The notes under the pieces were generated by a model, which saw only the letters and a program-made list of their open reading frames with translations, did not search any database and was not told the DNA's origin. From NCBI GenBank assembly GCA_020062665.1, contig JAGUVW010000008.1, forward strand, positions 1-64,000: a stretch of 64,000 nucleotides of DNA, given 5' to 3'. Shown piece by piece: positions 1-64,000 of this stretch. The translations under genes were made by a program, and so were the position numbers. Position 1 is the first letter of the stretch. Each line of letters opens with the position of its first letter. This DNA comes from Pseudomonadales bacterium (GTDB taxonomy: Bacteria > Pseudomonadota > Gammaproteobacteria > Pseudomonadales > Ketobacteraceae).

Positions 1-1
1 A

Positions 2-763
2 GCGCCGGAAGCGGATGTGGCCCGTGCCCGCGCGGCGTTCGCGCAGGCCCGGCTGACGCTGGCGTCCGCGCAGGCGGAGTGGGATACCGCCAGGGTGCGG
101 CTTTCCACGCAGTGGGGCGAAACCCAACCCGCTTTCCATCGTGTGGCGGGCAATCTGTTCGACCTGGGCGACAGCGGCGATTTTGCCGATCTGCAGGCCC
201 GCGTCAGCGGTCATCCATCGCTGCGGGTGCTGGCCGGGGAGGAGCGCTTGCGGGATGCCGAGTTGCGTCTGGCCCGCAGTCAGTCCGGCACGGATATCAG
301 TTGGTCCGGCGGCGTGCGTCAGTTTCAGGAATCCGATGAAGCCGCGCTGGTGGCCAGCGTGAGCGTGCCGTTGTCGGGTGGGCGCCGCAATGCGGGTGCC
401 GTGCAGGCTGCGCTGGCAGCGCGGGATGCCGTGGCCGTTGAGCGCGAAGTGGCGATGCTGCAATTGCGCGTTCAGCTTCACGCAGCGTTTGAACAGCGGC
501 GTCAGGCGCTCGAACTGGCGAACGGTTTGCGGCGCGATGTGATTCCGCTGCTGGAACAGGCCATGGCGGAAACCCGTACCGCGTACGAACGGGGCCGCTA
601 CGGCTATCTGGAGTGGGTGGGCGCCCGCAATGAACTGATCACCGCGCGCCGCGTGCTGATCGAGGCAGCCACCACCGCCCAGCGCGCCCGCGCCGACATC
701 GAACAATTGACAGCGCAGCCTTTGCTGGCAGCGCCTGAATCGACATCCGTCACGACGGAATAA
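2..763 (+). CDS. TolC-family outer membrane factor (CzcC-like), 5' truncated
   Basis: C-terminal part of an outer membrane efflux protein, the trimeric duct that pairs with an RND pump. The open frame continues to the left edge, so the true start lies outside the window; 253 codons are visible. What is seen is the usual long Ala/Arg/Gln-rich amphipathic helices, and a late stretch (YERGRYGYLEWVGARNEL) resembling the second helical hairpin of CzcC/TolC proteins. It ends 10 bp before a periplasmic adaptor gene and is followed by a CzcA-type permease, so it is most likely the CzcC of one CzcCBA operon. It may also serve the second pump, which has no duct gene of its own here. Confidence 0.85.
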   Translation, partial: APEADVARARAAFAQARLTLASAQAEWDTARVRLSTQWGETQPAFHRVAGNLFDLGDSGDFADLQARVSGHPSLRVLAGEERLRDAELRLARSQSGTDISWSGGVRQFQESDEAALVASVSVPLSGGRRNAGAVQAALAARDAVAVEREVAMLQLRVQLHAAFEQRRQALELANGLRRDVIPLLEQAMAETRTAYERGRYGYLEWVGARNELITARRVLIEAATTAQRARADIEQLTAQPLLAAPESTSVTTE

Positions 764-773
764 GGAATTCAAC

Positions 774-1721
774 ATGACCATTTTATTTGCAGACACTCGC
801 CGGGCGCTGCTGCGTCTGGCACTGATAATGACATTGCTGCCACTGGCGGCCATCACGTGGGCCGGTGGTGATCACGGTAGTCATGATGACGATCACGGCC
901 ACGAGGAGGAACAGCGTACCCATGTTCAGATGAGCGTCGCAATGGCGGAGAAATCCGGCATCACCACTGCCGTGGCCGCTGGCGGTGAATTGACAGAAAC
1001 CCGCCTGCTGTACGGCCGCATCGTGACAGACCCGCGTCAGGTGAGCGCGGTGCGGGCACGGTTTCCCGGCCAGATTGCCCGCATGCCTCGCTCGCTCGGC
1101 GACACGGTGAAGGCGGGGGATGTGGTGGCGGAAGTGGAAGCCAATGAAAGTCTGCGCCGTTACAGTCTCACCGCGCCCATCAGTGGCACCGTGGTGGCAG
1201 TGAACGCCAATGCCGGCGAACTGACGGGCGACGCGCCGCTGCTCACCATCGCCAATCACGATCGTCTGTGGGCGGAATTCCGCCTGTATGGCGGCGATCA
1301 GAACGATGTCAGCAAAGGACAGCATCTGCAAATCCGCGTGGACGGCAAAATGCTGGGTAGCCGAATCGAGCAACTGCTGCCAGCCAGTAACGGTGAGCCT
1401 TTCACGCGCGCACTGGCGCCGGTGCCGAATCCTGCTGGCGAGTGGATGCCAGGCCAGTGGGTGGAAGGGGATCTGGCCATTCAATCCGAACAGGTGTCGT
1501 TGCTGGTGGACAACCGCGCGCTGCAAAGTGTTCGCGACGGAATCGTGGTGTTCATTCAGGTGGGCGACGAATACGAAATCCGTCCGCTGGAACTGGGCCG
1601 CAGCAACGGCCGCGTCACGGCAGTATTGAGTGGCCTCAACGCCGGCGATCGCTATGTGGTGGGCAACAGCTATCTGCTGAAGGCGGACCTGGAGAAATCC
1701 GGCGCCGCCCACGATCATTGA
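774..1721 (+). CDS. czcB: Heavy-metal RND periplasmic adaptor (CzcB-like)
   Basis: Membrane fusion protein, 315 aa, linking the CzcA-type permease to the outer membrane duct. An N-terminal hydrophobic signal segment (about residues 11-29) is followed at once by a His/Asp/Glu-rich tract (DHGSHDDDHGHEEEQRTH), the kind of metal-binding leader seen in CzcB-type adaptors. Lipoyl/barrel-sandwich halves follow (around ARFPGQIARM and LTAPISGTVVAVNANAGE). The ATG has AAGGAATT upstream. The gap to the permease gene is 11 bp, so the two are co-transcribed. The metal is not certain; the permease signature points to Zn/Co/Cd/Ni rather than Cu/Ag. Confidence 0.88.
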   Translation: MTILFADTRRALLRLALIMTLLPLAAITWAGGDHGSHDDDHGHEEEQRTHVQMSVAMAEKSGITTAVAAGGELTETRLLYGRIVTDPRQVSAVRARFPGQIARMPRSLGDTVKAGDVVAEVEANESLRRYSLTAPISGTVVAVNANAGELTGDAPLLTIANHDRLWAEFRLYGGDQNDVSKGQHLQIRVDGKMLGSRIEQLLPASNGEPFTRALAPVPNPAGEWMPGQWVEGDLAIQSEQVSLLVDNRALQSVRDGIVVFIQVGDEYEIRPLELGRSNGRVTAVLSGLNAGDRYVVGNSYLLKADLEKSGAAHDH

Positions 1722-1726
1722 GGTGA

Positions 1727-4843
<3,117 letters not shown>

Positions 4844-4914
4844 GCCCAGGAGGATTGTCATGCCACTGTGCTAAAGTTGAAGGCAACCGACCTCAGGGTA
4901 AAAGGAGTTTGCCA

Positions 4915-6060
4915 ATGCAGCCGCGCGCACTACTGCTATTGTTCACATCACTGCTGCTGACCGCCTGCGGCCAGACGCCCCCGCCACAGGCCACGATCCC
5001 CGAAGTGGGTGTGCAGACACCGCAGCGGCGCGTCGTGGAGGTGGCCCACGATTTCATCGGCGAGGTGAAAGCCACCGAGGAAGCAGAAATCCGTTCCAAG
5101 GTCACCGGGCGTGTGGTGTCAGTGGAATTTCAGGAAGGCGCGCTGGTAACGCTGAATCAACCTCTGTTTCGCATCGACAGCGACAGCCTGCAGGCGGCCG
5201 TGGATGAAGCGGTGGCAGAAGTGGCCCGCGCCAAGGCCAACATGGAACAGGCCAGCGCCGATGCAAAACGCTACCAGTCACTGGTGGGCAAGGGCACCAT
5301 CTCGCGCCAGCAATACGACGATGCCATCAGCAAACAGGCGCAGGCCGTGGCGGCTCACGCAGTTGCCACCGCCAAGCTCGATCAGGCCCGCACCCAGTTG
5401 CGGGAATCCGCCATTCTTTCACCTTATGACGGCCGCATCGGTCGTGCCCAGGTCAATGTGGGCGCGCTGGTGACCGCCAATCAAACCCTGCTCGCCACCG
5501 TGTCCACCACCGCCGCGGCGCGGGTGGATTTCGCCCTGAGCGAGCGGGAATACATCCGCATGATGCAGGATCGTGTGCGCGAGCGGCAGACCGAGAGCGA
5601 AATCATCGTGACGCTGCTGCTGGCCGACGGCAGCCTCTATCCCGAAATCGGCCGCATCAGCTTTTCCGATCGTGCGATTTCTTCTGATACTGGCACCTTC
5701 GCGGTATCCGCCACCTTTCCCAATCCCCACGAATGGCTGCGGCCCGGCATGTTCGCGCGGGTGCGGGTGCAGGTGGCGTCGCTGCCAGATGCGATGCTGA
5801 TTCCGCAGAAAGCCGTGCAGGAGGTGTTGGATAAAACCTTTGTCAGCGTGGTGGATGCGGATGGCAAGGTGGAACGGCGTGCGGTGGTGCTGGGCGCCCG
5901 TCACGGCGACGAAATCGTGGTGAAGGAAGGCTTGCAGGATCAGGATCGCGTGATCGTGGAGGGCCACCACAAGGTGCGGCCCGGCGTGCAGGTGAAGGCG
6001 GTGATGCTCGCGGTCACACCCGCCGACGATGCTGCTGCCTCTCCATCCACCAGCGGCTGA
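4915..6060 (+). CDS. RND efflux periplasmic adaptor lipoprotein (AcrA/MexA-like)
   Basis: Membrane fusion protein, 381 aa, for the adjacent HAE1 permease. A lipobox (LLLTAC, Cys about residue 19) predicts a lipid-anchored adaptor in the periplasm. The order is that of AcrA: barrel-sandwich half ([18 protein letters not shown]), helical hairpin rich in Ala/Gln/Lys, second half ([20 protein letters not shown]), then beta-barrel and membrane-proximal domains. The reading frame is open far upstream, but the start is fixed by AAAGGAG at 4901-4907, 7 bp before this ATG, and by the signal peptide. It begins 71 bp after czcA and ends 10 bp before the permease gene. Substrates are not predictable. Confidence 0.9.
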
Positions 6061-6070
6061 GGAGCACATC

Positions 6071-9000
6071 ATGGCACGCTTCTTCATCGACCGGCCGGTG
6101 TTTGCCATCGTGCTGTCGCTGTTCATCACGCTCAGCGGATTGCTGGCGATGGCGGTGTTGCCCATCGCCCAGTATCCGCAGATCACCCTGCCCACCATCA
6201 ACGTGTCCACCCAATACATTGGCGCCAATGCCGAAGTCGTGCGCGAAAGCGTGGCGCAGGTGCTGGAAGACAAAGTGAACGGCGTGGAAGGCATGCTGTA
6301 CATGGATTCCCAATCCACCGGCAATGGCCTTTACTCGCTGAACGTGACGTTCGGTTTGGACAAGGACGCGGACATGGCGTCGGTGCTGACACAAAATCGT
6401 GTGACCACCGCCACCCCCTCGTTGCCGACCGAAGTGAATCAAGTGGGTGTGACGCTGCGCAAGCAGACGCCGGACGTGCTGATGTACTACGCGCTGCATT
6501 CTCCCGCTGGCACCTATGATCCGCTGTTCCTGAAAAATTACGGCAGCATCTACGTCACCGACGTGCTCAAGCGTATTCCCGGTGTTGGCAACGTCAGCGA
6601 GTATGGCAGCGATTTTGGTTTGCGCATCTGGCTCGATCCCACGCTGATGGCAAGTCACGGCATCACGGTGAACGACATCCTGCAGGCGGTGAAGGAGCAG
6701 AACGTGCAAGTGCCCGCCGGCACGCTGGGCCAGTATCCGGCGCCGGACACGCAGGTGTTCCAGTATTCCGTGCTGGTGCAGGGGCGTCTGGTGCAGGCCG
6801 AGGAATTCTGCAGCGTGATCGTCAAGAGCGCGGGTGCGGGCCGGTTCGTGCGCATCATGGATGTGGCACGCTGCGAACTGGGCGCCAAGGACTATCTGTA
6901 TTTCGGCAGCTATAACGGCAAGCCTGCGGCCATCTACGCCATCAACCTGACACCGGATGCCAACGCCCTCGACGTGGCAGAGCTGATTCGTGCCGAGATG
7001 GAACAACTGGGGCAGAATTTTCCACCGGATCTGGCGCTGGACATCGTCACCGACAACACGTTGTTCGTCACCGAATCCATGACTGAAGTGCTGCACACAC
7101 TGTTCGAAGCCATGGCACTGGTGCTGATAGTGGTGACGCTGTTTCTGCAAAGCTGGCGTGCCACCGTGATTCCCATGCTGGCAGTGCCGGTGAGTCTGAT
7201 CGGCACGCTGGCGCTGTTCGTGGCGCTGGGATTTTCCATCAACACGCTGACCCTTTTCGCGCTGGTGCTGGCCATCGGCATCGTGGTGGACGACGCCATC
7301 GTGGTGGTGGAAGCAGTGGAATATCACATGAAGGTGAACGGGCTGTCGCCCCGTGATGCCACTATTCGCGCGATGGAAGAAGTGTCTGGCCCGGTGGTGG
7401 CAATTGCGCTGGTGCTGTGCGCGGTGTTCGTGCCGGTGGCGCTGTTGGGGGGCATTTCCGGCGTCATGTTCAGACAGTTTGGTTTGACGGTGGCGGTGTC
7501 GGTGCTGCTGTCGGCGCTGGTGGCGCTCACGCTCACGCCGGCATTGTGTGCCACGATGCTGCGCGCTCACACCGGTCATCCTCATGGGCCTGTGGCGCGT
7601 TTTTTTGGCGCGTTCAATGCAGGATTCGACTGGCTCAACGCCCGTTATGGCAAGGGAGTGGCGCTGGCATTGCGGCGCAGCCTGCTGATGATGCTCACCC
7701 TGGGTGCGCTGGTGCTGGCGACGGCCGAACTGTTCCGCCAGGTGCCCACCACCTTTGTGCCGAACGAGGATCAGGGCTATTTCCTGGCGTCGGTGCAGTT
7801 GCCCGAAGCGTCCACCCTGGCGCGCACCAAAGCAGTGATGACACAGGTGGAAGCCGTGGCGCGATCGATTCCCGGTGTGGAAAAAACCCTCGGCATCAGT
7901 GGTGTGAATCTGTTGCAGGGAACACCGCAATCCCACGCGGGTTTGCTGGTGGTGCGGCTGAAGGAATGGGGCGAGCGCACCACCGACGAACTGTCGCTGC
8001 GAAACATCATCCTTACCTTCAACCAGAAAGCGCAGGCAGTGACCGAAGCGCAGGTGATGCCGTTCAATCCGCCGCCGATTCCGGGGCTGTCCGCCACCGG
8101 CGGTTTCAGTCTGATGTTGCAGGACAAAGGCGGACGTGGCGCAGCGGCATTGCAGCAGGTGGCGGATGATTTCGTGGCGGCGGCGCGGCAGCGGCCGGAA
8201 ATCAGCATGGCGTTTTCGAAGCTGCAATCCAGCACGCCAGCAGTGCGGCTGGAAGTCGATCGCGACAAGGCCAAGCAGCTGGGTGTGTCGCTGGCGGATC
8301 TGTTCGCTACCCTGCAGACCATGCTCGGGGGCACCCAGATCAACGACTTCTCGCGCTTTGGCCGCACCTACAAGGTCACCATGCAGGCGGCCAGTGAATT
8401 CCGTGCCGACACCAGCGCACTGAACATGCTGTACGTGCGCGGCGCCAGTGGAGCGATGGTGCCGCTGTCCACCCTGGTGCGTTGGGAAAAAACCGGCGCA
8501 CCGCAAGTGTTGAAACGTTTCAACGGTTATCTGGCGGCGGAAGTCGGCGGCAATCCGGCAACCGGTTACAGCTCCGGCGAGGCGTTGGCGGCACTGGCTG
8601 AGTTGGCGGCGCAACTGCCGGATGGTTACGGCTTTGAATGGTCGGGCCTGTCGCGGCAGGAAAAGGAATCCGCCGGCCAGACCCTGCCCATCCTGGCGCT
8701 GGCGGTGCTGGTGGTGTTTCTGTTCCTGGCAGCGCTGTACGAAAGCTGGGCCGTGCCGTTCGCTGTGCTGCTGGCGCTGCCGCTGGGCGTGTTCGGCGCC
8801 ATGCTGGCTTTGTGGATTGCCGGCGCGCCGGGTTCTGTCTACACCCAGATTGGCTTGATTCTGGTGATTGGCCTGGCGGCGAAGAACGCGATCCTGATCG
8901 TGGAATTCGCCAAGATGAAACGGGAGGAGGGCGCCAGCATCCGTGATGCCGCCATCGACGCCGCACGTCAACGCCTGCGGCCGATATTGATGACATCGCT

Positions 9001-9202
9001 GGCGTTCATTCTGGGGGTGGTGCCGCTGATTCTGGCCAGCGGTGCGGGCGCAGCGTCGCGGGTCACGCTGGGTCTGGCCGTGTTCGGTGGCATGCTGATG
9101 GCCACAGTGCTGGCCATCTTCCTGGTGCCGGTGCTGTATGCCCTGATCCAGCAACTGGCGGAGCACCTCACCGGCAAATCATCCCACCCGCCGCAATCCT
9201 GA
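6071..9202 (+). CDS. Hydrophobe/amphiphile RND efflux permease (AcrB/MexB-like, HAE1)
   Basis: Proton-driven multidrug-type exporter of the inner membrane, 1043 aa, matching the length of AcrB. It starts [14 protein letters not shown], the usual HAE1 N-terminus; a longer in-frame start at 6029 is inside the adaptor gene and is not needed. The fourth helix carries the adjacent Asp pair ([11 protein letters not shown], about residues 406-407) and the tenth carries the partner Lys ([13 protein letters not shown], about 937), so the proton relay looks intact. A ribosome site (GAGGAG) overlaps the adaptor stop. No outer membrane duct gene follows; the CzcC-like protein or a distant TolC could serve. 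No regulator gene flanks the pair in this window. Confidence 0.93.
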
Positions 9203-9216
9203 GCGGAAACAAGCAG

Positions 9217-9267
9217 TGGCATGTCAGTATCACGGGCTGACATGTCACGGCACAATCCCACTTGTCA
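9217..9267. promoter_or_regulatory. Phased palindromes, candidate enhancer-binding-protein site (UAS)
   Basis: Two 10-bp palindromic elements, TGGCATGTCA (9217-9226) and TGACATGTCA (9238-9247, a perfect palindrome), lie 21 bp apart, two helical turns. A weaker third copy, CCACTTGTCA (9258-9267), follows 20 bp on. The first two also form an inverted repeat of 12 bp arms around a 9-bp centre. They sit about 110-130 bp upstream of the expected start of a sigma-54 promoter, the normal place for an NtrC-type activator. No T-run follows, so a terminator for the pump operon is less likely. The identity of the binding protein is inference. Confidence 0.5.
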
Positions 9268-9336
9268 CGCGCAGCCGAAAACCCGGTAAAGCCCCGCAAA
9301 AATCACATAATTCGCCCCGCACATTCACGCCCGTCC

Positions 9337-9351
9337 TGGCACTGGCCTTGC
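9337..9351 (+). promoter_or_regulatory. Sigma-54 (RpoN) promoter of the PEP-CTERM gene
   Basis: TGGCACTGGCCTTGC matches the -24/-12 consensus (TGGCAC, five bases, TTGC) with the exact 12-bp spacing between the GG and GC dinucleotides. Transcription would begin near 9363, giving a leader of about 30 bases before the ATG at 9392. Sigma-54 promoters in front of PEP-CTERM genes, with the PrsK/PrsR two-component pair, are known from the exosortase literature. Neither rpoN nor prsKR is in this window. Confidence 0.7.
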
Positions 9352-9391
9352 GAACTTCCTGGCAACACGAATTCACACGCGGGAGCATGCC

Positions 9392-9565
9392 ATGAAAAAG
9401 CAACTGGGACTGTTGATAGGCTTGATGCTGGTGGTGCCTGCTGCATGGGCTGCCAGTGTCGAGCCGGTGAAAGGCGTGTCCCAGGTGCCCGAGCCGGCCA
9501 CCGTGGTGCTGCTGATCGTGGGTTTTCTGGGATTGCTCTGGGTGCGCCGCCGCATTCAGTCGTGA
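9392..9565 (+). CDS. 57-residue PEP-CTERM sorting-signal protein
   Basis: A very small exported protein consisting almost only of targeting signals. Residues 1-20 are a signal peptide (MKKQLGLLIGLMLVVPAAWA). Only about 11 residues separate it from the VPEP motif at 32-35, followed by a single membrane helix (PATVVLLIVGFLGLLW) and a basic tail (VRRRIQS): the tripartite PEP-CTERM signal read by exosortases. The start is supported by GGGAG at 9381-9385, six bases before ATG, and by a sigma-54 promoter upstream. It lies alone between the RND operon and a FadL-type gene. A function for so short a mature peptide is unknown; a structural, signalling or matrix role is conceivable. It is easily missed by gene callers because of its length. 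Confidence 0.85.
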   Translation: MKKQLGLLIGLMLVVPAAWAASVEPVKGVSQVPEPATVVLLIVGFLGLLWVRRRIQS

Positions 9566-9678
9566 GCCGTTCGTCGATTGAGGTCACGAATTTGGGCTGA
9601 TGGCCGGATTTTGCCAGTAATCAAACACTCGTTTGGGTAAAAAGGAGCCAGTCTTTTCCAGTCCTCACGAGTAGTCCC

Positions 9679-11286
9679 ATGACAACAAAAACAAAGGGAT
9701 GGCTGGGGTGCGCCACGGTGCTGGGTTTGTTCAGTCCCGCCGCCACCGCCCAGTTGTCGCATAACATGTCCATTGGTAACCCCGTCAGCCTGGCCATGGG
9801 CAATTCCGCCACTGCCTACATCGAAGGCCCCGACGCCATCCACTACAACCCCGCCGCCCTGGCGCTGGTGAACGAAAAGCACGAACAGTACAAGCTGCAG
9901 ATGGCGTTCTTCCAGCATGAAGGCAGTATCAGCGGGCGGGCGCCCGGGGAATCTTTCGATCCCTTCGACAACCCGGATTTCCGCCAGGATCCCCTGCTGC
10001 AGGGCCAGAAATCACGCCCCATCGAGGTGGAAAGTCCGTCGGTGTTTCTGCCGTTCTTCGGCCATGTGAATCTGCCGTTTTTTGCCGCGCCCGGCTACGG
10101 GTTTGCCTTGCGCACCCAGCGCGGCAATGCGGTGTTTGCCAACTCGGCCTTTGCCGTGCAGGTATTCGGCTACGAGCGCGACGAAGACAACATCGCCGCC
10201 TTCAACGGCCAGCGCTTCGGTATCACCCGGATCGCCTACTTCAACCCGTCGATTGGTCTCGAACTGGGGGATAACCTGTACGCCGGTGGCTCCATCGGCT
10301 TTTCCTGGCAGGGACTGGGGTTCACCAGCAAGATCCGCAGCGCCCTCAACACCATCGCCCAGATCGACACGCTGCTCGACAACCTGCCGGGCATCAATGA
10401 TGTGCTGGAACTCAACCTCAACCCCTACAACCACGTGGGCACGCTGGAAGCCGAGGTGGAAGATCCGCTGTCGGTGACCTTCACCCTGGGTTTGCTGTGG
10501 CAGCCGGAGCCCTGGCTGTCGCTGGGTTTTGCCTATCAGAGCGAGGGCAAGGCGCAGATGAAAGGGGAGTTCAGCATCGAGTACACCGACAGCTTCAACA
10601 GCCTGATGAACACCCTGCAGCCGGCCGGCGGACTGCTGACGCTGTTCGACGGCGCGGCGATCAGCGGCTTGCGCCGGCAGTCCGGCGATGTGACGGTGGA
10701 TTACACCCAGCCCCAGTGGGCGTCGGTGGGTGCGTCGGTGCTGGTGACACCGCGTCTGCGGGTGAATCTGGACGTGAAATGGGTGGATTACAGCGTGGTG
10801 GAGGAACTGCGCTTCGAATACGACCGCAATCTGGATTATCTGGTGTTGTCCAGCGTGGTGAACTACCTGTCGCCCCAGGTGGGCGGCGATTACGCCGATC
10901 CCAATGAATTGCGCCTGCCGCGCGGTTACCAGGCTGTGGTGGACTGGTCGATGGGCGTGGAATACGCCTGGAACGATCGCCTGAAGCTGCGGGCCGGCTA
11001 CGAGCCGCGCTCCTCGTCCATCCCCAATGATCGCCAGGATCTGCTGATTCCCATTGGCGAAGCCGACCTCTACACCCTGGGCTTTGGCTATCAGCTGAAG
11101 GAGCAGAGCCGCGTGGATGTGGGCTTTGGCTACCTGATCACTCGCCTGGACATCGCGCCGGGGGAAAGCCGCATCGCCAACTCCACCATCGAGGGCGATG
11201 TGGTCTACAACCCCTTCCGGGGCCTGCGCGTCGAGCATCAGCTGGAGTCTTTCATCCTGGCCATGACCTACTCCACGGCGTTCTGA
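9679..11286 (+). CDS. FadL/OMPP1/TodX-family outer membrane transporter
   Basis: Predicted outer membrane beta-barrel for uptake of hydrophobic compounds such as fatty acids or hydrocarbons, 535 aa. A signal peptide ends near PAATAQ, followed by the family-typical N-terminus with an NPA motif (DAIHYNPAALALV) that plugs the barrel. The rest shows alternating hydrophobic/aromatic strands (YAGGSIGFSWQGLGF, ITRLDIAPGES) and ends in the C-terminal aromatic residue common in outer membrane proteins (YSTAF). The good ribosome site AAAGGAG at 9641-9647 is 31 bases from the ATG, and no in-frame start lies nearer it, so initiation is weak or unconventional. Substrate cannot be assigned. Confidence 0.85.
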   Translation: MTTKTKGWLGCATVLGLFSPAATAQLSHNMSIGNPVSLAMGNSATAYIEGPDAIHYNPAALALVNEKHEQYKLQMAFFQHEGSISGRAPGESFDPFDNPDFRQDPLLQGQKSRPIEVESPSVFLPFFGHVNLPFFAAPGYGFALRTQRGNAVFANSAFAVQVFGYERDEDNIAAFNGQRFGITRIAYFNPSIGLELGDNLYAGGSIGFSWQGLGFTSKIRSALNTIAQIDTLLDNLPGINDVLELNLNPYNHVGTLEAEVEDPLSVTFTLGLLWQPEPWLSLGFAYQSEGKAQMKGEFSIEYTDSFNSLMNTLQPAGGLLTLFDGAAISGLRRQSGDVTVDYTQPQWASVGASVLVTPRLRVNLDVKWVDYSVVEELRFEYDRNLDYLVLSSVVNYLSPQVGGDYADPNELRLPRGYQAVVDWSMGVEYAWNDRLKLRAGYEPRSSSIPNDRQDLLIPIGEADLYTLGFGYQLKEQSRVDVGFGYLITRLDIAPGESRIANSTIEGDVVYNPFRGLRVEHQLESFILAMTYSTAF

Positions 11287-11341
11287 TCCCGTATCATGGG
11301 CGCCTGTTTTTGCAGCTGCCAGCGCCCATGATGCCCCGCCC

Positions 11342-11881
11342 ATGACCCACTACGCCGACGATCTGATCCGCCTGTTCGACGCCGAATTCGCCGCCCGCCA
11401 CAACACCCGGCTGGTGCGGGGCAGTAGCGAGCCGGTCTATTTGCCGGCGGATGCGGAAACCCCGTTCCATCGCATTGTCTTCGCCCACGGCTACTTCACC
11501 AGCGGCCTGCATGAGATCGCCCACTGGTGTGTGGCCGGTCCCGAGCGCCGCCTGCAGGTGGATTTTGGCTATTGGTACGCCCCGGATGGCCGCAGCCGTG
11601 ACCAGCAACGGGTATTCGAGTCGGTGGAAATCAAACCCCAGGCGCTGGAGTGGATCTTCAGTGTGGCGGCAGGCCATCGTTTCCGGGTGAGCACCGATAA
11701 TCTCAGCGGTGACGGCCCGTTCGACCCGGAAAGCTTCAAGCGCAACGTCCAGGAGGAAGTCTTCCGCCGCCTGCGGGAAGGGCTGCCCGAGCGCGCCCAC
11801 CAGTTCACCGATGCCCTGATCCGCCACTACCGGCCCGGGCTGGTGCTGACTGCGGACCTGTTCCGCCTCGACGACCTGTAA
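11342..11881 (+). CDS. epmC: Elongation factor P hydroxylase EpmC
   Basis: Cytoplasmic enzyme, 179 aa, that hydroxylates the beta-lysyl-lysine modification of elongation factor P, the last step after EpmA and EpmB. It shows the conserved YfcM/EpmC block: FAHGYFTSGLHEIAHWC with an HE..H putative metal site, then the DFGYWYAPDGRS and FESVEIKPQALEWI segments. Length matches the E. coli protein. efp, epmA and epmB are not in the window. A small unknown gene and greB follow on the same strand at 51 and 4 bp. Confidence 0.9.
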   Translation: MTHYADDLIRLFDAEFAARHNTRLVRGSSEPVYLPADAETPFHRIVFAHGYFTSGLHEIAHWCVAGPERRLQVDFGYWYAPDGRSRDQQRVFESVEIKPQALEWIFSVAAGHRFRVSTDNLSGDGPFDPESFKRNVQEEVFRRLREGLPERAHQFTDALIRHYRPGLVLTADLFRLDDL

Positions 11882-11932
11882 TCGGTTACAATCGCCCCAC
11901 AACAAGAACAACAAGCCTGTAGAAGTACGCCC

Positions 11933-12376
11933 ATGCCCTACGACGCCCAAATCCTCATGATTGTCAGCACCCTCAAACTGGCCCAGACCCTGGCCGTGGA
12001 TCCCGAATCCGGCAAGTCCAGCCTGGTGTACTCCGCCAAATGTCACGGCGGCTGCAAATCCTCCCACCTGCAGGAGCGGCAGGCCGTGGTGGAAATCCGC
12101 GAGGCCGGGCGCCTGGAAGGCCGTCATATCGGCCAGGTCATCCAGCGCGATGGGGTGCTGCATATTTCCATGCTGGCGCCGCGGGAGTACTTCAACGGGC
12201 TGATCAACCTGTTCCCCCATTGCCAGCCGGAGCAGGGCGGCTACCTGTCGCTGAACTTCCTGCTCGGCAGCGAAGTGGAAATGAGCCACCAGGGCCCGCT
12301 GATGAAAGTGCTGTCCGCCGAGTACAAAATGGTGAAGGAACTGTCGAGCAATCCTGATTTGATCAGCAGACGTTAA
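11933..12376 (+). CDS. Uncharacterised 147-aa cytoplasmic protein
   Basis: I do not recognise a family. The protein has no signal peptide or membrane segment. It contains a short Cys motif (KCHGGCKSSH), then an alternating beta-rich central part (QAVVEIREAGRLEG, GVLHISMLAPREYF) and ends SNPDLISRR. It stands between epmC and greB; greB starts 4 bp after its stop, so they share a transcript. The ATG follows a weak purine stretch. Neighbouring translation and transcription factors suggest, but do not show, a housekeeping role. Confidence 0.7.
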   Translation: MPYDAQILMIVSTLKLAQTLAVDPESGKSSLVYSAKCHGGCKSSHLQERQAVVEIREAGRLEGRHIGQVIQRDGVLHISMLAPREYFNGLINLFPHCQPEQGGYLSLNFLLGSEVEMSHQGPLMKVLSAEYKMVKELSSNPDLISRR

Positions 12377-12380
12377 CCCC

Positions 12381-12908
12381 ATGTCGCGCTACCGTCCCCC
12401 GTCCAAACCGGCATCGCCCTACATCACGCCCGAAGGCCGCGACAAACTCATGGCCGAGCTGCGTTACCTGCACGACACCCTGCGCCCGGACGTCACCAAG
12501 GCCCTGAGCGCCGCAGCCGCCGAAGGCGACCGCTCCGAAAACGCCGAGTACATCTACCGCAAAAAACAACTGCGCGAAATCGACAGCCGCATCCGCTACC
12601 TGGTCAAACGGCTCGAAGTGGTGAAAGCGGTGGAGCAGAAGCCGGCCGACCTCACCCGCGTCTTCTTCGGCGCCTGGGTGGAGCTGGAAGAAGTGGCAAC
12701 CGGCACCGTGGAGCGTTATCGTCTGGTGGGGTCTGACGAGATCGACCTGGACAAGGGCTGGATCAGCATCGACTCCCCCATGGCCCGCGCCTTGATCAAA
12801 AAACAGGAAGGCGAAGAAGTCGTGGTGCAACGGCCCAAGGGCTCCGCCACCTTCGACATCGTGCGCGTGCAGTATGAACCTTTCGCCGTCGACAGCGGTC
12901 AAGCCTGA
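12381..12908 (+). CDS. greB: Transcription elongation factor GreB
   Basis: Rescues backtracked RNA polymerase by stimulating transcript cleavage through the secondary channel; 175 aa. The N-terminal coiled coil carries the catalytic tip acids in AAAEGDRSENAEYIYRKK. The C-terminal FKBP-like domain follows (GAWVELEEVATGTVERYRLV, ISIDSPMARALIKKQEGEEV). GreB rather than GreA is favoured by the SRYRPPSKP N-terminus and the RYRLVGSDE segment. It begins 4 bp after the upstream small gene. Confidence 0.93.
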   Translation: MSRYRPPSKPASPYITPEGRDKLMAELRYLHDTLRPDVTKALSAAAAEGDRSENAEYIYRKKQLREIDSRIRYLVKRLEVVKAVEQKPADLTRVFFGAWVELEEVATGTVERYRLVGSDEIDLDKGWISIDSPMARALIKKQEGEEVVVQRPKGSATFDIVRVQYEPFAVDSGQA

Positions 12909-12943
12909 GCGACCGTCGTTTATCCCTTCAGGAGGAAGCCAGC

Positions 12944-13636
12944 ATGAAAACCGTTCTGATTACCGGCACCAACCGTGGGTTGGGCCTGGAATTCGTCAAA
13001 CAGTATCTGGAGGCGGGGCAGAAGGTCATCGCCACCGCCCGCGATCCCGCGCAATCCACTGAGCTGCAGGCGCTGCGGGAACGTTTCCCTGATCAGCTAT
13101 CCCTGCACCCGCTGGATGTCGTCAGCGCCGATTCGCGCAAACAATTCGCCAAAGCCATCGGCGATCAACCGGTGCATCTGCTTATCAACAACGCCGGCGT
13201 GCACGGCGGCTGGGGGCAGCTGGGTAAACTCAATGAAGAAGAGTGGCTCAAGTGCCTGCACATCAACAGCATTGCGCCGATCAAAATGGTGGAAGTACTG
13301 CGCGCGAATCTGGTCAACGCCGGGCAGGCTACCGTAGCCATTCTCAGCAGCAAGATGGGTTCCATGGCCGACAATACTTCAGGCGGAAGCTACATCTATC
13401 GTTCTTCGAAAGCTGCACTCAACGCTGCCGCCAAGTCACTGGCCGTGGATCTGCAAGGTGAAAAAATCAAAGTCGTGATTATGCATCCAGGCTGGGTGCG
13501 CACCGACATGGGTGGCCCCAACGGCTTGATTGACACCGCCACCTCCATCGGCGGTATGCGCCGGGTGCTGGCGAACCTCACCTGGGAACAGTGCGGTTCC
13601 TTCATCGCCTATGACGGCACGGTGATTCCCTGGTGA
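12944..13636 (+). CDS. Short-chain dehydrogenase/reductase (C-factor-like)
   Basis: Classical SDR oxidoreductase, 230 aa, using NAD(P)H. The nucleotide-binding motif is TGTNRGLG (residues 7-14), with NNAG in the next strand and the Ser/Tyr-x-x-x-Lys active site (SSKMGS and YRSSK). Small size and an N-terminus like the CsgA/C-factor subgroup place it there; the substrate is unknown. The ribosome site AGGAGG precedes the ATG. Its stop overlaps the GTG of apbE by 4 bp, so the two are translationally coupled. Confidence 0.87.
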   Translation: MKTVLITGTNRGLGLEFVKQYLEAGQKVIATARDPAQSTELQALRERFPDQLSLHPLDVVSADSRKQFAKAIGDQPVHLLINNAGVHGGWGQLGKLNEEEWLKCLHINSIAPIKMVEVLRANLVNAGQATVAILSSKMGSMADNTSGGSYIYRSSKAALNAAAKSLAVDLQGEKIKVVIMHPGWVRTDMGGPNGLIDTATSIGGMRRVLANLTWEQCGSFIAYDGTVIPW

Positions 13637-14610
13637 AACGGCTGCTGTTCGCACTGATCCTGTTGGCAATGGCTGTGCCCGTGCAAGCCGAGTGGTTTCA
13701 GCGCACCGAGTCCATCATGGGCACCCGCATTTACGTGGAGTTGTGGCACGACGATGCCTCTGCCGCCACTCAACTGATGCAGGCAGTGATGGACGAAATG
13801 CACCGCATCGATGAGCTGATGAGCCCCTACAAGGACACTGCGCAACTGGCCATCGTCAACCGCGATGCCGCATCACGCCCGGTGGCGGTGACGCCGGAAC
13901 TGTTCGATCTGATCGTGAGATCCAATCACTTCAGCGATCTGAGCGGCGGTGCATTCGACATCACGTTCGCGTCGCTGGGTCATCAGTTCGATTATCGCCA
14001 GAGCGTCAAGCCGGACAAGCAGCACCAGCAACAGGCCACCGCGTTGATCAACTACAAAGCCCTGCAACTGGATTCCAAAGCCCACACGGTGTTTTTTCCC
14101 AAGGCGGGCATGCGCATCGATCTGGGCGGTATCGCCAAGGGTTACGCAGTGGACAACGCTATTCGCATCCTGCAGCAGGCGGGCGTGACCAACGGGATTG
14201 TCACGGCGGGCGGCGACAGTCGTCTGCTCGGCGATCATCGCGGCCGTCCCTGGATGATGGGCATCAAGCATCCCAGGGGCGAATCCCATGTCGTCAGCCT
14301 GCCGCTGGAGAATGTCGCGCTTTCCACTTCGGGGGATTACGAGCGCTATTTCGAAGCGGACGGGGTGCGCTACCACCACATCATCGACCCAAAAAAGGGC
14401 GACTCCGCGCGGGAAGTGGTGAGCGCCACCATCATTGCCGACGACGCCACCACCAGCGACGCCCTGTCCACCACCCTGTTCATTCTGGGGGTAAGCAAGG
14501 GGCTGGAACTGGTTAACAGAATGCAAAATGTCTCGGCAATCCTGATAGATAACAAAGGCAAGATTCATTATTCTGCCGATCTGGCCCCGCCGACCGCCTC
14601 TGGCCTGTGA
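13633..14610 (+). CDS. apbE: FAD:protein FMN transferase ApbE
   Basis: Periplasmic enzyme that attaches FMN covalently to Ser/Thr of target proteins such as Na+-NQR or Rnf subunits, 325 aa. It has an N-terminal signal peptide (ends about PVQA), then MGTRIYVEL, the DLGGIAKGYAVD loop, AGGDSRLLG, TSGDYERYF and HHIIDP, all typical of ApbE and its Mg/FAD site. It starts with GTG inside the stop of the SDR gene (GTGA overlap). No Nqr or Rnf genes are nearby, so the acceptor flavoprotein is encoded elsewhere. Confidence 0.92.
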   Translation: MKRLLFALILLAMAVPVQAEWFQRTESIMGTRIYVELWHDDASAATQLMQAVMDEMHRIDELMSPYKDTAQLAIVNRDAASRPVAVTPELFDLIVRSNHFSDLSGGAFDITFASLGHQFDYRQSVKPDKQHQQQATALINYKALQLDSKAHTVFFPKAGMRIDLGGIAKGYAVDNAIRILQQAGVTNGIVTAGGDSRLLGDHRGRPWMMGIKHPRGESHVVSLPLENVALSTSGDYERYFEADGVRYHHIIDPKKGDSAREVVSATIIADDATTSDALSTTLFILGVSKGLELVNRMQNVSAILIDNKGKIHYSADLAPPTASGL

Positions 14611-14626
14611 AATGTTCTGGTGGCCG

Positions 14627-14635
14627 TGGTATAAG
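14627..14635 (+). promoter_or_regulatory. Possible extended -10 promoter for the GGDEF/EAL gene
   Basis: TGG immediately followed by TATAAG (14630-14635) resembles an extended -10 element about 50 bp before the ATG at 14684. The -35 position has only a weak match. Assignment is by eye. Confidence 0.35.
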
Positions 14636-14683
14636 GTTCGCATGGCGCCAACATAATAAGAAACAACAGCCAGCGAGCACGTT

Positions 14684-17131
14684 ATGAATTCGTCTCTGTC
14701 ACCGCAGTCGCTCAGCGTGGGAAATGGCTCCCCGTATTATGTATTCATCGCTGATGTCTTCCAGCAACGGATTCTGTGTTCCAATCTGGCGTCGCCTTCC
14801 ACCCTGTTACGGCACGAAAGTCTTTCCGCCGATCTCTATCAAGCCTATCTGCACAGCCCCGCCAGCTCACTGCTGCAGTTCCGCAGCATCAAGGAAGACC
14901 TGCTCGACGTCATCAACAAGGCCGAGGAATCCTGCGACCGCCATCTGTTCCGTTTCCGTGACGAGAACGGCTACTGGCGTTTCGGCTGGCTCACCAGCAC
15001 CACGCTGCACAGCGGTGCCACTGCCGATCAGCAGTGGTTGTGTGGCCTGATCACGCTGGCGCAGAACGGCAGCGATGGCCCCGATCAACCGCTGGGTTCG
15101 CAGCTGGTGTGGATGACCGATCGCACCATGCGGCTGACGCATGTCAGCGGCGAATGTCGCACCCTGGGGTTTGATCCGGGCACGTTGCTGGGCAGCGGCG
15201 AAACCCGCTTCCTGCCGCAGGAAACCCAGGAATTTTTCGACACGCTCGCCTATTGTGAATTCGGCCTGAAGGACGTGGACAGCCTGCACTGTTCGCTGCC
15301 GGACACGCGGGTGGTGCGGCAACCGATCTGCTCGGTCGACGGCACGCCGCTGTCTGCCACTATCCAGTTTTCCCTGCTGTTCGATGAAAATGGCGCTGTA
15401 CTGGGGGCGTTGGGCATTGCGGATTTCACGCCCAGCCGCGCGCTGCTCGACAGCGAGCGCCAGCTGTTCACCGCAGTGTTCGAATCCATCTCCGAAGGCA
15501 TCTTCGTCACCGATCGCAATGGCTACATCCTGCGGGCGAATCCGGCGTTCTACGAAGTCACCGGTTTCACGCCGCAACAGATTCTGGGCCTGCATTGCGG
15601 CCACTTGTGGAAGCACGCCTACGGGCCGGAACTGTTCCGCAAGATCCGTCACACACTCACCCGCGACAATGCGTGGCGCGAGGAAATCACTTACTGCAAT
15701 GCCGAAGGCGAACATCGTCCGGCGCTGATGAGTTTCAGCCTGACCCACAACCAGAAGAACGAAGTGCAGCATTACGTGGGCGTGCTGATGGATATCGCCG
15801 ACAAGAAACAGAATGAGCGCAAGATCCATCGCCTGGCGTTTTATGATGCGCTCACCGAGGTGGGTAATCGCAGCCTGTTCCACGAACGGCTGGCGCTGGC
15901 GGTGGAGCAGGCGCAGGGGGCTGGCAACATGCTGGCGGTGCTGTTCCTGGATATGGATCGCTTCAAGCCGGTGAACGATTCCCTGGGTCATTCCGCCGGC
16001 GACCAGCTGCTCAAAGGCGTGGCGCGGCGGCTGCTGTACTGCATCGGCGAAGGCGACACGGTGGCGCGCATGGGTGGCGATGAATTCGCAATTATCCTGC
16101 GCAATCTGGAGCCGCAAACCGCCGAGCAGACTGCCATCAAAACCGCGTCGCGGGTGCTGGGCCAGTTCTATTCACCGTTCATGATCGCCAACCGGGAGGT
16201 GTTCACCTCCTGCAGTATCGGCATTGCGCTGTTCCCCCATCACGGCACCAGCGGCGAACTGCTGCTGCGCAGCGCCGACACCGCTATGTACGCCGCCAAG
16301 CGCGCAGGCAAGAATAACTACCAGTTCTTCAACGACGCCATGAACAAACGCGCCATGGATCGCCTGATCATGGAAAACGCCATGCGCAAGGCGCTGGTGA
16401 ACGAGGATTTCGAACTGTATTTCCAGCCCCAGTACAGCGTGGCCAATGGCGTGATGACCGGCGTGGAAGTGCTGCTGCGCTGGGATCACCCGCAGTTCGG
16501 CAACGTGAAGCCGCTGGAATTTATCCATCTGGCAGAACGCACCGATCTGATCATTCCCCTGGGCGAATGGGTGTTCCAGCAGACCTGCGAAAAAATGGCG
16601 ACCTGGCGCGGCAACGGCATTGAGTTCGGCCGGGTCAGCATCAATGTGTCCGCCAACCAGTTCAAGCGCAAGGATTTTGCCGACTGGGTGCTGTACCAGG
16701 TGAAGCACTACGGCATCGATCCGGCGCGGCTGGAAATCGAAATCACCGAAAGCGCCCTGATGGAAGATGTGGAGCACAGCCTGGCCGTGCTGCAGCAATT
16801 ACAGGCGGCGAAATTCCGCATCGCCATCGATGACTTCGGCACCGGCTATTCTTCGCTGAGTTATTTGCGCCGTTTCCCCATCAGTACGCTGAAGATCGAC
16901 AAGGCCTTCATCGACGACATCGAACTGGACAAAGGCACCCTGGAATTGACCCAGACCGTGATTGCCATTGCCAAAAGTCTTAAACTGGGTGTGATTGCCG
17001 AGGGCGTGGAGTCCTGGGAGCAATACCGCCTGCTGCACGAGCAGGGCTGCGATGAAGTGCAGGGTTTCTACCTGAGCCGCGCCCTGTCGGAAACCGCCTT
17101 GCTGGAACTGGTGGCCTGCGAGCAGGGATAA
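14684..17131 (+). CDS. PAS-GGDEF-EAL cyclic-di-GMP turnover protein
   Basis: Cytoplasmic signalling protein, 815 aa. Residues about 1-260 form a sensory region with PAS-like character; a clear PAS lies at about 262-380 (VFESISEGIFVTDRNGYILR). The diguanylate cyclase domain has an intact GGDEF at about 463-467. In the phosphodiesterase domain the name motif reads EVLLRW (about 594), a tolerated variant, while other catalytic segments are present: EITESALMED, DDFGTGYSSL, KIDKAF and AEGVES. Both domains could therefore be active, or one could be regulatory. There are no membrane helices. The gene is monocistronic, with an unconvincing start region apart from the extended -10 element upstream. 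Confidence 0.92.
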   Translation: MNSSLSPQSLSVGNGSPYYVFIADVFQQRILCSNLASPSTLLRHESLSADLYQAYLHSPASSLLQFRSIKEDLLDVINKAEESCDRHLFRFRDENGYWRFGWLTSTTLHSGATADQQWLCGLITLAQNGSDGPDQPLGSQLVWMTDRTMRLTHVSGECRTLGFDPGTLLGSGETRFLPQETQEFFDTLAYCEFGLKDVDSLHCSLPDTRVVRQPICSVDGTPLSATIQFSLLFDENGAVLGALGIADFTPSRALLDSERQLFTAVFESISEGIFVTDRNGYILRANPAFYEVTGFTPQQILGLHCGHLWKHAYGPELFRKIRHTLTRDNAWREEITYCNAEGEHRPALMSFSLTHNQKNEVQHYVGVLMDIADKKQNERKIHRLAFYDALTEVGNRSLFHERLALAVEQAQGAGNMLAVLFLDMDRFKPVNDSLGHSAGDQLLKGVARRLLYCIGEGDTVARMGGDEFAIILRNLEPQTAEQTAIKTASRVLGQFYSPFMIANREVFTSCSIGIALFPHHGTSGELLLRSADTAMYAAKRAGKNNYQFFNDAMNKRAMDRLIMENAMRKALVNEDFELYFQPQYSVANGVMTGVEVLLRWDHPQFGNVKPLEFIHLAERTDLIIPLGEWVFQQTCEKMATWRGNGIEFGRVSINVSANQFKRKDFADWVLYQVKHYGIDPARLEIEITESALMEDVEHSLAVLQQLQAAKFRIAIDDFGTGYSSLSYLRRFPISTLKIDKAFIDDIELDKGTLELTQTVIAIAKSLKLGVIAEGVESWEQYRLLHEQGCDEVQGFYLSRALSETALLELVACEQG

Positions 17132-17268
17132 CGAGCCCCTCCCATCAAATTTGCACGATAGTTCTATTAATGGTTAAATGGTCGCGTCGTTAAGTATACG
17201 GTGTATAGCAGTCGCCCCTGCTTAATAACAAAAAGAACAATAAATACAAACACCCGACGGAGACCGCT
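17132..17268 (+). promoter_or_regulatory. AT-rich leader of the calcium-repeat lipoprotein gene
   Basis: This 137-bp gap is distinctly AT-rich compared with its flanks. It holds one possible promoter: TTGCAC, 17 bases, then TTAAAT, each only a partial match to consensus. A purine-rich CGGAGA lies just before the ATG. No hairpin terminator for the upstream gene was seen. Confidence 0.3.
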
Positions 17269-18984
17269 ATGAACTTCCCTTTCAGGAGGTCGTTGCTTGC
17301 TGCGGCAATGGTAACGACCCTCGCTGGCTGTAATCTTTCAGTCAAAATCCAGGATCAGGACGGCACTGCCAATGTGGGCGGCAGCGTCACGTCCGCCGAC
17401 GGCAAGATCGACTGTCCGGATGTCATCTGTGCCTTCAACTATCCCGGCTTCAGCGAAGTGGTGACGCTCACCGCTGCCGCCGACACCGGCTATGAATTTG
17501 CCGGGTTCAAGGACGCTGCGTCGACCTGTTCCAACGGTGAAGCCGTGTCCCTTGCCACCGGTGTGTGCGTGACCACCGCCGGCATGCCCAAAACTGTAAC
17601 CGCCCTGTTCCGCTCGTCCAGCACGGTCGACCTGTGTCCGGACGATGAAGACGACAATTGCCTGGCCAATCCCAACGGCGATTTCGATGGCGATGGCGTG
17701 CGAAACGGTGTCGACCTGTGCCCCCAGGACAATCCTGACACCTGTCCCGCCGGTGATCTGGATAACGATGGCATTCCCAATGGTGATGATGTGTGCCCGC
17801 TGCACGTGGCCAACGATTGCGATGCCGGTGACCTCGATGGCGATGGCATTCTGAACGGCAGCGACGTGTGTCCGCTGGATGCGACCAACAACTGCCTGGC
17901 CAATGCGGAAGGTGATTTCGATGGCGACGGCAAGAAGAACGGCGACGATCCCTGCCCGCAGGACAATCCCGACAGCTGCCCGGCTGGCGATCTGGATAAC
18001 GATGGCGTGCTCAATCCTGACGACATCTGTCCGACTCATCCGCTGGATCTGTGTCCCGCCGGCGACACTGACAGTGATGGCATCACCGATGCCCAGGATC
18101 TGTGTCTGAACGATCCCATCAACAACTGTCTGAACAATCCCGCGGGGGATTTCGATGGTGACGGCGTTCGCAATGATCTGGATGTTTGTCCGATGGATAA
18201 TCCCGATACCTGTCCGGCCGGTGATCTGGACGGCGATGGCCTCAACAATGGCGAGGATTTTTGCCCGGTAGATCCCACCAATGCCTGCCCTTTGGGTGAT
18301 ATCGACGGCGATGGTATCCAGAATGGTGTCGATCTGTGTCCCGCGGATCCGCTCAACAACTGCATGGCAAACCCGGCCGGTGATCTGGATGGCGATGGCG
18401 TGCCGAATGGCAGCGATGTGTGTCCGCTCAACAATCCGGACAGTTGCCCGGCCGGCGACCTGGATCTGGATGGCGTGAGAAACGACATGGACAATTGCCC
18501 AACCACACCCAACAGCGATCAGGCCAATTTCGATGGCGACAGCCTGGGCAATGCCTGCGATGATGATGACGACAACGATGGCGCACCGGATGATGCAGAT
18601 TGCGCTCCCTTGGACGCTGCTGTCTATCCTGGCGCAACGGAATTGCCCGATGGCAAGGACAACAATTGCAACGGTCTGGCGGACGAAGGCACCGAGCTGC
18701 GCGCGCCCACTGATCTGCGCAAGGTAGGCTCAGGTTGCTGCAATACCTTTGGCGACTTTGCGTGGACACCCACGCCGTTCAATGATGGCTATGAGATCTT
18801 CATGGATGGCTATTTTGGTGGTGGCTGTGTGACGGATGCCAGCGCTGTCATCGAAGGCCAGGTGGGTTCTGGCCGCGTGCAGGCTGCCGGCCTGTGCCTG
18901 GGTTCGAAATACAATGTGCGAATTCGCGCTCGCCGCAATGGCCAATGGAGTCCCTGGTCTGCCAGCATCAACATAACACTCTGA
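17269..18984 (+). CDS. Thrombospondin type-3 repeat lipoprotein
   Basis: Surface or periplasmic calcium-binding protein, 571 aa. The N-terminus has a lipobox (TLAGC, Cys about residue 21). Residues about 45-118 resemble an InlB-type B repeat ([16 protein letters not shown]). Residues about 137-420 carry eleven Asp-rich calcium repeats of the form GD-x-D-x-DG-x-x-N-x-x-D-x-C-P, with regularly spaced Cys that could form disulphides. Next is a MopE-like metal motif ([15 protein letters not shown]), and the last 90 residues look fibronectin-III-like ([19 protein letters not shown]). It is transcribed alone. No PEP-CTERM or other sorting tail is present. Adhesion or matrix structure is a reasonable guess only. 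Confidence 0.85.
17677..18528 (+). repeat. Higher-order 234-bp coding repeat (3 units of 25+25+28 residues)
   Basis: The calcium repeats are arranged in triplets. Two 25-residue units are followed by a 28-residue unit ending in NCLANxx or a similar tail, so the array repeats every 78 residues (234 bp), starting at 17677, 17911, 18145 and 18379. The fourth copy has only two units. First units share DNPDTCPA or DNPDSCPA tails. This indicates growth by duplication of a three-unit block. Confidence 0.8.
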
Positions 18985-18999
18985 TCCATTGAAAACAGA

Positions 19000-19027
19000 C
19001 GCTGGTGAGGCGCGAGCTTCACCAGCG
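19000..19027 (+). terminator. Hairpin after the calcium-repeat gene
   Basis: A perfect 9-bp stem (CGCTGGTGA / TCACCAGCG) with a 10-base loop lies 16 bp after the stop codon. It is not followed by a T-run, so termination may be weak or the hairpin may stabilise the mRNA end. Confidence 0.5.
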
Positions 19028-19185
19028 CTCCTGATTCACACCATCTTTGGCCCGCTCCTGATCTGCTTAGTCGCCGGAAGCTTGACTTCGGTACATTGTG
19101 TCGCCCGAAGTACGAGGATTATCATCCATGGGATGAAACAATAGCGTGAGCGTGCCTGCTTGCGCCCCGCGGACAGGACAGCATC

Positions 19186-21057
19186 ATGGCAGTGAACCCT
19201 GGCGACAAGAAATCGCCTGACAACAAACCTTCCGACAAAAAGCCTGCTCCGGTGCTGGACTGGCGGCCCCTCCTGTTCACGCTGTTTCTGTTCTTCCTGT
19301 ATTACTACCTGTCGCCGGGCGCACCGACCACGCCGAAGGATCTGCCCTATTCGGAATTCAAACAGAAGCTGCAGAACGACGAACTCGCTGCGGTGCAGTT
19401 CAAGGGGCAGCAGGTGTTGGTACGCCTGCGCAGCACCGACAAGCCCGGGCAGTTCGATTTTGTCACTCGTCTGACGCCCGTGAGCGACGACAGCCTGCTG
19501 CCGCAACTGGAACAGCAGAAGGTGGAAATCCTGGTGCGTTCCGAGGAGTGGCCTTTGTGGGCCACGTTGCTGGTGAACATTCTGCCGTGGATTCTGATTT
19601 TCGGCCTGTTTGCCTACAGCAATCGCGCGCTGCAGAGTCGCATGGGGGGCGGTGGCGCCGGTGGTGGTCTGTTCGGCTTTTCCCGCTCCCGCGCCCGTCT
19701 GTACGAAAATCTCGATCGCAAAATCAGTTTTGACGAAGTGGCGGGACTGGACAATGCCAAGCACGATCTGCGTGAGGTGATCGAGTATCTGAAAAATCCG
19801 GAAAAATTCCGCAAGCTCGGCGCCAAGTTGCCCAAAGGCATTCTGATGATGGGGCCGCCGGGCACAGGCAAAACGTTGCTGGCGAAGGCCACGGCAGCGG
19901 AGGCAGGCGTGCCATTCTTCAGCATCAGTGGATCGGAGTTTGTCGAGATGTTTGTCGGTGTGGGAGCAGGGCGGGTGCGCAGCATGTTCCAGCAGGCCCG
20001 CGAGCGCGCGCCAGCGCTGATCTTCATCGACGAGATCGATTCCGTAGGCCGTGTGCGCGGCACCGGTGTCGGTGGTGGCAATGACGAGCGCGAACAGACC
20101 CTCAATCAGATTCTGGCCGAGATGGACGGCTTCGAACCGAGCGAGCCGATCATCGTGCTGGCGGCTACCAATCGCCCGGATGTGCTCGATCCCGCCCTGC
20201 TGCGCCCTGGCCGCTTCGATCGCAAGATCACGCTGGAACTGCCGCAGAAAAAAGCCCGCCTGCAAATCCTGCAGGTGCATACCCGCAAAAAGCCGCTGTC
20301 TGCTGCTGTGGATCTGGATCAGCTGGCGGGCCGAACCATCGGTTTTTCTGGCGCCGATCTGGAGAATCTGGTGAATGAAGCCGCGCTGCACGCCGCCAAT
20401 CAGGACAAGAATGAAATCGATGCGGCGGACTTTGAATATGCCCACGACAAAATCATCCTGGGCGACGAACGTCAGGACATTCTCAATGTCACCGACAAAA
20501 AACGTATCGCGATTCACGAGGCAGGCCATGCCCTGATGTCCCTGCTGCTGCCCAATGCTGATCCGCTCACCAAGATCACTATCATTCCCCGTGGCCGCGC
20601 GCTGGGCGTCACCGAAACCATGCCCACGGAAGATCGCGTCAACTACATTCAGGAAGTGCTGGAAGATCGCCTGTGCGTGCTGCTGGGTGGTCGCAGTTCG
20701 GAAAAAGTGGTGTTCGGCAATGTCAGCTCTGGCGCGGCGGATGATCTCAAGCATTGCACCCGGTTGGCCCGTCGCATGATCACGCAATGGGGCATGAGTG
20801 AAAAACTCGGCCCGGTGAATTTTCCCCAGCACGAAGAACATCCTTTCCTGGGTATGGAAATGGCGCAGCCGAAGGATTTCAGCGACGCCACCGCGCGTCT
20901 GATCGACGAGGAGGTGGAAACGCTGGTGAAACGCAGCGAAACCCGCACGTTGGAAACACTGCAGCAACACCGCGCCGATCTGGACAAGCTGGCCGACGAG
21001 CTGATTGCCCACGAAACCCTGTCGGTGGAAGAGGTGAAGCAGCTGCTGGGCCTATAG
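19186..21057 (+). CDS. ftsH: ATP-dependent zinc metalloprotease FtsH
   Basis: Membrane-anchored AAA+ protease, 623 aa, that degrades misfolded membrane proteins and regulators. Two membrane helices (about residues 28-45 and 125-148) flank a periplasmic domain. Walker A is GPPGTGKT (about 223), Walker B is [12 protein letters not shown], the second region of homology is [20 protein letters not shown], and the zinc site is HEAGH (about 443-447) with a distal Asp in GAADDLKH. The pore motif region [14 protein letters not shown] is present. It is not beside rlmE (ftsJ) or folP, the usual neighbours of ftsH in gammaproteobacteria, and has a Lys/Pro-rich N-terminal extension, so it may be a second paralogue. 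Confidence 0.93.
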
Positions 21058-21123
21058 GGCGTAAAATTCACCACGCTGAAGGTTTATTCCATCACAAAAC
21101 CACTGCAGCCAGGGCAATCCGCA

Positions 21124-21153
21124 TTGACACACCCGCGATCATTGCATTGAAAT
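21124..21153 (+). promoter_or_regulatory. Candidate sigma-70 promoter of the VgrG island
   Basis: A perfect -35 hexamer TTGACA (21124-21129) is followed after 18 bases by TGAAAT (21148-21153), a four-of-six -10 match. It lies 58 bp before the vgrG ATG. A direct repeat TGCATTG flanks the -10 element and could be an operator. Confidence 0.45.
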
Positions 21154-21211
21154 AGTGCATTGCTTCAGTGCTGACTGAACCGCTTTCAGGATCGATAAAC
21201 GGTACCCGCCC

Positions 21212-23293
21212 ATGACCCAGGACACCCGCCTGCTGCGCCTCAAGGCCAGTTTCATCGATGACTCCAGTGTCGCTGTGCATTTCAACGGTCGCGAGTCGTT
21301 GTCGCAACCCTTTCAATTCCAGGTTGAATTCCAGTCTCAGGTTGAAGTGTTATTGAGCAAGGATGTGATCGGGCAGAAAGTGTCGATCGCGCTGCATCCC
21401 CAGGGCAGTTCGGAACCCCAGTACCTGCATGGCCGCGTCAACGGACTGGCGTTGCAGGACGTGACCGACAACGGCGCGCGAGTCTACAAGATTTCCGTGG
21501 TGCCGGGGTTGTGGTTTTTGTCCCAGGCAGGTACCAACCGCATTTTCGAAAACAAGACCAGCCTCGACATCGTGCAGGATGTCATCAAAGCCTATGGCGC
21601 GTTCTGCCCCCTGCAGGTCAAGACCAACAAGCAATACCTGACCCGCGAATACTGCGTGCAGTTCAACGAAAGTGATCTGGATTTCGTGCACCGACTGCTG
21701 GCGGAAGATGGCATCAACTACTATTTCACCCACGCGCAGAACGATCACACGCTGGTGCTGACCGATCATGGTGCCGGCTTTACCGATTGCAGCGAACGCA
21801 AGGTAGTGGTGCGGGGTATTGCGCGGGAAGGCAGTGGCGGCGTCGCGGTGTTCGACTGGCGCCGCTCGCTGCAGTATCACCCGCAAGCCTGCGAGCAGAT
21901 CGACTACAACCAGGACACGCCAAAGAATTTCTACAAGCAGCGCATTGCCACCACCTCCACCTTTTCCCAGGTGCCTGCCGTGAACGCGGTGCAGAATTAT
22001 GGCGGCTACAACTTCAAGACCGGTAGCAACAGCTGTCATGACTTCGACGTCGATTACAACAAGCTGCTGACCCAGCACCGGATGGAGGCGCTGGAATCCC
22101 GTCACGATGTGGGTCAAGGCGTTTCCAACTGCACCAGCTTTCGTAGTGGCGCGCGTTTTGAATTGGTGCACAGCGTGGTGTCGGAATCCGGCCAGTACGT
22201 GCTGACCAGCGTCAGCCATCAGGCCAGCAACAGCGTCGACGGCCCCGATCTGTATCAGAACAGTTTTCAGTGCGTGCCGGCGAAGGCGCCGGTGCGGCCG
22301 CAACAGCTGCAACTCAAACGGCAAATGCCCGGGCCGCAGGTGGCCAAGGTGACAGCATTGCTGGCGTCGGGATCGTCGGGCGATGCCGATCCGCAGCGGA
22401 TGGTGAAAGTGCAGTTTCCCTGGGATGGCGAACACAACAGCTGCAAGTTGCGGGTGTTGCAGAGTTACGCCGGCAGCGGTTGGGGCGCGAGTTTCGTGCC
22501 GCGCGAAGGTCAGGAAGTGCTGGTGGATTTCATCAATGGCGATCCCGATCGGCCGATCATCGTGGGCGCCATGTACAACAAGGATAACCAGGGCCCGAAA
22601 TATACCTCGACGCAATCCGGCTGGCTGACGCAAAGCGGCAATGCCAATGAGCTGCGGTTTGATGATAAGGGTGGCGCCGAAGAGGTGTATCTGAAGGCGG
22701 GCAAGGACTGGAATTATATCGTTGCCAATAATGAAACCGGGGAAGTGCACAACAACCAGTCGCTGACGGTAAGCAGAAATCGTACAGCCTCGGTAGGAGC
22801 GAATGAATCCATTACGATCGGCTCCAATCAGACGCTCAGCATTGGCAATAGTCAAAGCATTTCCATTGGCAGCAACAAGACAGAAACCGTCGCGATCAAC
22901 AGCGCTGAAACCATCGGTGCGGCCAAAGAGCTGACCATCGGTGGTGCCTATCAAGTGACAGTGGGCGCAGCCATGAACGAGACCGTTGGCGCTGCCAAGG
23001 CGGAAGAAGTGGGTGGCAGCCGCTTTCTGTTAGTCGGGCAGAACATGTCGGAAGACGTTAGCAAGGATCGCACCATCTCGGTGGGAAAAAACAGCAGCCA
23101 TACCGCCAAGAAGATTTTGATCAACGCCGAAGATGAACTCGTCATCAAGGTGGGCAAGGCATCACTCACGATGAAAAAGGACGGCACCATTGTGCTGGAT
23201 GGCAAAGACATTCAGCTCAAGGGCAGCGGCAAGATCAACGTCAAAGCCAGCAGCGATGTGGTGATCAAGGGTTCAAAGATTACGTCCAACTGA
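21212..23293 (+). CDS. vgrG: Type VI secretion tip protein VgrG (TssI)
   Basis: Trimeric puncturing spike on the T6SS tube, 693 aa. Residues about 1-370 are the gp27-like base (the FQFQVEFQSQ and DLDFVHRLLAEDGINYYF blocks are typical). A gp5-like OB fold follows at about 385-470 (MVKVQFPWDGEHNSCKLRVL, GWGASFVPREGQEVLVDF). The C-terminus is a beta-helix of short repeats (NESITIGSNQTLSIGNSQSI) ending KASSDVVIKGSKI. No effector domain is fused at the C-terminus. It heads an eight-gene same-strand island, but no tss structural genes occur in the window, so it is an orphan vgrG locus served by a T6SS encoded elsewhere. Confidence 0.95.
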   Translation: MTQDTRLLRLKASFIDDSSVAVHFNGRESLSQPFQFQVEFQSQVEVLLSKDVIGQKVSIALHPQGSSEPQYLHGRVNGLALQDVTDNGARVYKISVVPGLWFLSQAGTNRIFENKTSLDIVQDVIKAYGAFCPLQVKTNKQYLTREYCVQFNESDLDFVHRLLAEDGINYYFTHAQNDHTLVLTDHGAGFTDCSERKVVVRGIAREGSGGVAVFDWRRSLQYHPQACEQIDYNQDTPKNFYKQRIATTSTFSQVPAVNAVQNYGGYNFKTGSNSCHDFDVDYNKLLTQHRMEALESRHDVGQGVSNCTSFRSGARFELVHSVVSESGQYVLTSVSHQASNSVDGPDLYQNSFQCVPAKAPVRPQQLQLKRQMPGPQVAKVTALLASGSSGDADPQRMVKVQFPWDGEHNSCKLRVLQSYAGSGWGASFVPREGQEVLVDFINGDPDRPIIVGAMYNKDNQGPKYTSTQSGWLTQSGNANELRFDDKGGAEEVYLKAGKDWNYIVANNETGEVHNNQSLTVSRNRTASVGANESITIGSNQTLSIGNSQSISIGSNKTETVAINSAETIGAAKELTIGGAYQVTVGAAMNETVGAAKAEEVGGSRFLLVGQNMSEDVSKDRTISVGKNSSHTAKKILINAEDELVIKVGKASLTMKKDGTIVLDGKDIQLKGSGKINVKASSDVVIKGSKITSN

Positions 23294-23347
23294 GTGTGAC
23301 GTTGCCAAATCACCATAAATTGGAAATAAAACCGTTAGGGTGCGAAC

Positions 23348-23839
23348 ATGGAAAATGTGAAACGACTGTTACCTCTGCCCAGCACTGAGCGTCAATTAGT
23401 GGGTACATTGGTTGGTGTGGATGATCATAATCGCCCGCTGGTCAGGTTCGCCGAAGATCCGTTACAACAATCGATCGTTGCGCTTTCACTCGTATCCTTT
23501 CCCGCCTCGGCGAAAGCCTGGCTGCGATTTCCTGTTCCCGTACTGGTTAATCTGGTGGGTGACAGCTGCCAGCCTGTGATTGTCGGTTTGTTGCATGAGC
23601 AGCTGTTTACATCCCCGGGTCATGATCGGGTGTCGGATAGTCCATCACCTGAATATAGCCATCACAAACTGAACGCTGATTTTATTAACATCGAAGGCAA
23701 CGACGAAATTCAGTTCAACTGTGGCAAGGCCAGCCTGAGCCTGAAAAAGAACGGCCATGTGATCATCAAGGGTGAGAACATCACCAACAGGGCGCGTAAG
23801 AATAACAAGATCCGGGGTGCCAGTGTTCAGGTCAACTAG
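23348..23839 (+). CDS. DUF6484 protein, VgrG-island accessory
   Basis: A 163-aa protein. The N-terminal half has the DUF6484 pattern (GTLVGVDDHNRPLVRF, then QPVIVGLLHEQLF), resembling a small OB-like barrel. The C-terminal part (GKASLSLKKNGHVIIKGENI) closely resembles the last beta-helix turns of the neighbouring VgrG (GKASLTMKKDGTIVLDG). It could therefore extend or cap the spike, though this is inference. It lies 54 bp after vgrG, and its ATG is preceded by a modest GGGTGCGA. Confidence 0.8.
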   Translation: MENVKRLLPLPSTERQLVGTLVGVDDHNRPLVRFAEDPLQQSIVALSLVSFPASAKAWLRFPVPVLVNLVGDSCQPVIVGLLHEQLFTSPGHDRVSDSPSPEYSHHKLNADFINIEGNDEIQFNCGKASLSLKKNGHVIIKGENITNRARKNNKIRGASVQVN

Positions 23840-23871
23840 CGTCGTTCGATCAACTGTCGGGAGTTGTGACG

Positions 23872-25260
23872 GTGAATGATGCGATCCTGGCTTTCGGCCG
23901 TGAACTGTATCGAGAGCATTTCGAGGAAGTGAGCTTCCTTTATGAAAGTCGAGCGGCCGATTTATCCAATGACGAACTGCAGTGGCACGAACTGCAGGAT
24001 GCTGAAGAACGCATGGAAGCTCATCTGGATGCATTGGTGATCGGTGGGCAGCTGGCTATCAATGCCATGCTGGAGCTGTGCTCTGAAGGTGACTCCAAAG
24101 CGTTTTATGTCGTAACCTGCCTTTTCTGCCGCCAGAATGATTTGCAAGGTCTGTTCAGATTTTTCGCCACATTGGATACGGGAAATCCGGAAATCCTAAA
24201 TGCGGTTCGGGACGGATTGATTCAGGATTGGCCCGATCATTGGTTCCCGTCCATGGTGAACTATCCCTTTGCCGATTTCCCGCATTTGCTGGCCCTGTTT
24301 CTGCCTTTGTACGCCAATCGGCGTCAGCAGATGGATCACCGTCTTTACTCAATGGCTATTGATAAAAAATTGCTTTTGCCAAGTGTCCATTGCAAAAGCA
24401 TACGTCACCTGGGCGGAAGCCATCTCCTATCTCACAGTCATTGGGTTGTATCGGCAGAGGAAGACTCCGAACTCGTGCAGGAAAAAGCGCTGTGTTTGCT
24501 GCCGCTAACCAATGCCTACCGCGAGCTGGACTATTTTCAGAAACGTTTGCCCGACGAAAAGGTTCCTTTTGCGGCCATCGTTATTGCAGCCGATGAACAA
24601 TTGGCGCGCCATATCGGTCAACCGAAAGACAAGATGACCGCTGCGCGCCTGATTGCGATGGGGTTAACAGGTCTGCGGGACTTCATCGTGCCCTTGCTGG
24701 AATTTTTGCGGGATGATGCGCTCGCACCCACTGCAGCTGTTGCTCTGCACACCATCACAGGTGCTGGCTTGTTGAGTGAACAGTTCGTCGAAGACGAATG
24801 GAGCGAGGACGAGTTGTTTGCCGACGAGCTGAAAGCCTTTCGTGAGGGCAAGTTACCACGGCATCCCAGTGGCGAACCCTATGGCAGCAAAGTGCAAGCA
24901 CTTTCCACCGACCCAGAAGCGTGGCGTCAATGGTTGCGTGAACATGCAACCAGGTTCCAACCGGGCATACGCTATCGTTTGGGCTATCCAGTTTCACCAC
25001 GCACCCTCGTTTACACGTTGGGCCACCCGCTATCAACCCGGCTTGTTCGTTACCTCACCTATGAAGAATTGGCGTTTCGTTATGGGGCAACTATCGCATT
25101 CAATCCGGAGGATTGGGTGGTCAAGCAGATGCGGGCCATCGGCGAGTTGAATCAATGGGCCAAGGCTGTCGAGCGGAATTTTCAACCGGGTGGCTGGCAG
25201 TTGCCAGACCGGTCAGAGATGACAGGCCTGCTCAAGGCAGTCCCTCAGGGGGCCTGTTGA
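23872..25260 (+). CDS. TIGR02270-family T6SS-associated protein
   Basis: A largely helical protein of 462 aa, matching TIGR02270 proteins in its N-terminal DAEERMEAHLDALVIGG segment. Members often sit next to vgrG and DUF2169 genes; their biochemical role is not established, and effector loading is the usual suggestion. Two GTG starts are possible. GTG at 23872 is chosen because GGGAG at 23859-23863 lies eight bases before it, whereas GTG at 23866 is too close. There is no signal or membrane segment. The stop codon directly abuts the ATG of the next gene. Confidence 0.75.
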   Translation: MNDAILAFGRELYREHFEEVSFLYESRAADLSNDELQWHELQDAEERMEAHLDALVIGGQLAINAMLELCSEGDSKAFYVVTCLFCRQNDLQGLFRFFATLDTGNPEILNAVRDGLIQDWPDHWFPSMVNYPFADFPHLLALFLPLYANRRQQMDHRLYSMAIDKKLLLPSVHCKSIRHLGGSHLLSHSHWVVSAEEDSELVQEKALCLLPLTNAYRELDYFQKRLPDEKVPFAAIVIAADEQLARHIGQPKDKMTAARLIAMGLTGLRDFIVPLLEFLRDDALAPTAAVALHTITGAGLLSEQFVEDEWSEDELFADELKAFREGKLPRHPSGEPYGSKVQALSTDPEAWRQWLREHATRFQPGIRYRLGYPVSPRTLVYTLGHPLSTRLVRYLTYEELAFRYGATIAFNPEDWVVKQMRAIGELNQWAKAVERNFQPGGWQLPDRSEMTGLLKAVPQGAC

Positions 25261-26283
25261 ATGTTGCAGCTTAAAAACAGCTCTCCATTTGCAGCGAGCA
25301 TGACACTTTTCCCCAATGAAAAGGGTATTGATCATCTCTACGTGATCATCAAGGCGACGTTTTCTCTCAACGACAGAATCGAAGTGGCGGATAAGCAGTT
25401 GCCCATCAACATGGCGGATGAATATTGGGGTGAGCCTGGAAAGTCCAGCTTGAAGCTGGCATCAGAATGCCATTTGACCAAGCCACGTACCGATATCCTG
25501 ATGATGGGGAGTGCTTGTGCACCGGACAAAAGGCCGGTGCGAGCATTGGACGTAATGTTGCGGGTGGCGAACAACGCAAAAGTAGCCAGGGTCGTGGGCG
25601 ATCGCTATTGGGATTCGGGATTGATGGGGCTGTCGCTAAGTGATCCGTTGCCTTTTGAATCCATGCCGCTGGTCTATGAGCGGGCCTATGGTGGTTTTCA
25701 TGATGTGAATGGCGATCAGCATAAAGTGCTGATTGAAGCAAGAAACCCCGTTGGGCGAGGCTTCAAGGGTAAACGTAGCAAGAATGATTTCAAGGGTGCC
25801 GCGCTTCCGAATATTGAAGACCCAGTGAATATGATTTCAGCGCCTGGCGATGAGGTGCTGCCGGTGTGTTTTGGGCCTGTCGCATCTACCTGGTTGCCAC
25901 GGCGGCTTTATGCTGGCACCTATGATGACTCCTGGCAGAAAAATCAGGCTCCGTATCTACCCGCTGATTTTGATACACGATTTTTTAATGCCGCGCCCCC
26001 GGATCTTGTCTGCGACGGTTTTCTAGAGGGCGGAGAACCGGTCAGCATCAGCAATATGTCGGCCCGGGGGCCGCTGCAGTTCAATCTGCCGATCTGTGAG
26101 TTGAGCCTGAAAATACGTGTTGCTGGTAAAACGGAAACACCTGTTTTGAATCTGGAAACGGTAATGTTCGAGCCCAATCAGGCACGCTTCTCCTTGACCT
26201 GGCGTGCTGCTGTTGCGTGTGACAAAAAAGCATTGAAAATCGAGCAGGTCGATGTCGGTCTGAAACAGTTGGAAATGGGTTGA
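25261..26283 (+). CDS. DUF2169 T6SS effector adaptor
   Basis: A 340-aa cytoplasmic protein of the DUF2169 family. It starts with the typical NSSPFAASMTLFPNEKGIDH, followed by VIIKATFSL, the ADEYWGEPGKSSLK block and YERAYGGFHD. DUF2169 proteins occur beside PAAR-like proteins and toxins and are thought to help mount cargo onto VgrG. Its ATG follows the upstream TGA without any gap, with a G-rich stretch (CAGGGGGCC) as the ribosome site, so expression is coupled. From about here base composition becomes visibly AT-richer than in the first half of the window. Confidence 0.85.
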   Translation: MLQLKNSSPFAASMTLFPNEKGIDHLYVIIKATFSLNDRIEVADKQLPINMADEYWGEPGKSSLKLASECHLTKPRTDILMMGSACAPDKRPVRALDVMLRVANNAKVARVVGDRYWDSGLMGLSLSDPLPFESMPLVYERAYGGFHDVNGDQHKVLIEARNPVGRGFKGKRSKNDFKGAALPNIEDPVNMISAPGDEVLPVCFGPVASTWLPRRLYAGTYDDSWQKNQAPYLPADFDTRFFNAAPPDLVCDGFLEGGEPVSISNMSARGPLQFNLPICELSLKIRVAGKTETPVLNLETVMFEPNQARFSLTWRAAVACDKKALKIEQVDVGLKQLEMG

Positions 26284-26293
26284 TCTTGTTGCT

Positions 26294-27358
26294 ATGAGCA
26301 AGGATGAAATCAGAATTCTGAGGCTGGGAATGACGAGCAGCGTCGGGCTGAACGCCATGCAGACGTTTGCATCGGTAAGGGCCGGCATCACCAGAAGCAG
26401 TGAAACCTCCATTTTCGACAAGCGCTTTGAGCCCTTTGTGATGGCGCTGTTGCCGGATGATGTGCTGCCACCGTTGGAACCTGGTGTAGAACGGGTGGAG
26501 GGATTGACTGCAAGAGAAAAACGTATGTTGCGCTTGGCCACATTTGCCTTGCGCGAAGCAATGCAGGACGTTCCGAGTACGGCAGAGATACCTTTGTTCC
26601 TGGGCGTCCCTGCGCAGATCCCGGGTCGTCCGTTGCCCGTCACTGAGAAATTCATCACTTTGTTGTGTGCTCAAGCCAGGACAGCGCTTGATGTGAAAAA
26701 AAGTCGGCTCTTCGGCGAAGGGCGGGCGGCGGGTTTGGTCGCGATCAAGGCTGCCATAGATCTTATTGCGTCCGGAGAGGCGCAGCATGTGTTGGTGGGG
26801 GGGGTGGATACATTTCTCGATCTTTACATGCTGGGATTGCTGGATAGTGAGAACAGGATCCTGAGCGCCACGACAATGGACGGCTTCATTCCTGGTGAGG
26901 GTGCTGCATTCTTGTTGCTGGGGAAATCCAGCGTGGTGGGTGGCGTCGAGCTGGCGCCGCTTGCCAGAGTCCCTGCAGCGGGAACCGGATTCGAAAAGGG
27001 TCATCGCTATAGCGAAGAAGTGTATAAAGGTGATGGGCTTGCCGAGGCGTTTACAAATTTGTTTGCAGATTGCGGCGCGGGTAACAAGATTAAAACCGTT
27101 TATGCGGGATTGAATGGCGAAAATTTCAGTACCAAGGAATGGGGTGTTGCCTATTTGCGGCTCAAACAACAGTTTGATGAAAACCATCGAGTGGAGCATC
27201 CCGCCGACTGCTTTGGTGATCCTGGTGCTGCATTGGGATGCTTGATGGCTGGACTGGCAGTGATCGGAATGGCAAAAAATGTCACCAGCGGACCATGCGT
27301 TGTCTGGTGTTCGTCTGATTATGGGCAGCGCGCTGCGATTGTTGTGGACAGAATATAG
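26294..27358 (+). CDS. Ketosynthase/thiolase-fold protein lacking catalytic residues
   Basis: A 354-aa protein with the fold signature of beta-ketoacyl synthases but probably no activity. The glycine-rich PGEGA motif is present at 200-204, and HVLVGGVDTFLD matches the usual GG-D/E turn. At the nucleophile position, where active enzymes have a Cys, the sequence is GEGRAAG (141-147). The expected His in an NxHGT-like loop is absent (AGLNGENFST), and the GH of the second His motif reads GDPGAALG (308-315). Such proteins accompany DUF2169 and DUF4150 genes; a structural adaptor or chaperone role is inferred. It begins 10 bp after the DUF2169 gene. Confidence 0.75.
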   Translation: MSKDEIRILRLGMTSSVGLNAMQTFASVRAGITRSSETSIFDKRFEPFVMALLPDDVLPPLEPGVERVEGLTAREKRMLRLATFALREAMQDVPSTAEIPLFLGVPAQIPGRPLPVTEKFITLLCAQARTALDVKKSRLFGEGRAAGLVAIKAAIDLIASGEAQHVLVGGVDTFLDLYMLGLLDSENRILSATTMDGFIPGEGAAFLLLGKSSVVGGVELAPLARVPAAGTGFEKGHRYSEEVYKGDGLAEAFTNLFADCGAGNKIKTVYAGLNGENFSTKEWGVAYLRLKQQFDENHRVEHPADCFGDPGAALGCLMAGLAVIGMAKNVTSGPCVVWCSSDYGQRAAIVVDRI

Positions 27359-27371
27359 AGGAGAATATGCG

Positions 27372-27752
27372 ATGGGCCAAACCACCTTTGCCAATTCAAG
27401 AGGCATCGCCCATAAAGGTAGCGGAGGTATGAGTATCGCATTTCCGGATGTCTGCAAAACACCTTCGCCCGGCGGGCCTATTCCCATTCCTTATCCGAAC
27501 ATAGGAAAATCTTCGGATGCATCGAAAGGCACGAAAAAAGTGAAGGTCGATGGGCAGATGGCGATGGTGAAAGGCGCTATCTATAGCATGTCGACCGGTG
27601 ACGAGGCGGGCAGTGCCGGTGGCGTGGTGAGCAGTAAATTCAAAGGAGAGGCTGAGTTTATGCTGTATTCATTTGACGTGAAGTTTGAGGGAAAGAATGT
27701 TTGCCGGTTGGGTGATCCACTGTTTCATAACAAGAAGAATATTATGGGGTAA
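27372..27752 (+). CDS. DUF4150 PAAR-like spike-tip protein
   Basis: A 126-aa protein of the DUF4150 (PAAR-like) family, expected to sharpen the VgrG tip and carry cargo. It shows VCKTPSPGGPIPIPYPNIGKS, split here only by naming its parts: a Cys followed by the Pro/Gly-rich PSPGGPIPIPYPN segment. Next are GDEAGSAGGVVSSKFKGEA and the late RLGDPLFHN. The frame is open further upstream inside the ketosynthase-like gene. The ATG at 27372 is chosen because the family motif begins a few residues later and GAGGAGA lies just before it. No toxin domain is fused. Confidence 0.85.
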   Translation: MGQTTFANSRGIAHKGSGGMSIAFPDVCKTPSPGGPIPIPYPNIGKSSDASKGTKKVKVDGQMAMVKGAIYSMSTGDEAGSAGGVVSSKFKGEAEFMLYSFDVKFEGKNVCRLGDPLFHNKKNIMG

Positions 27753-27869
27753 GTCTGCGATAGGGTGTTTCAATCCTATGTGTTGAATTGATGCCAGGTC
27801 GGGTCATGAATATTCGATGCACCGCTAAAATGAATGCGAATTCGGGCAACTCTTGATGAGGGAATGCAA

Positions 27870-28694
27870 ATGGAAATGTGTGAGTCTGCTGCATTGCCGG
27901 ATATGGTGCTTCAGAAAGCAGGTCCTTGCTGGTTTTGCGAGGAGAAGCCTGCGGAAAAATTGCAGAACAAGGAAAATGAAGATCCGCCCAGTCCGGAAGG
28001 CATGAAAGCGAGCCTGGAGAACGGTGAGCACAATGACGCATCGGCTTTGGGCGTCAGTATTGGTTCCCGTCCGGTATGGAAAATTTCCCATAAGGTGAGC
28101 CCTGAAGATCCCATCGAGCAAGGAGTCGAAACAGAAGTTACTCCGGCGGCGCATCATTTATTGCCTGGTAACGCATCTGTTAAAAAGGCGACATTGCTGC
28201 ATAAATATATGCTTTGGCAGGGCAAAAACCCGCTCGGGTTCAAGGGGCCGATAGGATACGACATCAATGGTGCCGCTAATGGAGTCTGGTTGCCTGGCAA
28301 TTATGCGGTAAGAAAAGATACCGACTTTGGCAAGAACTGGAGTGAGTTTGCTGAATTGTTCAAATCGGGATACGCCAAGGCTGCAATGAAGAGTTGCGGC
28401 AATATGCAATTGCATGATGCACATCCGGCTTATAATGCGAAAGTGCTGAACACTTTGCTCAACGTCGCCAAAAAACTTGATGCCAAATGGGTTGATCGTA
28501 GCAAGTGCCCGGTATGTGGTAAGGATCTGAAAGATCAGGCAGAGCCACCGTATGGACTGGTCGGCCGCTTGAATGCGCTCTCATCAGAACATCGCAAGGT
28601 TCTGGTGTTTACAGCGCACAATCATAAAGCAATTGCGAGTGGTTATTACACGTCCAGTCGTGTGCTGGCATGTCTTGGTATTTCGCCGTCTTGA
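27870..28694 (+). CDS. AHH-domain nuclease toxin, probable T6SS effector
   Basis: A 274-aa protein with the AHH motif at residues 94-96 (TPAAHHLLPGN), the mark of a nuclease family in the HNH/endonuclease VII superfamily. It is followed by DINGAANGVWLPGN (130-143) and QLHDAHPAYNAKVLNTL, as in other AHH toxins. Cys pairs at 20/23 (PCWFC) and in KCPVCGK near 215 could bind metal. There is no signal peptide, consistent with T6SS delivery as a separate cargo. The ATG at 27870 is preferred because GAGGG lies about seven bases before it; ATGs at 27834 and 27864 are alternatives. The gene is AT-rich and followed 39 bp on by its likely immunity gene. Confidence 0.8.
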   Translation: MEMCESAALPDMVLQKAGPCWFCEEKPAEKLQNKENEDPPSPEGMKASLENGEHNDASALGVSIGSRPVWKISHKVSPEDPIEQGVETEVTPAAHHLLPGNASVKKATLLHKYMLWQGKNPLGFKGPIGYDINGAANGVWLPGNYAVRKDTDFGKNWSEFAELFKSGYAKAAMKSCGNMQLHDAHPAYNAKVLNTLLNVAKKLDAKWVDRSKCPVCGKDLKDQAEPPYGLVGRLNALSSEHRKVLVFTAHNHKAIASGYYTSSRVLACLGISPS

Positions 28695-28733
28695 ATGGTT
28701 CGGATAACAGTTTTGACGCAGGAGGTTGAGTGA

Positions 28734-29321
28734 ATGTCTGATTATTTTGTTATGCGCCCTGCTCCCACGATTGAATCAGAATCGGCGCAGGGATATATGG
28801 AAATTGAAGATTGGGATGATGTTGATGGCTTCGAGGATTGGGGGCGGGGAACGCTGGCGCAGCAAAAGCCTTCAAATCCTGTTGAAATTAAAGCCGTGCC
28901 ACATGACGGGTACACCGGGTTGCCAGACGAGCTCCAGGATGCGAGCGTGCCTTTGATGTCAAAGTCGCTGAAAGAGGCGATCGAAGCGGCCGGTGTGGAT
29001 AATGTGCGTTTTCTTCCCGTTACCCTCCGCAATACAGAAACCGGAACGGCATACGAATATTTCGCGTTCAATCTGGTTGGGCTGGTCGCGGCGGCTGATG
29101 CTTCTAAGTCAAAAATGTTTAGCTTCGATGGTGATTTTGTTGGGGATACCCAGATACATGATTTGGAGATAGATGATTCATTGGCTCATGGGCTATTGAT
29201 GTTTCGTCTTAAAGAAGATTTCTCTGCCATCATTGTTCACAAATCCGTTAAGGAGGCGATCGAACGCCGCAAGATTCCCACGGTAAAATTTGTTAGACCA
29301 GAAGAGTATGTTGCGCTCTGA
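28734..29321 (+). CDS. Imm11/DUF1629-type immunity protein
   Basis: A 195-aa acidic cytoplasmic protein, probably the antidote to the AHH nuclease just upstream. The C-terminal part has the Imm11 (DUF1629) layout: an acidic strand (IHDLEIDDS), LLMFRLKEDFSAIIVHKS, then KEAIERRKIPTVKFVRPEE. An internal echo of this element occurs earlier in SLKEAIEAAGVDNVRFLPVT. AGGAGG precedes the start. Gene order, small size, low pI and AT-rich composition shared with the toxin support the pairing; direct neutralisation is inferred. Confidence 0.75.
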   Translation: MSDYFVMRPAPTIESESAQGYMEIEDWDDVDGFEDWGRGTLAQQKPSNPVEIKAVPHDGYTGLPDELQDASVPLMSKSLKEAIEAAGVDNVRFLPVTLRNTETGTAYEYFAFNLVGLVAAADASKSKMFSFDGDFVGDTQIHDLEIDDSLAHGLLMFRLKEDFSAIIVHKSVKEAIERRKIPTVKFVRPEEYVAL

Positions 29322-29353
29322 GCTGAATTTCTTTGGTGGTTATATTCTCGGTG

Positions 29354-29387
29354 GGCGCTGGGCGTGTTGATCTGTTTCCCCAGCGCC
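29354..29387. terminator. Hairpin between convergent genes
   Basis: A 9-bp GC-rich inverted repeat (GGCGCTGGG / CCCAGCGCC) with a 16-base loop lies between the convergent immunity and cytochrome genes. It has no T-run on either strand, so efficient intrinsic termination is uncertain. Confidence 0.45.
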
Positions 29388-29403
29388 GACAGCACCCAAA
29401 TGT

Positions 29404-29892
29404 TTACAGCGGCTTCACCGGCACAAAATTGATGACAGCCGTCGTCACCGGCTGTCCCGGCGGCACGTACTCCGGTGCTGCATTTCCTGCCGCTCCAAGG
29501 TGGCGAATATAGCGATAAACCGACTTCAGATCCTCAACCGTCATGATCATCAGGCTCGGGCTCGGCATCGGTGGGCGCATCGGCGTGCGTGCCCGTTGCA
29601 GCCATTCCTTTTCATTCAGTGACGCCGCCAGTGTGCGCAGGTTGCTCGGATAGGTGACGCCCCACGGCCCCTGAAATCCCACGTCAGATCCAGTCAGCCA
29701 CTGTTTGGGTTCCAGCTTGCCGCCGGATTCCGCGAAACCAGGGGTATGGCAATCATTGCAGCCGCCGACTATCAGCAGGTAGCGGCCCCGTTCAAGGGAT
29801 TTGTCGTATTTGGGTTCTGCATGGGCAGTCTGCTGGAAGGTGAGGGCAGCCAGTGTGGCGATGGCTCCGGCAATCAGGGTGTGACGATTCAT
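29404..29892 (-). CDS. Exported monohaem c-type cytochrome
   Basis: A 162-aa periplasmic protein with a signal peptide (ends about TAHA) and one haem site, CNDCH, in the segment GRYLLIVGGCNDCHTPG. Candidate axial Met residues lie in the later TPMRPPMPSPSLMIMTVEDL. The C-terminal helix (DLKSVYRYIRHL) is typical of cytochrome c. It resembles the small cytochromes that accompany dehydrogenases, but no partner enzyme is next to it. It is separated from the next gene upstream on this strand by a terminator hairpin, so it is probably transcribed alone. Confidence 0.83.
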   Translation of the reverse strand: MNRHTLIAGAIATLAALTFQQTAHAEPKYDKSLERGRYLLIVGGCNDCHTPGFAESGGKLEPKQWLTGSDVGFQGPWGVTYPSNLRTLAASLNEKEWLQRARTPMRPPMPSPSLMIMTVEDLKSVYRYIRHLGAAGNAAPEYVPPGQPVTTAVINFVPVKPL

Positions 29893-29978
29893 GGTGTACT
29901 CCCGGTTTTGGGTGGAAGATATGAGTCAACGCCGGGAATGGTAACCAAAGACGGGCGGGCGGTATGCTAAAAGGAACT

Positions 29979-30012
29979 TAAAGGGCTTGGTGAATATTCA
30001 CGAGGCCCTTTA
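29979..30012 (-). terminator. Intrinsic terminator of the DUF4139 gene
   Basis: A long imperfect hairpin (outer stem TAAAGGGC / GCCCTTTA, inner palindrome GTGAATATTCAC) starts 19 bp after the DUF4139 stop. Read on the minus strand it is followed by a T-rich stretch (AAGTTCCTTTTAG). This is the best terminator in the window. Confidence 0.65.
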
Positions 30013-30031
30013 GGAAGTCTTTAGTATTGTG

Positions 30032-31459
30032 CTACCAGCTATAGTGCACCGTATAGGACACTACCTTCTCCTCATTGGCCTTCAGCGGCACGTTGAATTC
30101 GATGGTGCTGGCATCTTTTTTCGTGCTCTCCATGCTGGCCTTGTCCAGCGTCCACTGCTGCCAGCGGGTGAGGTGTTCCACCACGCGCACAGTCACGCTT
30201 TCCTTCTTGCGGTTTTTCACTGTGATCCTGAAGGATTCCTTGATGCGATTTTCGCTGGTGTTGGTCTGGAAGTCGGTGCGTTCCCGCTGGCCCACCACAT
30301 CGAAGGCATTGCCGGTGTACAGGCGTACGGTTTCGTCTGTCGGCGTGTGGTCGATATTGTTTTCGCCGATGAATTCCAGCTGCTGGTCGCTGTCCTGCTG
30401 GTAGAAACGCACGCGGCCTTTCGGCAGCGGAATCCCCAGCTGGTTGTCCTTGCTGTTGCGGAATTCCCGCATCACCCACACCTTGCTGTTGCTCTGGGTG
30501 CCGTAGTTGGGATCGTGGCGGTAGTCGCGCACGTAGAATGGCTGGAATGGGTGACCCGCTGCGCCGTCGTAAACGTAGATCTTGCTGGCAGTGACGTCGC
30601 TGGCGCTGACGAATTCCACCTGCTTGGTTTCGCCGTTCAGCAGATTCACCTTGTTCTGCAGGGTGTAAAGATGAAATTCATCGAAGTCCTTTTCCGTCAC
30701 CGCCGGCGCTGCTTCCGCCATCATCACCATGGCGCGGGCTTTGTACGCAGGCACCGGTTCCTGCACCTTGTTCACGTCGCCGGCCATCAGCTTCACGGTG
30801 GCGTCGGTGAAATCCTTGCCGGCACTGTTGGTGAAAGTCACCCAGCCGTTCAGGCGCACCTTGTCATTCTTTTCACTGGCGACGATGTTGTAGTCTGCTT
30901 TCCAGCCCAGGCCGCCAGTGATGTAGGCCAGCTCCAGCGGCGTCTTGCCGGACTGGGACGCATCGAGCTGCCACTGCAGTGTGGGTTTCAGCAGCGTGTC
31001 ATCTTTCAGCGCGGGGAACAGCGGGGTACCGGGCAGGCCGAAGCGGGTCTTGCCTTCCATTTCGATGATGGGCGTGGCGCCGTCGCCGGCATTGAAGCCG
31101 CTGCGCACGATGCGGCCGGGAATCACCACCGGCTTCTGATCGCGAAACACTTCGAAATCGATGGTCTTGCCTTCGAAATAGTGCAGCAGCAGGGATTCAT
31201 TCACCGCGTTGGCCAGATAGTTCTGCTCCAGAATGCGGATCTGTACCTTGCCGTCGCGGCTGCGCAGCACCACGGAATCCGGCTCCAGTTGCTGGGTGAT
31301 GTCCTGGTACTGCACGCGGTTGCTGCCCTTGTTCAGCGCCAGTTCGATCTGATCGCGCACCACGGCGAAGTTGCCGTTGTAAATGGTCAGGGACGGGCTG
31401 GCCTGGGCCATTACGGAACCGCCCAGGGCAATGGCTGCCACCAGTGTTTTGACTGACAT
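30032..31459 (-). CDS. DUF4139 exported protein
   Basis: A 475-aa exported protein of the DUF4139 family, known only as a conserved beta-rich fold. A signal peptide (MSVKTLVAAIALGGSVMAQA) is followed by the N-terminal beta region (LTIYNGNFAVVRDQIELAL) and a long C-terminal barrel (LPKGRVRFYQQDSDQQLEF, TDETVRLYTGNAFDV, ITVKNRKKESVTVRV). The ATG at 31459 is favoured over an in-frame GTG three codons earlier because GAGGTGG lies five bases before it. The next upstream gene is a dUTPase, 56 bp away. Function unknown. Confidence 0.8.
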   Translation of the reverse strand: MSVKTLVAAIALGGSVMAQASPSLTIYNGNFAVVRDQIELALNKGSNRVQYQDITQQLEPDSVVLRSRDGKVQIRILEQNYLANAVNESLLLHYFEGKTIDFEVFRDQKPVVIPGRIVRSGFNAGDGATPIIEMEGKTRFGLPGTPLFPALKDDTLLKPTLQWQLDASQSGKTPLELAYITGGLGWKADYNIVASEKNDKVRLNGWVTFTNSAGKDFTDATVKLMAGDVNKVQEPVPAYKARAMVMMAEAAPAVTEKDFDEFHLYTLQNKVNLLNGETKQVEFVSASDVTASKIYVYDGAAGHPFQPFYVRDYRHDPNYGTQSNSKVWVMREFRNSKDNQLGIPLPKGRVRFYQQDSDQQLEFIGENNIDHTPTDETVRLYTGNAFDVVGQRERTDFQTNTSENRIKESFRITVKNRKKESVTVRVVEHLTRWQQWTLDKASMESTKKDASTIEFNVPLKANEEKVVSYTVHYSW

Positions 31460-31515
31460 GAATTCCACCTCATGATGTGCTCGTCCAATTGAGACTGTCT
31501 TTCCTGCTTGCGGTT

Positions 31516-32127
31516 TCAGCGCGGATAGCGTTTTTCCAGTGCCTGATACACCTGTTCCTGCAGATGGCCGGCGGAGACATCCAGTTCAGACAGCACCTCG
31601 GCCAGATGTTCGTTATCTTCCTTGCCGTGCCACTTCTTGTGATAGGTGCCTTCCTTGTAGCCGTGATCCTGGCGGAAGAAATTCAGCACGTTCTTGCCGA
31701 TGTACTGGCGGTAGAGTTCGTCGGCGCTGAAATCCGTCAGTGTCATCAGCTGGCAGAACAGGGGAATGGACATGGCCTGGCTGGTCAGCACGTCGTTGGC
31801 CAGCTGTTCCACCGCAACGCGAAAATCGGTGGTGGTGTTGGCGCTGTGCCACTGCGACAGCAGCTGTTCCGCCAGGGTGTCGTAATCGCGGCTGTGCTGC
31901 AGCAGGATGCTCATACCGAAGTGCCAGATGTCGACGATTTCCAGCTGGATCTGCGGCAGATCCGGCGTCTGCTTTTTCCACCATTTCCAGCCGAAGTGAT
32001 CCATCAGCTCGGCGCACTCCGTCCAGATGGCGCGATACCATTCGTAGTGCTGTTCGCGCCAGGCAGGATGCACTTTGCTGTTCATGCGATCCTGCAGTTC
32101 AAGCATGTCGATCAGTTGCTGTTTCAT
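31516..32127 (-). CDS. Dimeric dUTP diphosphatase (all-alpha NTP pyrophosphatase)
   Basis: Hydrolyses dUTP to dUMP and pyrophosphate, keeping uracil out of DNA; 203 aa. It belongs to the all-alpha MazG-like dUTPase_2 type, not the trimeric Dut type. The metal-binding helix appears as TECAELMDHFGWKWWKK, and the second acidic helix as IQLEIVDIWHFGMS. A downstream RQDHGYKEGTYHKKW segment is also typical. It sits 21 bp after a small membrane protein gene on the same strand. A canonical dut may exist elsewhere. Confidence 0.85.
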   Translation of the reverse strand: MKQQLIDMLELQDRMNSKVHPAWREQHYEWYRAIWTECAELMDHFGWKWWKKQTPDLPQIQLEIVDIWHFGMSILLQHSRDYDTLAEQLLSQWHSANTTTDFRVAVEQLANDVLTSQAMSIPLFCQLMTLTDFSADELYRQYIGKNVLNFFRQDHGYKEGTYHKKWHGKEDNEHLAEVLSELDVSAGHLQEQVYQALEKRYPR

Positions 32128-32148
32128 GAAAATTCCTGTGGGAAGAGG

Positions 32149-32547
32149 TTATTCGAAGCCGAGGGCGTGCATGTCGCGGTCTTTCTCGCGCAGCAGGTGC
32201 AGGCCGGCGTAGAACACGATCAGGCCGGCCATGCTCAGATACAGTGGCCACCAGAAATTGGGGCGTTCCACCAGTATCTGGCCGGGTGATTCCGGGTTGT
32301 AGAAAATCAGTGCGGTGTTGCTGCTCAGCTGATGGAGATATTCGGCGGTGACGGGAAAATCCTGCTCACCCACGCGATAACTTAAATTCTGCTGCGTGTC
32401 CCGGTGCAGGCTTGTGGCGGGCCAGCTGTGTTGTTCCAGCGCAGTATGCAGCAGCATCAGGCTGCGGCCCATGGTGAGCAGTCCACCGATGATGGCGATG
32501 ATGGCAATGGCGCTGATGACAGGATGTGTGCGGCGACGGGGCGGCAT
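32149..32547 (-). CDS. DUF3592 small membrane protein
   Basis: A 132-aa inner-membrane protein with two helices, at about residues 10-30 (ISAIAIIAIIGGLLTMGRSL) and 98-118 (PLYLSMAGLIVFYAGLHLL). The loop between them (LSYRVGEQDFPVTAEY, YNPESPGQILVE) has the DUF3592 form, with the NPxNPxxA-like turn reading YNPESPG. Function unknown. It lies between the envelope-machine operon (81 bp upstream) and the dUTPase gene (21 bp downstream). Confidence 0.75.
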   Translation of the reverse strand: MPPRRRTHPVISAIAIIAIIGGLLTMGRSLMLLHTALEQHSWPATSLHRDTQQNLSYRVGEQDFPVTAEYLHQLSSNTALIFYNPESPGQILVERPNFWWPLYLSMAGLIVFYAGLHLLREKDRDMHALGFE

Positions 32548-32628
32548 CGGAAGACCTGAATGGCGGGGAAGTTGCTGGTAATCCTAGCCTATCCCCGTGC
32601 ACCATAACAGCCCCACTCCGGGGCTGCT

Positions 32629-34827
32629 TCAGTCGGAGAGGATGCGCTGGATGACGTCCGTAAGGCTCTTGGCCGCCGGCTTTTCCTCGGGTGGAATATC
32701 GGTGCCCGGTGCGGCGGACTCTGCACTGCTGCCGTCGTTGTTAAGCTCGATCATCACGGATTTTTTGCCCGCTGCGGGGGCCAGCTGGCGTTCACGATCC
32801 TGCACGTAACCGCGATCCTGCAGGCGCGCGATGGACAGCAGCGCCTTGGCCCGCATCCGATCCAGTTGCAGCTGGTGCTGCTCGATGATGGACATGGCCA
32901 CCGCCTGCATATAGTGGCGGTTGTGCTGCAGGGCAACGGCTATTTCACCCTGCAGGGCCGTGATGCGCTGATCGATGTCCTGAATGCGGGTTTCAAAACC
33001 GTAGAAGCGATCCAGACGAACATCGCGGGCCATCTGTACGCGGCGGATCGCGTCTTCCAGATCGATCAGCAGGTTGTCGATGGCGATGCGGTCCTTGGTC
33101 ATGTCCCAGCGCCGATCGAGGGCGGTGGCATTCAGATCCCACATCAGCAGGCCCTTCAGCAGGCGCAGCTTCGTCCATTCCTCTTCGTACATCTCGGGGT
33201 CGCCCATGGCCGTCAGCGTCTGCTCGGCGGCGTCCAGGCGTTCCTTCTGGGTCAGCTGCTGCACGTTGGCGGTGCCGGTCAGATCGTCGTTGGCAATGAT
33301 CTGATCCAGACGGGCGCTGTACTCATCCAGCTTGACCCGCGCGTAGGCGTAGAATTTTTTCGACTTGTCGATGGCGTCCTGGGAGCGGGGGCCGAGTTTG
33401 TCCAGCCGTTCCACGTTGGTGGCGATCATCTGGTTGAAGCTCGGCAACTGACGGCGCCAGTGGATCAGCACCATGTACAGGCGCTGCAGTTCGCGGTAGT
33501 CCTGATATATGCGCTGGAATTCGTTGCTGGCGAAGTACTGGTAGAGGTAGGGCGACGCCTTGTCCTCCACCGGTAGCTGGAATGCCGGGATCGCGCCCAT
33601 CACGGACTGGGTGTCGTACTGCTCGACGGGGCTGATCTGCTTGATCCAGTTCGCCTGCAGGATGTCCTGCTTGGCTTTTTCCAGGATGCGTTTCTGGTTG
33701 CCGTATTCGGTGTAGGCTTCCCGATAGCGCTTGAGGGCTTCTTTCAGGCCGCCTTGCTGTTCGTATACATAAGGCACGTTGAGCAGGGCTTCCTGCACGG
33801 CCGGATCCGTCAGATCCCGTTCCGACAGTTCCAGCCAGGGCGACAGGGCCGAGGCAGGTTCCGGGCTGTTGTAATAGGTCCAGCCCAGTGCCAGCAGGCC
33901 ACGGTTGGCGAGGGGGCCGTACAGGCGCACCCGTTCCAGGATCTGCTGCGCCTGGGTCCAGTTTTCCTGCTGCAGATAATGCACGCCCAGGGCCACCGAG
34001 GCCTGATCTTTCAGTACCCAGTCGAATTCATTTTTGGCGTTCAGTTCGGACACGCTGCGGAAATAGCCTTCCGCCTGCTCCACTTCACCCAATTGAGCAA
34101 AAGCCGATCCCATATTGAAGCGCACGAACACGCTGAGGGATTCCTGATCCTTCAGGTGAGGCAGCAGGGTTTTGGCCTGATCGGTTTCGCCCAGGCGGAT
34201 GTGACACAGCACCTGCAGCAGCACGTGCTCGGTGGCGCGCTCATCCAGGGGCGCCTGAATCTGTTGGGTCAGCAGCGCCAGCGCCTTGGCGGTGTCGCCC
34301 CGCTTGTAATGAATGCGGGCCAGCTGATACCAGGCTTCGTCGCCGCCGGTGGGGCTGATGTTGGTGCCCAGCAGCTGGTGGAAAATGGCTTCGCCCTTGT
34401 CCAGCATGCCGTAGGACACATACAGCGCCCCCAGTACGATCTGGGTGTGTTCGGAATCCCGCTTCAGCAGTCCCCGTTCCTGCGCCACCAGAATCTTGGT
34501 GATGGCGGCAAAGTAGTGCGCCTGATAGTAGTCGAACAGCAGGTCGCCGTAAGCCAGGTCGCTGACCGGGTGAGGCTGGTCGATGGGAATTGGTGGCTGG
34601 TTGGCTGCTTGTTCCTGAGCGGCTTTTGCTGCCTCGCTGTCGGATTCGCCGCCGGAAAAAATCCCGGTGACGGAATCCAGTGCCTTGTTGAAGGGCGACC
34701 AGAAACTTTCATCTTCTTCATCGGCAGCCAGTGTCGCGGGCGTGCAGACGGCCAGGGACACTGCCAGTGCCAGGGCACGCAGGCGGGAAGGGCGAGGAAT
34801 CAAGGATTTTGCAGCCGGTTTCAACAC
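32629..34827 (-). CDS. Large exported TPR protein, last gene of the envelope operon
   Basis: A 732-aa periplasmic protein. A signal peptide (ends about PATLA) is followed by TPR-like helical repeats from about residue 70 to 400 (GALYVSYGMLDKGEAIFHQL, YFRSVSELNAKNEFDWVLKD). The last 300 residues are helical and probably coiled-coil (ITALQGEIAVALQHNRHYMQ). It starts with GTG behind GAGGG, 13 bp after the preceding gene. It contributes a scaffold to the ExbB/ExbD machine by context; no enzymatic motif is seen. Confidence 0.78.
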   Translation of the reverse strand: MLKPAAKSLIPRPSRLRALALAVSLAVCTPATLAADEEDESFWSPFNKALDSVTGIFSGGESDSEAAKAAQEQAANQPPIPIDQPHPVSDLAYGDLLFDYYQAHYFAAITKILVAQERGLLKRDSEHTQIVLGALYVSYGMLDKGEAIFHQLLGTNISPTGGDEAWYQLARIHYKRGDTAKALALLTQQIQAPLDERATEHVLLQVLCHIRLGETDQAKTLLPHLKDQESLSVFVRFNMGSAFAQLGEVEQAEGYFRSVSELNAKNEFDWVLKDQASVALGVHYLQQENWTQAQQILERVRLYGPLANRGLLALGWTYYNSPEPASALSPWLELSERDLTDPAVQEALLNVPYVYEQQGGLKEALKRYREAYTEYGNQKRILEKAKQDILQANWIKQISPVEQYDTQSVMGAIPAFQLPVEDKASPYLYQYFASNEFQRIYQDYRELQRLYMVLIHWRRQLPSFNQMIATNVERLDKLGPRSQDAIDKSKKFYAYARVKLDEYSARLDQIIANDDLTGTANVQQLTQKERLDAAEQTLTAMGDPEMYEEEWTKLRLLKGLLMWDLNATALDRRWDMTKDRIAIDNLLIDLEDAIRRVQMARDVRLDRFYGFETRIQDIDQRITALQGEIAVALQHNRHYMQAVAMSIIEQHQLQLDRMRAKALLSIARLQDRGYVQDRERQLAPAAGKKSVMIELNNDGSSAESAAPGTDIPPEEKPAAKSLTDVIQRILSD

Positions 34828-34840
34828 AGTGCCCTCAGCG

Positions 34841-35671
34841 TCACTCCCACTGTTTCAGACTGAAGGTGGGCTGTTGGCGCAGGTTGTCCCCTTCGATTTT
34901 CAGTTCGATATATTTTGTGCCACTGGTTTTTTCGAACTCGATGCTGACGGCACGCTTGTAGTCGCGGCCTTCCGGACCGATGCCGCTAACCACTGCCACC
35001 AACTCGTGCTCGCCGGTGGGCAGGTTGCCGGTGAACAGGCGCTGCACGGCACCCCGGTTCATGGCCTTGATCTCGCGCTCGGTATACAGGTGGTTGCTGA
35101 CCGGACGATCGTTGATTTTGACGGACACGCCGTCGAGCTGGAAATAGGGCAGGGCGTCATAGGATACGAACACGTTCACCTGGGTGCTGCTGGGATAGAG
35201 CAGGTCTTCTTCCAGCACGAACAGGTCGCGGTTCACCTGCAGTACTTTTTCCTTCAGCGCCTGCATGTCCTGCTGCATGGTTTTGCGATCCTTGGGCGGT
35301 TGGCCACTGGCAGCGGCTGCTTCCAGTTCTTGCTGGCCTTCACCATAGAGGATGGCGTCAATGTCCACGAATTCTTCCTCTTCTGCCGGCGCGTCGGCAG
35401 CGGCTTTCTTTTCCTTCTTTTCCTTTTCCTGCTCGACGACGGACTTGCGTGGCGCGTTTTCATCTTCCGCCATGATCTCGTCGATTTCGAGGTAGTCCAG
35501 ATCCGACGTGTCATCCAGGCCCAGATCGGCGTCCTCGGCGTGGAGTGGCTGCGGCAGGCTGAATGCCAGCACCAGGGCCAGCATCGCGCAGTGAATAATG
35601 TCTTTTAACCGGTGTGTTCCAGATTTCATGGTTGCAAGCTCGGTTTGTGGTGCTGCTGGCAAAGCATTCAT
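34841..35671 (-). CDS. Uncharacterised exported acidic protein of the envelope operon
   Basis: No family recognised; 276 aa. The ATG at 35671 overlaps the stop of the thioredoxin-like gene by 4 bp (ATGA), suggesting coupling. However, a cleaner signal peptide begins at the ATG at 35629 (MKSGTHRLKDIIHCAMLALV, cleavage about PLHA), so that start is a real alternative. The mature part begins with a very acidic, Glu/Lys-rich linker (about residues 47-125), then a beta-rich C-terminal domain with VNVFVSYDALPYFQLDGVSV and LPTGEHELVAVVSG, which look like carbohydrate- or envelope-binding beta folds. Periplasmic partner of the TPR proteins by context. Confidence 0.7.
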   Translation of the reverse strand: MNALPAAPQTELATMKSGTHRLKDIIHCAMLALVLAFSLPQPLHAEDADLGLDDTSDLDYLEIDEIMAEDENAPRKSVVEQEKEKKEKKAAADAPAEEEEFVDIDAILYGEGQQELEAAAASGQPPKDRKTMQQDMQALKEKVLQVNRDLFVLEEDLLYPSSTQVNVFVSYDALPYFQLDGVSVKINDRPVSNHLYTEREIKAMNRGAVQRLFTGNLPTGEHELVAVVSGIGPEGRDYKRAVSIEFEKTSGTKYIELKIEGDNLRQQPTFSLKQWE

Positions 35672-36174
35672 TCGTTCACCAGGGTTTGCAGAAATTGATC
35701 CAGTTTGGCTTCGTCGCCGGGATTGAATCCTTCGGACATCAGCCGCAGTTTGCCATCGCGATCCACGATGAACGTGGCAGGCAGATCATCGATGTCGTAA
35801 CGCTCGCTCACCGTGAATTCGCTGTCCTGCAGCACGGTGAAGCGCAGATTGTAATGTTGCACATGGTGCAGGGCGTCGTCGAATTGCTTGTCCAGGGTGA
35901 TGCCCCAGACCTTGACGCCCTTGTCCTGGTATTTTTGCGCCAGTTCGTTCAACGCCTTGAGCTGGATGGGGCAGGAGCGGCACCAGCTGGCCCAGAATCC
36001 CACCACTACGATATAGCCTTTCTGCTCGCTCAGGCGCAGGTTGAACGGGCCGTCGGAACGCAGGGTGAAGCCCGGCGCCGCGTCACCGATGGGCGGCTTT
36101 TTCGCGCTGGCGGGCAGGGCCGCCAGCAGCGTCGTCAGCATCAGTGTCAGGGTCAGTCCGGTTTTCAGCGTCAT
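35668..36174 (-). CDS. TlpA-like thioredoxin-fold exported protein
   Basis: A 168-aa periplasmic redox protein with a signal peptide (ends about ALPASA). The thioredoxin active site is WASWCRSC, a CxxC with Arg-Ser between the cysteines, followed by the cis-Pro segment DDLPATFIVDRDGKL. It could reduce or form disulphides in periplasmic partners; its place in the middle of the ExbB/ExbD operon suggests a dedicated client there. It is preceded by the TonB-like gene (15 bp gap) and overlaps the next gene by 4 bp. Confidence 0.82.
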   Translation of the reverse strand: MTLKTGLTLTLMLTTLLAALPASAKKPPIGDAAPGFTLRSDGPFNLRLSEQKGYIVVVGFWASWCRSCPIQLKALNELAQKYQDKGVKVWGITLDKQFDDALHHVQHYNLRFTVLQDSEFTVSERYDIDDLPATFIVDRDGKLRLMSEGFNPGDEAKLDQFLQTLVNE

Positions 36175-36189
36175 GTCAGCACAGCCCCG

Positions 36190-37158
36190 TCAGGATGGAA
36201 TGAACGAGATGGGATAGGTGTCACGCCACACATCCACATCCATCCGGCCGAAGTTGATGCTTCTCACCTTGGCGACAATCTTGCGTTCCAGATCGGCGTC
36301 CTTCAGTTCGCTGCTCACCACTTCGCACTTGGTGACAGAGCCGTCCGGCTGGATTTCCAGGCGCAGCACCAAGGTGCCTTCCAGCGCCGGGTTTTCCCGC
36401 AGGGCGCGGCGGTAGAGCGAATAGATGCCGCCCTTGTTGCGATCGAACACCAGCTGCACGTCTTCCGTGGTGCGACGGGACTTGCCACCGGGGCCACGTT
36501 TTTCCGCCTGCTGGGCTGCCGGACTGGCGATGCTGCTTTCCACCTTGGATGCGCTTACGCTTCCGGCTGCCAGTGAACCCGTACCGCCACCGCCGGAACT
36601 GGCCTTGGCGACCGCAACACCGCCGCTGCCGCCGATGGCTGCGCTGCCAATCAGTGCGCGCTGGGTGGCGCCGGATTGGGTGGCGGCGCTGGCAGATGAC
36701 ACGCTGGCCTGTTCCACCTTGAGCTGGGTCAGATCCTGGGTGTCACGCAGGTCGGCAAGATCATCGAACACGGCGATCTGTGCCTTGGCTTTTTCCTTGG
36801 CGGTTTTTACTGGTTTAGGCTCTTCCTTTTTCTTCTCTTCTTTTTTCGGTTCTTCTTTCTTGGGCTCTTCCTTCTTCACCTCTTCCGGCTTGGGCTCCTC
36901 TTTTTTGGGCTCTTCCTTTGGTGGTGGAGGCGGCGGTGGTGGCTTCTGCTTTTCCATCACCAGCTTGGCCAGACGCGGGGGAATGCGTTCCACCTGCTCA
37001 CGCTTTTTCTCGGGCAGGGGATAGACCGCCAGGATGAGGCACAGAATCAGAAAGAGGACGCCAAAGACAGCCGCCAGCTTGCGAAAAAGGCGTTCCTCTT
37101 CGGCACTGCGATCCCACGGCAGAACCGGGGTGGAAAAGTACATGGTCTGATTGCTCAT
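36190..37158 (-). CDS. TonB-like energy transducer with AgmX/PglI-type C-terminus
   Basis: A 322-aa protein anchored by one N-terminal membrane helix (about residues 30-47, FGVLFLILCLILAVYPL). A periplasm-spanning tether follows, with eight consecutive prolines and then Lys/Glu/Pro repeats (about residues 72-130). A flexible Gly/Ala/Ser region leads to a TonB-like C-terminal domain (GIYSLYRRALRENPALEGTL, LRLEIQPDGSVTKCEVVSSE). The design is that of TonB/TolA: it would carry ExbB/ExbD-derived force across the periplasm. It overlaps the ExbD gene by 4 bp. The outer-membrane partner is unknown; the C-terminus is closer to AgmX of gliding bacteria than to iron-uptake TonB. Confidence 0.82.
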   Translation of the reverse strand: MSNQTMYFSTPVLPWDRSAEEERLFRKLAAVFGVLFLILCLILAVYPLPEKKREQVERIPPRLAKLVMEKQKPPPPPPPPKEEPKKEEPKPEEVKKEEPKKEEPKKEEKKKEEPKPVKTAKEKAKAQIAVFDDLADLRDTQDLTQLKVEQASVSSASAATQSGATQRALIGSAAIGGSGGVAVAKASSGGGGTGSLAAGSVSASKVESSIASPAAQQAEKRGPGGKSRRTTEDVQLVFDRNKGGIYSLYRRALRENPALEGTLVLRLEIQPDGSVTKCEVVSSELKDADLERKIVAKVRSINFGRMDVDVWRDTYPISFIPS

Positions 37159-37661
37159 GAAGCCTTGTCCTCCAGTTTCTTGAGGACAGCCAGCGAGATA
37201 TTGGAATACTCGTTGGTGCTGCAGGTCATCATGATCTTGCGCAGCAGTTTGTAGGGAATCGCCTTGTCACCCATGATGGTGACTTCGCGCTCCGCCACGC
37301 CCAGCTCGTTCACCTGCGCGGGTGCCTTGCTGGCCTGATAGCGCAGTTCCTTCTGCAATTCCGGAATGGTGTCGCTGGGCAGGGTCATGGCGGTGGCTAC
37401 GCTTTCCACCAGACGTCCATTCACCAGGATGTTGTCGTTGTTCACCATGATGACGAGGGTTTCTTTCGGCAGTTCCTCGGCAATGGATTCCGGCAGCTTG
37501 ATGGTTTTCTGGCTCGGCAGCTGGGTGGTGTTGGACGAGTTCACCAGCAGGAAGAACACCAGAATGGTGAAGATGTCCATCAGTGATACCAGGTTGACCT
37601 GGGCGATGAAGGAACGCTTGTGACGGCGATCCATGCGCTTGGCGCGGTGGGACAGCTTCAT
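37155..37661 (-). CDS. ExbD/TolR-family protein with conserved Asp
   Basis: A 168-aa proton-channel subunit with a basic cytoplasmic N-terminus (HRAKRMDRRHKR), one membrane helix and a periplasmic domain. The proton-carrying Asp is present at residue 29 in NLVSLMDIFTILVFFLLV. The gene overlaps the preceding exbD-like gene and the following tonB-like gene by 4 bp each, so stoichiometric synthesis is likely. It would sit inside the ExbB pentamer, paired with the second ExbD-like protein, which lacks this Asp. Confidence 0.88.
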   Translation of the reverse strand: MKLSHRAKRMDRRHKRSFIAQVNLVSLMDIFTILVFFLLVNSSNTTQLPSQKTIKLPESIAEELPKETLVIMVNNDNILVNGRLVESVATAMTLPSDTIPELQKELRYQASKAPAQVNELGVAEREVTIMGDKAIPYKLLRKIMMTCSTNEYSNISLAVLKKLEDKAS

Positions 37662-38179
37662 GCACCACCTCCGGCCGCAGCGGTATCGGGCGGTGCATCA
37701 CCGATGGCGATGTCCGGGAACAGTTCCGCCTTGATCTTGGTGCCGTTCACCATCTGCTCGGTCAGGCGCGACCTGTCCATGGCCTTCACCAGCACGTCAT
37801 AGGGCGTTTCCGCCTCCAGCAGCAGGGTGATTTCGGTGATGTCGGGAAAGCGCAGTTTCACGGCTTTCAGGGTTGCCACCATGGTGTCGAAATCATGTTC
37901 GGCGCCCTTGTTGGGCACGATCTTCAGCGGCCCGGTCTGGCGATCGACGATCTCCAGGCGGTTCTTGTAGATCAGCACTTCCAGCACGATGGGTTTTTTC
38001 TTTTCCTCTTCCTGTTGCTGATTGGCGCTGGTGGGCGGCAGATTCAGCTCCAGGATGGAAACCTGCGAAAACACGGCCGTGATCAGCAGGAACGGTACCA
38101 GCACCACCATCAGGTTCATGAAGGTGGTGATGTTCAGTTCTGCATCTTCGCTGTGTCTTCGACGCGAGCGTCGGTTCAT
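37658..38179 (-). CDS. ExbD/TolR-family protein with Asp-to-Asn change
   Basis: A 173-aa ExbD-type protein: basic N-terminus (NRRSRRRHSED), one membrane helix, periplasmic domain. Where ExbD and TolR have the essential membrane Asp, this protein has Asn22 (LNITTFMNLMVVLVPFLL; the codon is AAC). The helix is otherwise family-like. The periplasmic part contains a Gln/Glu/Lys-rich linker and a C-terminal Gly/Ala tail. It overlaps the second exbD gene by 4 bp and follows exbB by 34 bp. It may form a heterodimer with that protein or act as a structural TolR-like element. Confidence 0.85.
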   Translation of the reverse strand: MNRRSRRRHSEDAELNITTFMNLMVVLVPFLLITAVFSQVSILELNLPPTSANQQQEEEKKKPIVLEVLIYKNRLEIVDRQTGPLKIVPNKGAEHDFDTMVATLKAVKLRFPDITEITLLLEAETPYDVLVKAMDRSRLTEQMVNGTKIKAELFPDIAIGDAPPDTAAAGGGA

Positions 38180-38213
38180 ATCGGCTCCTGCTCAGTCGTA
38201 TTCAGGCCGGCAA

Positions 38214-38867
38214 TCACGCCTGGCCGTTGCCTTGCTGCTTCTGGCTTTGCGCCTGGCGGAATACGTTGAGGAATTTGACCGATGCCATTTCCATGCTGTC
38301 GATCAGCTGGTTGGTCTTGGATTGCAGGTAGGTGAACATCAGCAGCAGCGGAATCGCCGCCATCAGGCCGAATGCAGTGGTGTTCATCGCCACGGAAATC
38401 GAGGCGGACAGCAGGTCGGCCTTCTGCGAGGGATCGGCACTGGCCACGGCGGTGAACGCGGTGATCAGACCCATGATGGTACCGAGCAGGCCCAGCAGGG
38501 TGGCGATGTTGGCGTAGGTGGCGATGTAGTTGGTGCGGCGCTCCAGGCTGGGAATCGCTTCCATCAAACCTTCTTCCATCGCCATTTCGATTTCGTCATG
38601 ACGGGTGGCGTAGGCGCTGCGGGACAGTCCGTACACCAGGATTTTCGCTACCGCGCTGTTGGAATTCTTGGCTTCTTCCATGGCGGATTTGAATTTGCCA
38701 GCGGTCAGCAGGGGGAACAGTTTCTTCCACACCATCTGGTTGCGGGTCTGGGTGAGGTTGAGATAGATGAAGCGCTCCAGGGCGATCAGCAGGCCGACCA
38801 GAAACACGGCGAGAATGAAGTACATGAAGATGCCGCCTTCATTGAAGAACTGTGCGATGGTTGTCAT
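38214..38867 (-). CDS. MotA/TolQ/ExbB-family proton channel subunit
   Basis: A 217-aa inner-membrane protein with three helices (about residues 14-33, 115-138 and 153-175), as in ExbB/TolQ. It carries the conserved channel segments ATLLGLLGTIMGLITAF and ISVAMNTTAFGLMAAIP, including the Thr residues that line the pore. The cytoplasmic loop contains EAIPSLERRTNYIATYANIA. A strong ribosome site (AGGAGATCACC) precedes the ATG. It would use the proton gradient to drive the two ExbD-like proteins and the TonB-like protein encoded directly after it. Confidence 0.9.
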   Translation of the reverse strand: MTTIAQFFNEGGIFMYFILAVFLVGLLIALERFIYLNLTQTRNQMVWKKLFPLLTAGKFKSAMEEAKNSNSAVAKILVYGLSRSAYATRHDEIEMAMEEGLMEAIPSLERRTNYIATYANIATLLGLLGTIMGLITAFTAVASADPSQKADLLSASISVAMNTTAFGLMAAIPLLLMFTYLQSKTNQLIDSMEMASVKFLNVFRQAQSQKQQGNGQA

Positions 38868-38957
38868 GGTGATCTCCTGCTTGCTAAAGGGTTGGGAATG
38901 GGCGGCTCATGACTGACCGCGATCCGGATCCTGGTTCAATTCTTGTTGATTTATTGC

Positions 38958-39257
38958 TTATGGTTCAACGGCTTGGGGCGTCGAGTGTTGCAGGAGGTTA
39001 AAATAATCAACCTGTCGCTGCAACTCGTCGCTATCCACCGGTTTCAGGGAGTCCCTGAGCAAATCCGACTTGTGTGACGGTGTGGATTGCCAGGGGTCCT
39101 TGGACAATTCCTTGTTCTGCCACGGCACCACGTTCAGCACGTTGGGCGCTTCCTTGGTGCCAATGATGGTGGTGCCTTCTTCCAGCGCCAGCAGGTGCGA
39201 GCTGCCGAACATCAGTGCGCCCGCCAGCAACCAGGGCTGTATCGTTGACTTTTTCAT
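38958..39257 (-). CDS. Small exported protein of the envelope operon
   Basis: A 99-aa protein with a signal peptide (MKKSTIQPWLLAGALMFGSS, cleavage about LLA), followed by about 75 mostly polar residues containing TTIIGTKEAPNVLNVVPW. No family recognised. Its ATG overlaps the stop of the TPR lipoprotein by 4 bp, and a 90-bp gap separates it from exbB. It is probably a small periplasmic accessory of the complex. Confidence 0.72.
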   Translation of the reverse strand: MKKSTIQPWLLAGALMFGSSHLLALEEGTTIIGTKEAPNVLNVVPWQNKELSKDPWQSTPSHKSDLLRDSLKPVDSDELQRQVDYFNLLQHSTPQAVEP

Positions 39258-40051
39258 GGGGTGCTCTTCGCGGTTCGCCGTTCCAGATCCTTGATCCAGC
39301 CTTCCACTTTTTTGTCCGGTTCCGGAATCAGGGATTGATACTGTTTGAATTCCTGCAGCGCCAGCGGCGCATCGTGCAGATACAGGTCTGCCAATACACC
39401 TAAATTATAGTGGGCCTTGGCATATTGGGGGTCGATGCGGATCGCAGATTCGTAACTGGCCTGCGCTTTCCTGAACTGCCCCAGTTGCCGGCTGATGGCG
39501 CCCAACTCGTTGAGCAGATAGGGATTTCGGCCGTGAGTCAGGAGGGAGTCCTGCAGCAGCTTGTGGGCGGCATCGAGCTGGCCCTTTTTTCGCAAAATAA
39601 TGGCCTGGTTCACAATCGGGCCGGCCAGGGCGGGATACTGGGCCGAGATCTGGCGAAATTGTGACAGTGCGGCGTCCAGGTTGCCTTTCTTCATTTCCAT
39701 CAGCGCGCGGTCGTAGTCCGGTTTGGCTTTCTGGGCCTGCTTTTCGTGGTCGGGATCGCGGGCGGTGATGGCGGGGGCGGCGCTCTGCGCTTTCAGGCGT
39801 TGCAACACGGCGGCGGAATCGGCGTCGCTGACAGTGGGTTTGTCGCCGGCCGGTGTTGCAGTTGTTTCCGCTTCGGCAGTTTTTGCTGCTTCGACGTCGC
39901 CTTCCTCGCCCAGCTCGACGGTGACGGAGTCGGGCAGGTCGAATTCGGCGCTGTCCTTTTTCGGCGCGCTGGAGCAACCAGCCAGCAGCGTTGCCAACAG
40001 GACGAGCAGGGTCAGCGGGCGGACGTTCACGTGGAGGTTAGTAGATGACAT
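39254..40051 (-). CDS. TPR lipoprotein of the envelope operon
   Basis: A 265-aa lipoprotein: the lipobox LLAGC places the Cys at about residue 26. An acidic linker is followed by four or so TPR units (ALMEMKKGNLDAALSQFRQI, HYNLGVLADLYLHDAPLALQ). GAGGAGG lies six bases before the ATG, which overlaps the end of the 985-aa gene by 14 bp. It resembles the TPR proteins that accompany TonB2-type systems and likely acts as a scaffold or coupling protein on the membrane. Confidence 0.82.
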   Translation of the reverse strand: MSSTNLHVNVRPLTLLVLLATLLAGCSSAPKKDSAEFDLPDSVTVELGEEGDVEAAKTAEAETTATPAGDKPTVSDADSAAVLQRLKAQSAAPAITARDPDHEKQAQKAKPDYDRALMEMKKGNLDAALSQFRQISAQYPALAGPIVNQAIILRKKGQLDAAHKLLQDSLLTHGRNPYLLNELGAISRQLGQFRKAQASYESAIRIDPQYAKAHYNLGVLADLYLHDAPLALQEFKQYQSLIPEPDKKVEGWIKDLERRTAKSTP

Positions 40052-42995
40052 CGACGGCCTCCTCGGTCAGCTCGACCTTGTTGTAGCGGCCTGGCGAAAG
40101 CTTCTGCAGGGATTCGTAGGTTTTCTTCACCCACTCGTCCCACACGCCATCCTTGGTGCGCTCGGTGTTGGTCTGCAGGATGGCGATGGCCTTGTCTTCC
40201 AGCGGCAGCGCCTGGTCTTCCAGCAGCAGTTCGTATTCTTCCAGGGTGTCGGCGTCGAGGCCGCGCGGGCGTTCGCTCTTCATGATGGCGTCGGCAAAGC
40301 TGCGATAGGCTTCGCCCAGCTTGTAGTTGGCGGCGGTGGTGAACTCGATCACGCCCAGCTGGATGGTGCGGGTGTAGGCGTCGCTGACTTTCTGCAGTGC
40401 GTTTTTCTTGGCCTTCAGGCTGTTCTTGAGCGGCTGGGTCAGGCGGATGCGGTCGAATTCGGCGTAAACGCCTTCGGCTGCATTGAAGGAGCCATAGGCC
40501 GCCAGATACTGCATGCGCGGCGTGGCGCTCGAACCGGCCTTGCGGTAAGTGTCGCCGAGCTTGTTCAGCCACAGGGCGCGGTTCCGGCTGTCGCCGGCCT
40601 TGCCGTACGCTTCCGCCAGTTTGTACTGGGCTTCCATGTTGAGGTCGTAGGGCTGCGGATATTCGTTGGCATACTGGACGTAGAGTTTCTGGGCCGCAGC
40701 CGCATCGCCGGCTTTTTCCTTCATCTCTGCCGCCTGCCACAGGGCCTGCCGCGCACGTTCCGGATCGGTGGCCTTGAACAGGGCGGCGATGGCGACCAGT
40801 TCGGTGGCGGCAGCGCCGACGTTGCCGGTGTTCTGGTAGGCAAAGCTGAGTTTTTCCGGCACGGATTTGGTCAGCTCGTGATTGGGGAAGGTTTTGCGGA
40901 ATTTCTCCAGCACGGTGATGGATTTGTCGTACTGGCCCAGCTGCAGCAGGATGTTGGCGGCGTCGTATTCCGCATTGGCGCGCACCGATGCAGCCGGCAC
41001 CACCACGCCCACCCGCAGGTATTCGCCGGCGGCTTCTGCCAGCTTGCCTTCTTTTTCCAGCGCTTCGCCCTGCTTGTACACGCAGGTGGCGAGGCGCTCT
41101 TCATACAGGGCGCGGTCTTTCGCCGGCAGGGTGCGGATTTCCAGTACCTTGGTGTAGGCGATTTCCGCTTCGCGGTATTGCTGCTTGTCGAAAATGGCGT
41201 TGGCGTAGGTGACCCAGGCTTTTTCCCGCAGCGGCTGCGGCGCGGGTGGCACCAGACTGATCAGCATCTGGGTGGCAACGATGACGCCGTCGAGATCGTT
41301 CAGATACAGCTCGTCCTCGATCACGCTGTCGAGGATTTCCGGGGTGTGGCTGTTGGCTGGATAGACCTTGGCAAAGCGCAGTGAACTGCCGGCCCGTTTG
41401 GCCACCAGGCCGCGATAGGTGGGATCATCCTTCGGCACTTTCTTGAGCTGTTCCTGATGGGCCAGCAAGGCGAAATAGCCGGCTTTTTCCGCGCTTTCGT
41501 GAGTCGGGTAGTCGTAGGCGGTGCGCTCGAATTCCTCGATGGCGCCGCGGAATTCCTTCGCCGCGAACAGGGTTTCACCCAGCAGCATGTTCATGACCGG
41601 CGCGCTTTCATCGTTGGGCCAGGTGGCCAGGAATTCCCGGTACCAGCGGGCGGCGCCCAGGTAGTCTTCCGGCTTCTGGCTGGTCTGCGCCACGGCGTGG
41701 TAGTGCTTGGCCAGTTCCACCAGATGCTGTTTCAGGTCGGTGCTGTATTGCTCGCGTGCCGCAGGCGTGGCCCGTTCCCAGTAGGCGCTGTAGACGCCGT
41801 ACTGTTTGACGAAGTTCTCCTTGGCAGGCAGTACCAGGCTGGGGAAGCCGCCTTTCTGGTAGGTGTTGATTTCCCGCGAGGACATGGAAGGTGCCATCGG
41901 ATGCAGCGGATGACGCTTGGCGAACATGGCGAAGGTATCGGCGGCGTCCTTGAAGCGCTCCTGGTACAGGTAGAGTTCGCCGAGGGCCTCGTACACTTCA
42001 TGTTCGTATATGCGGGTGCCGTTCTGGCTGAAGTAGTGGTACAGGCTGTCGGCGCCTTCCAGATTCGAGAACGACATGCTCAGCACGCGCAGGGTGTCGT
42101 CCATGGTTTTGCGCTGGGTGCCGGTGACTTCCGGCAGCACGATGGCCTCGATCTTGGGCGCGGTGCGCTCCTTTTCCTCGGCGCGGATCTGCTCGGCGGA
42201 TTTCGGTGGCGGTGTGGGCATATAGATGTCGAGCAGCGCGACGAAATCGTTCACTGCCAGATCGTAGTCGCCCAGCTTGTAAAGGCTCCAGCCGTGCTTG
42301 TAGAGCGAGTGTTCGTAGTATTCAGTGGTGCGGCCCAGTTTCAGCACCGCTGCGTAGGCTTGGGCGGCGTCTTCGTATTCACCCTTGAGGAACAGATGTT
42401 CACCCCGGCGGAACTGGGCTTCGGCGGTGAAGGGGCTGTCGGGGTACTGGGCCACCAGGAGGTCGAGGGTTGCCAGGGCTTTTTCCGACTGGCCGTCGAG
42501 ATCGTAGGCCTTGGCCAGCAGGTAGTATTCTTCCGCCAGGTCTGTGCCTTTGGGCGCAGCGGCGATGAGCGAGCCGTACAGGGCGATGGCCTTGCCGTAT
42601 TGCAGGTTGCTGCCGGCGTCTTTGGCGATGCGGGCGGCACTGGCCGGGTCACCGGCGCCGGCAGTTACTTCAGGCGTTTCGTCGACGGAGCTGATCAGGC
42701 GATCTTCGGTGGCGACCATGGTGAGGTCGGCCATGCGACGCAGGGCCAGGTTGCGCTCGTCGGCAGAGGTGAACAGGTCGATGGCCTGCTGATAGGTGTC
42801 GATGACTTTCTCGGGATCGACCGGGTCGAGTGCCTGCTTGTCGATGGTGATGTTGCGGCGTTTCAGGTCGGCGAGGGTAGCGTGCTGTTCGCTGGCACCG
42901 CCCAACGGCGACACGCAGGCACTGAGATTCAATGTCAGGGCGGTGACGGAGCCGATGGCCAGGGCAATTCCCAGTTTGCGAAATCTGTTACTCAC
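40038..42995 (-). CDS. Giant TPR lipoprotein, first gene of the envelope operon
   Basis: A 985-aa lipoprotein (lipobox LNLSAC, Cys about residue 27) made almost entirely of helical TPR-type repeats, for example YYLLAKAYDLDGQSEKALAT and AEAQFRRGEHLFLKGEYEDA. It starts with GTG (GTGAGTAAC) at 42995. As first gene it probably carries the operon promoter in the 267-bp gap shared with xni. Large TPR proteins of this kind also appear in AglRQS/Glt-type gliding machinery; relatedness in function is inference. No enzymatic motif is seen. Confidence 0.85.
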   Translation of the reverse strand: MSNRFRKLGIALAIGSVTALTLNLSACVSPLGGASEQHATLADLKRRNITIDKQALDPVDPEKVIDTYQQAIDLFTSADERNLALRRMADLTMVATEDRLISSVDETPEVTAGAGDPASAARIAKDAGSNLQYGKAIALYGSLIAAAPKGTDLAEEYYLLAKAYDLDGQSEKALATLDLLVAQYPDSPFTAEAQFRRGEHLFLKGEYEDAAQAYAAVLKLGRTTEYYEHSLYKHGWSLYKLGDYDLAVNDFVALLDIYMPTPPPKSAEQIRAEEKERTAPKIEAIVLPEVTGTQRKTMDDTLRVLSMSFSNLEGADSLYHYFSQNGTRIYEHEVYEALGELYLYQERFKDAADTFAMFAKRHPLHPMAPSMSSREINTYQKGGFPSLVLPAKENFVKQYGVYSAYWERATPAAREQYSTDLKQHLVELAKHYHAVAQTSQKPEDYLGAARWYREFLATWPNDESAPVMNMLLGETLFAAKEFRGAIEEFERTAYDYPTHESAEKAGYFALLAHQEQLKKVPKDDPTYRGLVAKRAGSSLRFAKVYPANSHTPEILDSVIEDELYLNDLDGVIVATQMLISLVPPAPQPLREKAWVTYANAIFDKQQYREAEIAYTKVLEIRTLPAKDRALYEERLATCVYKQGEALEKEGKLAEAAGEYLRVGVVVPAASVRANAEYDAANILLQLGQYDKSITVLEKFRKTFPNHELTKSVPEKLSFAYQNTGNVGAAATELVAIAALFKATDPERARQALWQAAEMKEKAGDAAAAQKLYVQYANEYPQPYDLNMEAQYKLAEAYGKAGDSRNRALWLNKLGDTYRKAGSSATPRMQYLAAYGSFNAAEGVYAEFDRIRLTQPLKNSLKAKKNALQKVSDAYTRTIQLGVIEFTTAANYKLGEAYRSFADAIMKSERPRGLDADTLEEYELLLEDQALPLEDKAIAILQTNTERTKDGVWDEWVKKTYESLQKLSPGRYNKVELTEEAVDVIY

Positions 42996-43262
42996 TCGAA
43001 TGAAAACCCGTGACTTCTTTTTTGTATCGGTGTGTTGGCCAGGATTTGAACAGGCTTGAGGCTCGCAGCTAAATAAGCGGGTTAATTGTCGTAGTTTTTC
43101 GAACCTTGCGCAAAGCGGCGTCGGAACTCAGTGCTGATTTTGTGCGCCTGTTAACCAAACAGTGGCTTAACCCGCTGCCCTTATCCAACTTTTGCGTGCC
43201 AGCCGGCTAAGGTATAGTGGATTTTTTCAATTATCAAACAGTTATAGTGGAAAACCCTGATT
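42996..43262. promoter_or_regulatory. Divergent intergenic region between the envelope operon and xni
   Basis: 267 bp without a gene. Toward xni, TATAGT (43213-43218) with TTGCGT 15 bases upstream is a weak promoter candidate, and the octamer TATAGTGG occurs again about 30 bp further on. Toward the TPR operon nothing matches consensus well. No dyad or hairpin was noticed. Confidence 0.35.
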
Positions 43263-44153
43263 TTGGCGAATTCCTCATCAGTATATTTGCTGGATGCCAG
43301 CATCTACATCTTTCGCGCCTGGTTTGGCTACCCGGATGCCATCGTCGACCGGCAGGGTCGGCCGGTGAATGCGGTGCTGGGTTACTGGCGTCAGTTGCTG
43401 GCGGGTCTGCAGGCGCATCAGCCGGAGCGGATGCTGGTGGCGTTCGACGAGAGTCTGTTCAGCGGTTTCCGTCATCAGCTGTATCCGGCCTATAAGGCCA
43501 ACCGTGCGTTGCCCGATGATGACCTGGCCCATCAGCTGGCCCTGTGTCGCACGCTGACCGAGGCGCTGGGGCTGACTTGCCGCTCCAGCCAGGTGTTCGA
43601 GGCGGACGATATTCTGTTCAGCGCCTCGACGGTGGCGCGCAATGCCGGGCTGGCGGTGGAGGTGGTGAGCCGTGACAAGGATCTTGCCCAGATTGTGCGG
43701 CCGGGGGATTGCTGGAGTGATTGGGCGGGCAATGTGCGACGGGATCATGGCCAGCTTGCTGGGCAGTGGGGTGTCGATCCGATCCGCATTCCCGATGTGC
43801 TGGCGCTGGCGGGTGATGCAGTGGACAACATACCCGGTGTGCCCTTGGTGGGACTCAAGACCGCCGTGACGCTGATTCGGCATTTCGGCGATCTGGAAGC
43901 GCTGTTGCGGCAAAGTGATCAGGTGTCCCGGCTGCCGATTCGCGGGGCCGCCCGCATCCAGACCCAGCTGCAGGATCACGCCGAGCTGGCGCTGCTGTTT
44001 CGCGCGCTGGTGCGTTTGCATCAGGCAGACTGCCCGCTGCAGGTGGCGGATTTCCAGCGCCAGACGCCGCCGGTCGGGTGGATTCCCGCGCTGCTCGATG
44101 AACTCAAACTGGGCAGACCCTTTCAGCAGGCATGGGAGCAGTTTTCAGCATGA
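43263..44153 (+). CDS. xni: Flap endonuclease Xni (5'-3' exonuclease family)
   Basis: Cytoplasmic nuclease of the polymerase-I 5'-nuclease family, 296 aa (E. coli Xni is shorter, about 250). Motifs in order: VYLLDASIYIFRAWFG, VAFDESLFSGFRHQLYPAYK, FEADDILFSA, VVSRDKDLAQIV and the helix-hairpin-helix region GDAVDNIPGVPLVGLKTA. The metal-binding Asp/Glu residues appear intact. The start codon is TTG at 43263 (TTGGCGAATTCC); no ATG or GTG suits the N-terminus. Its stop overlaps the next gene by 4 bp. Confidence 0.88.
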   Translation: MANSSSVYLLDASIYIFRAWFGYPDAIVDRQGRPVNAVLGYWRQLLAGLQAHQPERMLVAFDESLFSGFRHQLYPAYKANRALPDDDLAHQLALCRTLTEALGLTCRSSQVFEADDILFSASTVARNAGLAVEVVSRDKDLAQIVRPGDCWSDWAGNVRRDHGQLAGQWGVDPIRIPDVLALAGDAVDNIPGVPLVGLKTAVTLIRHFGDLEALLRQSDQVSRLPIRGAARIQTQLQDHAELALLFRALVRLHQADCPLQVADFQRQTPPVGWIPALLDELKLGRPFQQAWEQFSA

Positions 44154-45085
44154 AAGCGAATTGGCAGCCATCGCTGCGGGATTTTCTGGTGGACTTGCTG
44201 GGCAGTGAGTATGCCCGCGTGCAGTTCAGGCCTTCGGGCACCGGCTGCATCAATGACACCTGGGAGGCTTATGGTTCTGGTCTGCAATCCCTGTTTCTGA
44301 AAACCGGCCCCGCCAGTGCGCACGGGATGTACGAATGTGAAGTGCGCGGGCTGGAAGCATTGCGGCAGTGCGCGGCCATCCGGGTGCCGCAGGTGTTGGC
44401 GAATCCGGTTTTGGCGAATCCGGTGCCAGGTAGCCCGGAGCAGGCGAACACGGCGGTGCTGGTGCTGGAGTTCATTCGCTTGCGTTCGCCCTCAGCAGCC
44501 GACGATGTCGCGATCGCCGATGGCCTGGCGCAGTTGCATGCCATGCCGGGTTCTGCGTTTGGTTTCGACGACGACAACTTTATCGGTCGCACGCCGCAGG
44601 TGAATCAGTACCACGATGACTGGTGGACGTTCTGGTGCGAATGCCGGCTGCGCCCACAATGGCGGCTGGCGCAGTTGAAGGGGATGCGTGGCGCGTTGCT
44701 TGCTCGCCTGGAAACGCTGATCGAACGGATTCCTGCTTGTTTTGGCGAACATCAACCGCAACCGGTGCTGCTGCACGGCGATCTGTGGAGTGGCAATCTG
44801 GCGCTGGATGAAAATGGCCGGCTGTGCCTGTTCGATCCCGCGGTGTATTACGGTGATCGCGAAACCGATATTGCCATGACGCGCATGTTCGGGGCGTTGC
44901 GTCCTGGCGTGTATGCGCGCTATCACGCCGTGCATCCCGAACAGAGCGGCGCCGAGATCCGCCGCGTGCTGTATGATCTCTACCACTGGCTCAATCATTT
45001 CAACCTGTTCGGCGTGACCTATCTGGGTCAGGCGGAAAACAGCGTTGAATCCCTGCTGAAGTGGACGGAAAACCAATCATGCTGA
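44150..45085 (+). CDS. Fructosamine/ketosamine-3-kinase-like protein
   Basis: A 311-aa aminoglycoside-phosphotransferase-fold kinase of the fructosamine kinase family, thought to phosphorylate sugar amines on glycated proteins so that they detach. The catalytic loop is LLHGDLWSGNLALDENG, and the metal motif is CLFDPAVYYGDRETDIAM. The ATG overlaps the xni stop (ATGA). Residues about 83-92 (LANPVLANPV) come from a 15-bp tandem duplication. Its 3' end overlaps the pdxB start by 7 bp, so the cluster is a single transcript. Confidence 0.85.
   Translation: MKANWQPSLRDFLVDLLGSEYARVQFRPSGTGCINDTWEAYGSGLQSLFLKTGPASAHGMYECEVRGLEALRQCAAIRVPQVLANPVLANPVPGSPEQANTAVLVLEFIRLRSPSAADDVAIADGLAQLHAMPGSAFGFDDDNFIGRTPQVNQYHDDWWTFWCECRLRPQWRLAQLKGMRGALLARLETLIERIPACFGEHQPQPVLLHGDLWSGNLALDENGRLCLFDPAVYYGDRETDIAMTRMFGALRPGVYARYHAVHPEQSGAEIRRVLYDLYHWLNHFNLFGVTYLGQAENSVESLLKWTENQSC
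44396..44424 (+). repeat. 15-bp tandem duplication in the fructosamine-kinase-like gene
   Basis: TTGGCGAATCCGGTT at 44396-44410 is repeated as TTGGCGAATCCGGT at 44411-44424, giving LANPVLANPV in the protein. The frame is kept. It lies in a loop between the N-terminal lobe and the hinge, so it is probably neutral. Confidence 0.75.
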
Positions 45086-46239
45086 CCATCGTGGTGGACG
45101 AAAATATTCCGGCGGCGGATACCTGTTTCGGCGCGCTGGGTCAGGTGATCAAAAAGCCCGGTCGCCAGCTGAAACCGGAAGACGTGCGCGATGCGGATGT
45201 GCTGGTGGTGCGCTCGATCACGCAGGTGAACGAGGCACTGCTGGCCGGCAGCAAGGTGCGCTTTGTCGGCACCGCCACCATCGGTATCGATCACGTGGAT
45301 CAATTGTATCTGCTGCAGCGCGGCATTCGCTTTGTCAGCGCGCCGGGATGCAATGCGCAGTCGGTGGTGGATTATGTGATGGCCGCCTTGCTGGAGCTGG
45401 AGACGATCCGGGAATTTTCCCTGCAGGGAAAATCCATCGGCATCTTCGGGCTGGGCAATGTGGGATCGCGTTTGAAAATGGTGGCGCAGCGGTTGGGGTT
45501 GCAGGTGCTGGCGTGCGATCCGCCGTTGCAGGCGTTGGGTCACACGGGATTGGTGACAGCCGATGAAGCCTGGCAGGCGGACATTGTGTCTTTGCATGTG
45601 CCGTTTTCCACCGAAAGTGAATTCCCGACGCTCTATCTGGCGGACTACAAGCGCTTGCGCAACATGGTGCCCGGCGCGGTGCTGATCAATACGGCCCGTG
45701 GCGCGGTGGTGGATAACCGGGCGCTGAGCAATGTGCTGAACGAGCGCTTCGATCTGGGTGCCGTGCTGGATGTGTGGGAAGGCGAGCCGATGGTGAATCG
45801 CGAGTTGGCGAGTCAGGTGGATATCGCCACGCCGCACATTGCCGGTTACAGCCACGACGGCAAGATTCGTGGCACCTTCATGATCTATCAATCCCTGTGT
45901 GAGTTTCTGCAGCAACCGGTGACGCTCCACGAGCAGGATCTGATTCCCGCCGCGTTGAATATCACGCTGGATTTTTCCTCCGCTCACGCTGACAAGCCGT
46001 CGAGTGCGCGGGACGTGGTGCGCAAGGTGTACGACATTCAGGAAGACGATCTGGGCCTGCGGGCAAGCCTGCAGCTGGAGCGGGAACGGCGGGGCGAAGG
46101 CTTTGATGCACTGCGCAAGCATTACCGGGTGCGACGGGAATTTTCCACGGTGGCGCTGCGTGGTTTCGATTATCTGCAGCGTCATTTGCCAGCGCAGGAA
46201 TGGCAACGTTTGCAGGCACTGGGGTTTCGCAGTGAATGA
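45079..46239 (+). CDS. pdxB: 4-phosphoerythronate dehydrogenase PdxB
   Basis: Second step of the DXP-dependent pyridoxal phosphate pathway: oxidises 4-phospho-D-erythronate using NAD; 386 aa. The protein begins TIVVDENIPAAD, the standard PdxB N-terminus, followed by the nucleotide motif GIFGLGNVGS, the catalytic Arg in NTARGAVVDN and the His region ATPHIAGYSHDGK. A PdxB-specific C-terminal dimerisation domain follows. The ATG at 45079 is chosen over an in-frame GTG at 45061 by the family N-terminus. Other pdx genes are not in the window. Confidence 0.93.
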   Translation: MLTIVVDENIPAADTCFGALGQVIKKPGRQLKPEDVRDADVLVVRSITQVNEALLAGSKVRFVGTATIGIDHVDQLYLLQRGIRFVSAPGCNAQSVVDYVMAALLELETIREFSLQGKSIGIFGLGNVGSRLKMVAQRLGLQVLACDPPLQALGHTGLVTADEAWQADIVSLHVPFSTESEFPTLYLADYKRLRNMVPGAVLINTARGAVVDNRALSNVLNERFDLGAVLDVWEGEPMVNRELASQVDIATPHIAGYSHDGKIRGTFMIYQSLCEFLQQPVTLHEQDLIPAALNITLDFSSAHADKPSSARDVVRKVYDIQEDDLGLRASLQLERERRGEGFDALRKHYRVRREFSTVALRGFDYLQRHLPAQEWQRLQALGFRSE

Positions 46240-46252
46240 TGGGCGTGTGGTG

Positions 46253-47377
46253 ATGAACAGCATCCGGATCGGATTGATCGTGAACCCGTTGGCCGGCATC
46301 GGCGGCGCCGTGGGGCTGAAAGGCAGCGACGGCGATGCCATCGTCGCCCAGGCGCTGGCGCTGGGTGCGGAAAAGCGCGCGGCAGAACGGGTGGCGATCA
46401 CGCTGGAGCATTTGCAGCCGGTGCAGGATTTTATCCAGTGGTTTACCTGGGGTGGCGAGATGGGTGAGCAGTGTCTGCGTGATGGCGGTTTTGCGCCGCA
46501 GGTGCTGGGGCAGCCAGGTGATGCACACAGCACGGCCGACGACACGGTGACGGCTGCGCGTACCTTGCGTGATGCCGGTGTCGATCTGCTGCTGTTTGCC
46601 GGTGGCGACGGCACCGCCCGCGACATCGTGCGTGCGGTGGGAACGTCGGTGCCCGCGCTGGGCATTCCTGCCGGCGTGAAAATTCATTCCGGCGTCTATG
46701 CCGTGCATGCCAAGGGCGCGGCGGACATCATTCTGCAGATGATTCGCGGTGAACTGGTGAGCGTGACGGAAGGCGAAGTGCGTGACATCGATGAAGAGGC
46801 GTTTCGCCAGGGTCGGGTGCAGGCCCGTCACTTTGGTGAGTTGAAAGTGCCCGCCGAAGGCCGCTATCTGCAGCATGTGAAATGCGGTGGCCGCGAAGTG
46901 GAAGCCCTGGTGCTGGAGGAAATCGCCGCGCAGATCGCCGATCATCTGGAAGCTGATGTGTTGTACATCGTGGGGCCAGGCACCACCACCAAGGCGATCT
47001 TCGACTATCTGGTGTTGCCGAAAACTTTGCTGGGCGTGGATCTGTTGCTGAACGGTAAAGTGGTGCAGGCGGATGCCACCGAGCAGCAGATTCTGGAATG
47101 GCAGCAGCGTTTTCCCAGCAGTATCATCGTGACGCTGATCGGCGGGCAAGGTCACGTTTTCGGCCGCGGCAATCATCAGATCAGTCCGCCGGTGATCGAG
47201 AAGGCCGGCATCGGCAATATCCATATCGTGGCAACCAAAAGCAAATTGAAGGAACTGGAAGGGCGTCCGCTGCTGGTGGATACCTGGAGTGAAGTGCTCA
47301 ACCAGCGCCTGTCCGGCTTCATGCCGGTGATCACCGGCTTCGACGATGTGGTGCTGTATCCGGTGGAAGGACAGTAG
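46253..47377 (+). CDS. ATP-NAD kinase family protein
   Basis: A 374-aa protein related to NAD and diacylglycerol kinases. It has the N-terminal GLIVNPLAGIGGAVGLKGS glycine loop, the central FAGGDGTARDIVRAV (GGDGT motif) and GIPAGVKIHSGVYAVH. It belongs to the longer ATP-NAD-kinase-like group rather than to NadK itself; its true substrate is uncertain. The ATG at 46253 is favoured, with in-frame GTG codons at 46232, 46247 and 46250 as alternatives. It follows pdxB by 13 bp. Confidence 0.82.
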   Translation: MNSIRIGLIVNPLAGIGGAVGLKGSDGDAIVAQALALGAEKRAAERVAITLEHLQPVQDFIQWFTWGGEMGEQCLRDGGFAPQVLGQPGDAHSTADDTVTAARTLRDAGVDLLLFAGGDGTARDIVRAVGTSVPALGIPAGVKIHSGVYAVHAKGAADIILQMIRGELVSVTEGEVRDIDEEAFRQGRVQARHFGELKVPAEGRYLQHVKCGGREVEALVLEEIAAQIADHLEADVLYIVGPGTTTKAIFDYLVLPKTLLGVDLLLNGKVVQADATEQQILEWQQRFPSSIIVTLIGGQGHVFGRGNHQISPPVIEKAGIGNIHIVATKSKLKELEGRPLLVDTWSEVLNQRLSGFMPVITGFDDVVLYPVEGQ

Positions 47378-47432
47378 CGTTCAGTTTTTTGTGGTAGCAA
47401 TCAGTAAGCAGTCAGTGAAAGGAGTGGAATCG

Positions 47433-48212
47433 GTGAAATATCTGTTGTGGTGTCTGGTGCTGGTATGCGCCCAGGTTCAGGCTATCGAGTGGAACGAAAA
47501 TTCCCGCGTTGCCGAGCTGTTCAAAACCGCCGGCGTGACGGGCACCTTTGTGCTCTATGACGTGAAGGCGCAGCGCTTCAGTGGCCACCATCAGGCGCGG
47601 GCCGCAACGCAGTTCATTCCTGCGTCCACCTTCAAGATTCCTAATTCCCTGATTGGCTTGGCGGTGGGCGCGGTGAGCAGTGTGGATGAAAAGCTGCCTT
47701 ATGGTGGCCAGCCGCAGTCCTACAAAATGTGGGAGCGGGATATGGGATTGCGCGAAGCCATTGTGATGTCGAACGTGCCCATCTATCGGGAGCTGGCGCG
47801 ACGGATCGGTCTGGACAAGATGCGCGCTGGTGTGGAAAAACTCGGTTACGGCAATCAGCAGATTGGCACGGTGGTGGATCGTTTCTGGCTGGACGGGCCG
47901 CTGGCCATCAGTGCCATCGAACAGACGCAGTTTCTGGCACCCCTGGCGCAGGGGCAGTTGCCGTTTGATGCCAAGGTGCAACAGGACGTGCGCGACATCC
48001 TGCTGCTGGAACGCACCGATCAGTGGACGCTCCACGGCAAGACCGGCTGGCAGAACGCACCCGGCGCGGGTGTTGGCTGGTGGGTGGGCTGGGTGCAGAA
48101 GGGCGATGCTGTCTATGCCTTTGCGCTGAATCTGGATGTGCGCACTCAGGCGGATGCGGATCAGCGGGTGGCGCTGGGCAAAGCGAGCCTGCAGGCGCTG
48201 GGAGTTCTTTGA
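47433..48212 (+). CDS. Class D beta-lactamase (OXA-type)
   Basis: Periplasmic serine beta-lactamase, 259 aa. It has a short signal peptide (VKYLLWCLVLVCAQVQA), the nucleophile and carbamylated-Lys motif STFK at residues 65-68, the S-x-V motif in MSNVPIYREL, YGN in LGYGNQQIG and KTG in LHGKTGW. All class D motifs are therefore intact. The start is GTG at 47433, eight bases after GGAG. It is the last gene of a housekeeping cluster with no mobile element nearby, so it looks like an intrinsic chromosomal enzyme. The spectrum cannot be told from motifs. Confidence 0.9.
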   Translation: MKYLLWCLVLVCAQVQAIEWNENSRVAELFKTAGVTGTFVLYDVKAQRFSGHHQARAATQFIPASTFKIPNSLIGLAVGAVSSVDEKLPYGGQPQSYKMWERDMGLREAIVMSNVPIYRELARRIGLDKMRAGVEKLGYGNQQIGTVVDRFWLDGPLAISAIEQTQFLAPLAQGQLPFDAKVQQDVRDILLLERTDQWTLHGKTGWQNAPGAGVGWWVGWVQKGDAVYAFALNLDVRTQADADQRVALGKASLQALGVL

Positions 48213-48363
48213 AAGGATCACGAGCAGCCGGATCGTAGTGAAACTGGTTGCTTGTGGTGGTGCTGCGTTGCGTCGGCACAGGTTAAAGCTGCGATGCCGG
48301 CCATGAGCGGGATTGCCGCTTCCTGAGTTTTCTGGTGCTTTGACTCTGGTGTCTAGACGCATT

Positions 48364-48389
48364 GCGGTTGGTTCGATGGAACCAGCCGC
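48364..48389. terminator. Hairpin between convergent bla and kinase genes
   Basis: An 11-bp stem with one G-T pair (GCGGTTGGTTC / GAACCAGCCGC) and a 4-base loop lies in the 194-bp gap between convergent genes. There is no clear T-run. The rest of the gap shows nothing recognisable. Confidence 0.4.
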
Positions 48390-48406
48390 GCATTCAGATC
48401 AGTTCT

Positions 48407-49777
48407 TCAAATCAGCCGCGACGCCTGCTCCAGAAATTTCTTGCGTTCCTTTTCATCAGGAATCTGTTTGGCCAGCTGCAGCAGCAGGGTGTTGGGTTCC
48501 AGCGTAGTTTTCATCGCTTTCTGCATCACCCGGCCGGCCAGAGGGCCGATATGGAACGCCAGCATCTGGGTGATTTTTTCCTGTGCGGTGGCCGACAGAA
48601 TGTCCTTCGCCACCTGGGTTTGGGCGGCGGCGGGCGAGGCGGGTTTGGCTGCACTGACGCCGGCGGTGGTGATACCGGTGCGCTCCATGGCTTTCATGAA
48701 CTGGGAACGTTCGTTTTCGTTGGGAATATGCTGGGTCAGGCTCGACACCAGGGCTTCGACGCTCGCTGCGGTCTTGCTTTGCTTGCGGATCAGCAGCTTC
48801 GCCACGGGGCCGACGTATTTCGCCAGGCTGTGTTCCAGTGATACCAGGAGGTCGTCGCTCCACTGACTGGTGCTGGCGTTTTCCACCGGTGCTGCGGTTT
48901 CCGGTCTGTAATCCTTGGGCGCAGGGAACAGCGTCGTCGTGGCCTGGGACAAATCCATGTCGTCGATGGCTTTCAGGCTGTCGATGAATTCCGCCGCAGT
49001 CTGGAAGCGGGTGGTCGGCGTGGGTTGCAGCGCGCGGCGCAGAATCGGTTTGATGGAGCGGATGTTGCGGCCGGACAGATAATTGGCGTCGTTGAGTTTA
49101 TTCAGGGTTTCTTCCAGTGACACTTCCCGTACCGGCCGTTGCCGGGTCAGCAATTCGTAGAACAGCACGCCGACGCTGTACAGATCAGAGCGTGCATCCA
49201 CCGCGTGTCCCTGCAGACCTTCCGGCGACATGTAATTGGGCGTGCCCACCATGAAACCGGTGCTGGTCAGATCCGACGTGTCCAGTCGCGCCACACCGAA
49301 ATCCGACACTTTCACCGTGCCGTTTTCCAGCAGGATGATGTTGGCGGGTTTGATGTCGCGGTGAATCACGCCTTTTTCGTGGGCGTGACCCAGCGCTTCC
49401 AGAATCTGGATGCAGATGCCGGTGGCGGAGGGCAGTGGAATGAAGGTGTTGCTCTTCAGATGCGCTTTCAGTTCGATGCCGTCGACGTATTCCATCACGA
49501 TGAAGGAGGTTTCCTTCTCGCTGCCGAAATCAAAAATGGTGACGATGTTGGGGTGCAGGCAGCGGGCGGCGGCACGGGCCTCCTGGATGAAACGCTGTTC
49601 CAGATCGGCGCCGTGTTCACCGGTGCGCAGGTGCGGGTGCAGCACCTTGATGGCCACGGTGCGCTGGATCTGGGTGTCATAGCCCTGATACACCACGCCC
49701 ATGGCGCCGCTGCCGATGATGCCGTCGATGCGGTAGCGGGAGATGCTTTGCAAGGGTGCGTACAGCGTTTTGTCCAT
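48407..49777 (-). CDS. Ser/Thr protein kinase with duplicated C-terminal domain
   Basis: A 456-aa Hanks-type kinase without a membrane helix. It has a glycine loop (GSGAMGVVY, 22-30), Lys44 in VAIK, catalytic HRDIKPAN (139-146), DFG (159-161) and SPE in place of APE (184-186). After about residue 280 comes a linker and then two related domains of about 57 residues, at 311-367 and 397-453. They share a GPxA turn and a C-terminal IPxExERxxF signature. The kinase begins 11 bp after the haem sensor gene, so it is a likely output partner. Substrates are unknown. Confidence 0.87.
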   Translation of the reverse strand: MDKTLYAPLQSISRYRIDGIIGSGAMGVVYQGYDTQIQRTVAIKVLHPHLRTGEHGADLEQRFIQEARAAARCLHPNIVTIFDFGSEKETSFIVMEYVDGIELKAHLKSNTFIPLPSATGICIQILEALGHAHEKGVIHRDIKPANIILLENGTVKVSDFGVARLDTSDLTSTGFMVGTPNYMSPEGLQGHAVDARSDLYSVGVLFYELLTRQRPVREVSLEETLNKLNDANYLSGRNIRSIKPILRRALQPTPTTRFQTAAEFIDSLKAIDDMDLSQATTTLFPAPKDYRPETAAPVENASTSQWSDDLLVSLEHSLAKYVGPVAKLLIRKQSKTAASVEALVSSLTQHIPNENERSQFMKAMERTGITTAGVSAAKPASPAAAQTQVAKDILSATAQEKITQMLAFHIGPLAGRVMQKAMKTTLEPNTLLLQLAKQIPDEKERKKFLEQASRLI

Positions 49778-49788
49778 GAGAGGCTACG

Positions 49789-50670
49789 TCAGTCGATGGT
49801 TTCGTCGAGCATTTTCACCGCGTTGCTGAGGCTGCGGTGCATGCGGTTGAAGGAGCGTCCCAGCGATGCAATTTCGTCGTTGCCTTTGACGACCAGTTCT
49901 TCCACGGTCAGATCACCCAGGCTGATTTCGTCGGCCTTGGCGGACATGGCGCGTACCGGCTTGATGACGATGAAATGCAGCATCAGGTTGAGAATGATGC
50001 CCACCATCACGAATACGGCCACCAGTGCGGACATAAAGGTGATGAAGGTGGCTTCGGCCCGCTGCAGTGGCAGCGACATGGGCACCGATACGATCTGGGC
50101 GCCGATGGTTTCATTGAGTTTCCAGCCAAAGCCGTTGTTGCTGCCGTATTTTTCGATCAGGGTGGCAGGGGCAATCGCCGGCGTGTCGTGACATACCAGG
50201 CAGTCCGGGTTGGTGATGGTGATGGGGCGGCCCATGAACAGCTGGGGGCCGGTGGCGGTGAGCCGGGTGCCGATCAGTTCCTTTTCGGCGTTGTTGTTGC
50301 GGAAGTGGTACACGATGTCCGCTTCCCATTCGGTGGTGCGGTTGGCCGGGTTGGTGGGGTTGAGGGTGGCTTCCTTGTAGCTGTATTCGTTGTGGCTTTC
50401 CTGCAGGCGGCGAATGTACTGTGCCGCGGCGTAGGCGGGCACGCTCTGGGGCACAAAGGCACGCCGTTGCTGCACCGCCAGCAGCGGGCTGATTTCACTG
50501 ACGGTGTAGCTGCGCACGGCCACCGCGCTTTCCATCATGATGCGCGCCATTTCCAGCACTTCTTCCTGCGCGTTTTTCTGCAGGATCTGGTAACTCACGG
50601 CACCGGAGCCGGCGAGGCTGAGCAGTGTCACCAGTATCAGAACCAGGTTGAACTTCAGACGTAATCCCAT
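49789..50670 (-). CDS. Membrane c-type haem sensor with HAMP domain (Tll0287-like, DUF3365)
   Basis: A 293-aa protein with a membrane helix at about 8-28, a periplasmic DUF3365 domain with one c-type haem site (CLVCH, 157-161), a second helix at about 208-232 and a HAMP domain at 233-287. It then stops, with no kinase, cyclase or chemotaxis output. The KPVRAMSAKADEISLGDLTV segment is typical HAMP. A redox or gas ligand could be sensed by the haem and the signal passed in trans to the adjacent Ser/Thr kinase; that link rests on gene order. It follows the lipoprotein gene by 18 bp. Confidence 0.85.
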   Translation of the reverse strand: MGLRLKFNLVLILVTLLSLAGSGAVSYQILQKNAQEEVLEMARIMMESAVAVRSYTVSEISPLLAVQQRRAFVPQSVPAYAAAQYIRRLQESHNEYSYKEATLNPTNPANRTTEWEADIVYHFRNNNAEKELIGTRLTATGPQLFMGRPITITNPDCLVCHDTPAIAPATLIEKYGSNNGFGWKLNETIGAQIVSVPMSLPLQRAEATFITFMSALVAVFVMVGIILNLMLHFIVIKPVRAMSAKADEISLGDLTVEELVVKGNDEIASLGRSFNRMHRSLSNAVKMLDETID

Positions 50671-50688
50671 GTGCGTCCCCGTTGTGTT

Positions 50689-51648
50689 TTATTTGCGGCT
50701 GAGTAGTTGGTTGCAGGTGTCCCACGCATTTATCGCGGTGGCGAAGTGAGTCAGCGGAATCGACAGGCTGTAGGTGTGGGTGACCGGCCAGGAGGGCCAG
50801 AAGCCCAGGGTGAGTTTCAGCTCGCGACCGCTGCGCATGCTGTCAAGAATAGCCTGCCTTTGCTTGCTGAAGCTGAGATTGGTGCGCCGTTCGACGGTTT
50901 CCAGGCTGAACGGGCGTTTGTCGTCGATGAACAGGCCAGTGCCGGTGTAGCTTGTGTCGATATCGGAGCGGGTGAGGATGGTGAAGCTGCCCGGCGCAAT
51001 CTGCAGGGTGACGGGGGTGCCGCCCTGGCCGTCTTCCATCTTCAGGGGCGCGGTGGTGAGCAGGCACTGGGTTTCGGTGCGATCCAGAATCCATTCACCG
51101 CGGATGTTGAGGGGCATGTTGTCCAGCGTCACCTTGAGGGTTTCGATCACCGGCGCCGGCGCAACGGTGGGTGGCGTGATCATGGCGACGGAGGTTTCGG
51201 GCGAGGGTTTTGACGCTGCTGGGGCGGTGGTGACGGGTACGGGATTGGGTGATGTTGCCGGTGGTTTCGCGTTGGCGGATTGAACCGGGGCGGCGGGTTT
51301 GAGCGCCGGCGCGCGGGTGGCAGGTGTTGCAGCGACAGAAGCCGGTTTGGCCGGCGTGGGCGTTGGCATCACGACGGGCTTCGGGGTCGCGGTGGGCGTG
51401 GGCTTGGGGGTGGTGGGTACGGCAGGAGCGGCTGTCGCAGTCGCCGGCGCTGTAGTTGCAGGGATCGCCAGCACGGGCCGGGCTTTTTCCGGATCGGCGG
51501 TTTGCGGTTTCACCAGGGTTTTGGGTGTGTCATAGACCGACTTCGGTGGCGTTGGTTCGGTCTTGGCCGGTGTATGGCTGCAGGCGGTCACGAGCAGCGA
51601 CAGGGTGCCAGCCGTGCAAAGCGCTGAAAGGGTGCGAATGACATCCAT
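50689..51648 (-). CDS. Pro/Thr/Ala-rich lipoprotein of the kinase operon
   Basis: A 319-aa predicted lipoprotein (lipobox LLVTAC, Cys23). A long disordered tether rich in Pro, Thr and Ala (about residues 24-165; for example TPTATPKPVVMPTPTPAKPA) is followed by a globular C-terminal domain of about 145 residues with LNIRGEWILDRTETQCLLTT and GSFTILTRSDIDTSYTGTGL. No family recognised. It is the first gene of the operon with the haem sensor and kinase. A surface or periplasmic sensor or cell-wall-facing role is possible. Confidence 0.75.
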   Translation of the reverse strand: MDVIRTLSALCTAGTLSLLVTACSHTPAKTEPTPPKSVYDTPKTLVKPQTADPEKARPVLAIPATTAPATATAAPAVPTTPKPTPTATPKPVVMPTPTPAKPASVAATPATRAPALKPAAPVQSANAKPPATSPNPVPVTTAPAASKPSPETSVAMITPPTVAPAPVIETLKVTLDNMPLNIRGEWILDRTETQCLLTTAPLKMEDGQGGTPVTLQIAPGSFTILTRSDIDTSYTGTGLFIDDKRPFSLETVERRTNLSFSKQRQAILDSMRSGRELKLTLGFWPSWPVTHTYSLSIPLTHFATAINAWDTCNQLLSRK

Positions 51649-51762
51649 GATGGGTTCCCGGTGACGTTCAAATTGGCGGATATCGGAAAGCGGCCCTTTA
51701 TGGTCTTACGGGCGGGCCCTCCGTTCAACGAAAAATTGCACATTCGCGTTGCAGTGGCTCGA

Positions 51763-53106
51763 CTACAGCAGGCCTTCCCGCTTGATTTCAAAGTATTGGT
51801 TCACCAGCTGGATCGGCAATTGCTGCGGCGTGCAGTTCAGGGTGATGATCCCCTGGCGGTTGAACTGGCGGGTGATCTGGCGCCGCTGTTCCAGCCAGCT
51901 TACCGTGCCAGCATAGCGCAGGGCGGCACCGAACTGGGTGACGGGTGCGTGCAGTACATTATGCAGGGCCGGCTCTTCCAGATTGGCCAGCAGCACCAGA
52001 TGCTTGCGCTGCAGCAGGCGTAGCGCGGGCAGCAGGTCGTCGGTATTTTCGTCCTGCAGATCGGTGAGCAGCACGATCAGCGAGCGTTTGTTGTGGTGGC
52101 CCAGCAGATGGCGCACGGCGGTGGAGTAATCGCTGGCGCGGGTGGTGGCTTCCAGATCGTAGGCGATGTTCAGCAGGCGGGAAATGTTGGCCACACCCTT
52201 CACCGGCTTCAGCCAGCGTTCCTCGCCGCCGAAACTCATCAGCCCCACGGCGTCACCCTGCTTCAGCGCGGCGTAACTCATCAGCAACATGGCGTTGAGC
52301 GCGTGATCCAGGTGCGACAGTTCCCCGTCCTGGGAGCGCATGCGGCGGCCGCAGTCCACCAGAAACAGAATCTGCTGATCCTTTTCATCCTGGTATTCCT
52401 TGGAAATCAGTTTGCGCTGGCGGGCAGTGGCGTTCCAGTCGATCTGGCGCAGGCTGTCGCCCTGGCGGAATTCCCGCAACTGGTGGAACTCCATGCCTTC
52501 GCCCCGGCGCTGCTGTTTGCGGATGCCGAGCTGGGCAGACTGCTGCTCCATGGCGAGCATGGCGTACTGGGACACCGCCGCGTAATTGGGGAACACCCGC
52601 AGCGACGTGGATTCACCCACGAACAACCGGCGCTGCCAGAAGCCCATCAGCGAGGTGAGCAGCATGTCCACCTGGCCGAAATGATGATTGCCACGCTGGG
52701 GCAGGCGGATGCGGTAGTGGAATTCGATGCCTTCACCAGGGACGAGCCGGGATTGCTGGCTGGGATGATCGGCCTCGGCCGCCGGGGGCAGGTGATCGAA
52801 GATCGCCACCGGAACCGCGCGGGAAAAGTCGTGACGGATGCGCACGCTCACCGGCGACCACACGCCCAGGGCCAGGCTGTCGCTGTGCTGTCGCTGCACG
52901 GTCAGGCGTGGAATCCGCCGCAGGCTGAGCGCGTCCAGCAGCACCAGCACAAGCAGGGCGGCGGTGGCGATTTCCCAGGCGCGGATCAGCAGTGGCTGCA
53001 GATCCGGCTGGGCCAGGGATCGGGGCAGCCAGTTGTTGAGGGCCGGCAGCAGGCCCATCAGGCTCCAGAATGCGGCCAGCCAGAGCGCGCGGGTGGTGGG
53101 CCTCAT
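51763..53106 (-). CDS. DUF58 protein of a MoxR cluster
   Basis: A 447-aa protein with two N-terminal membrane helices (about 7-25 and 42-60) and a C-terminal DUF58/von-Willebrand-like domain. The region EGMEFHQLREFRQGDSLRQI followed by DWNATARQRKLISKEYQDEK is the family hallmark. It usually pairs with a MoxR AAA ATPase, whose gene overlaps it here by 4 bp. It is the last gene of the long arsC-to-DUF58 transcript. A chaperone-like or envelope-assembly role is inferred from family context. Confidence 0.88.
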   Translation of the reverse strand: MRPTTRALWLAAFWSLMGLLPALNNWLPRSLAQPDLQPLLIRAWEIATAALLVLVLLDALSLRRIPRLTVQRQHSDSLALGVWSPVSVRIRHDFSRAVPVAIFDHLPPAAEADHPSQQSRLVPGEGIEFHYRIRLPQRGNHHFGQVDMLLTSLMGFWQRRLFVGESTSLRVFPNYAAVSQYAMLAMEQQSAQLGIRKQQRRGEGMEFHQLREFRQGDSLRQIDWNATARQRKLISKEYQDEKDQQILFLVDCGRRMRSQDGELSHLDHALNAMLLMSYAALKQGDAVGLMSFGGEERWLKPVKGVANISRLLNIAYDLEATTRASDYSTAVRHLLGHHNKRSLIVLLTDLQDENTDDLLPALRLLQRKHLVLLANLEEPALHNVLHAPVTQFGAALRYAGTVSWLEQRRQITRQFNRQGIITLNCTPQQLPIQLVNQYFEIKREGLL

Positions 53107-54080
53107 AGGCGCGGGGCTTCCACTTCCTGCAACATTTGGGTCAGGGCCTGATCGGTCTTCACGCCTTCAATCTCCATTTCTGCGGTGAGCGCCACCCGAT
53201 GACGCAAGGTGGCCAGTGTTGATTGCTTTACGTCGTCCGGCGTCACAAAGTTGCGTTGCTGCAGCAAAGCCTGGGCGCGAGCCACCCGGATCAGCGCGAT
53301 ACTGGCGCGGGGGCCGGCACCGTGCGAGAAGCTGTGCCACTGGCGCGAGGTGCGCACGATCCGCACCGCGTAATCGAACACCGCATCATCCACCGCGATA
53401 TTGGCGGTGATGGCCTGCAGAGCGGGCACGTCGCTGGCTTTCATCACGGCGGAAATGGCGTCCACGCTCAGGGTGTCCTGCACCCGGCCGGTGGTGACCT
53501 GCCGCACCAGCGCCTGCTCTTCCTGCTCGCTGGGATAATCGATCAGCACTTTCAGCATGAAGCGATCCAGTTCCGCTTCCGGCAATGGGTAAGTGCCTTC
53601 CTGCTCGATGGGGTTCTGGGTTGCCAGCACCATGAAGGGTGTCAGGGCGGGGAACGGCTTGCCTTCGATGGTGATCTGCTTTTCCTGCATCACTTCCAGC
53701 AGGGCGGCCTGGGTTTTGGCGGGCGCGCGGTTGATTTCGTCCGCCAGCAGCAGATGGGTGAACACCGGGCCTTTGCGGATCTTGAAGGACTCGGTTTTCA
53801 TGTCATAGAGCGCGTGGCCGGTGACGTCGGACGGCATCAGATCCGGCGTGAACTGGATGCGGCCGAAGTGGCCGTCGAAGCATTTCGCCAGCGCTTTCAC
53901 CAGCAGGGTCTTGCCCAGGCCGGGCACGCCTTCCACCAGCACATGGCCGGAGGCGAGCAGGGCGCACAGCACCTGATCCACCACGGCCTGCTGTCCCACC
54001 ATCACGCGGCCGATCTGCGCGCGCATTGTTTGCACCAGGGCAAAGGCCTGTTCCAGAGTCGGGGTGGCGCTGTCTGTCAT
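53103..54080 (-). CDS. MoxR-family AAA+ ATPase
   Basis: A 325-aa cytoplasmic ATPase with Walker A GVPGLGKT, Walker B LLADEINR, sensor segment LATQNPIEQEGTYPLPEAEL and the C-terminal lid (FVTPDDVKQSTLATLRHRVA). MoxR proteins act as chaperones that mature complexes, usually with a VWA-domain partner; here that partner is the DUF58 protein. It overlaps both neighbours by 4 bp. Confidence 0.92.
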   Translation of the reverse strand: MTDSATPTLEQAFALVQTMRAQIGRVMVGQQAVVDQVLCALLASGHVLVEGVPGLGKTLLVKALAKCFDGHFGRIQFTPDLMPSDVTGHALYDMKTESFKIRKGPVFTHLLLADEINRAPAKTQAALLEVMQEKQITIEGKPFPALTPFMVLATQNPIEQEGTYPLPEAELDRFMLKVLIDYPSEQEEQALVRQVTTGRVQDTLSVDAISAVMKASDVPALQAITANIAVDDAVFDYAVRIVRTSRQWHSFSHGAGPRASIALIRVARAQALLQQRNFVTPDDVKQSTLATLRHRVALTAEMEIEGVKTDQALTQMLQEVEAPRL

Positions 54081-55459
54081 AACGCATTCCTTATGGTTTG
54101 TAGCTGTGAAATCAGTTCGACCCAGTTGTTTTCGCGCTGGGGTGCAGGGCAGGTCATGGCCTGACGCACAATGTCTGCGGGTTGCTGCGACAACTCTGCC
54201 AGTTTTTGCAACGCCAGTTGACTGCTGTCGCCATCCTGGTGATCGATGCCGTGGTGGCGGTTCAGGTGCAGCCAGATGTCGTCGCGCAGACGCAGCAGCA
54301 GCGGTTCCAGTTGCTGGTGTTTCCAGCTGAACAGGGTGCTCGCTTCGATATGCTCCAGCAACTGGCGACGGGCGGGCACCGGATCAGGAATCAGCGGCCC
54401 GAAGCGCACCCAGCGACGCCAGGCCCACAACAGCAGCCACGTGATCAAACCCATGAGCAGATAGCGCGCATTGCGCCACAGCACCTGCAGCAGATTCTCG
54501 CTGTCGTGACTGGCAACAAACCACACCCGCGGACGGTCGCCCACCAGATGCCACAACAGAAACGCATGATCGAAATCGCCGATGGCGCGGTTCTTCCAGA
54601 TATCCGTGTCCAGTACCACCGTCATGCGGCCCTGTCCCACCGGATATTCCAGCAGTCCGTTGGGCTCGGCGCCAGCGGTGCGGCTGACCTGGCCACTGGC
54701 GTCTTCGAGTGTGTAGGGGTAGCCGAAGTCGATCTGCAGCGGCTCGGCATCGTCGGCCCAGACGATCCGCAGAATGTTCGCGCTGTCCCGCACATTGCAG
54801 GCGCGGGTGATGGGGAGCGGTGCGTCGGCAGGCGTGGTGCTGGCGTCTGCCGGAGGGGTGGAAGAGTCGGCGGGTGGAGTATCCTGTTCGATCAATGCAT
54901 CGGATTCATCATCGAGAGTGACATCGGTCTCGGTCATCGGTGCGTCGGTGTCCATCTGCGCGTCGCCGGAATTTCCTTCGCTCTGTTCTTCTGCAGCGTC
55001 AGTTTCCTCGGATTCGTCCTCCGCCTCTTCCTCGGATTCATCTTCCTCCAGCCACAGCAAACGTACGCCCATGGCATCCAGAAACGGATCGTCGCTGCTT
55101 TCGGCTTCGGCGTCCCATTCGTAGTTGGCGGCCAGCACCAGATGGCCACCCTTACGCATCCAGTCCGTCAGCAACGTCTGGTGATTGCTGTCGTAGATCG
55201 GTGTGTCGTTGAACAGGATCAGCGCATCCTCTGGCTGCAGGCGGTGGATGGCTTCATGCAGATCCATGGCGCGATGGGACGCGATGTCATGCCGCTGCAG
55301 AAACGCCTGCGCGGCGAACCAGGGATTGATGATGGCATCCAGCGTGGGGCCGGTGTTCATCTGGCGGGTGTAGCGCTCCACATTCTGATAGAGCCAGTAA
55401 CCGGTAGCGCCGAGCAATACCAGCAGCAGTGTCAGCAGCAGAATCCTCCGCCGCGTCAT
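54077..55459 (-). CDS. DUF4350 membrane protein with an acidic insert
   Basis: A 460-aa protein: N-terminal membrane helix (about 6-22), a DUF4350 domain (NPWFAAQAFLQRHDIASHRA, DALILFNDTPIYDSNH), and a second helix at about 325-345 before a helical C-terminal part. Between the two halves of the extracytoplasmic domain lies an exceptionally acidic segment followed by Pro/Ser/Thr-rich repeats (DTPPADSSTPPADASTTPAD). The start is the ATG overlapping the DUF4129 stop by 4 bp, at 55459. It couples to MoxR by another 4-bp overlap. Confidence 0.83.
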   Translation of the reverse strand: MTRRRILLLTLLLVLLGATGYWLYQNVERYTRQMNTGPTLDAIINPWFAAQAFLQRHDIASHRAMDLHEAIHRLQPEDALILFNDTPIYDSNHQTLLTDWMRKGGHLVLAANYEWDAEAESSDDPFLDAMGVRLLWLEEDESEEEAEDESEETDAAEEQSEGNSGDAQMDTDAPMTETDVTLDDESDALIEQDTPPADSSTPPADASTTPADAPLPITRACNVRDSANILRIVWADDAEPLQIDFGYPYTLEDASGQVSRTAGAEPNGLLEYPVGQGRMTVVLDTDIWKNRAIGDFDHAFLLWHLVGDRPRVWFVASHDSENLLQVLWRNARYLLMGLITWLLLWAWRRWVRFGPLIPDPVPARRQLLEHIEASTLFSWKHQQLEPLLLRLRDDIWLHLNRHHGIDHQDGDSSQLALQKLAELSQQPADIVRQAMTCPAPQRENNWVELISQLQTIRNAL

Positions 55460-56991
55460 ACATTCACCCCGCTGGCGGCGAAGGTGGGCCACTGCTGACA
55501 CAGTTGTTCGAAGCTGGCATTGTCCGGCAGCTGATGGGCATAGGCCAGCGTGATCCAGTGCCGGGTGAGCAACTGGAAGTATGCGGTGCGCGGCGCGTCC
55601 ACCTGCTTGCGGCACAGCGTCACGCATTCGGATTCGGTGTGGCAATCCTCCAGCGGCAGATGATCCTGATGCACCAGTTGCGACAGTGCGGCGCGGTAGA
55701 GCAGGCTCAACGCCTCGCGCTGGCGTTGCTGCTGCCACAGCGCGCGGGCATGGGTCAGCATATCGTCAGGCAGGGATTTCTGGTTCAGCTCCAGGCCGAA
55801 CAGATGGGTGGGACGGGCGGCCTTGGCAAGTGACGCTTCACCCAGCCATCCGGGTGCGATCATGTGGCGGAAGCGATAAATCAGATACGCCAGCAGTGCA
55901 ATCACTGTGCCCCACAGCAGCGCCTCCAGTAGCTTCGGCAACGCACCCAGCCAGTCCAGCACGGTGGCGACGGTTGCGGAATTCCGCAACCAGTTGCGCA
56001 GTTTTTTCAGCTGGCGGGCGATAAAGGAATCCTCTTTCGCGTCGTCCTGCTTTTCATTGCGCCGCTCCGGATCGATCCAGCGCAGACCCTTCTTCTCCTT
56101 CATTTCATTGAAGTCATCACCTTCGAGGATTTCGATGATCTGCTGCTGGCTTTGTTCGGGTGTCAGCGTGTCGGCGGCGCGGGATTCGCTCGTGGGCAGC
56201 ATTAACAATGGCAGCGCCAGCAACAGCAGCACCGCTGCGCCGTTCGATGACGTTTGCAACGGCTTGCTGGCCAGTTGGCGGAAGGTGAGTTCGATATCCC
56301 AGGCTTCCAGCCAGGTACGGCGATTGATGTAGAGCATGAAGCCACTGCACACATAGAACGGCGACACCAGCGCCATCGCCACATAAGCGCCCCAGGCCAG
56401 GGTGGGGAACAGGAACGGGCTGTCGAGCAGGTCGGCGAATTCGAAATCCACTTCCAGCTTCATCGGCACCAGCATCCACACGATGCCGAACAATCCCAGC
56501 ACCAGCAAACCTTCGATAGTGTTGCCCAGCAGGGTCAGCCACACGCTGGTGGAGCTGGCATCCCGGTGCAGGGTGGACAGGCGCCGGCTGCGGGCGCTGC
56601 CTTTGAGCCGCTCCAGTTCCCCCACCGGCATGTTGAAGGAACGCGACAGACTCCAGCGCTGCACCAGCAGCTTGGCAAAAAAATCATGGAACAGATGCTG
56701 ACGCGCCTGCTGCATCACCGTGCGCCATTGCATCTGCGGATTGAACAGGGCCTCGGCGATGAATTGCAGTTGCAGGGTTTCCCACAGTGGTTTCAGCCAC
56801 CACAAAATCAGGGCTGCCCACCAGGGTTGATCGTAGAACAGGATGAACAGCAACAGCATCAGCGGGAACGATGGCAACACACCCAACAGCAACAGCGGCC
56901 GAAACCACTGCCGTGCCATCACGATGCCCAGGTCGGCGGCTTCGTGCGGGTTGCGCGGGCGCACGCGGGCGGTGATCTTACCGAGATCCAC
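55456..56991 (-). CDS. DUF4129 multi-helix membrane protein
   Basis: A 511-aa protein with several membrane helices in the first 280 residues (WFRPLLLLGVLPSFPLMLLL, TLLGNTIEGLLVLGLFGIVW) and another at about 360-378. The DUF4129 domain follows at the C-terminus (REALSLLYRAALSQLVHQDH, FQLLTRHWITLAYAHQLPDN). The region around 285-350 is polar and charged. It overlaps its neighbours by 14 and 4 bp. DUF4129 proteins accompany MoxR/DUF58 pairs; biochemical function is not known. Confidence 0.83.
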   Translation of the reverse strand: MDLGKITARVRPRNPHEAADLGIVMARQWFRPLLLLGVLPSFPLMLLLFILFYDQPWWAALILWWLKPLWETLQLQFIAEALFNPQMQWRTVMQQARQHLFHDFFAKLLVQRWSLSRSFNMPVGELERLKGSARSRRLSTLHRDASSTSVWLTLLGNTIEGLLVLGLFGIVWMLVPMKLEVDFEFADLLDSPFLFPTLAWGAYVAMALVSPFYVCSGFMLYINRRTWLEAWDIELTFRQLASKPLQTSSNGAAVLLLLALPLLMLPTSESRAADTLTPEQSQQQIIEILEGDDFNEMKEKKGLRWIDPERRNEKQDDAKEDSFIARQLKKLRNWLRNSATVATVLDWLGALPKLLEALLWGTVIALLAYLIYRFRHMIAPGWLGEASLAKAARPTHLFGLELNQKSLPDDMLTHARALWQQQRQREALSLLYRAALSQLVHQDHLPLEDCHTESECVTLCRKQVDAPRTAYFQLLTRHWITLAYAHQLPDNASFEQLCQQWPTFAASGVNV

Positions 56992-57952
56992 GGCGTACCC
57001 CCAGGCACAGATAGCTCAGCGCCAGCAGCCAGAGACAGCCCCCGGCCCACAGCTTGGTCGCCACCGGCAGCGTCGAGCTGGACGACCAGAACGCTTCCAG
57101 AAATGCCGCAATCAGCAGAAAGAAAAACACGCCGTACACCAGCGGCATGGCTTCGCGCCCCGCCTTGATCAGCGACTGCTTGCGCGACAGCCGCCCCGGC
57201 GCCAGCAGCCCGTAACCGAGTTTCAATCCCGCGCCACCGGCAATCGCAATCGCCGTGAGTTCAAACGCGCCATGGCCGATCACAAAAGGCCAGAAGGTTT
57301 CGTTGTGTCCCAGCTCCGTCAGATAACCCGCCACGGAGCCAATCGCCACGCCATTGAACAGCAGGTTGAACACGGCGCCGACGCCCAGCAGCAAGCCGCT
57401 GGCAAAGGTCTGAAAGCCGATGCCGATATTGTTGCGTATGTAGTAGCCAAACATTTTCATGTCATCCGGCGAGCCACGATTCTCGGAAAATTCTTTCTGG
57501 TTGGCCGGGTTGTACATCTCGCTGAAGTTCTTCACCGCCTCATGGGGATAGACCGTGTACACCATGTTGGGATCCAGATAGGTGAGCACACCCATCACCA
57601 GCGCCGGAATGAAGAACAGCGCCACGCCCAGCCACACAAAACGGTGTTCGCGGCGGATAGCGGCGGGGAATCCCCACAGAATGAACTGCACGGTGTTGTA
57701 CAGCACATTGCCGTTGCGGCGGTAGAAATGCTGATGGCCACGCAATGCCAGCTCGTTGAGGTGATCGATCAGATACGGGCTGTACTGGCGTTCCTGCGCC
57801 AGCGCCAGCAGCTGGCAGATCTGGCGGTAATTGGCGGTGAAGGAACGCAGACTGTCGGCATGCTTGTGACCGTGTTTTTCCAGCGCCTCGAGCTGTTGCT
57901 CGAAGTGCTCCCAGCTGGCGCGGTATTGTTGTTCGAACAACTGCTGTTTCAT
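56978..57952 (-). CDS. Stage II sporulation protein M-like membrane protein
   Basis: A 324-aa membrane protein of the SpoIIM superfamily, found in many non-sporulating bacteria beside MoxR/RDD genes. A soluble helical N-terminus (FEQQYRASWEHFEQQLEALE) is followed by about six membrane helices, including FVWLGVALFFIPALVMGVLT and TFASGLLLGVGAVFNLLFNG. The GHGAFELTAIAIAGGAGLKL helix is typical of the family. It overlaps both the RDD gene (4 bp) and the DUF4129 gene (14 bp). Confidence 0.87.
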   Translation of the reverse strand: MKQQLFEQQYRASWEHFEQQLEALEKHGHKHADSLRSFTANYRQICQLLALAQERQYSPYLIDHLNELALRGHQHFYRRNGNVLYNTVQFILWGFPAAIRREHRFVWLGVALFFIPALVMGVLTYLDPNMVYTVYPHEAVKNFSEMYNPANQKEFSENRGSPDDMKMFGYYIRNNIGIGFQTFASGLLLGVGAVFNLLFNGVAIGSVAGYLTELGHNETFWPFVIGHGAFELTAIAIAGGAGLKLGYGLLAPGRLSRKQSLIKAGREAMPLVYGVFFFLLIAAFLEAFWSSSSTLPVATKLWAGGCLWLLALSYLCLGVRRGSR

Positions 57953-58629
57953 CGCCCACCCCGCAGCCAGCTGGCCATGCGGAACAACGTGTCCACCGCC
58001 GCCTGATCACGCTTGTGCAGCACCGGTTCCAGATGATTGGCCAGCTCCTGCTGCCGTTCCGGTGTCAGCGAGCGATGGCGTTCGGCAAAGCCCAGAATCG
58101 CCCGCTGTTCCGCCACCGTGAGCGCGATGGGCGGCGGTGTGGTGCGGGTGACAGGCAGTTCCGGCGCCGGCTTTTTCTTCTCGCGGTAGATCACCACCGT
58201 GCCTGCCGCCAGATCGCCGATGCGCTTGAAATCCTTGTTCACCGTCATGCACACCAGCCCCGCGACATAATTCATCGGCAGAAAATCCACGATGCGCAGG
58301 AAATTGCGGATGATCGACGGCGACCATCCCACCGGCGTGTTGTCGTCGTTCACCACTGCGATCTGCATCACGCGCTTGCCGGGGGTCTGGCCGTGATTCA
58401 GCACCTCGAACAGCACCGGATAGAACCACTCCAGCGCGAAGGTGAAAATCAGCAGCATGCCCATCCCGGTATCGCCAAAGACGACGAGTGCGATGGAGGC
58501 GATCACCTGGATCACCGATTTGATCAGCGAATCCACCAGAAACGCCTGCGACCGCACCAGCGGCCCGGCGATATGAATATCCAGATCGATATTTTCCGGT
58601 GTTTCCAGTTTGCGGTAAGTGTCGAGCAT
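57949..58629 (-). CDS. RDD-family membrane protein
   Basis: A 226-aa protein with an RDD domain: the short Arg-containing first helix region (GPLVRSQAFLVDSLIKSVIQ), then FTFALEWFYPVLFEVLNHGQ and TPGKRVMQIAVVND. The C-terminal third (about 165-226) is soluble and helical (LGFAERHRSLTPERQQELAN). It begins 9 bp after the DUF2069 gene. The role of RDD proteins is unsettled; some may act in transport. Confidence 0.87.
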   Translation of the reverse strand: MLDTYRKLETPENIDLDIHIAGPLVRSQAFLVDSLIKSVIQVIASIALVVFGDTGMGMLLIFTFALEWFYPVLFEVLNHGQTPGKRVMQIAVVNDDNTPVGWSPSIIRNFLRIVDFLPMNYVAGLVCMTVNKDFKRIGDLAAGTVVIYREKKKPAPELPVTRTTPPPIALTVAEQRAILGFAERHRSLTPERQQELANHLEPVLHKRDQAAVDTLFRMASWLRGGR

Positions 58630-58638
58630 TCCGTTGTG

Positions 58639-59040
58639 TTATGCGGTTCGTTGCGCCTGTGAGAGATAGCGGGCTGCCAGCATGGCTGCGATGAACAAGT
58701 CCACGGTGAGCAGGGTTTCCAGCAATCCCAGGATGCCTGTGGTTGAAGGCAGGGCAAAGGCATTGATCACACCCTGACAGAAGTAAAGCAGAATAAAGAA
58801 ACAAAGTCCCACAAAGGCCTTGGGCCGGCGCCGGATCAGAAAAGGCAGGAACGCCAGCAGCGGCGCAAGATGCAGCGCGGCGATGAACCAGGGTTTGGTC
58901 TGCACCGGCAGCACCAGCAGATGCCAGGCCAGCAGCAGGCCGCACAGGGCGAACAGCGATGCCAGCGTAATGTGGCAGAACAGATTGGCGCGGCGCGCGA
59001 TGTGTTGCATCTGCGCGGTTGATACTTCAGAAGTGCTCAT
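58639..59040 (-). CDS. DUF2069 small membrane protein
   Basis: A 133-aa inner-membrane protein with four predicted helices (ITLASLFALCGLLLAWHLL, FIAALHLAPLLAFLPFL and others) and the RRRPKAFVGLCFFILLYFCQ segment typical of DUF2069. It lies 12 bp after wrbA, the order also found in pseudomonads. Function unknown. Confidence 0.87.
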   Translation of the reverse strand: MSTSEVSTAQMQHIARRANLFCHITLASLFALCGLLLAWHLLVLPVQTKPWFIAALHLAPLLAFLPFLIRRRPKAFVGLCFFILLYFCQGVINAFALPSTTGILGLLETLLTVDLFIAAMLAARYLSQAQRTA

Positions 59041-59052
59041 GCAAGGGAATAC

Positions 59053-59993
<941 letters not shown>

Positions 59994-60106
59994 GGGACTT
60001 CCGGTTTGCAGGTCTGGCGGATTGTCTTATGCTGTGGGAAGGTATTCTATCGGTTCTGCCGGTACAAGCGAAACCGCTGAACTGCAATCCACGCAAGGAC
60101 TCGCCC

Positions 60107-61399
60107 GTGACTGTCTGGCAGCAATTACAGCAGGCCACCCAACATCCCCGCATTGCCTTCCTGCGTTACGTGGTTGTGAGTTTCTTCCGCCACGACTGTC
60201 CGAAAGTGGCGTCCTATCTGGCCTTCACCTCGCTGTTCGCGGTGGTGCCGATGATGACGGTGATCTACTCGATCCTGGCGCTGATTCCGGAACTCAAAGG
60301 TCTGGAAGACACCATGCAGCGCTTTGTGTTCGAGCATTTCGTGCCGTCCACCGGCACCCAGCTGGAAGAACACCTGCGTGGTTTCGCCCAGCAGGCCAGC
60401 AACCTTACCAGCGTGGGTGTCATGATGCTGTTCGTGACAGCGGTGATGATGCTGCGCAAGATTGAAACCACGTTCAACACCATCTGGCACGTGTCGGTTT
60501 CCCGCAAGGGCGTGAATGGGTTTCTGCTGTACTGGGCGTTGCTGAGCCTGGGGCCAGTGTTGATGGGCGGCACTTTTGCGGTGTCGTCTTACATCGTGTC
60601 CCAGCAGATTCTGTACGACATGGTGGCGCTGCCCGGCTTCCAGAAACTGATGCTGGGCCTGTTGCCGATCCTGATGAGCACGGTGGCGTTTTCGCTGGCG
60701 TATATTGCGATTCCCAACACCCGCGTGCCGATCAAACATGGCATTGCCGGTGGTCTGTTTGCCGCCATCCTGTTCGATTTCGCGCGCCAGTGCATGACGC
60801 TCTTCATCAGCCTGTTTCCCACTTACCATCTGGTGTATGGCGCTTTTGCAGCGGTGCCGATTTTTCTGGTGTGGGTGCTTGTGTCCTGGTACATCCTGCT
60901 GCTGGGGGCCGAGATCGTGCAGGCGCTCACCAATTTCCAGATCAACAAGGCCCGCTCGGCGTCGTCGCTGGGTAATCTGCTGTCGATCCTGCAGCAGGTC
61001 TACCGGCAACAGTCCAGCGGCCAGATGCTGGAGGCCACGGAGCTGCTGCGCAAAATGCCCTGGCTGACCGCGCAGGAATGGGAGGATTACACCGACAGGC
61101 TGGTGCAGGCGAAGCTGCTGTACAAACACGCGGAAGGGGAAATCTCGCTGACCCGCGACCTGCACAAGTACACGCTGGCGCAGCTGTTCAGCGACTGTTT
61201 CGGTGACACGCTGAAACTGGATCTGCAGGATGCCGGCCCCTGGCAGCGGCGGGTGCAGAAACTGCATCAGCAGGGCATCGAGCGCTGTCTGGGCCATTGG
61301 CAGATCAATCTGGCGGAACTGTTTGAAACCGGCGCCGAAGACGACGTCACTGCAGGGCGCGAACCTCGAACGTTTCCACTTGCCGGGTCCGGTGAGTGA
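60107..61399 (+). CDS. yihY: YihY-family inner membrane protein
   Basis: A 430-aa membrane protein of the YihY/virulence-factor-BrkB family, once misnamed RNase BN. About six helices are visible (YLAFTSLFAVVPMMTVIYSI, GFLLYWALLSLGPVLMGGTF, FLVWVLVSWYILLLGAEIVQ). The C-terminal 130 residues form a soluble winged-helix-like part. GTG at 60107 is preferred, with AAGGA about nine bases upstream; an ATG at 60029 would add 26 unconserved-looking residues. Its last 53 bp overlap the 3' end of the convergent PilZ-like gene. Confidence 0.87.
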   Translation: MTVWQQLQQATQHPRIAFLRYVVVSFFRHDCPKVASYLAFTSLFAVVPMMTVIYSILALIPELKGLEDTMQRFVFEHFVPSTGTQLEEHLRGFAQQASNLTSVGVMMLFVTAVMMLRKIETTFNTIWHVSVSRKGVNGFLLYWALLSLGPVLMGGTFAVSSYIVSQQILYDMVALPGFQKLMLGLLPILMSTVAFSLAYIAIPNTRVPIKHGIAGGLFAAILFDFARQCMTLFISLFPTYHLVYGAFAAVPIFLVWVLVSWYILLLGAEIVQALTNFQINKARSASSLGNLLSILQQVYRQQSSGQMLEATELLRKMPWLTAQEWEDYTDRLVQAKLLYKHAEGEISLTRDLHKYTLAQLFSDCFGDTLKLDLQDAGPWQRRVQKLHQQGIERCLGHWQINLAELFETGAEDDVTAGREPRTFPLAGSGE

Positions 61400-62885
61400 C
61401 GGCAAAGGCTTCCAGATACAGTTCTTCCGCGTGATGGGGTGTGTACACCTGGGCGCGGGTGCCGGGTTTGACGGCGCCGGCGGGGCATACCAGCATGGAT
61501 TTTGCGCGGCCGTCGGCAGTACGTGCGATGATCAGCAAGCCGTTGCGTTCGGTGCCGTGATCGTCCTGGGGCAGGATGGTGACCTTGCTGGCCTTGCCCA
61601 GCAAGCGTTCGATGCCCAGTAACGGCACATTGGACTGGTCGATGGCGCACCATTGCACCAGGCCAACTTCCAGTGTTTTCTGTTCGCCGGTCTGCCGGAT
61701 CAGTGCCACGATCTGGCCTGCCTCGGGATAGCGATCGTCCTCGTGTTCCAGCCGCAGGCAAAAGCCCTGCTGACTCTGGTTTTCCGTGCGGGCCCAGGCG
61801 CGGTTTTCGTTCTCGCGGTTGCGGCCACTCAGGGCCGCCTGCCGCCGCATCACCGGATCCAGCATCAGGCAGATATTTTCCAGCCCCCACACCATTCCAA
61901 CCTGTTCCTCTGTCGCGCGGCGTTCGCTCTTGCGCACCGGGTTGCGTGTCCAGTTGCGGTGCAGGCGGGTCAGCAGATCCAGTACCACTTTGCGCTGCAG
62001 CCGATCCATGCCCACGATGCGCAGGGATTCACCGCCTTTCACCGCGTCAATGTGGCGTTGCAGGTTGTCCACGAACGGCGCCAGGTTGAGCAGGCGCGCA
62101 CCCGGCGGCAGGGCCGTGCCGAATTCCGGCATCTGGGCAGGCTGGCTGCAGTGCGCATGCAGGGTGTAGGCGTCCTCGCCGGCCTCGGCATTGTCTGCCG
62201 GCACAAGCTCGGCGAAGCCGGCAAAACGCATCAGATAATCGTGGCAGCGCCAGTGTTCTTCCGGCGCGAGGGAGTAGGGTGAGCACAGGCCCAGCAGAAT
62301 GATCTGCTTGTATACCTGCTCGATCATCACCTGGCGACCATCGGGCGTTTGCAGATCGGTCTGATGCTGTTCGATGTCCCGTGCGGCGAAATACAGGTAG
62401 TGCACTTCGCGCCAGAACGACGGCTTCAGCATGCGGCCCCGGTTGCAGGAAAACAGCGCGAAGTGATGCAGGTAATTCAGTGCCATGTACAGAACCAGCG
62501 CCACACCGTTGGGGCGCTTGTTGCGGGCCAGGGTGTCGTGCACCAGATGCTTGAAGCCGATGGCCAGTTCGCGCAGGAATTCCAGCAGATTGTCCAGTTC
62601 GCCGGGATGCAGTTCGCGGGCGAAGGGGCCCTGTTCGAAGTGGCGGCGGTAATGTTCCGAAAAGCGCAGAAAGGCATAGTGGAACGGCCGCAGCAGCTCC
62701 AGGCGCTTGGCCGGCGGCATCGAAAACCGGTTGAAGGCATGCAGGCGGCGGTGGGCAATCAGCAGGGCCGAGGGAATGTCCGCATAGGGCAGGTCGCGGA
62801 TTTCGCTGGCGAGCTTGCGGCTGTCCGTGTCGAGAAGCAGATGTTGCGTCTTTTCAGTAGACGGAACCTGCAATGGACTGTTCAT
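61347..62885 (-). CDS. PilZ-like c-di-GMP-associated protein
   Basis: A 512-aa soluble protein. The first 350 residues are helical (LEFLRELAIGFKHLVHDTLA, LVLYMALNYLHHFALFSCNR) and unassigned. The C-terminal part resembles a degenerate PilZ barrel (LEVGLVQWCAIDQSNVPLLG, ERLLGKASKVTILP). An RxxxR-type motif is not obvious, so nucleotide binding is uncertain. The ATG at 62885 is preferred, with GAGGG about ten bases before it; the ATG at 62909 is an alternative. Similar large proteins occur in pseudomonads. Confidence 0.65.
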   Translation of the reverse strand: MNSPLQVPSTEKTQHLLLDTDSRKLASEIRDLPYADIPSALLIAHRRLHAFNRFSMPPAKRLELLRPFHYAFLRFSEHYRRHFEQGPFARELHPGELDNLLEFLRELAIGFKHLVHDTLARNKRPNGVALVLYMALNYLHHFALFSCNRGRMLKPSFWREVHYLYFAARDIEQHQTDLQTPDGRQVMIEQVYKQIILLGLCSPYSLAPEEHWRCHDYLMRFAGFAELVPADNAEAGEDAYTLHAHCSQPAQMPEFGTALPPGARLLNLAPFVDNLQRHIDAVKGGESLRIVGMDRLQRKVVLDLLTRLHRNWTRNPVRKSERRATEEQVGMVWGLENICLMLDPVMRRQAALSGRNRENENRAWARTENQSQQGFCLRLEHEDDRYPEAGQIVALIRQTGEQKTLEVGLVQWCAIDQSNVPLLGIERLLGKASKVTILPQDDHGTERNGLLIIARTADGRAKSMLVCPAGAVKPGTRAQVYTPHHAEELYLEAFAVTHRTRQVETFEVRALQ

Positions 62886-63047
62886 GACGTCGGATCCCTC
62901 GCTTGTCATACGCTGCTCAGACTGATGCCTTATTGGGTTATAAAAAATCGGGTGACTGGAACGGGGATTCAGGGTGGAGTTGGCTTGACTGAGGCATTCC
63001 TGCTGTGCGAATCAGTGTATTCACACCTGATCCATCGGGGTTCCAGT

Positions 63048-64000
63048 ATGAAAAATGTACAGCAAAGCCGGCTGCCGTGGAAAGAGATTAAAACGCAAGT
63101 CCTACAAATTGTCTGTGAAAAAAGAACATTCAGCGGGCACCTTTTCGGCGAAACGGGGCCGCTGGTGGTGATGGTGCATGGATTTCCCGATGATTATCTG
63201 ACCTTTGCCGAGCAGGTGCCGGCACTGGTGGAAGCCGGTTACCGGGTGCTGCTTCCCGTGCTGCCTGGCTACGAAGAATCCAGTGTCGATCCGGACGGAC
63301 GCTATTTTCTGCCGGAACTGGTCTGGTGGCTGGTGAGCTGGCTGGATGAATTGAAGGAAGACAAGGTTCATCTGGTGGGGCACGACTGGGGTGCAGTGAT
63401 TGCCTGGCTGGCGGCGGCCCGTTATCCGGAGCGCTTTCATACCCTGACCGCCATCGCGATTCCGTCCCTACGCCACATGGCGCAGGCGATCCGGCATCAT
63501 CCCACTCAGCTGCTCAAGTCCTGGTACATGGGTTTTTTCCAGCTGCCCGGCGTGGCGGAAGCGGCCGTCGGCGCAGGGAACGGCTGGCTGATCCGGCGGC
63601 TCTGGCGCAACTGGTCTCCGGGCTGGAACGGTGCGCCGGAGCATGTGGATCGCATTTGCCGGCTACTGCAACAGCCGGCCATCCGGCAGGCGGCGCTGGG
63701 CTATTACCGCAGCCTGTTCCGGGTGATGGATGCCACGCACCGCGAAGGCCGATCCTGGTTGCGTCAGTCGGTCGCGGTGCCCACCCTCATGATCACCGGC
63801 GCGCGGGACGGTTGCATGGACACGCACCTGTTCGACACTGCGCTGGTGGACGCGGATTTTCCCGCCGGTGTGGAGCTCTACCGTTTGATGGGCGCCGGTC
63901 ACTTCTGCCATCTGGAAAAGCCCGCACTGGTGAATCGCAAGTTGTTGCAATTCCTGAACGATAGCGTGGCCAGCCCGACCCGCCCGCAGCGTGAACTGAG
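63048..64000 (+). CDS. Alpha/beta hydrolase (epoxide-hydrolase-like), 3' truncated
   Basis: The first 317 codons of an alpha/beta hydrolase that runs off the right edge. The oxyanion motif is HGFPDD, and the nucleophile elbow is GHDWGA with Asp as nucleophile, as in epoxide hydrolases and haloalkane dehalogenases rather than esterases. A downstream acid is probable near TGARDGCMD, and the catalytic His is in GAGHFCHLEKP. The ATG at 63048 has no strong ribosome site. It diverges from the PilZ-like gene across about 160 bp, which shows no convincing promoter. Confidence 0.88.
   Translation, partial: MKNVQQSRLPWKEIKTQVLQIVCEKRTFSGHLFGETGPLVVMVHGFPDDYLTFAEQVPALVEAGYRVLLPVLPGYEESSVDPDGRYFLPELVWWLVSWLDELKEDKVHLVGHDWGAVIAWLAAARYPERFHTLTAIAIPSLRHMAQAIRHHPTQLLKSWYMGFFQLPGVAEAAVGAGNGWLIRRLWRNWSPGWNGAPEHVDRICRLLQQPAIRQAALGYYRSLFRVMDATHREGRSWLRQSVAVPTLMITGARDGCMDTHLFDTALVDADFPAGVELYRLMGAGHFCHLEKPALVNRKLLQFLNDSVASPTRPQREL

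Follow-up and report, generated by a model that had tools for sequence, protein, structure and literature searches.

PEP-CTERM proteins (TIGR02595, PF07589) are exosortase substrates with a signal peptide and a C-terminal tail; in the available part of the account by Haft et al., the putative site of the regulator PrsR is a 17-nt motif that ends in TTTACA and lies about 63 nt before the sigma-54 site, and the exosortase acceptor is drawn as unknown (PMC1569441). According to the available part of a second report, transcription of one such PEP-CTERM gene, pepA of Aquincola tertiaricarbonis RN12, is RpoN1-dependent and has a predicted upstream enhancer (PMC9850573). Sigma-54 also acts on type VI secretion: the accessible text of a third source describes VasH with RpoN in Vibrio cholerae as activating the main type VI cluster as well as the auxiliary ones (PMC10482370).

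The locus described here belongs to a Pseudomonadales bacterium (Ketobacteraceae; assembly GCA_020062665.1) and lies in the first 64,000 nucleotides of contig JAGUVW010000008.1 (the window; Table 1). It shares with the PEP-CTERM substrates the tail, an apparent signal peptide, a sigma-54 type promoter, and a genome that encodes an exosortase and PrsR, but differs from those treated in the available part of that account in that the 57-aa protein is almost without a mature domain and its gene is without the PrsR box (motif 1 there; PMC1569441). As in RN12, a PEP-CTERM gene is combined with sigma-54 type control and an upstream enhancer-like site; unlike the enhancer of pepA, which the accessible text assigns to a previously predicted PEP-CTERM type, the operator here resembles that of type VI genes (PMC9850573). 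An activator is encoded in the type VI cluster, as in the VasH/RpoN and Sfa2/RpoN regulons, where it acts on the main and on separate clusters, whereas a PEP-CTERM gene as a member sets the present case apart from those regulons as far as the accessible text describes them (PMC10482370). Taken as a whole, the explanation that we favour, with slightly better than even confidence, is that the gene encodes a minimal exosortase substrate and is controlled within a sigma-54 regulon tied to type VI secretion rather than within that of PrsR.

Table 1. Features at the 57-aa PEP-CTERM gene, with positions in the window.
Feature	Position	Strand	Remark
RND efflux permease	6029..9202	+	upstream; common to sister species, where other genes follow
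Inverted repeat over elements 1 and 2	9213..9251	+	stable hairpin if transcribed; no T run behind
Operator element 1, TGGCATGTCA	9217..9226	+	putative; 120 bp ahead of promoter start
Operator element 2, TGACATGTCA, perfect palindrome	9238..9247	+	putative; 99 bp ahead of promoter start
Possible third half-element, ACTTGTCACG	9260..9269	+	TGTCA at 9263
Sigma-54 type −24/−12 promoter, TGGCACTGGCCTTGC	9337..9351	+	transcript start expected near 9362
Ribosome-binding site, GGGAG	9381..9385	+	6-base spacing to ATG 9392
Minimal PEP-CTERM protein gene	9392..9565	+	57 aa, MKKQLGLLIGLMLVVPAAWA/ASVEPVKGVSQVPEPATVVLLIVGFLGLLWVRRRIQS
OMPP1/FadL/TodX-type outer membrane transporter	9679..11286	+	113 nt gap; possibly same transcript

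The small frame opens at the earliest start codon available to it, and its product comprises an apparent signal peptide (residues 1–20/21; KK, a Leu-rich stretch and AWA, read by eye), a linker of about 13 residues, and a PEP-CTERM tail (residues 32–55) that exceeds the cut-offs of TIGR02595 (27.3 bits; cut-off 16) and PF07589 (26.9 bits; cut-off 20.7). Its codon use resembles that of the neighbouring genes: the log-odds per codon are 0.45 in this frame, −1.31 and −0.77 in the other forward frames, and −0.28, 0.01, and −1.13 on the opposite strand; the neighbouring genes span 0.22–0.86 (5th to 95th percentile; 110 stretches of 57 codons), an in-sample range in which the six genes compared are the training genes themselves. 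With a ribosome site, coding-like codons, an apparent signal peptide and a tail, the 57-residue PEP-CTERM protein of the original prediction holds up, and on sequence grounds the frame is a real minimal PEP-CTERM gene, lineage-restricted and with a sigma-54-type control region. The XrtJ target PExPT-CTERM (TIGR04200, a 57-position model) is of similar size, has an exosortase-type tail, and aligns with residues 7–50; membership of that family was rejected at 15.7 bits vs. a cut-off of 40.

The exosortase, prsR and rpoN genes for which the original prediction proposed a search are all present in the genome. Exosortase A (XrtA) is encoded at C15:32220 (300 bits; cut-off 208), and its motifs EACSGVR, NGIRAFG, and ADHLIYG presumably hold the Cys, Arg, and His residues of this enzyme. 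A second exosortase at C53:65708 (170 bits on TIGR02602; cut-off 105.55) is XrtD-like, yet under the cut-off of the XrtD model (303 vs. 400); near it (L126, 7430–11216) is a gene that weakly matches the small EPS protein model EppA (19.7 bits; cut-off 90). PrsR reaches 710 bits (cut-off 502.6), and its gene is adjoined by those of the sensor kinase and a TPR lipoprotein, both read from the letters without a model. RpoN is encoded at C7:157306–158940, its C-terminal 311 aa scoring 403 bits on TIGR02395 (cut-off 277). Another gene, on C88 (L022), encodes a NifA-like activator (539.6 bits; cut-off 528.85) beside a frame that appears NifB-like by eye; the organism may fix nitrogen.

The promoter that had been proposed ahead of the gene is found at 9337–9351, where TGGCACTGGCCTTGC fits what we take to be the sigma-54 consensus. 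Exact TGGCAC-N5-TTGC occurs 22 times in the genome vs. 5 times for the reversed control, and at the weighted score of this site (13.5) there are 18 sites vs. 7 for the reversed control in 1.18 Mb. The sequence match by itself is therefore weak, and its position in front of the gene matters. Upstream, elements 1 and 2 are spaced by 21 bp, only element 2 being a perfect palindrome, and the phased triple that includes the possible third half-element occurs once in the genome (control, 0). Of 1000 dinucleotide shuffles of 9203–9336, 4 reach the observed inverted repeat, 26 the direct repeat, and 5 the triple, in tests framed after the sequence had been seen. A PilR-type operator was considered and rejected: pilA-like sites read, by eye, TGAC-N6-TGTCA, and in the window TGACA abuts TGTCA; a search of the literature for a PilR consensus found none. 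Two type IV pilin (pilA-like) genes of this genome (L089 and L091; C7:78437–79500) have sigma-54-like promoters with TGAC-N6-TGTCA upstream, which are candidate PilR sites.

Elements of this kind recur in pairs before the type VI secretion gene hcp and before a gene near tssH, and the enhancer-like layout that had been proposed thereby gains copies at other sigma-54-like promoters. A survey of 1.98 Mb, covering 34% of the genome, gave 30 sites that agree with TGACATGTCA in 9 of 10 letters, and these yield three pairs 19–33 bp apart, in the window (21 bp), before hcp (20 bp), and at C67:18531 (31 bp), with a motif derived from the window itself and spacing limits set after the C67 pair was known; as a control, 59 scrambled palindromes of the same make-up give 3 pairs from 2567 matches. 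The hcp stretch was sampled before the operator idea arose; C67 was sampled after a site had been seen there, and two of the four operator promoters thus come from a biased look. The hcp gene on C7 (PF05638, 113 bits) is preceded by TGACATGTCG and TGACAGGTCA, 134 and 114 bp ahead of TGGCACAGTAGTTGA, a −24/−12-like site with GA in place of GC at −12 that falls under the sigma-54 filter. Behind hcp come vgrG (TIGR03361, 433 bits), a sigma-54 activator gene (C7:291408–293081), and a TagH-like gene that is cut by the contig end (107.6 bits, under the cut-off of 120.25); no paired operator was seen upstream of the activator gene or at tagH. The C67 pair, TGTCATGTCA and TGACGTGTCA, does not have the spacing of 20–21 bp and lies 99 and 68 bp before TGGCACAGGAGTTGC, a good sigma-54-like promoter ahead of a 204-aa gene (L241, 18718–19332) about 1.7 kb from tssH, for which no Pfam or NCBIfam match was obtained.

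The only other exact copy of TGACATGTCA in the whole genome is on the same contig, C67, at the end of tagF (TIGR03373, 147 bits). This copy, with TGACA 21 bp away, is 184 bp upstream of a sigma-54-like site (score 13.0) ahead of tssA (TIGR03363, 290 bits); further copies of TGRCATGTCA before −24/−12 sites, which the original prediction had suggested looking for, thus include this one. Five other places match TGRCATGTCA: one within prsR (C18), three within other genes (C43, C62, and C67), and one about 240 bp before a gene on C22, with no loose sigma-54-like site between the two. Of the 92 sigma-54-like sites with a score of 13 or more, those in the window and at tssA alone have TGTCA/TGACA repeated 20–22 bp apart within 260 bp, as do 37 of 20000 random positions. 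No other phased ATGTCA pair was found in a scan of 1.18 Mb, which missed hcp because its pair is degenerate and its −12 element is GA. For single elements, 5 promoters (nearby sigma-54 score at least 12.5) lie 60–220 bp after 60 strand-matches vs. 108 for 5134 in controls, a comparison in which individual controls with small counts come out at comparable ratios; two of the five (L204 and L254) are taken as chance, one being inside a flagellin-like frame. The window does have a paired TGACATGTCA-type operator about 70–135 bp before a TGGCAC-type promoter. Because the paired operator is common to hcp and the gene near tssH, a copy stands before tssA, and an activator is encoded in the cluster, the 57-aa gene is probably a member of a sigma-54 regulon linked to type VI secretion, to which the FadL gene that follows may also belong. 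Membership at such a distance is plausible, since VasH and RpoN control genes outside the main cluster in V. cholerae, according to the available part of that report (PMC10482370); no published VasH site was found for comparison with the operator.

The genes ahead of the locus (17–9202 in the window) are of the heavy-metal RND efflux type, directly followed by a multidrug type RND pair, and only this second pair matches the sister locus. The RND permease has a counterpart with 92% aa identity in the same-genus genome G001, where other DNA lies behind it without the 57-aa gene and EpmC (80%) is on a different contig; a divergent MATE-like gene precedes EpmC there, as it does in G004. Searches of 56 other genomes of the order gave no match to the whole 57-aa protein, with two matches to the tail only; the genome_contigs set likewise gave one tail-only match, and no homologue was found in plasmids. 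Loss of the frame in close relatives had been named in advance as speaking against the prediction, and the gene is absent at the RND locus of the sister species. Among the matches listed, PEP-CTERM frames of less than 90 aa number at least nine including this one; seven of the eight others were examined, and six of them look like broken tails. The seventh is a complete minimal protein of about 63 aa from another family of the order (G042:C27; L140, about 2889–3080), beside divergent pilin-like genes. Like the 57-aa protein, it consists of a signal peptide, a short linker, and a PEP-CTERM tail (27.3 bits) and nothing else; unlike it, it has a proline-rich linker, adjoins pilin-like genes, and shows none of the operator. 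The existence of this second minimal protein weighs against lineage loss as an objection to a specific peptide function.

Several other readings of the locus need to be weighed against a type VI-linked regulon. Control by PrsK/PrsR had been proposed, and both PrsR and RpoN are encoded in the genome. A PrsR box with a spaced sigma-54 site stands before all four other above-cut-off PEP-CTERM genes (10–12 of 12 positions; sigma-54 site 51–64 nt on), as counted among the five matches at E up to 0.001 (the two weaker of the seven at 0.01 were left out). The 57-aa gene has no such box in 9203–9391 on either strand, the best candidate scoring 0.3 bits on a model trained on 20 boxes of such genes, 19 of which score 14.5–24 and one 7.0, in-sample. 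A missing box is not rare, since 7 of 20 PEP-CTERM genes of relatives (hand-picked among the matches listed) likewise failed the limits of at least 9 of 12 positions and a sigma-54 score of at least 12 at 49–75 nt, which the other 13 passed. With the box absent here and present in four of four companions, PrsK/PrsR control is not supported, and membership of that regulon is very improbable. The palindromes might, alternatively, fold into an RNA hairpin at the 3′ end of the RND operon transcript rather than act as an operator: the repeat starts about 10 nt past the RND stop codon, its mismatch becomes a G–U pair on the + strand, and 9203–9260 folds at −25.6 kcal/mol with z −4.5 on that strand vs. 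−2.7 on the other. Yet there is no T run, the terminator scan did not report the repeat, an Rfam search of 9000–9800 gave nothing at E up to 1, no such hairpin is seen in the sister species behind its RND gene (92% identical), and paired elements of the same type precede hcp; we give this reading scarcely any credence.

That the promoter serves mainly the FadL transporter, whichever activator binds, and that the 57-aa frame only rides along or assists as the first gene of a two-gene operon, seems unlikely to us. The FadL start is close behind the small gene, no sigma-70-like promoter was found by scan in 8900–9800, and no terminator-like site was found by scan inside the 113 nt gap. Half-sites TGTCAG/CTGACA, 4 bp apart, occur twice before the closest FadL paralogue (C50:50911, 63% identical) and its G008 relative, and the window, C50, and the G008 relative are the only 3 of 30 FadL loci with a TGTCA-N4-14-TGACA repeat within 600 bp. 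Against this, the spacing is 9 here vs. 4 at the paralogues, half a helical turn off; the paralogues are without a good sigma-54 site (scores 11.0 and 9.0); FadL relatives in G004, G008, and G012 (65–68% identical) have neither the repeat nor a full match to the small protein; and the paired operator of hcp is the closer match. The two 16-bp palindromes TGTCAG-N4-CTGACA before the paralogue, 89 bp apart in both genera (L071 1253–1268 and 1342–1357, C50; L072 1249–1264 and 1338–1353, G008:C71), have in themselves the look of a conserved operator. It is also rather improbable that the frame is a functionless remnant of a longer PEP-CTERM gene that lost its middle, or a new orphan beside an inherited promoter: the absence from relatives, the position at a synteny break, and the broken tails among other short frames (six of seven) would fit, but the gene retains an intact tail, apparent signal peptide and ribosome site, along with its promoter and gene-like codon use, and none of 36 other PEP-CTERM-like frames matches both ends. 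A parent protein for an origin by deletion was sought among the same 36 frames, and none was found.

For the favoured type VI-linked regulon, we infer how the gene would be expressed, which protein would bind the operator, how the product would be cleaved, whether the FadL-type gene would be co-transcribed, and what the function might be. RpoN polymerase would bind 9337–9351, and a VasH-like enhancer-binding protein, for which the activator encoded between vgrG and tagH is the best candidate, would bind the paired TGACATGTCA elements about 100–120 bp upstream, switching on the 57-aa gene together with hcp, tssA, and the unnamed gene near tssH; the transcript possibly continues into the FadL-type gene. 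The product would be exported by Sec, lose its signal peptide, and be kept in the inner membrane by the PEP-CTERM tail, and a cut by exosortase A at the PEP motif would yield a peptide of about 13 residues. A further, rather improbable step would make the substrate part of the type VI programme, in which the same activator would call up a precursor whose sole product is a peptide of about 13 residues, linked to the surface or to exopolysaccharide, and perhaps also an outer membrane transporter, for coat remodelling or self-protection during contact killing, and the exosortase would serve as a peptide-maturation enzyme.

A single lineage-restricted gene carries all of these proposals, which limits their weight. 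To our knowledge it has yet to be established what exosortases couple to their substrates or set free from them; if a natural substrate had a mature part of only about 13 residues, mass spectrometry could be applied directly to its end. The paired operator amounts to a concrete regulon prediction. If true, the proposed reading would link exosortase sorting with type VI secretion, two systems for which we know of no earlier link from literature searches directed at other questions.
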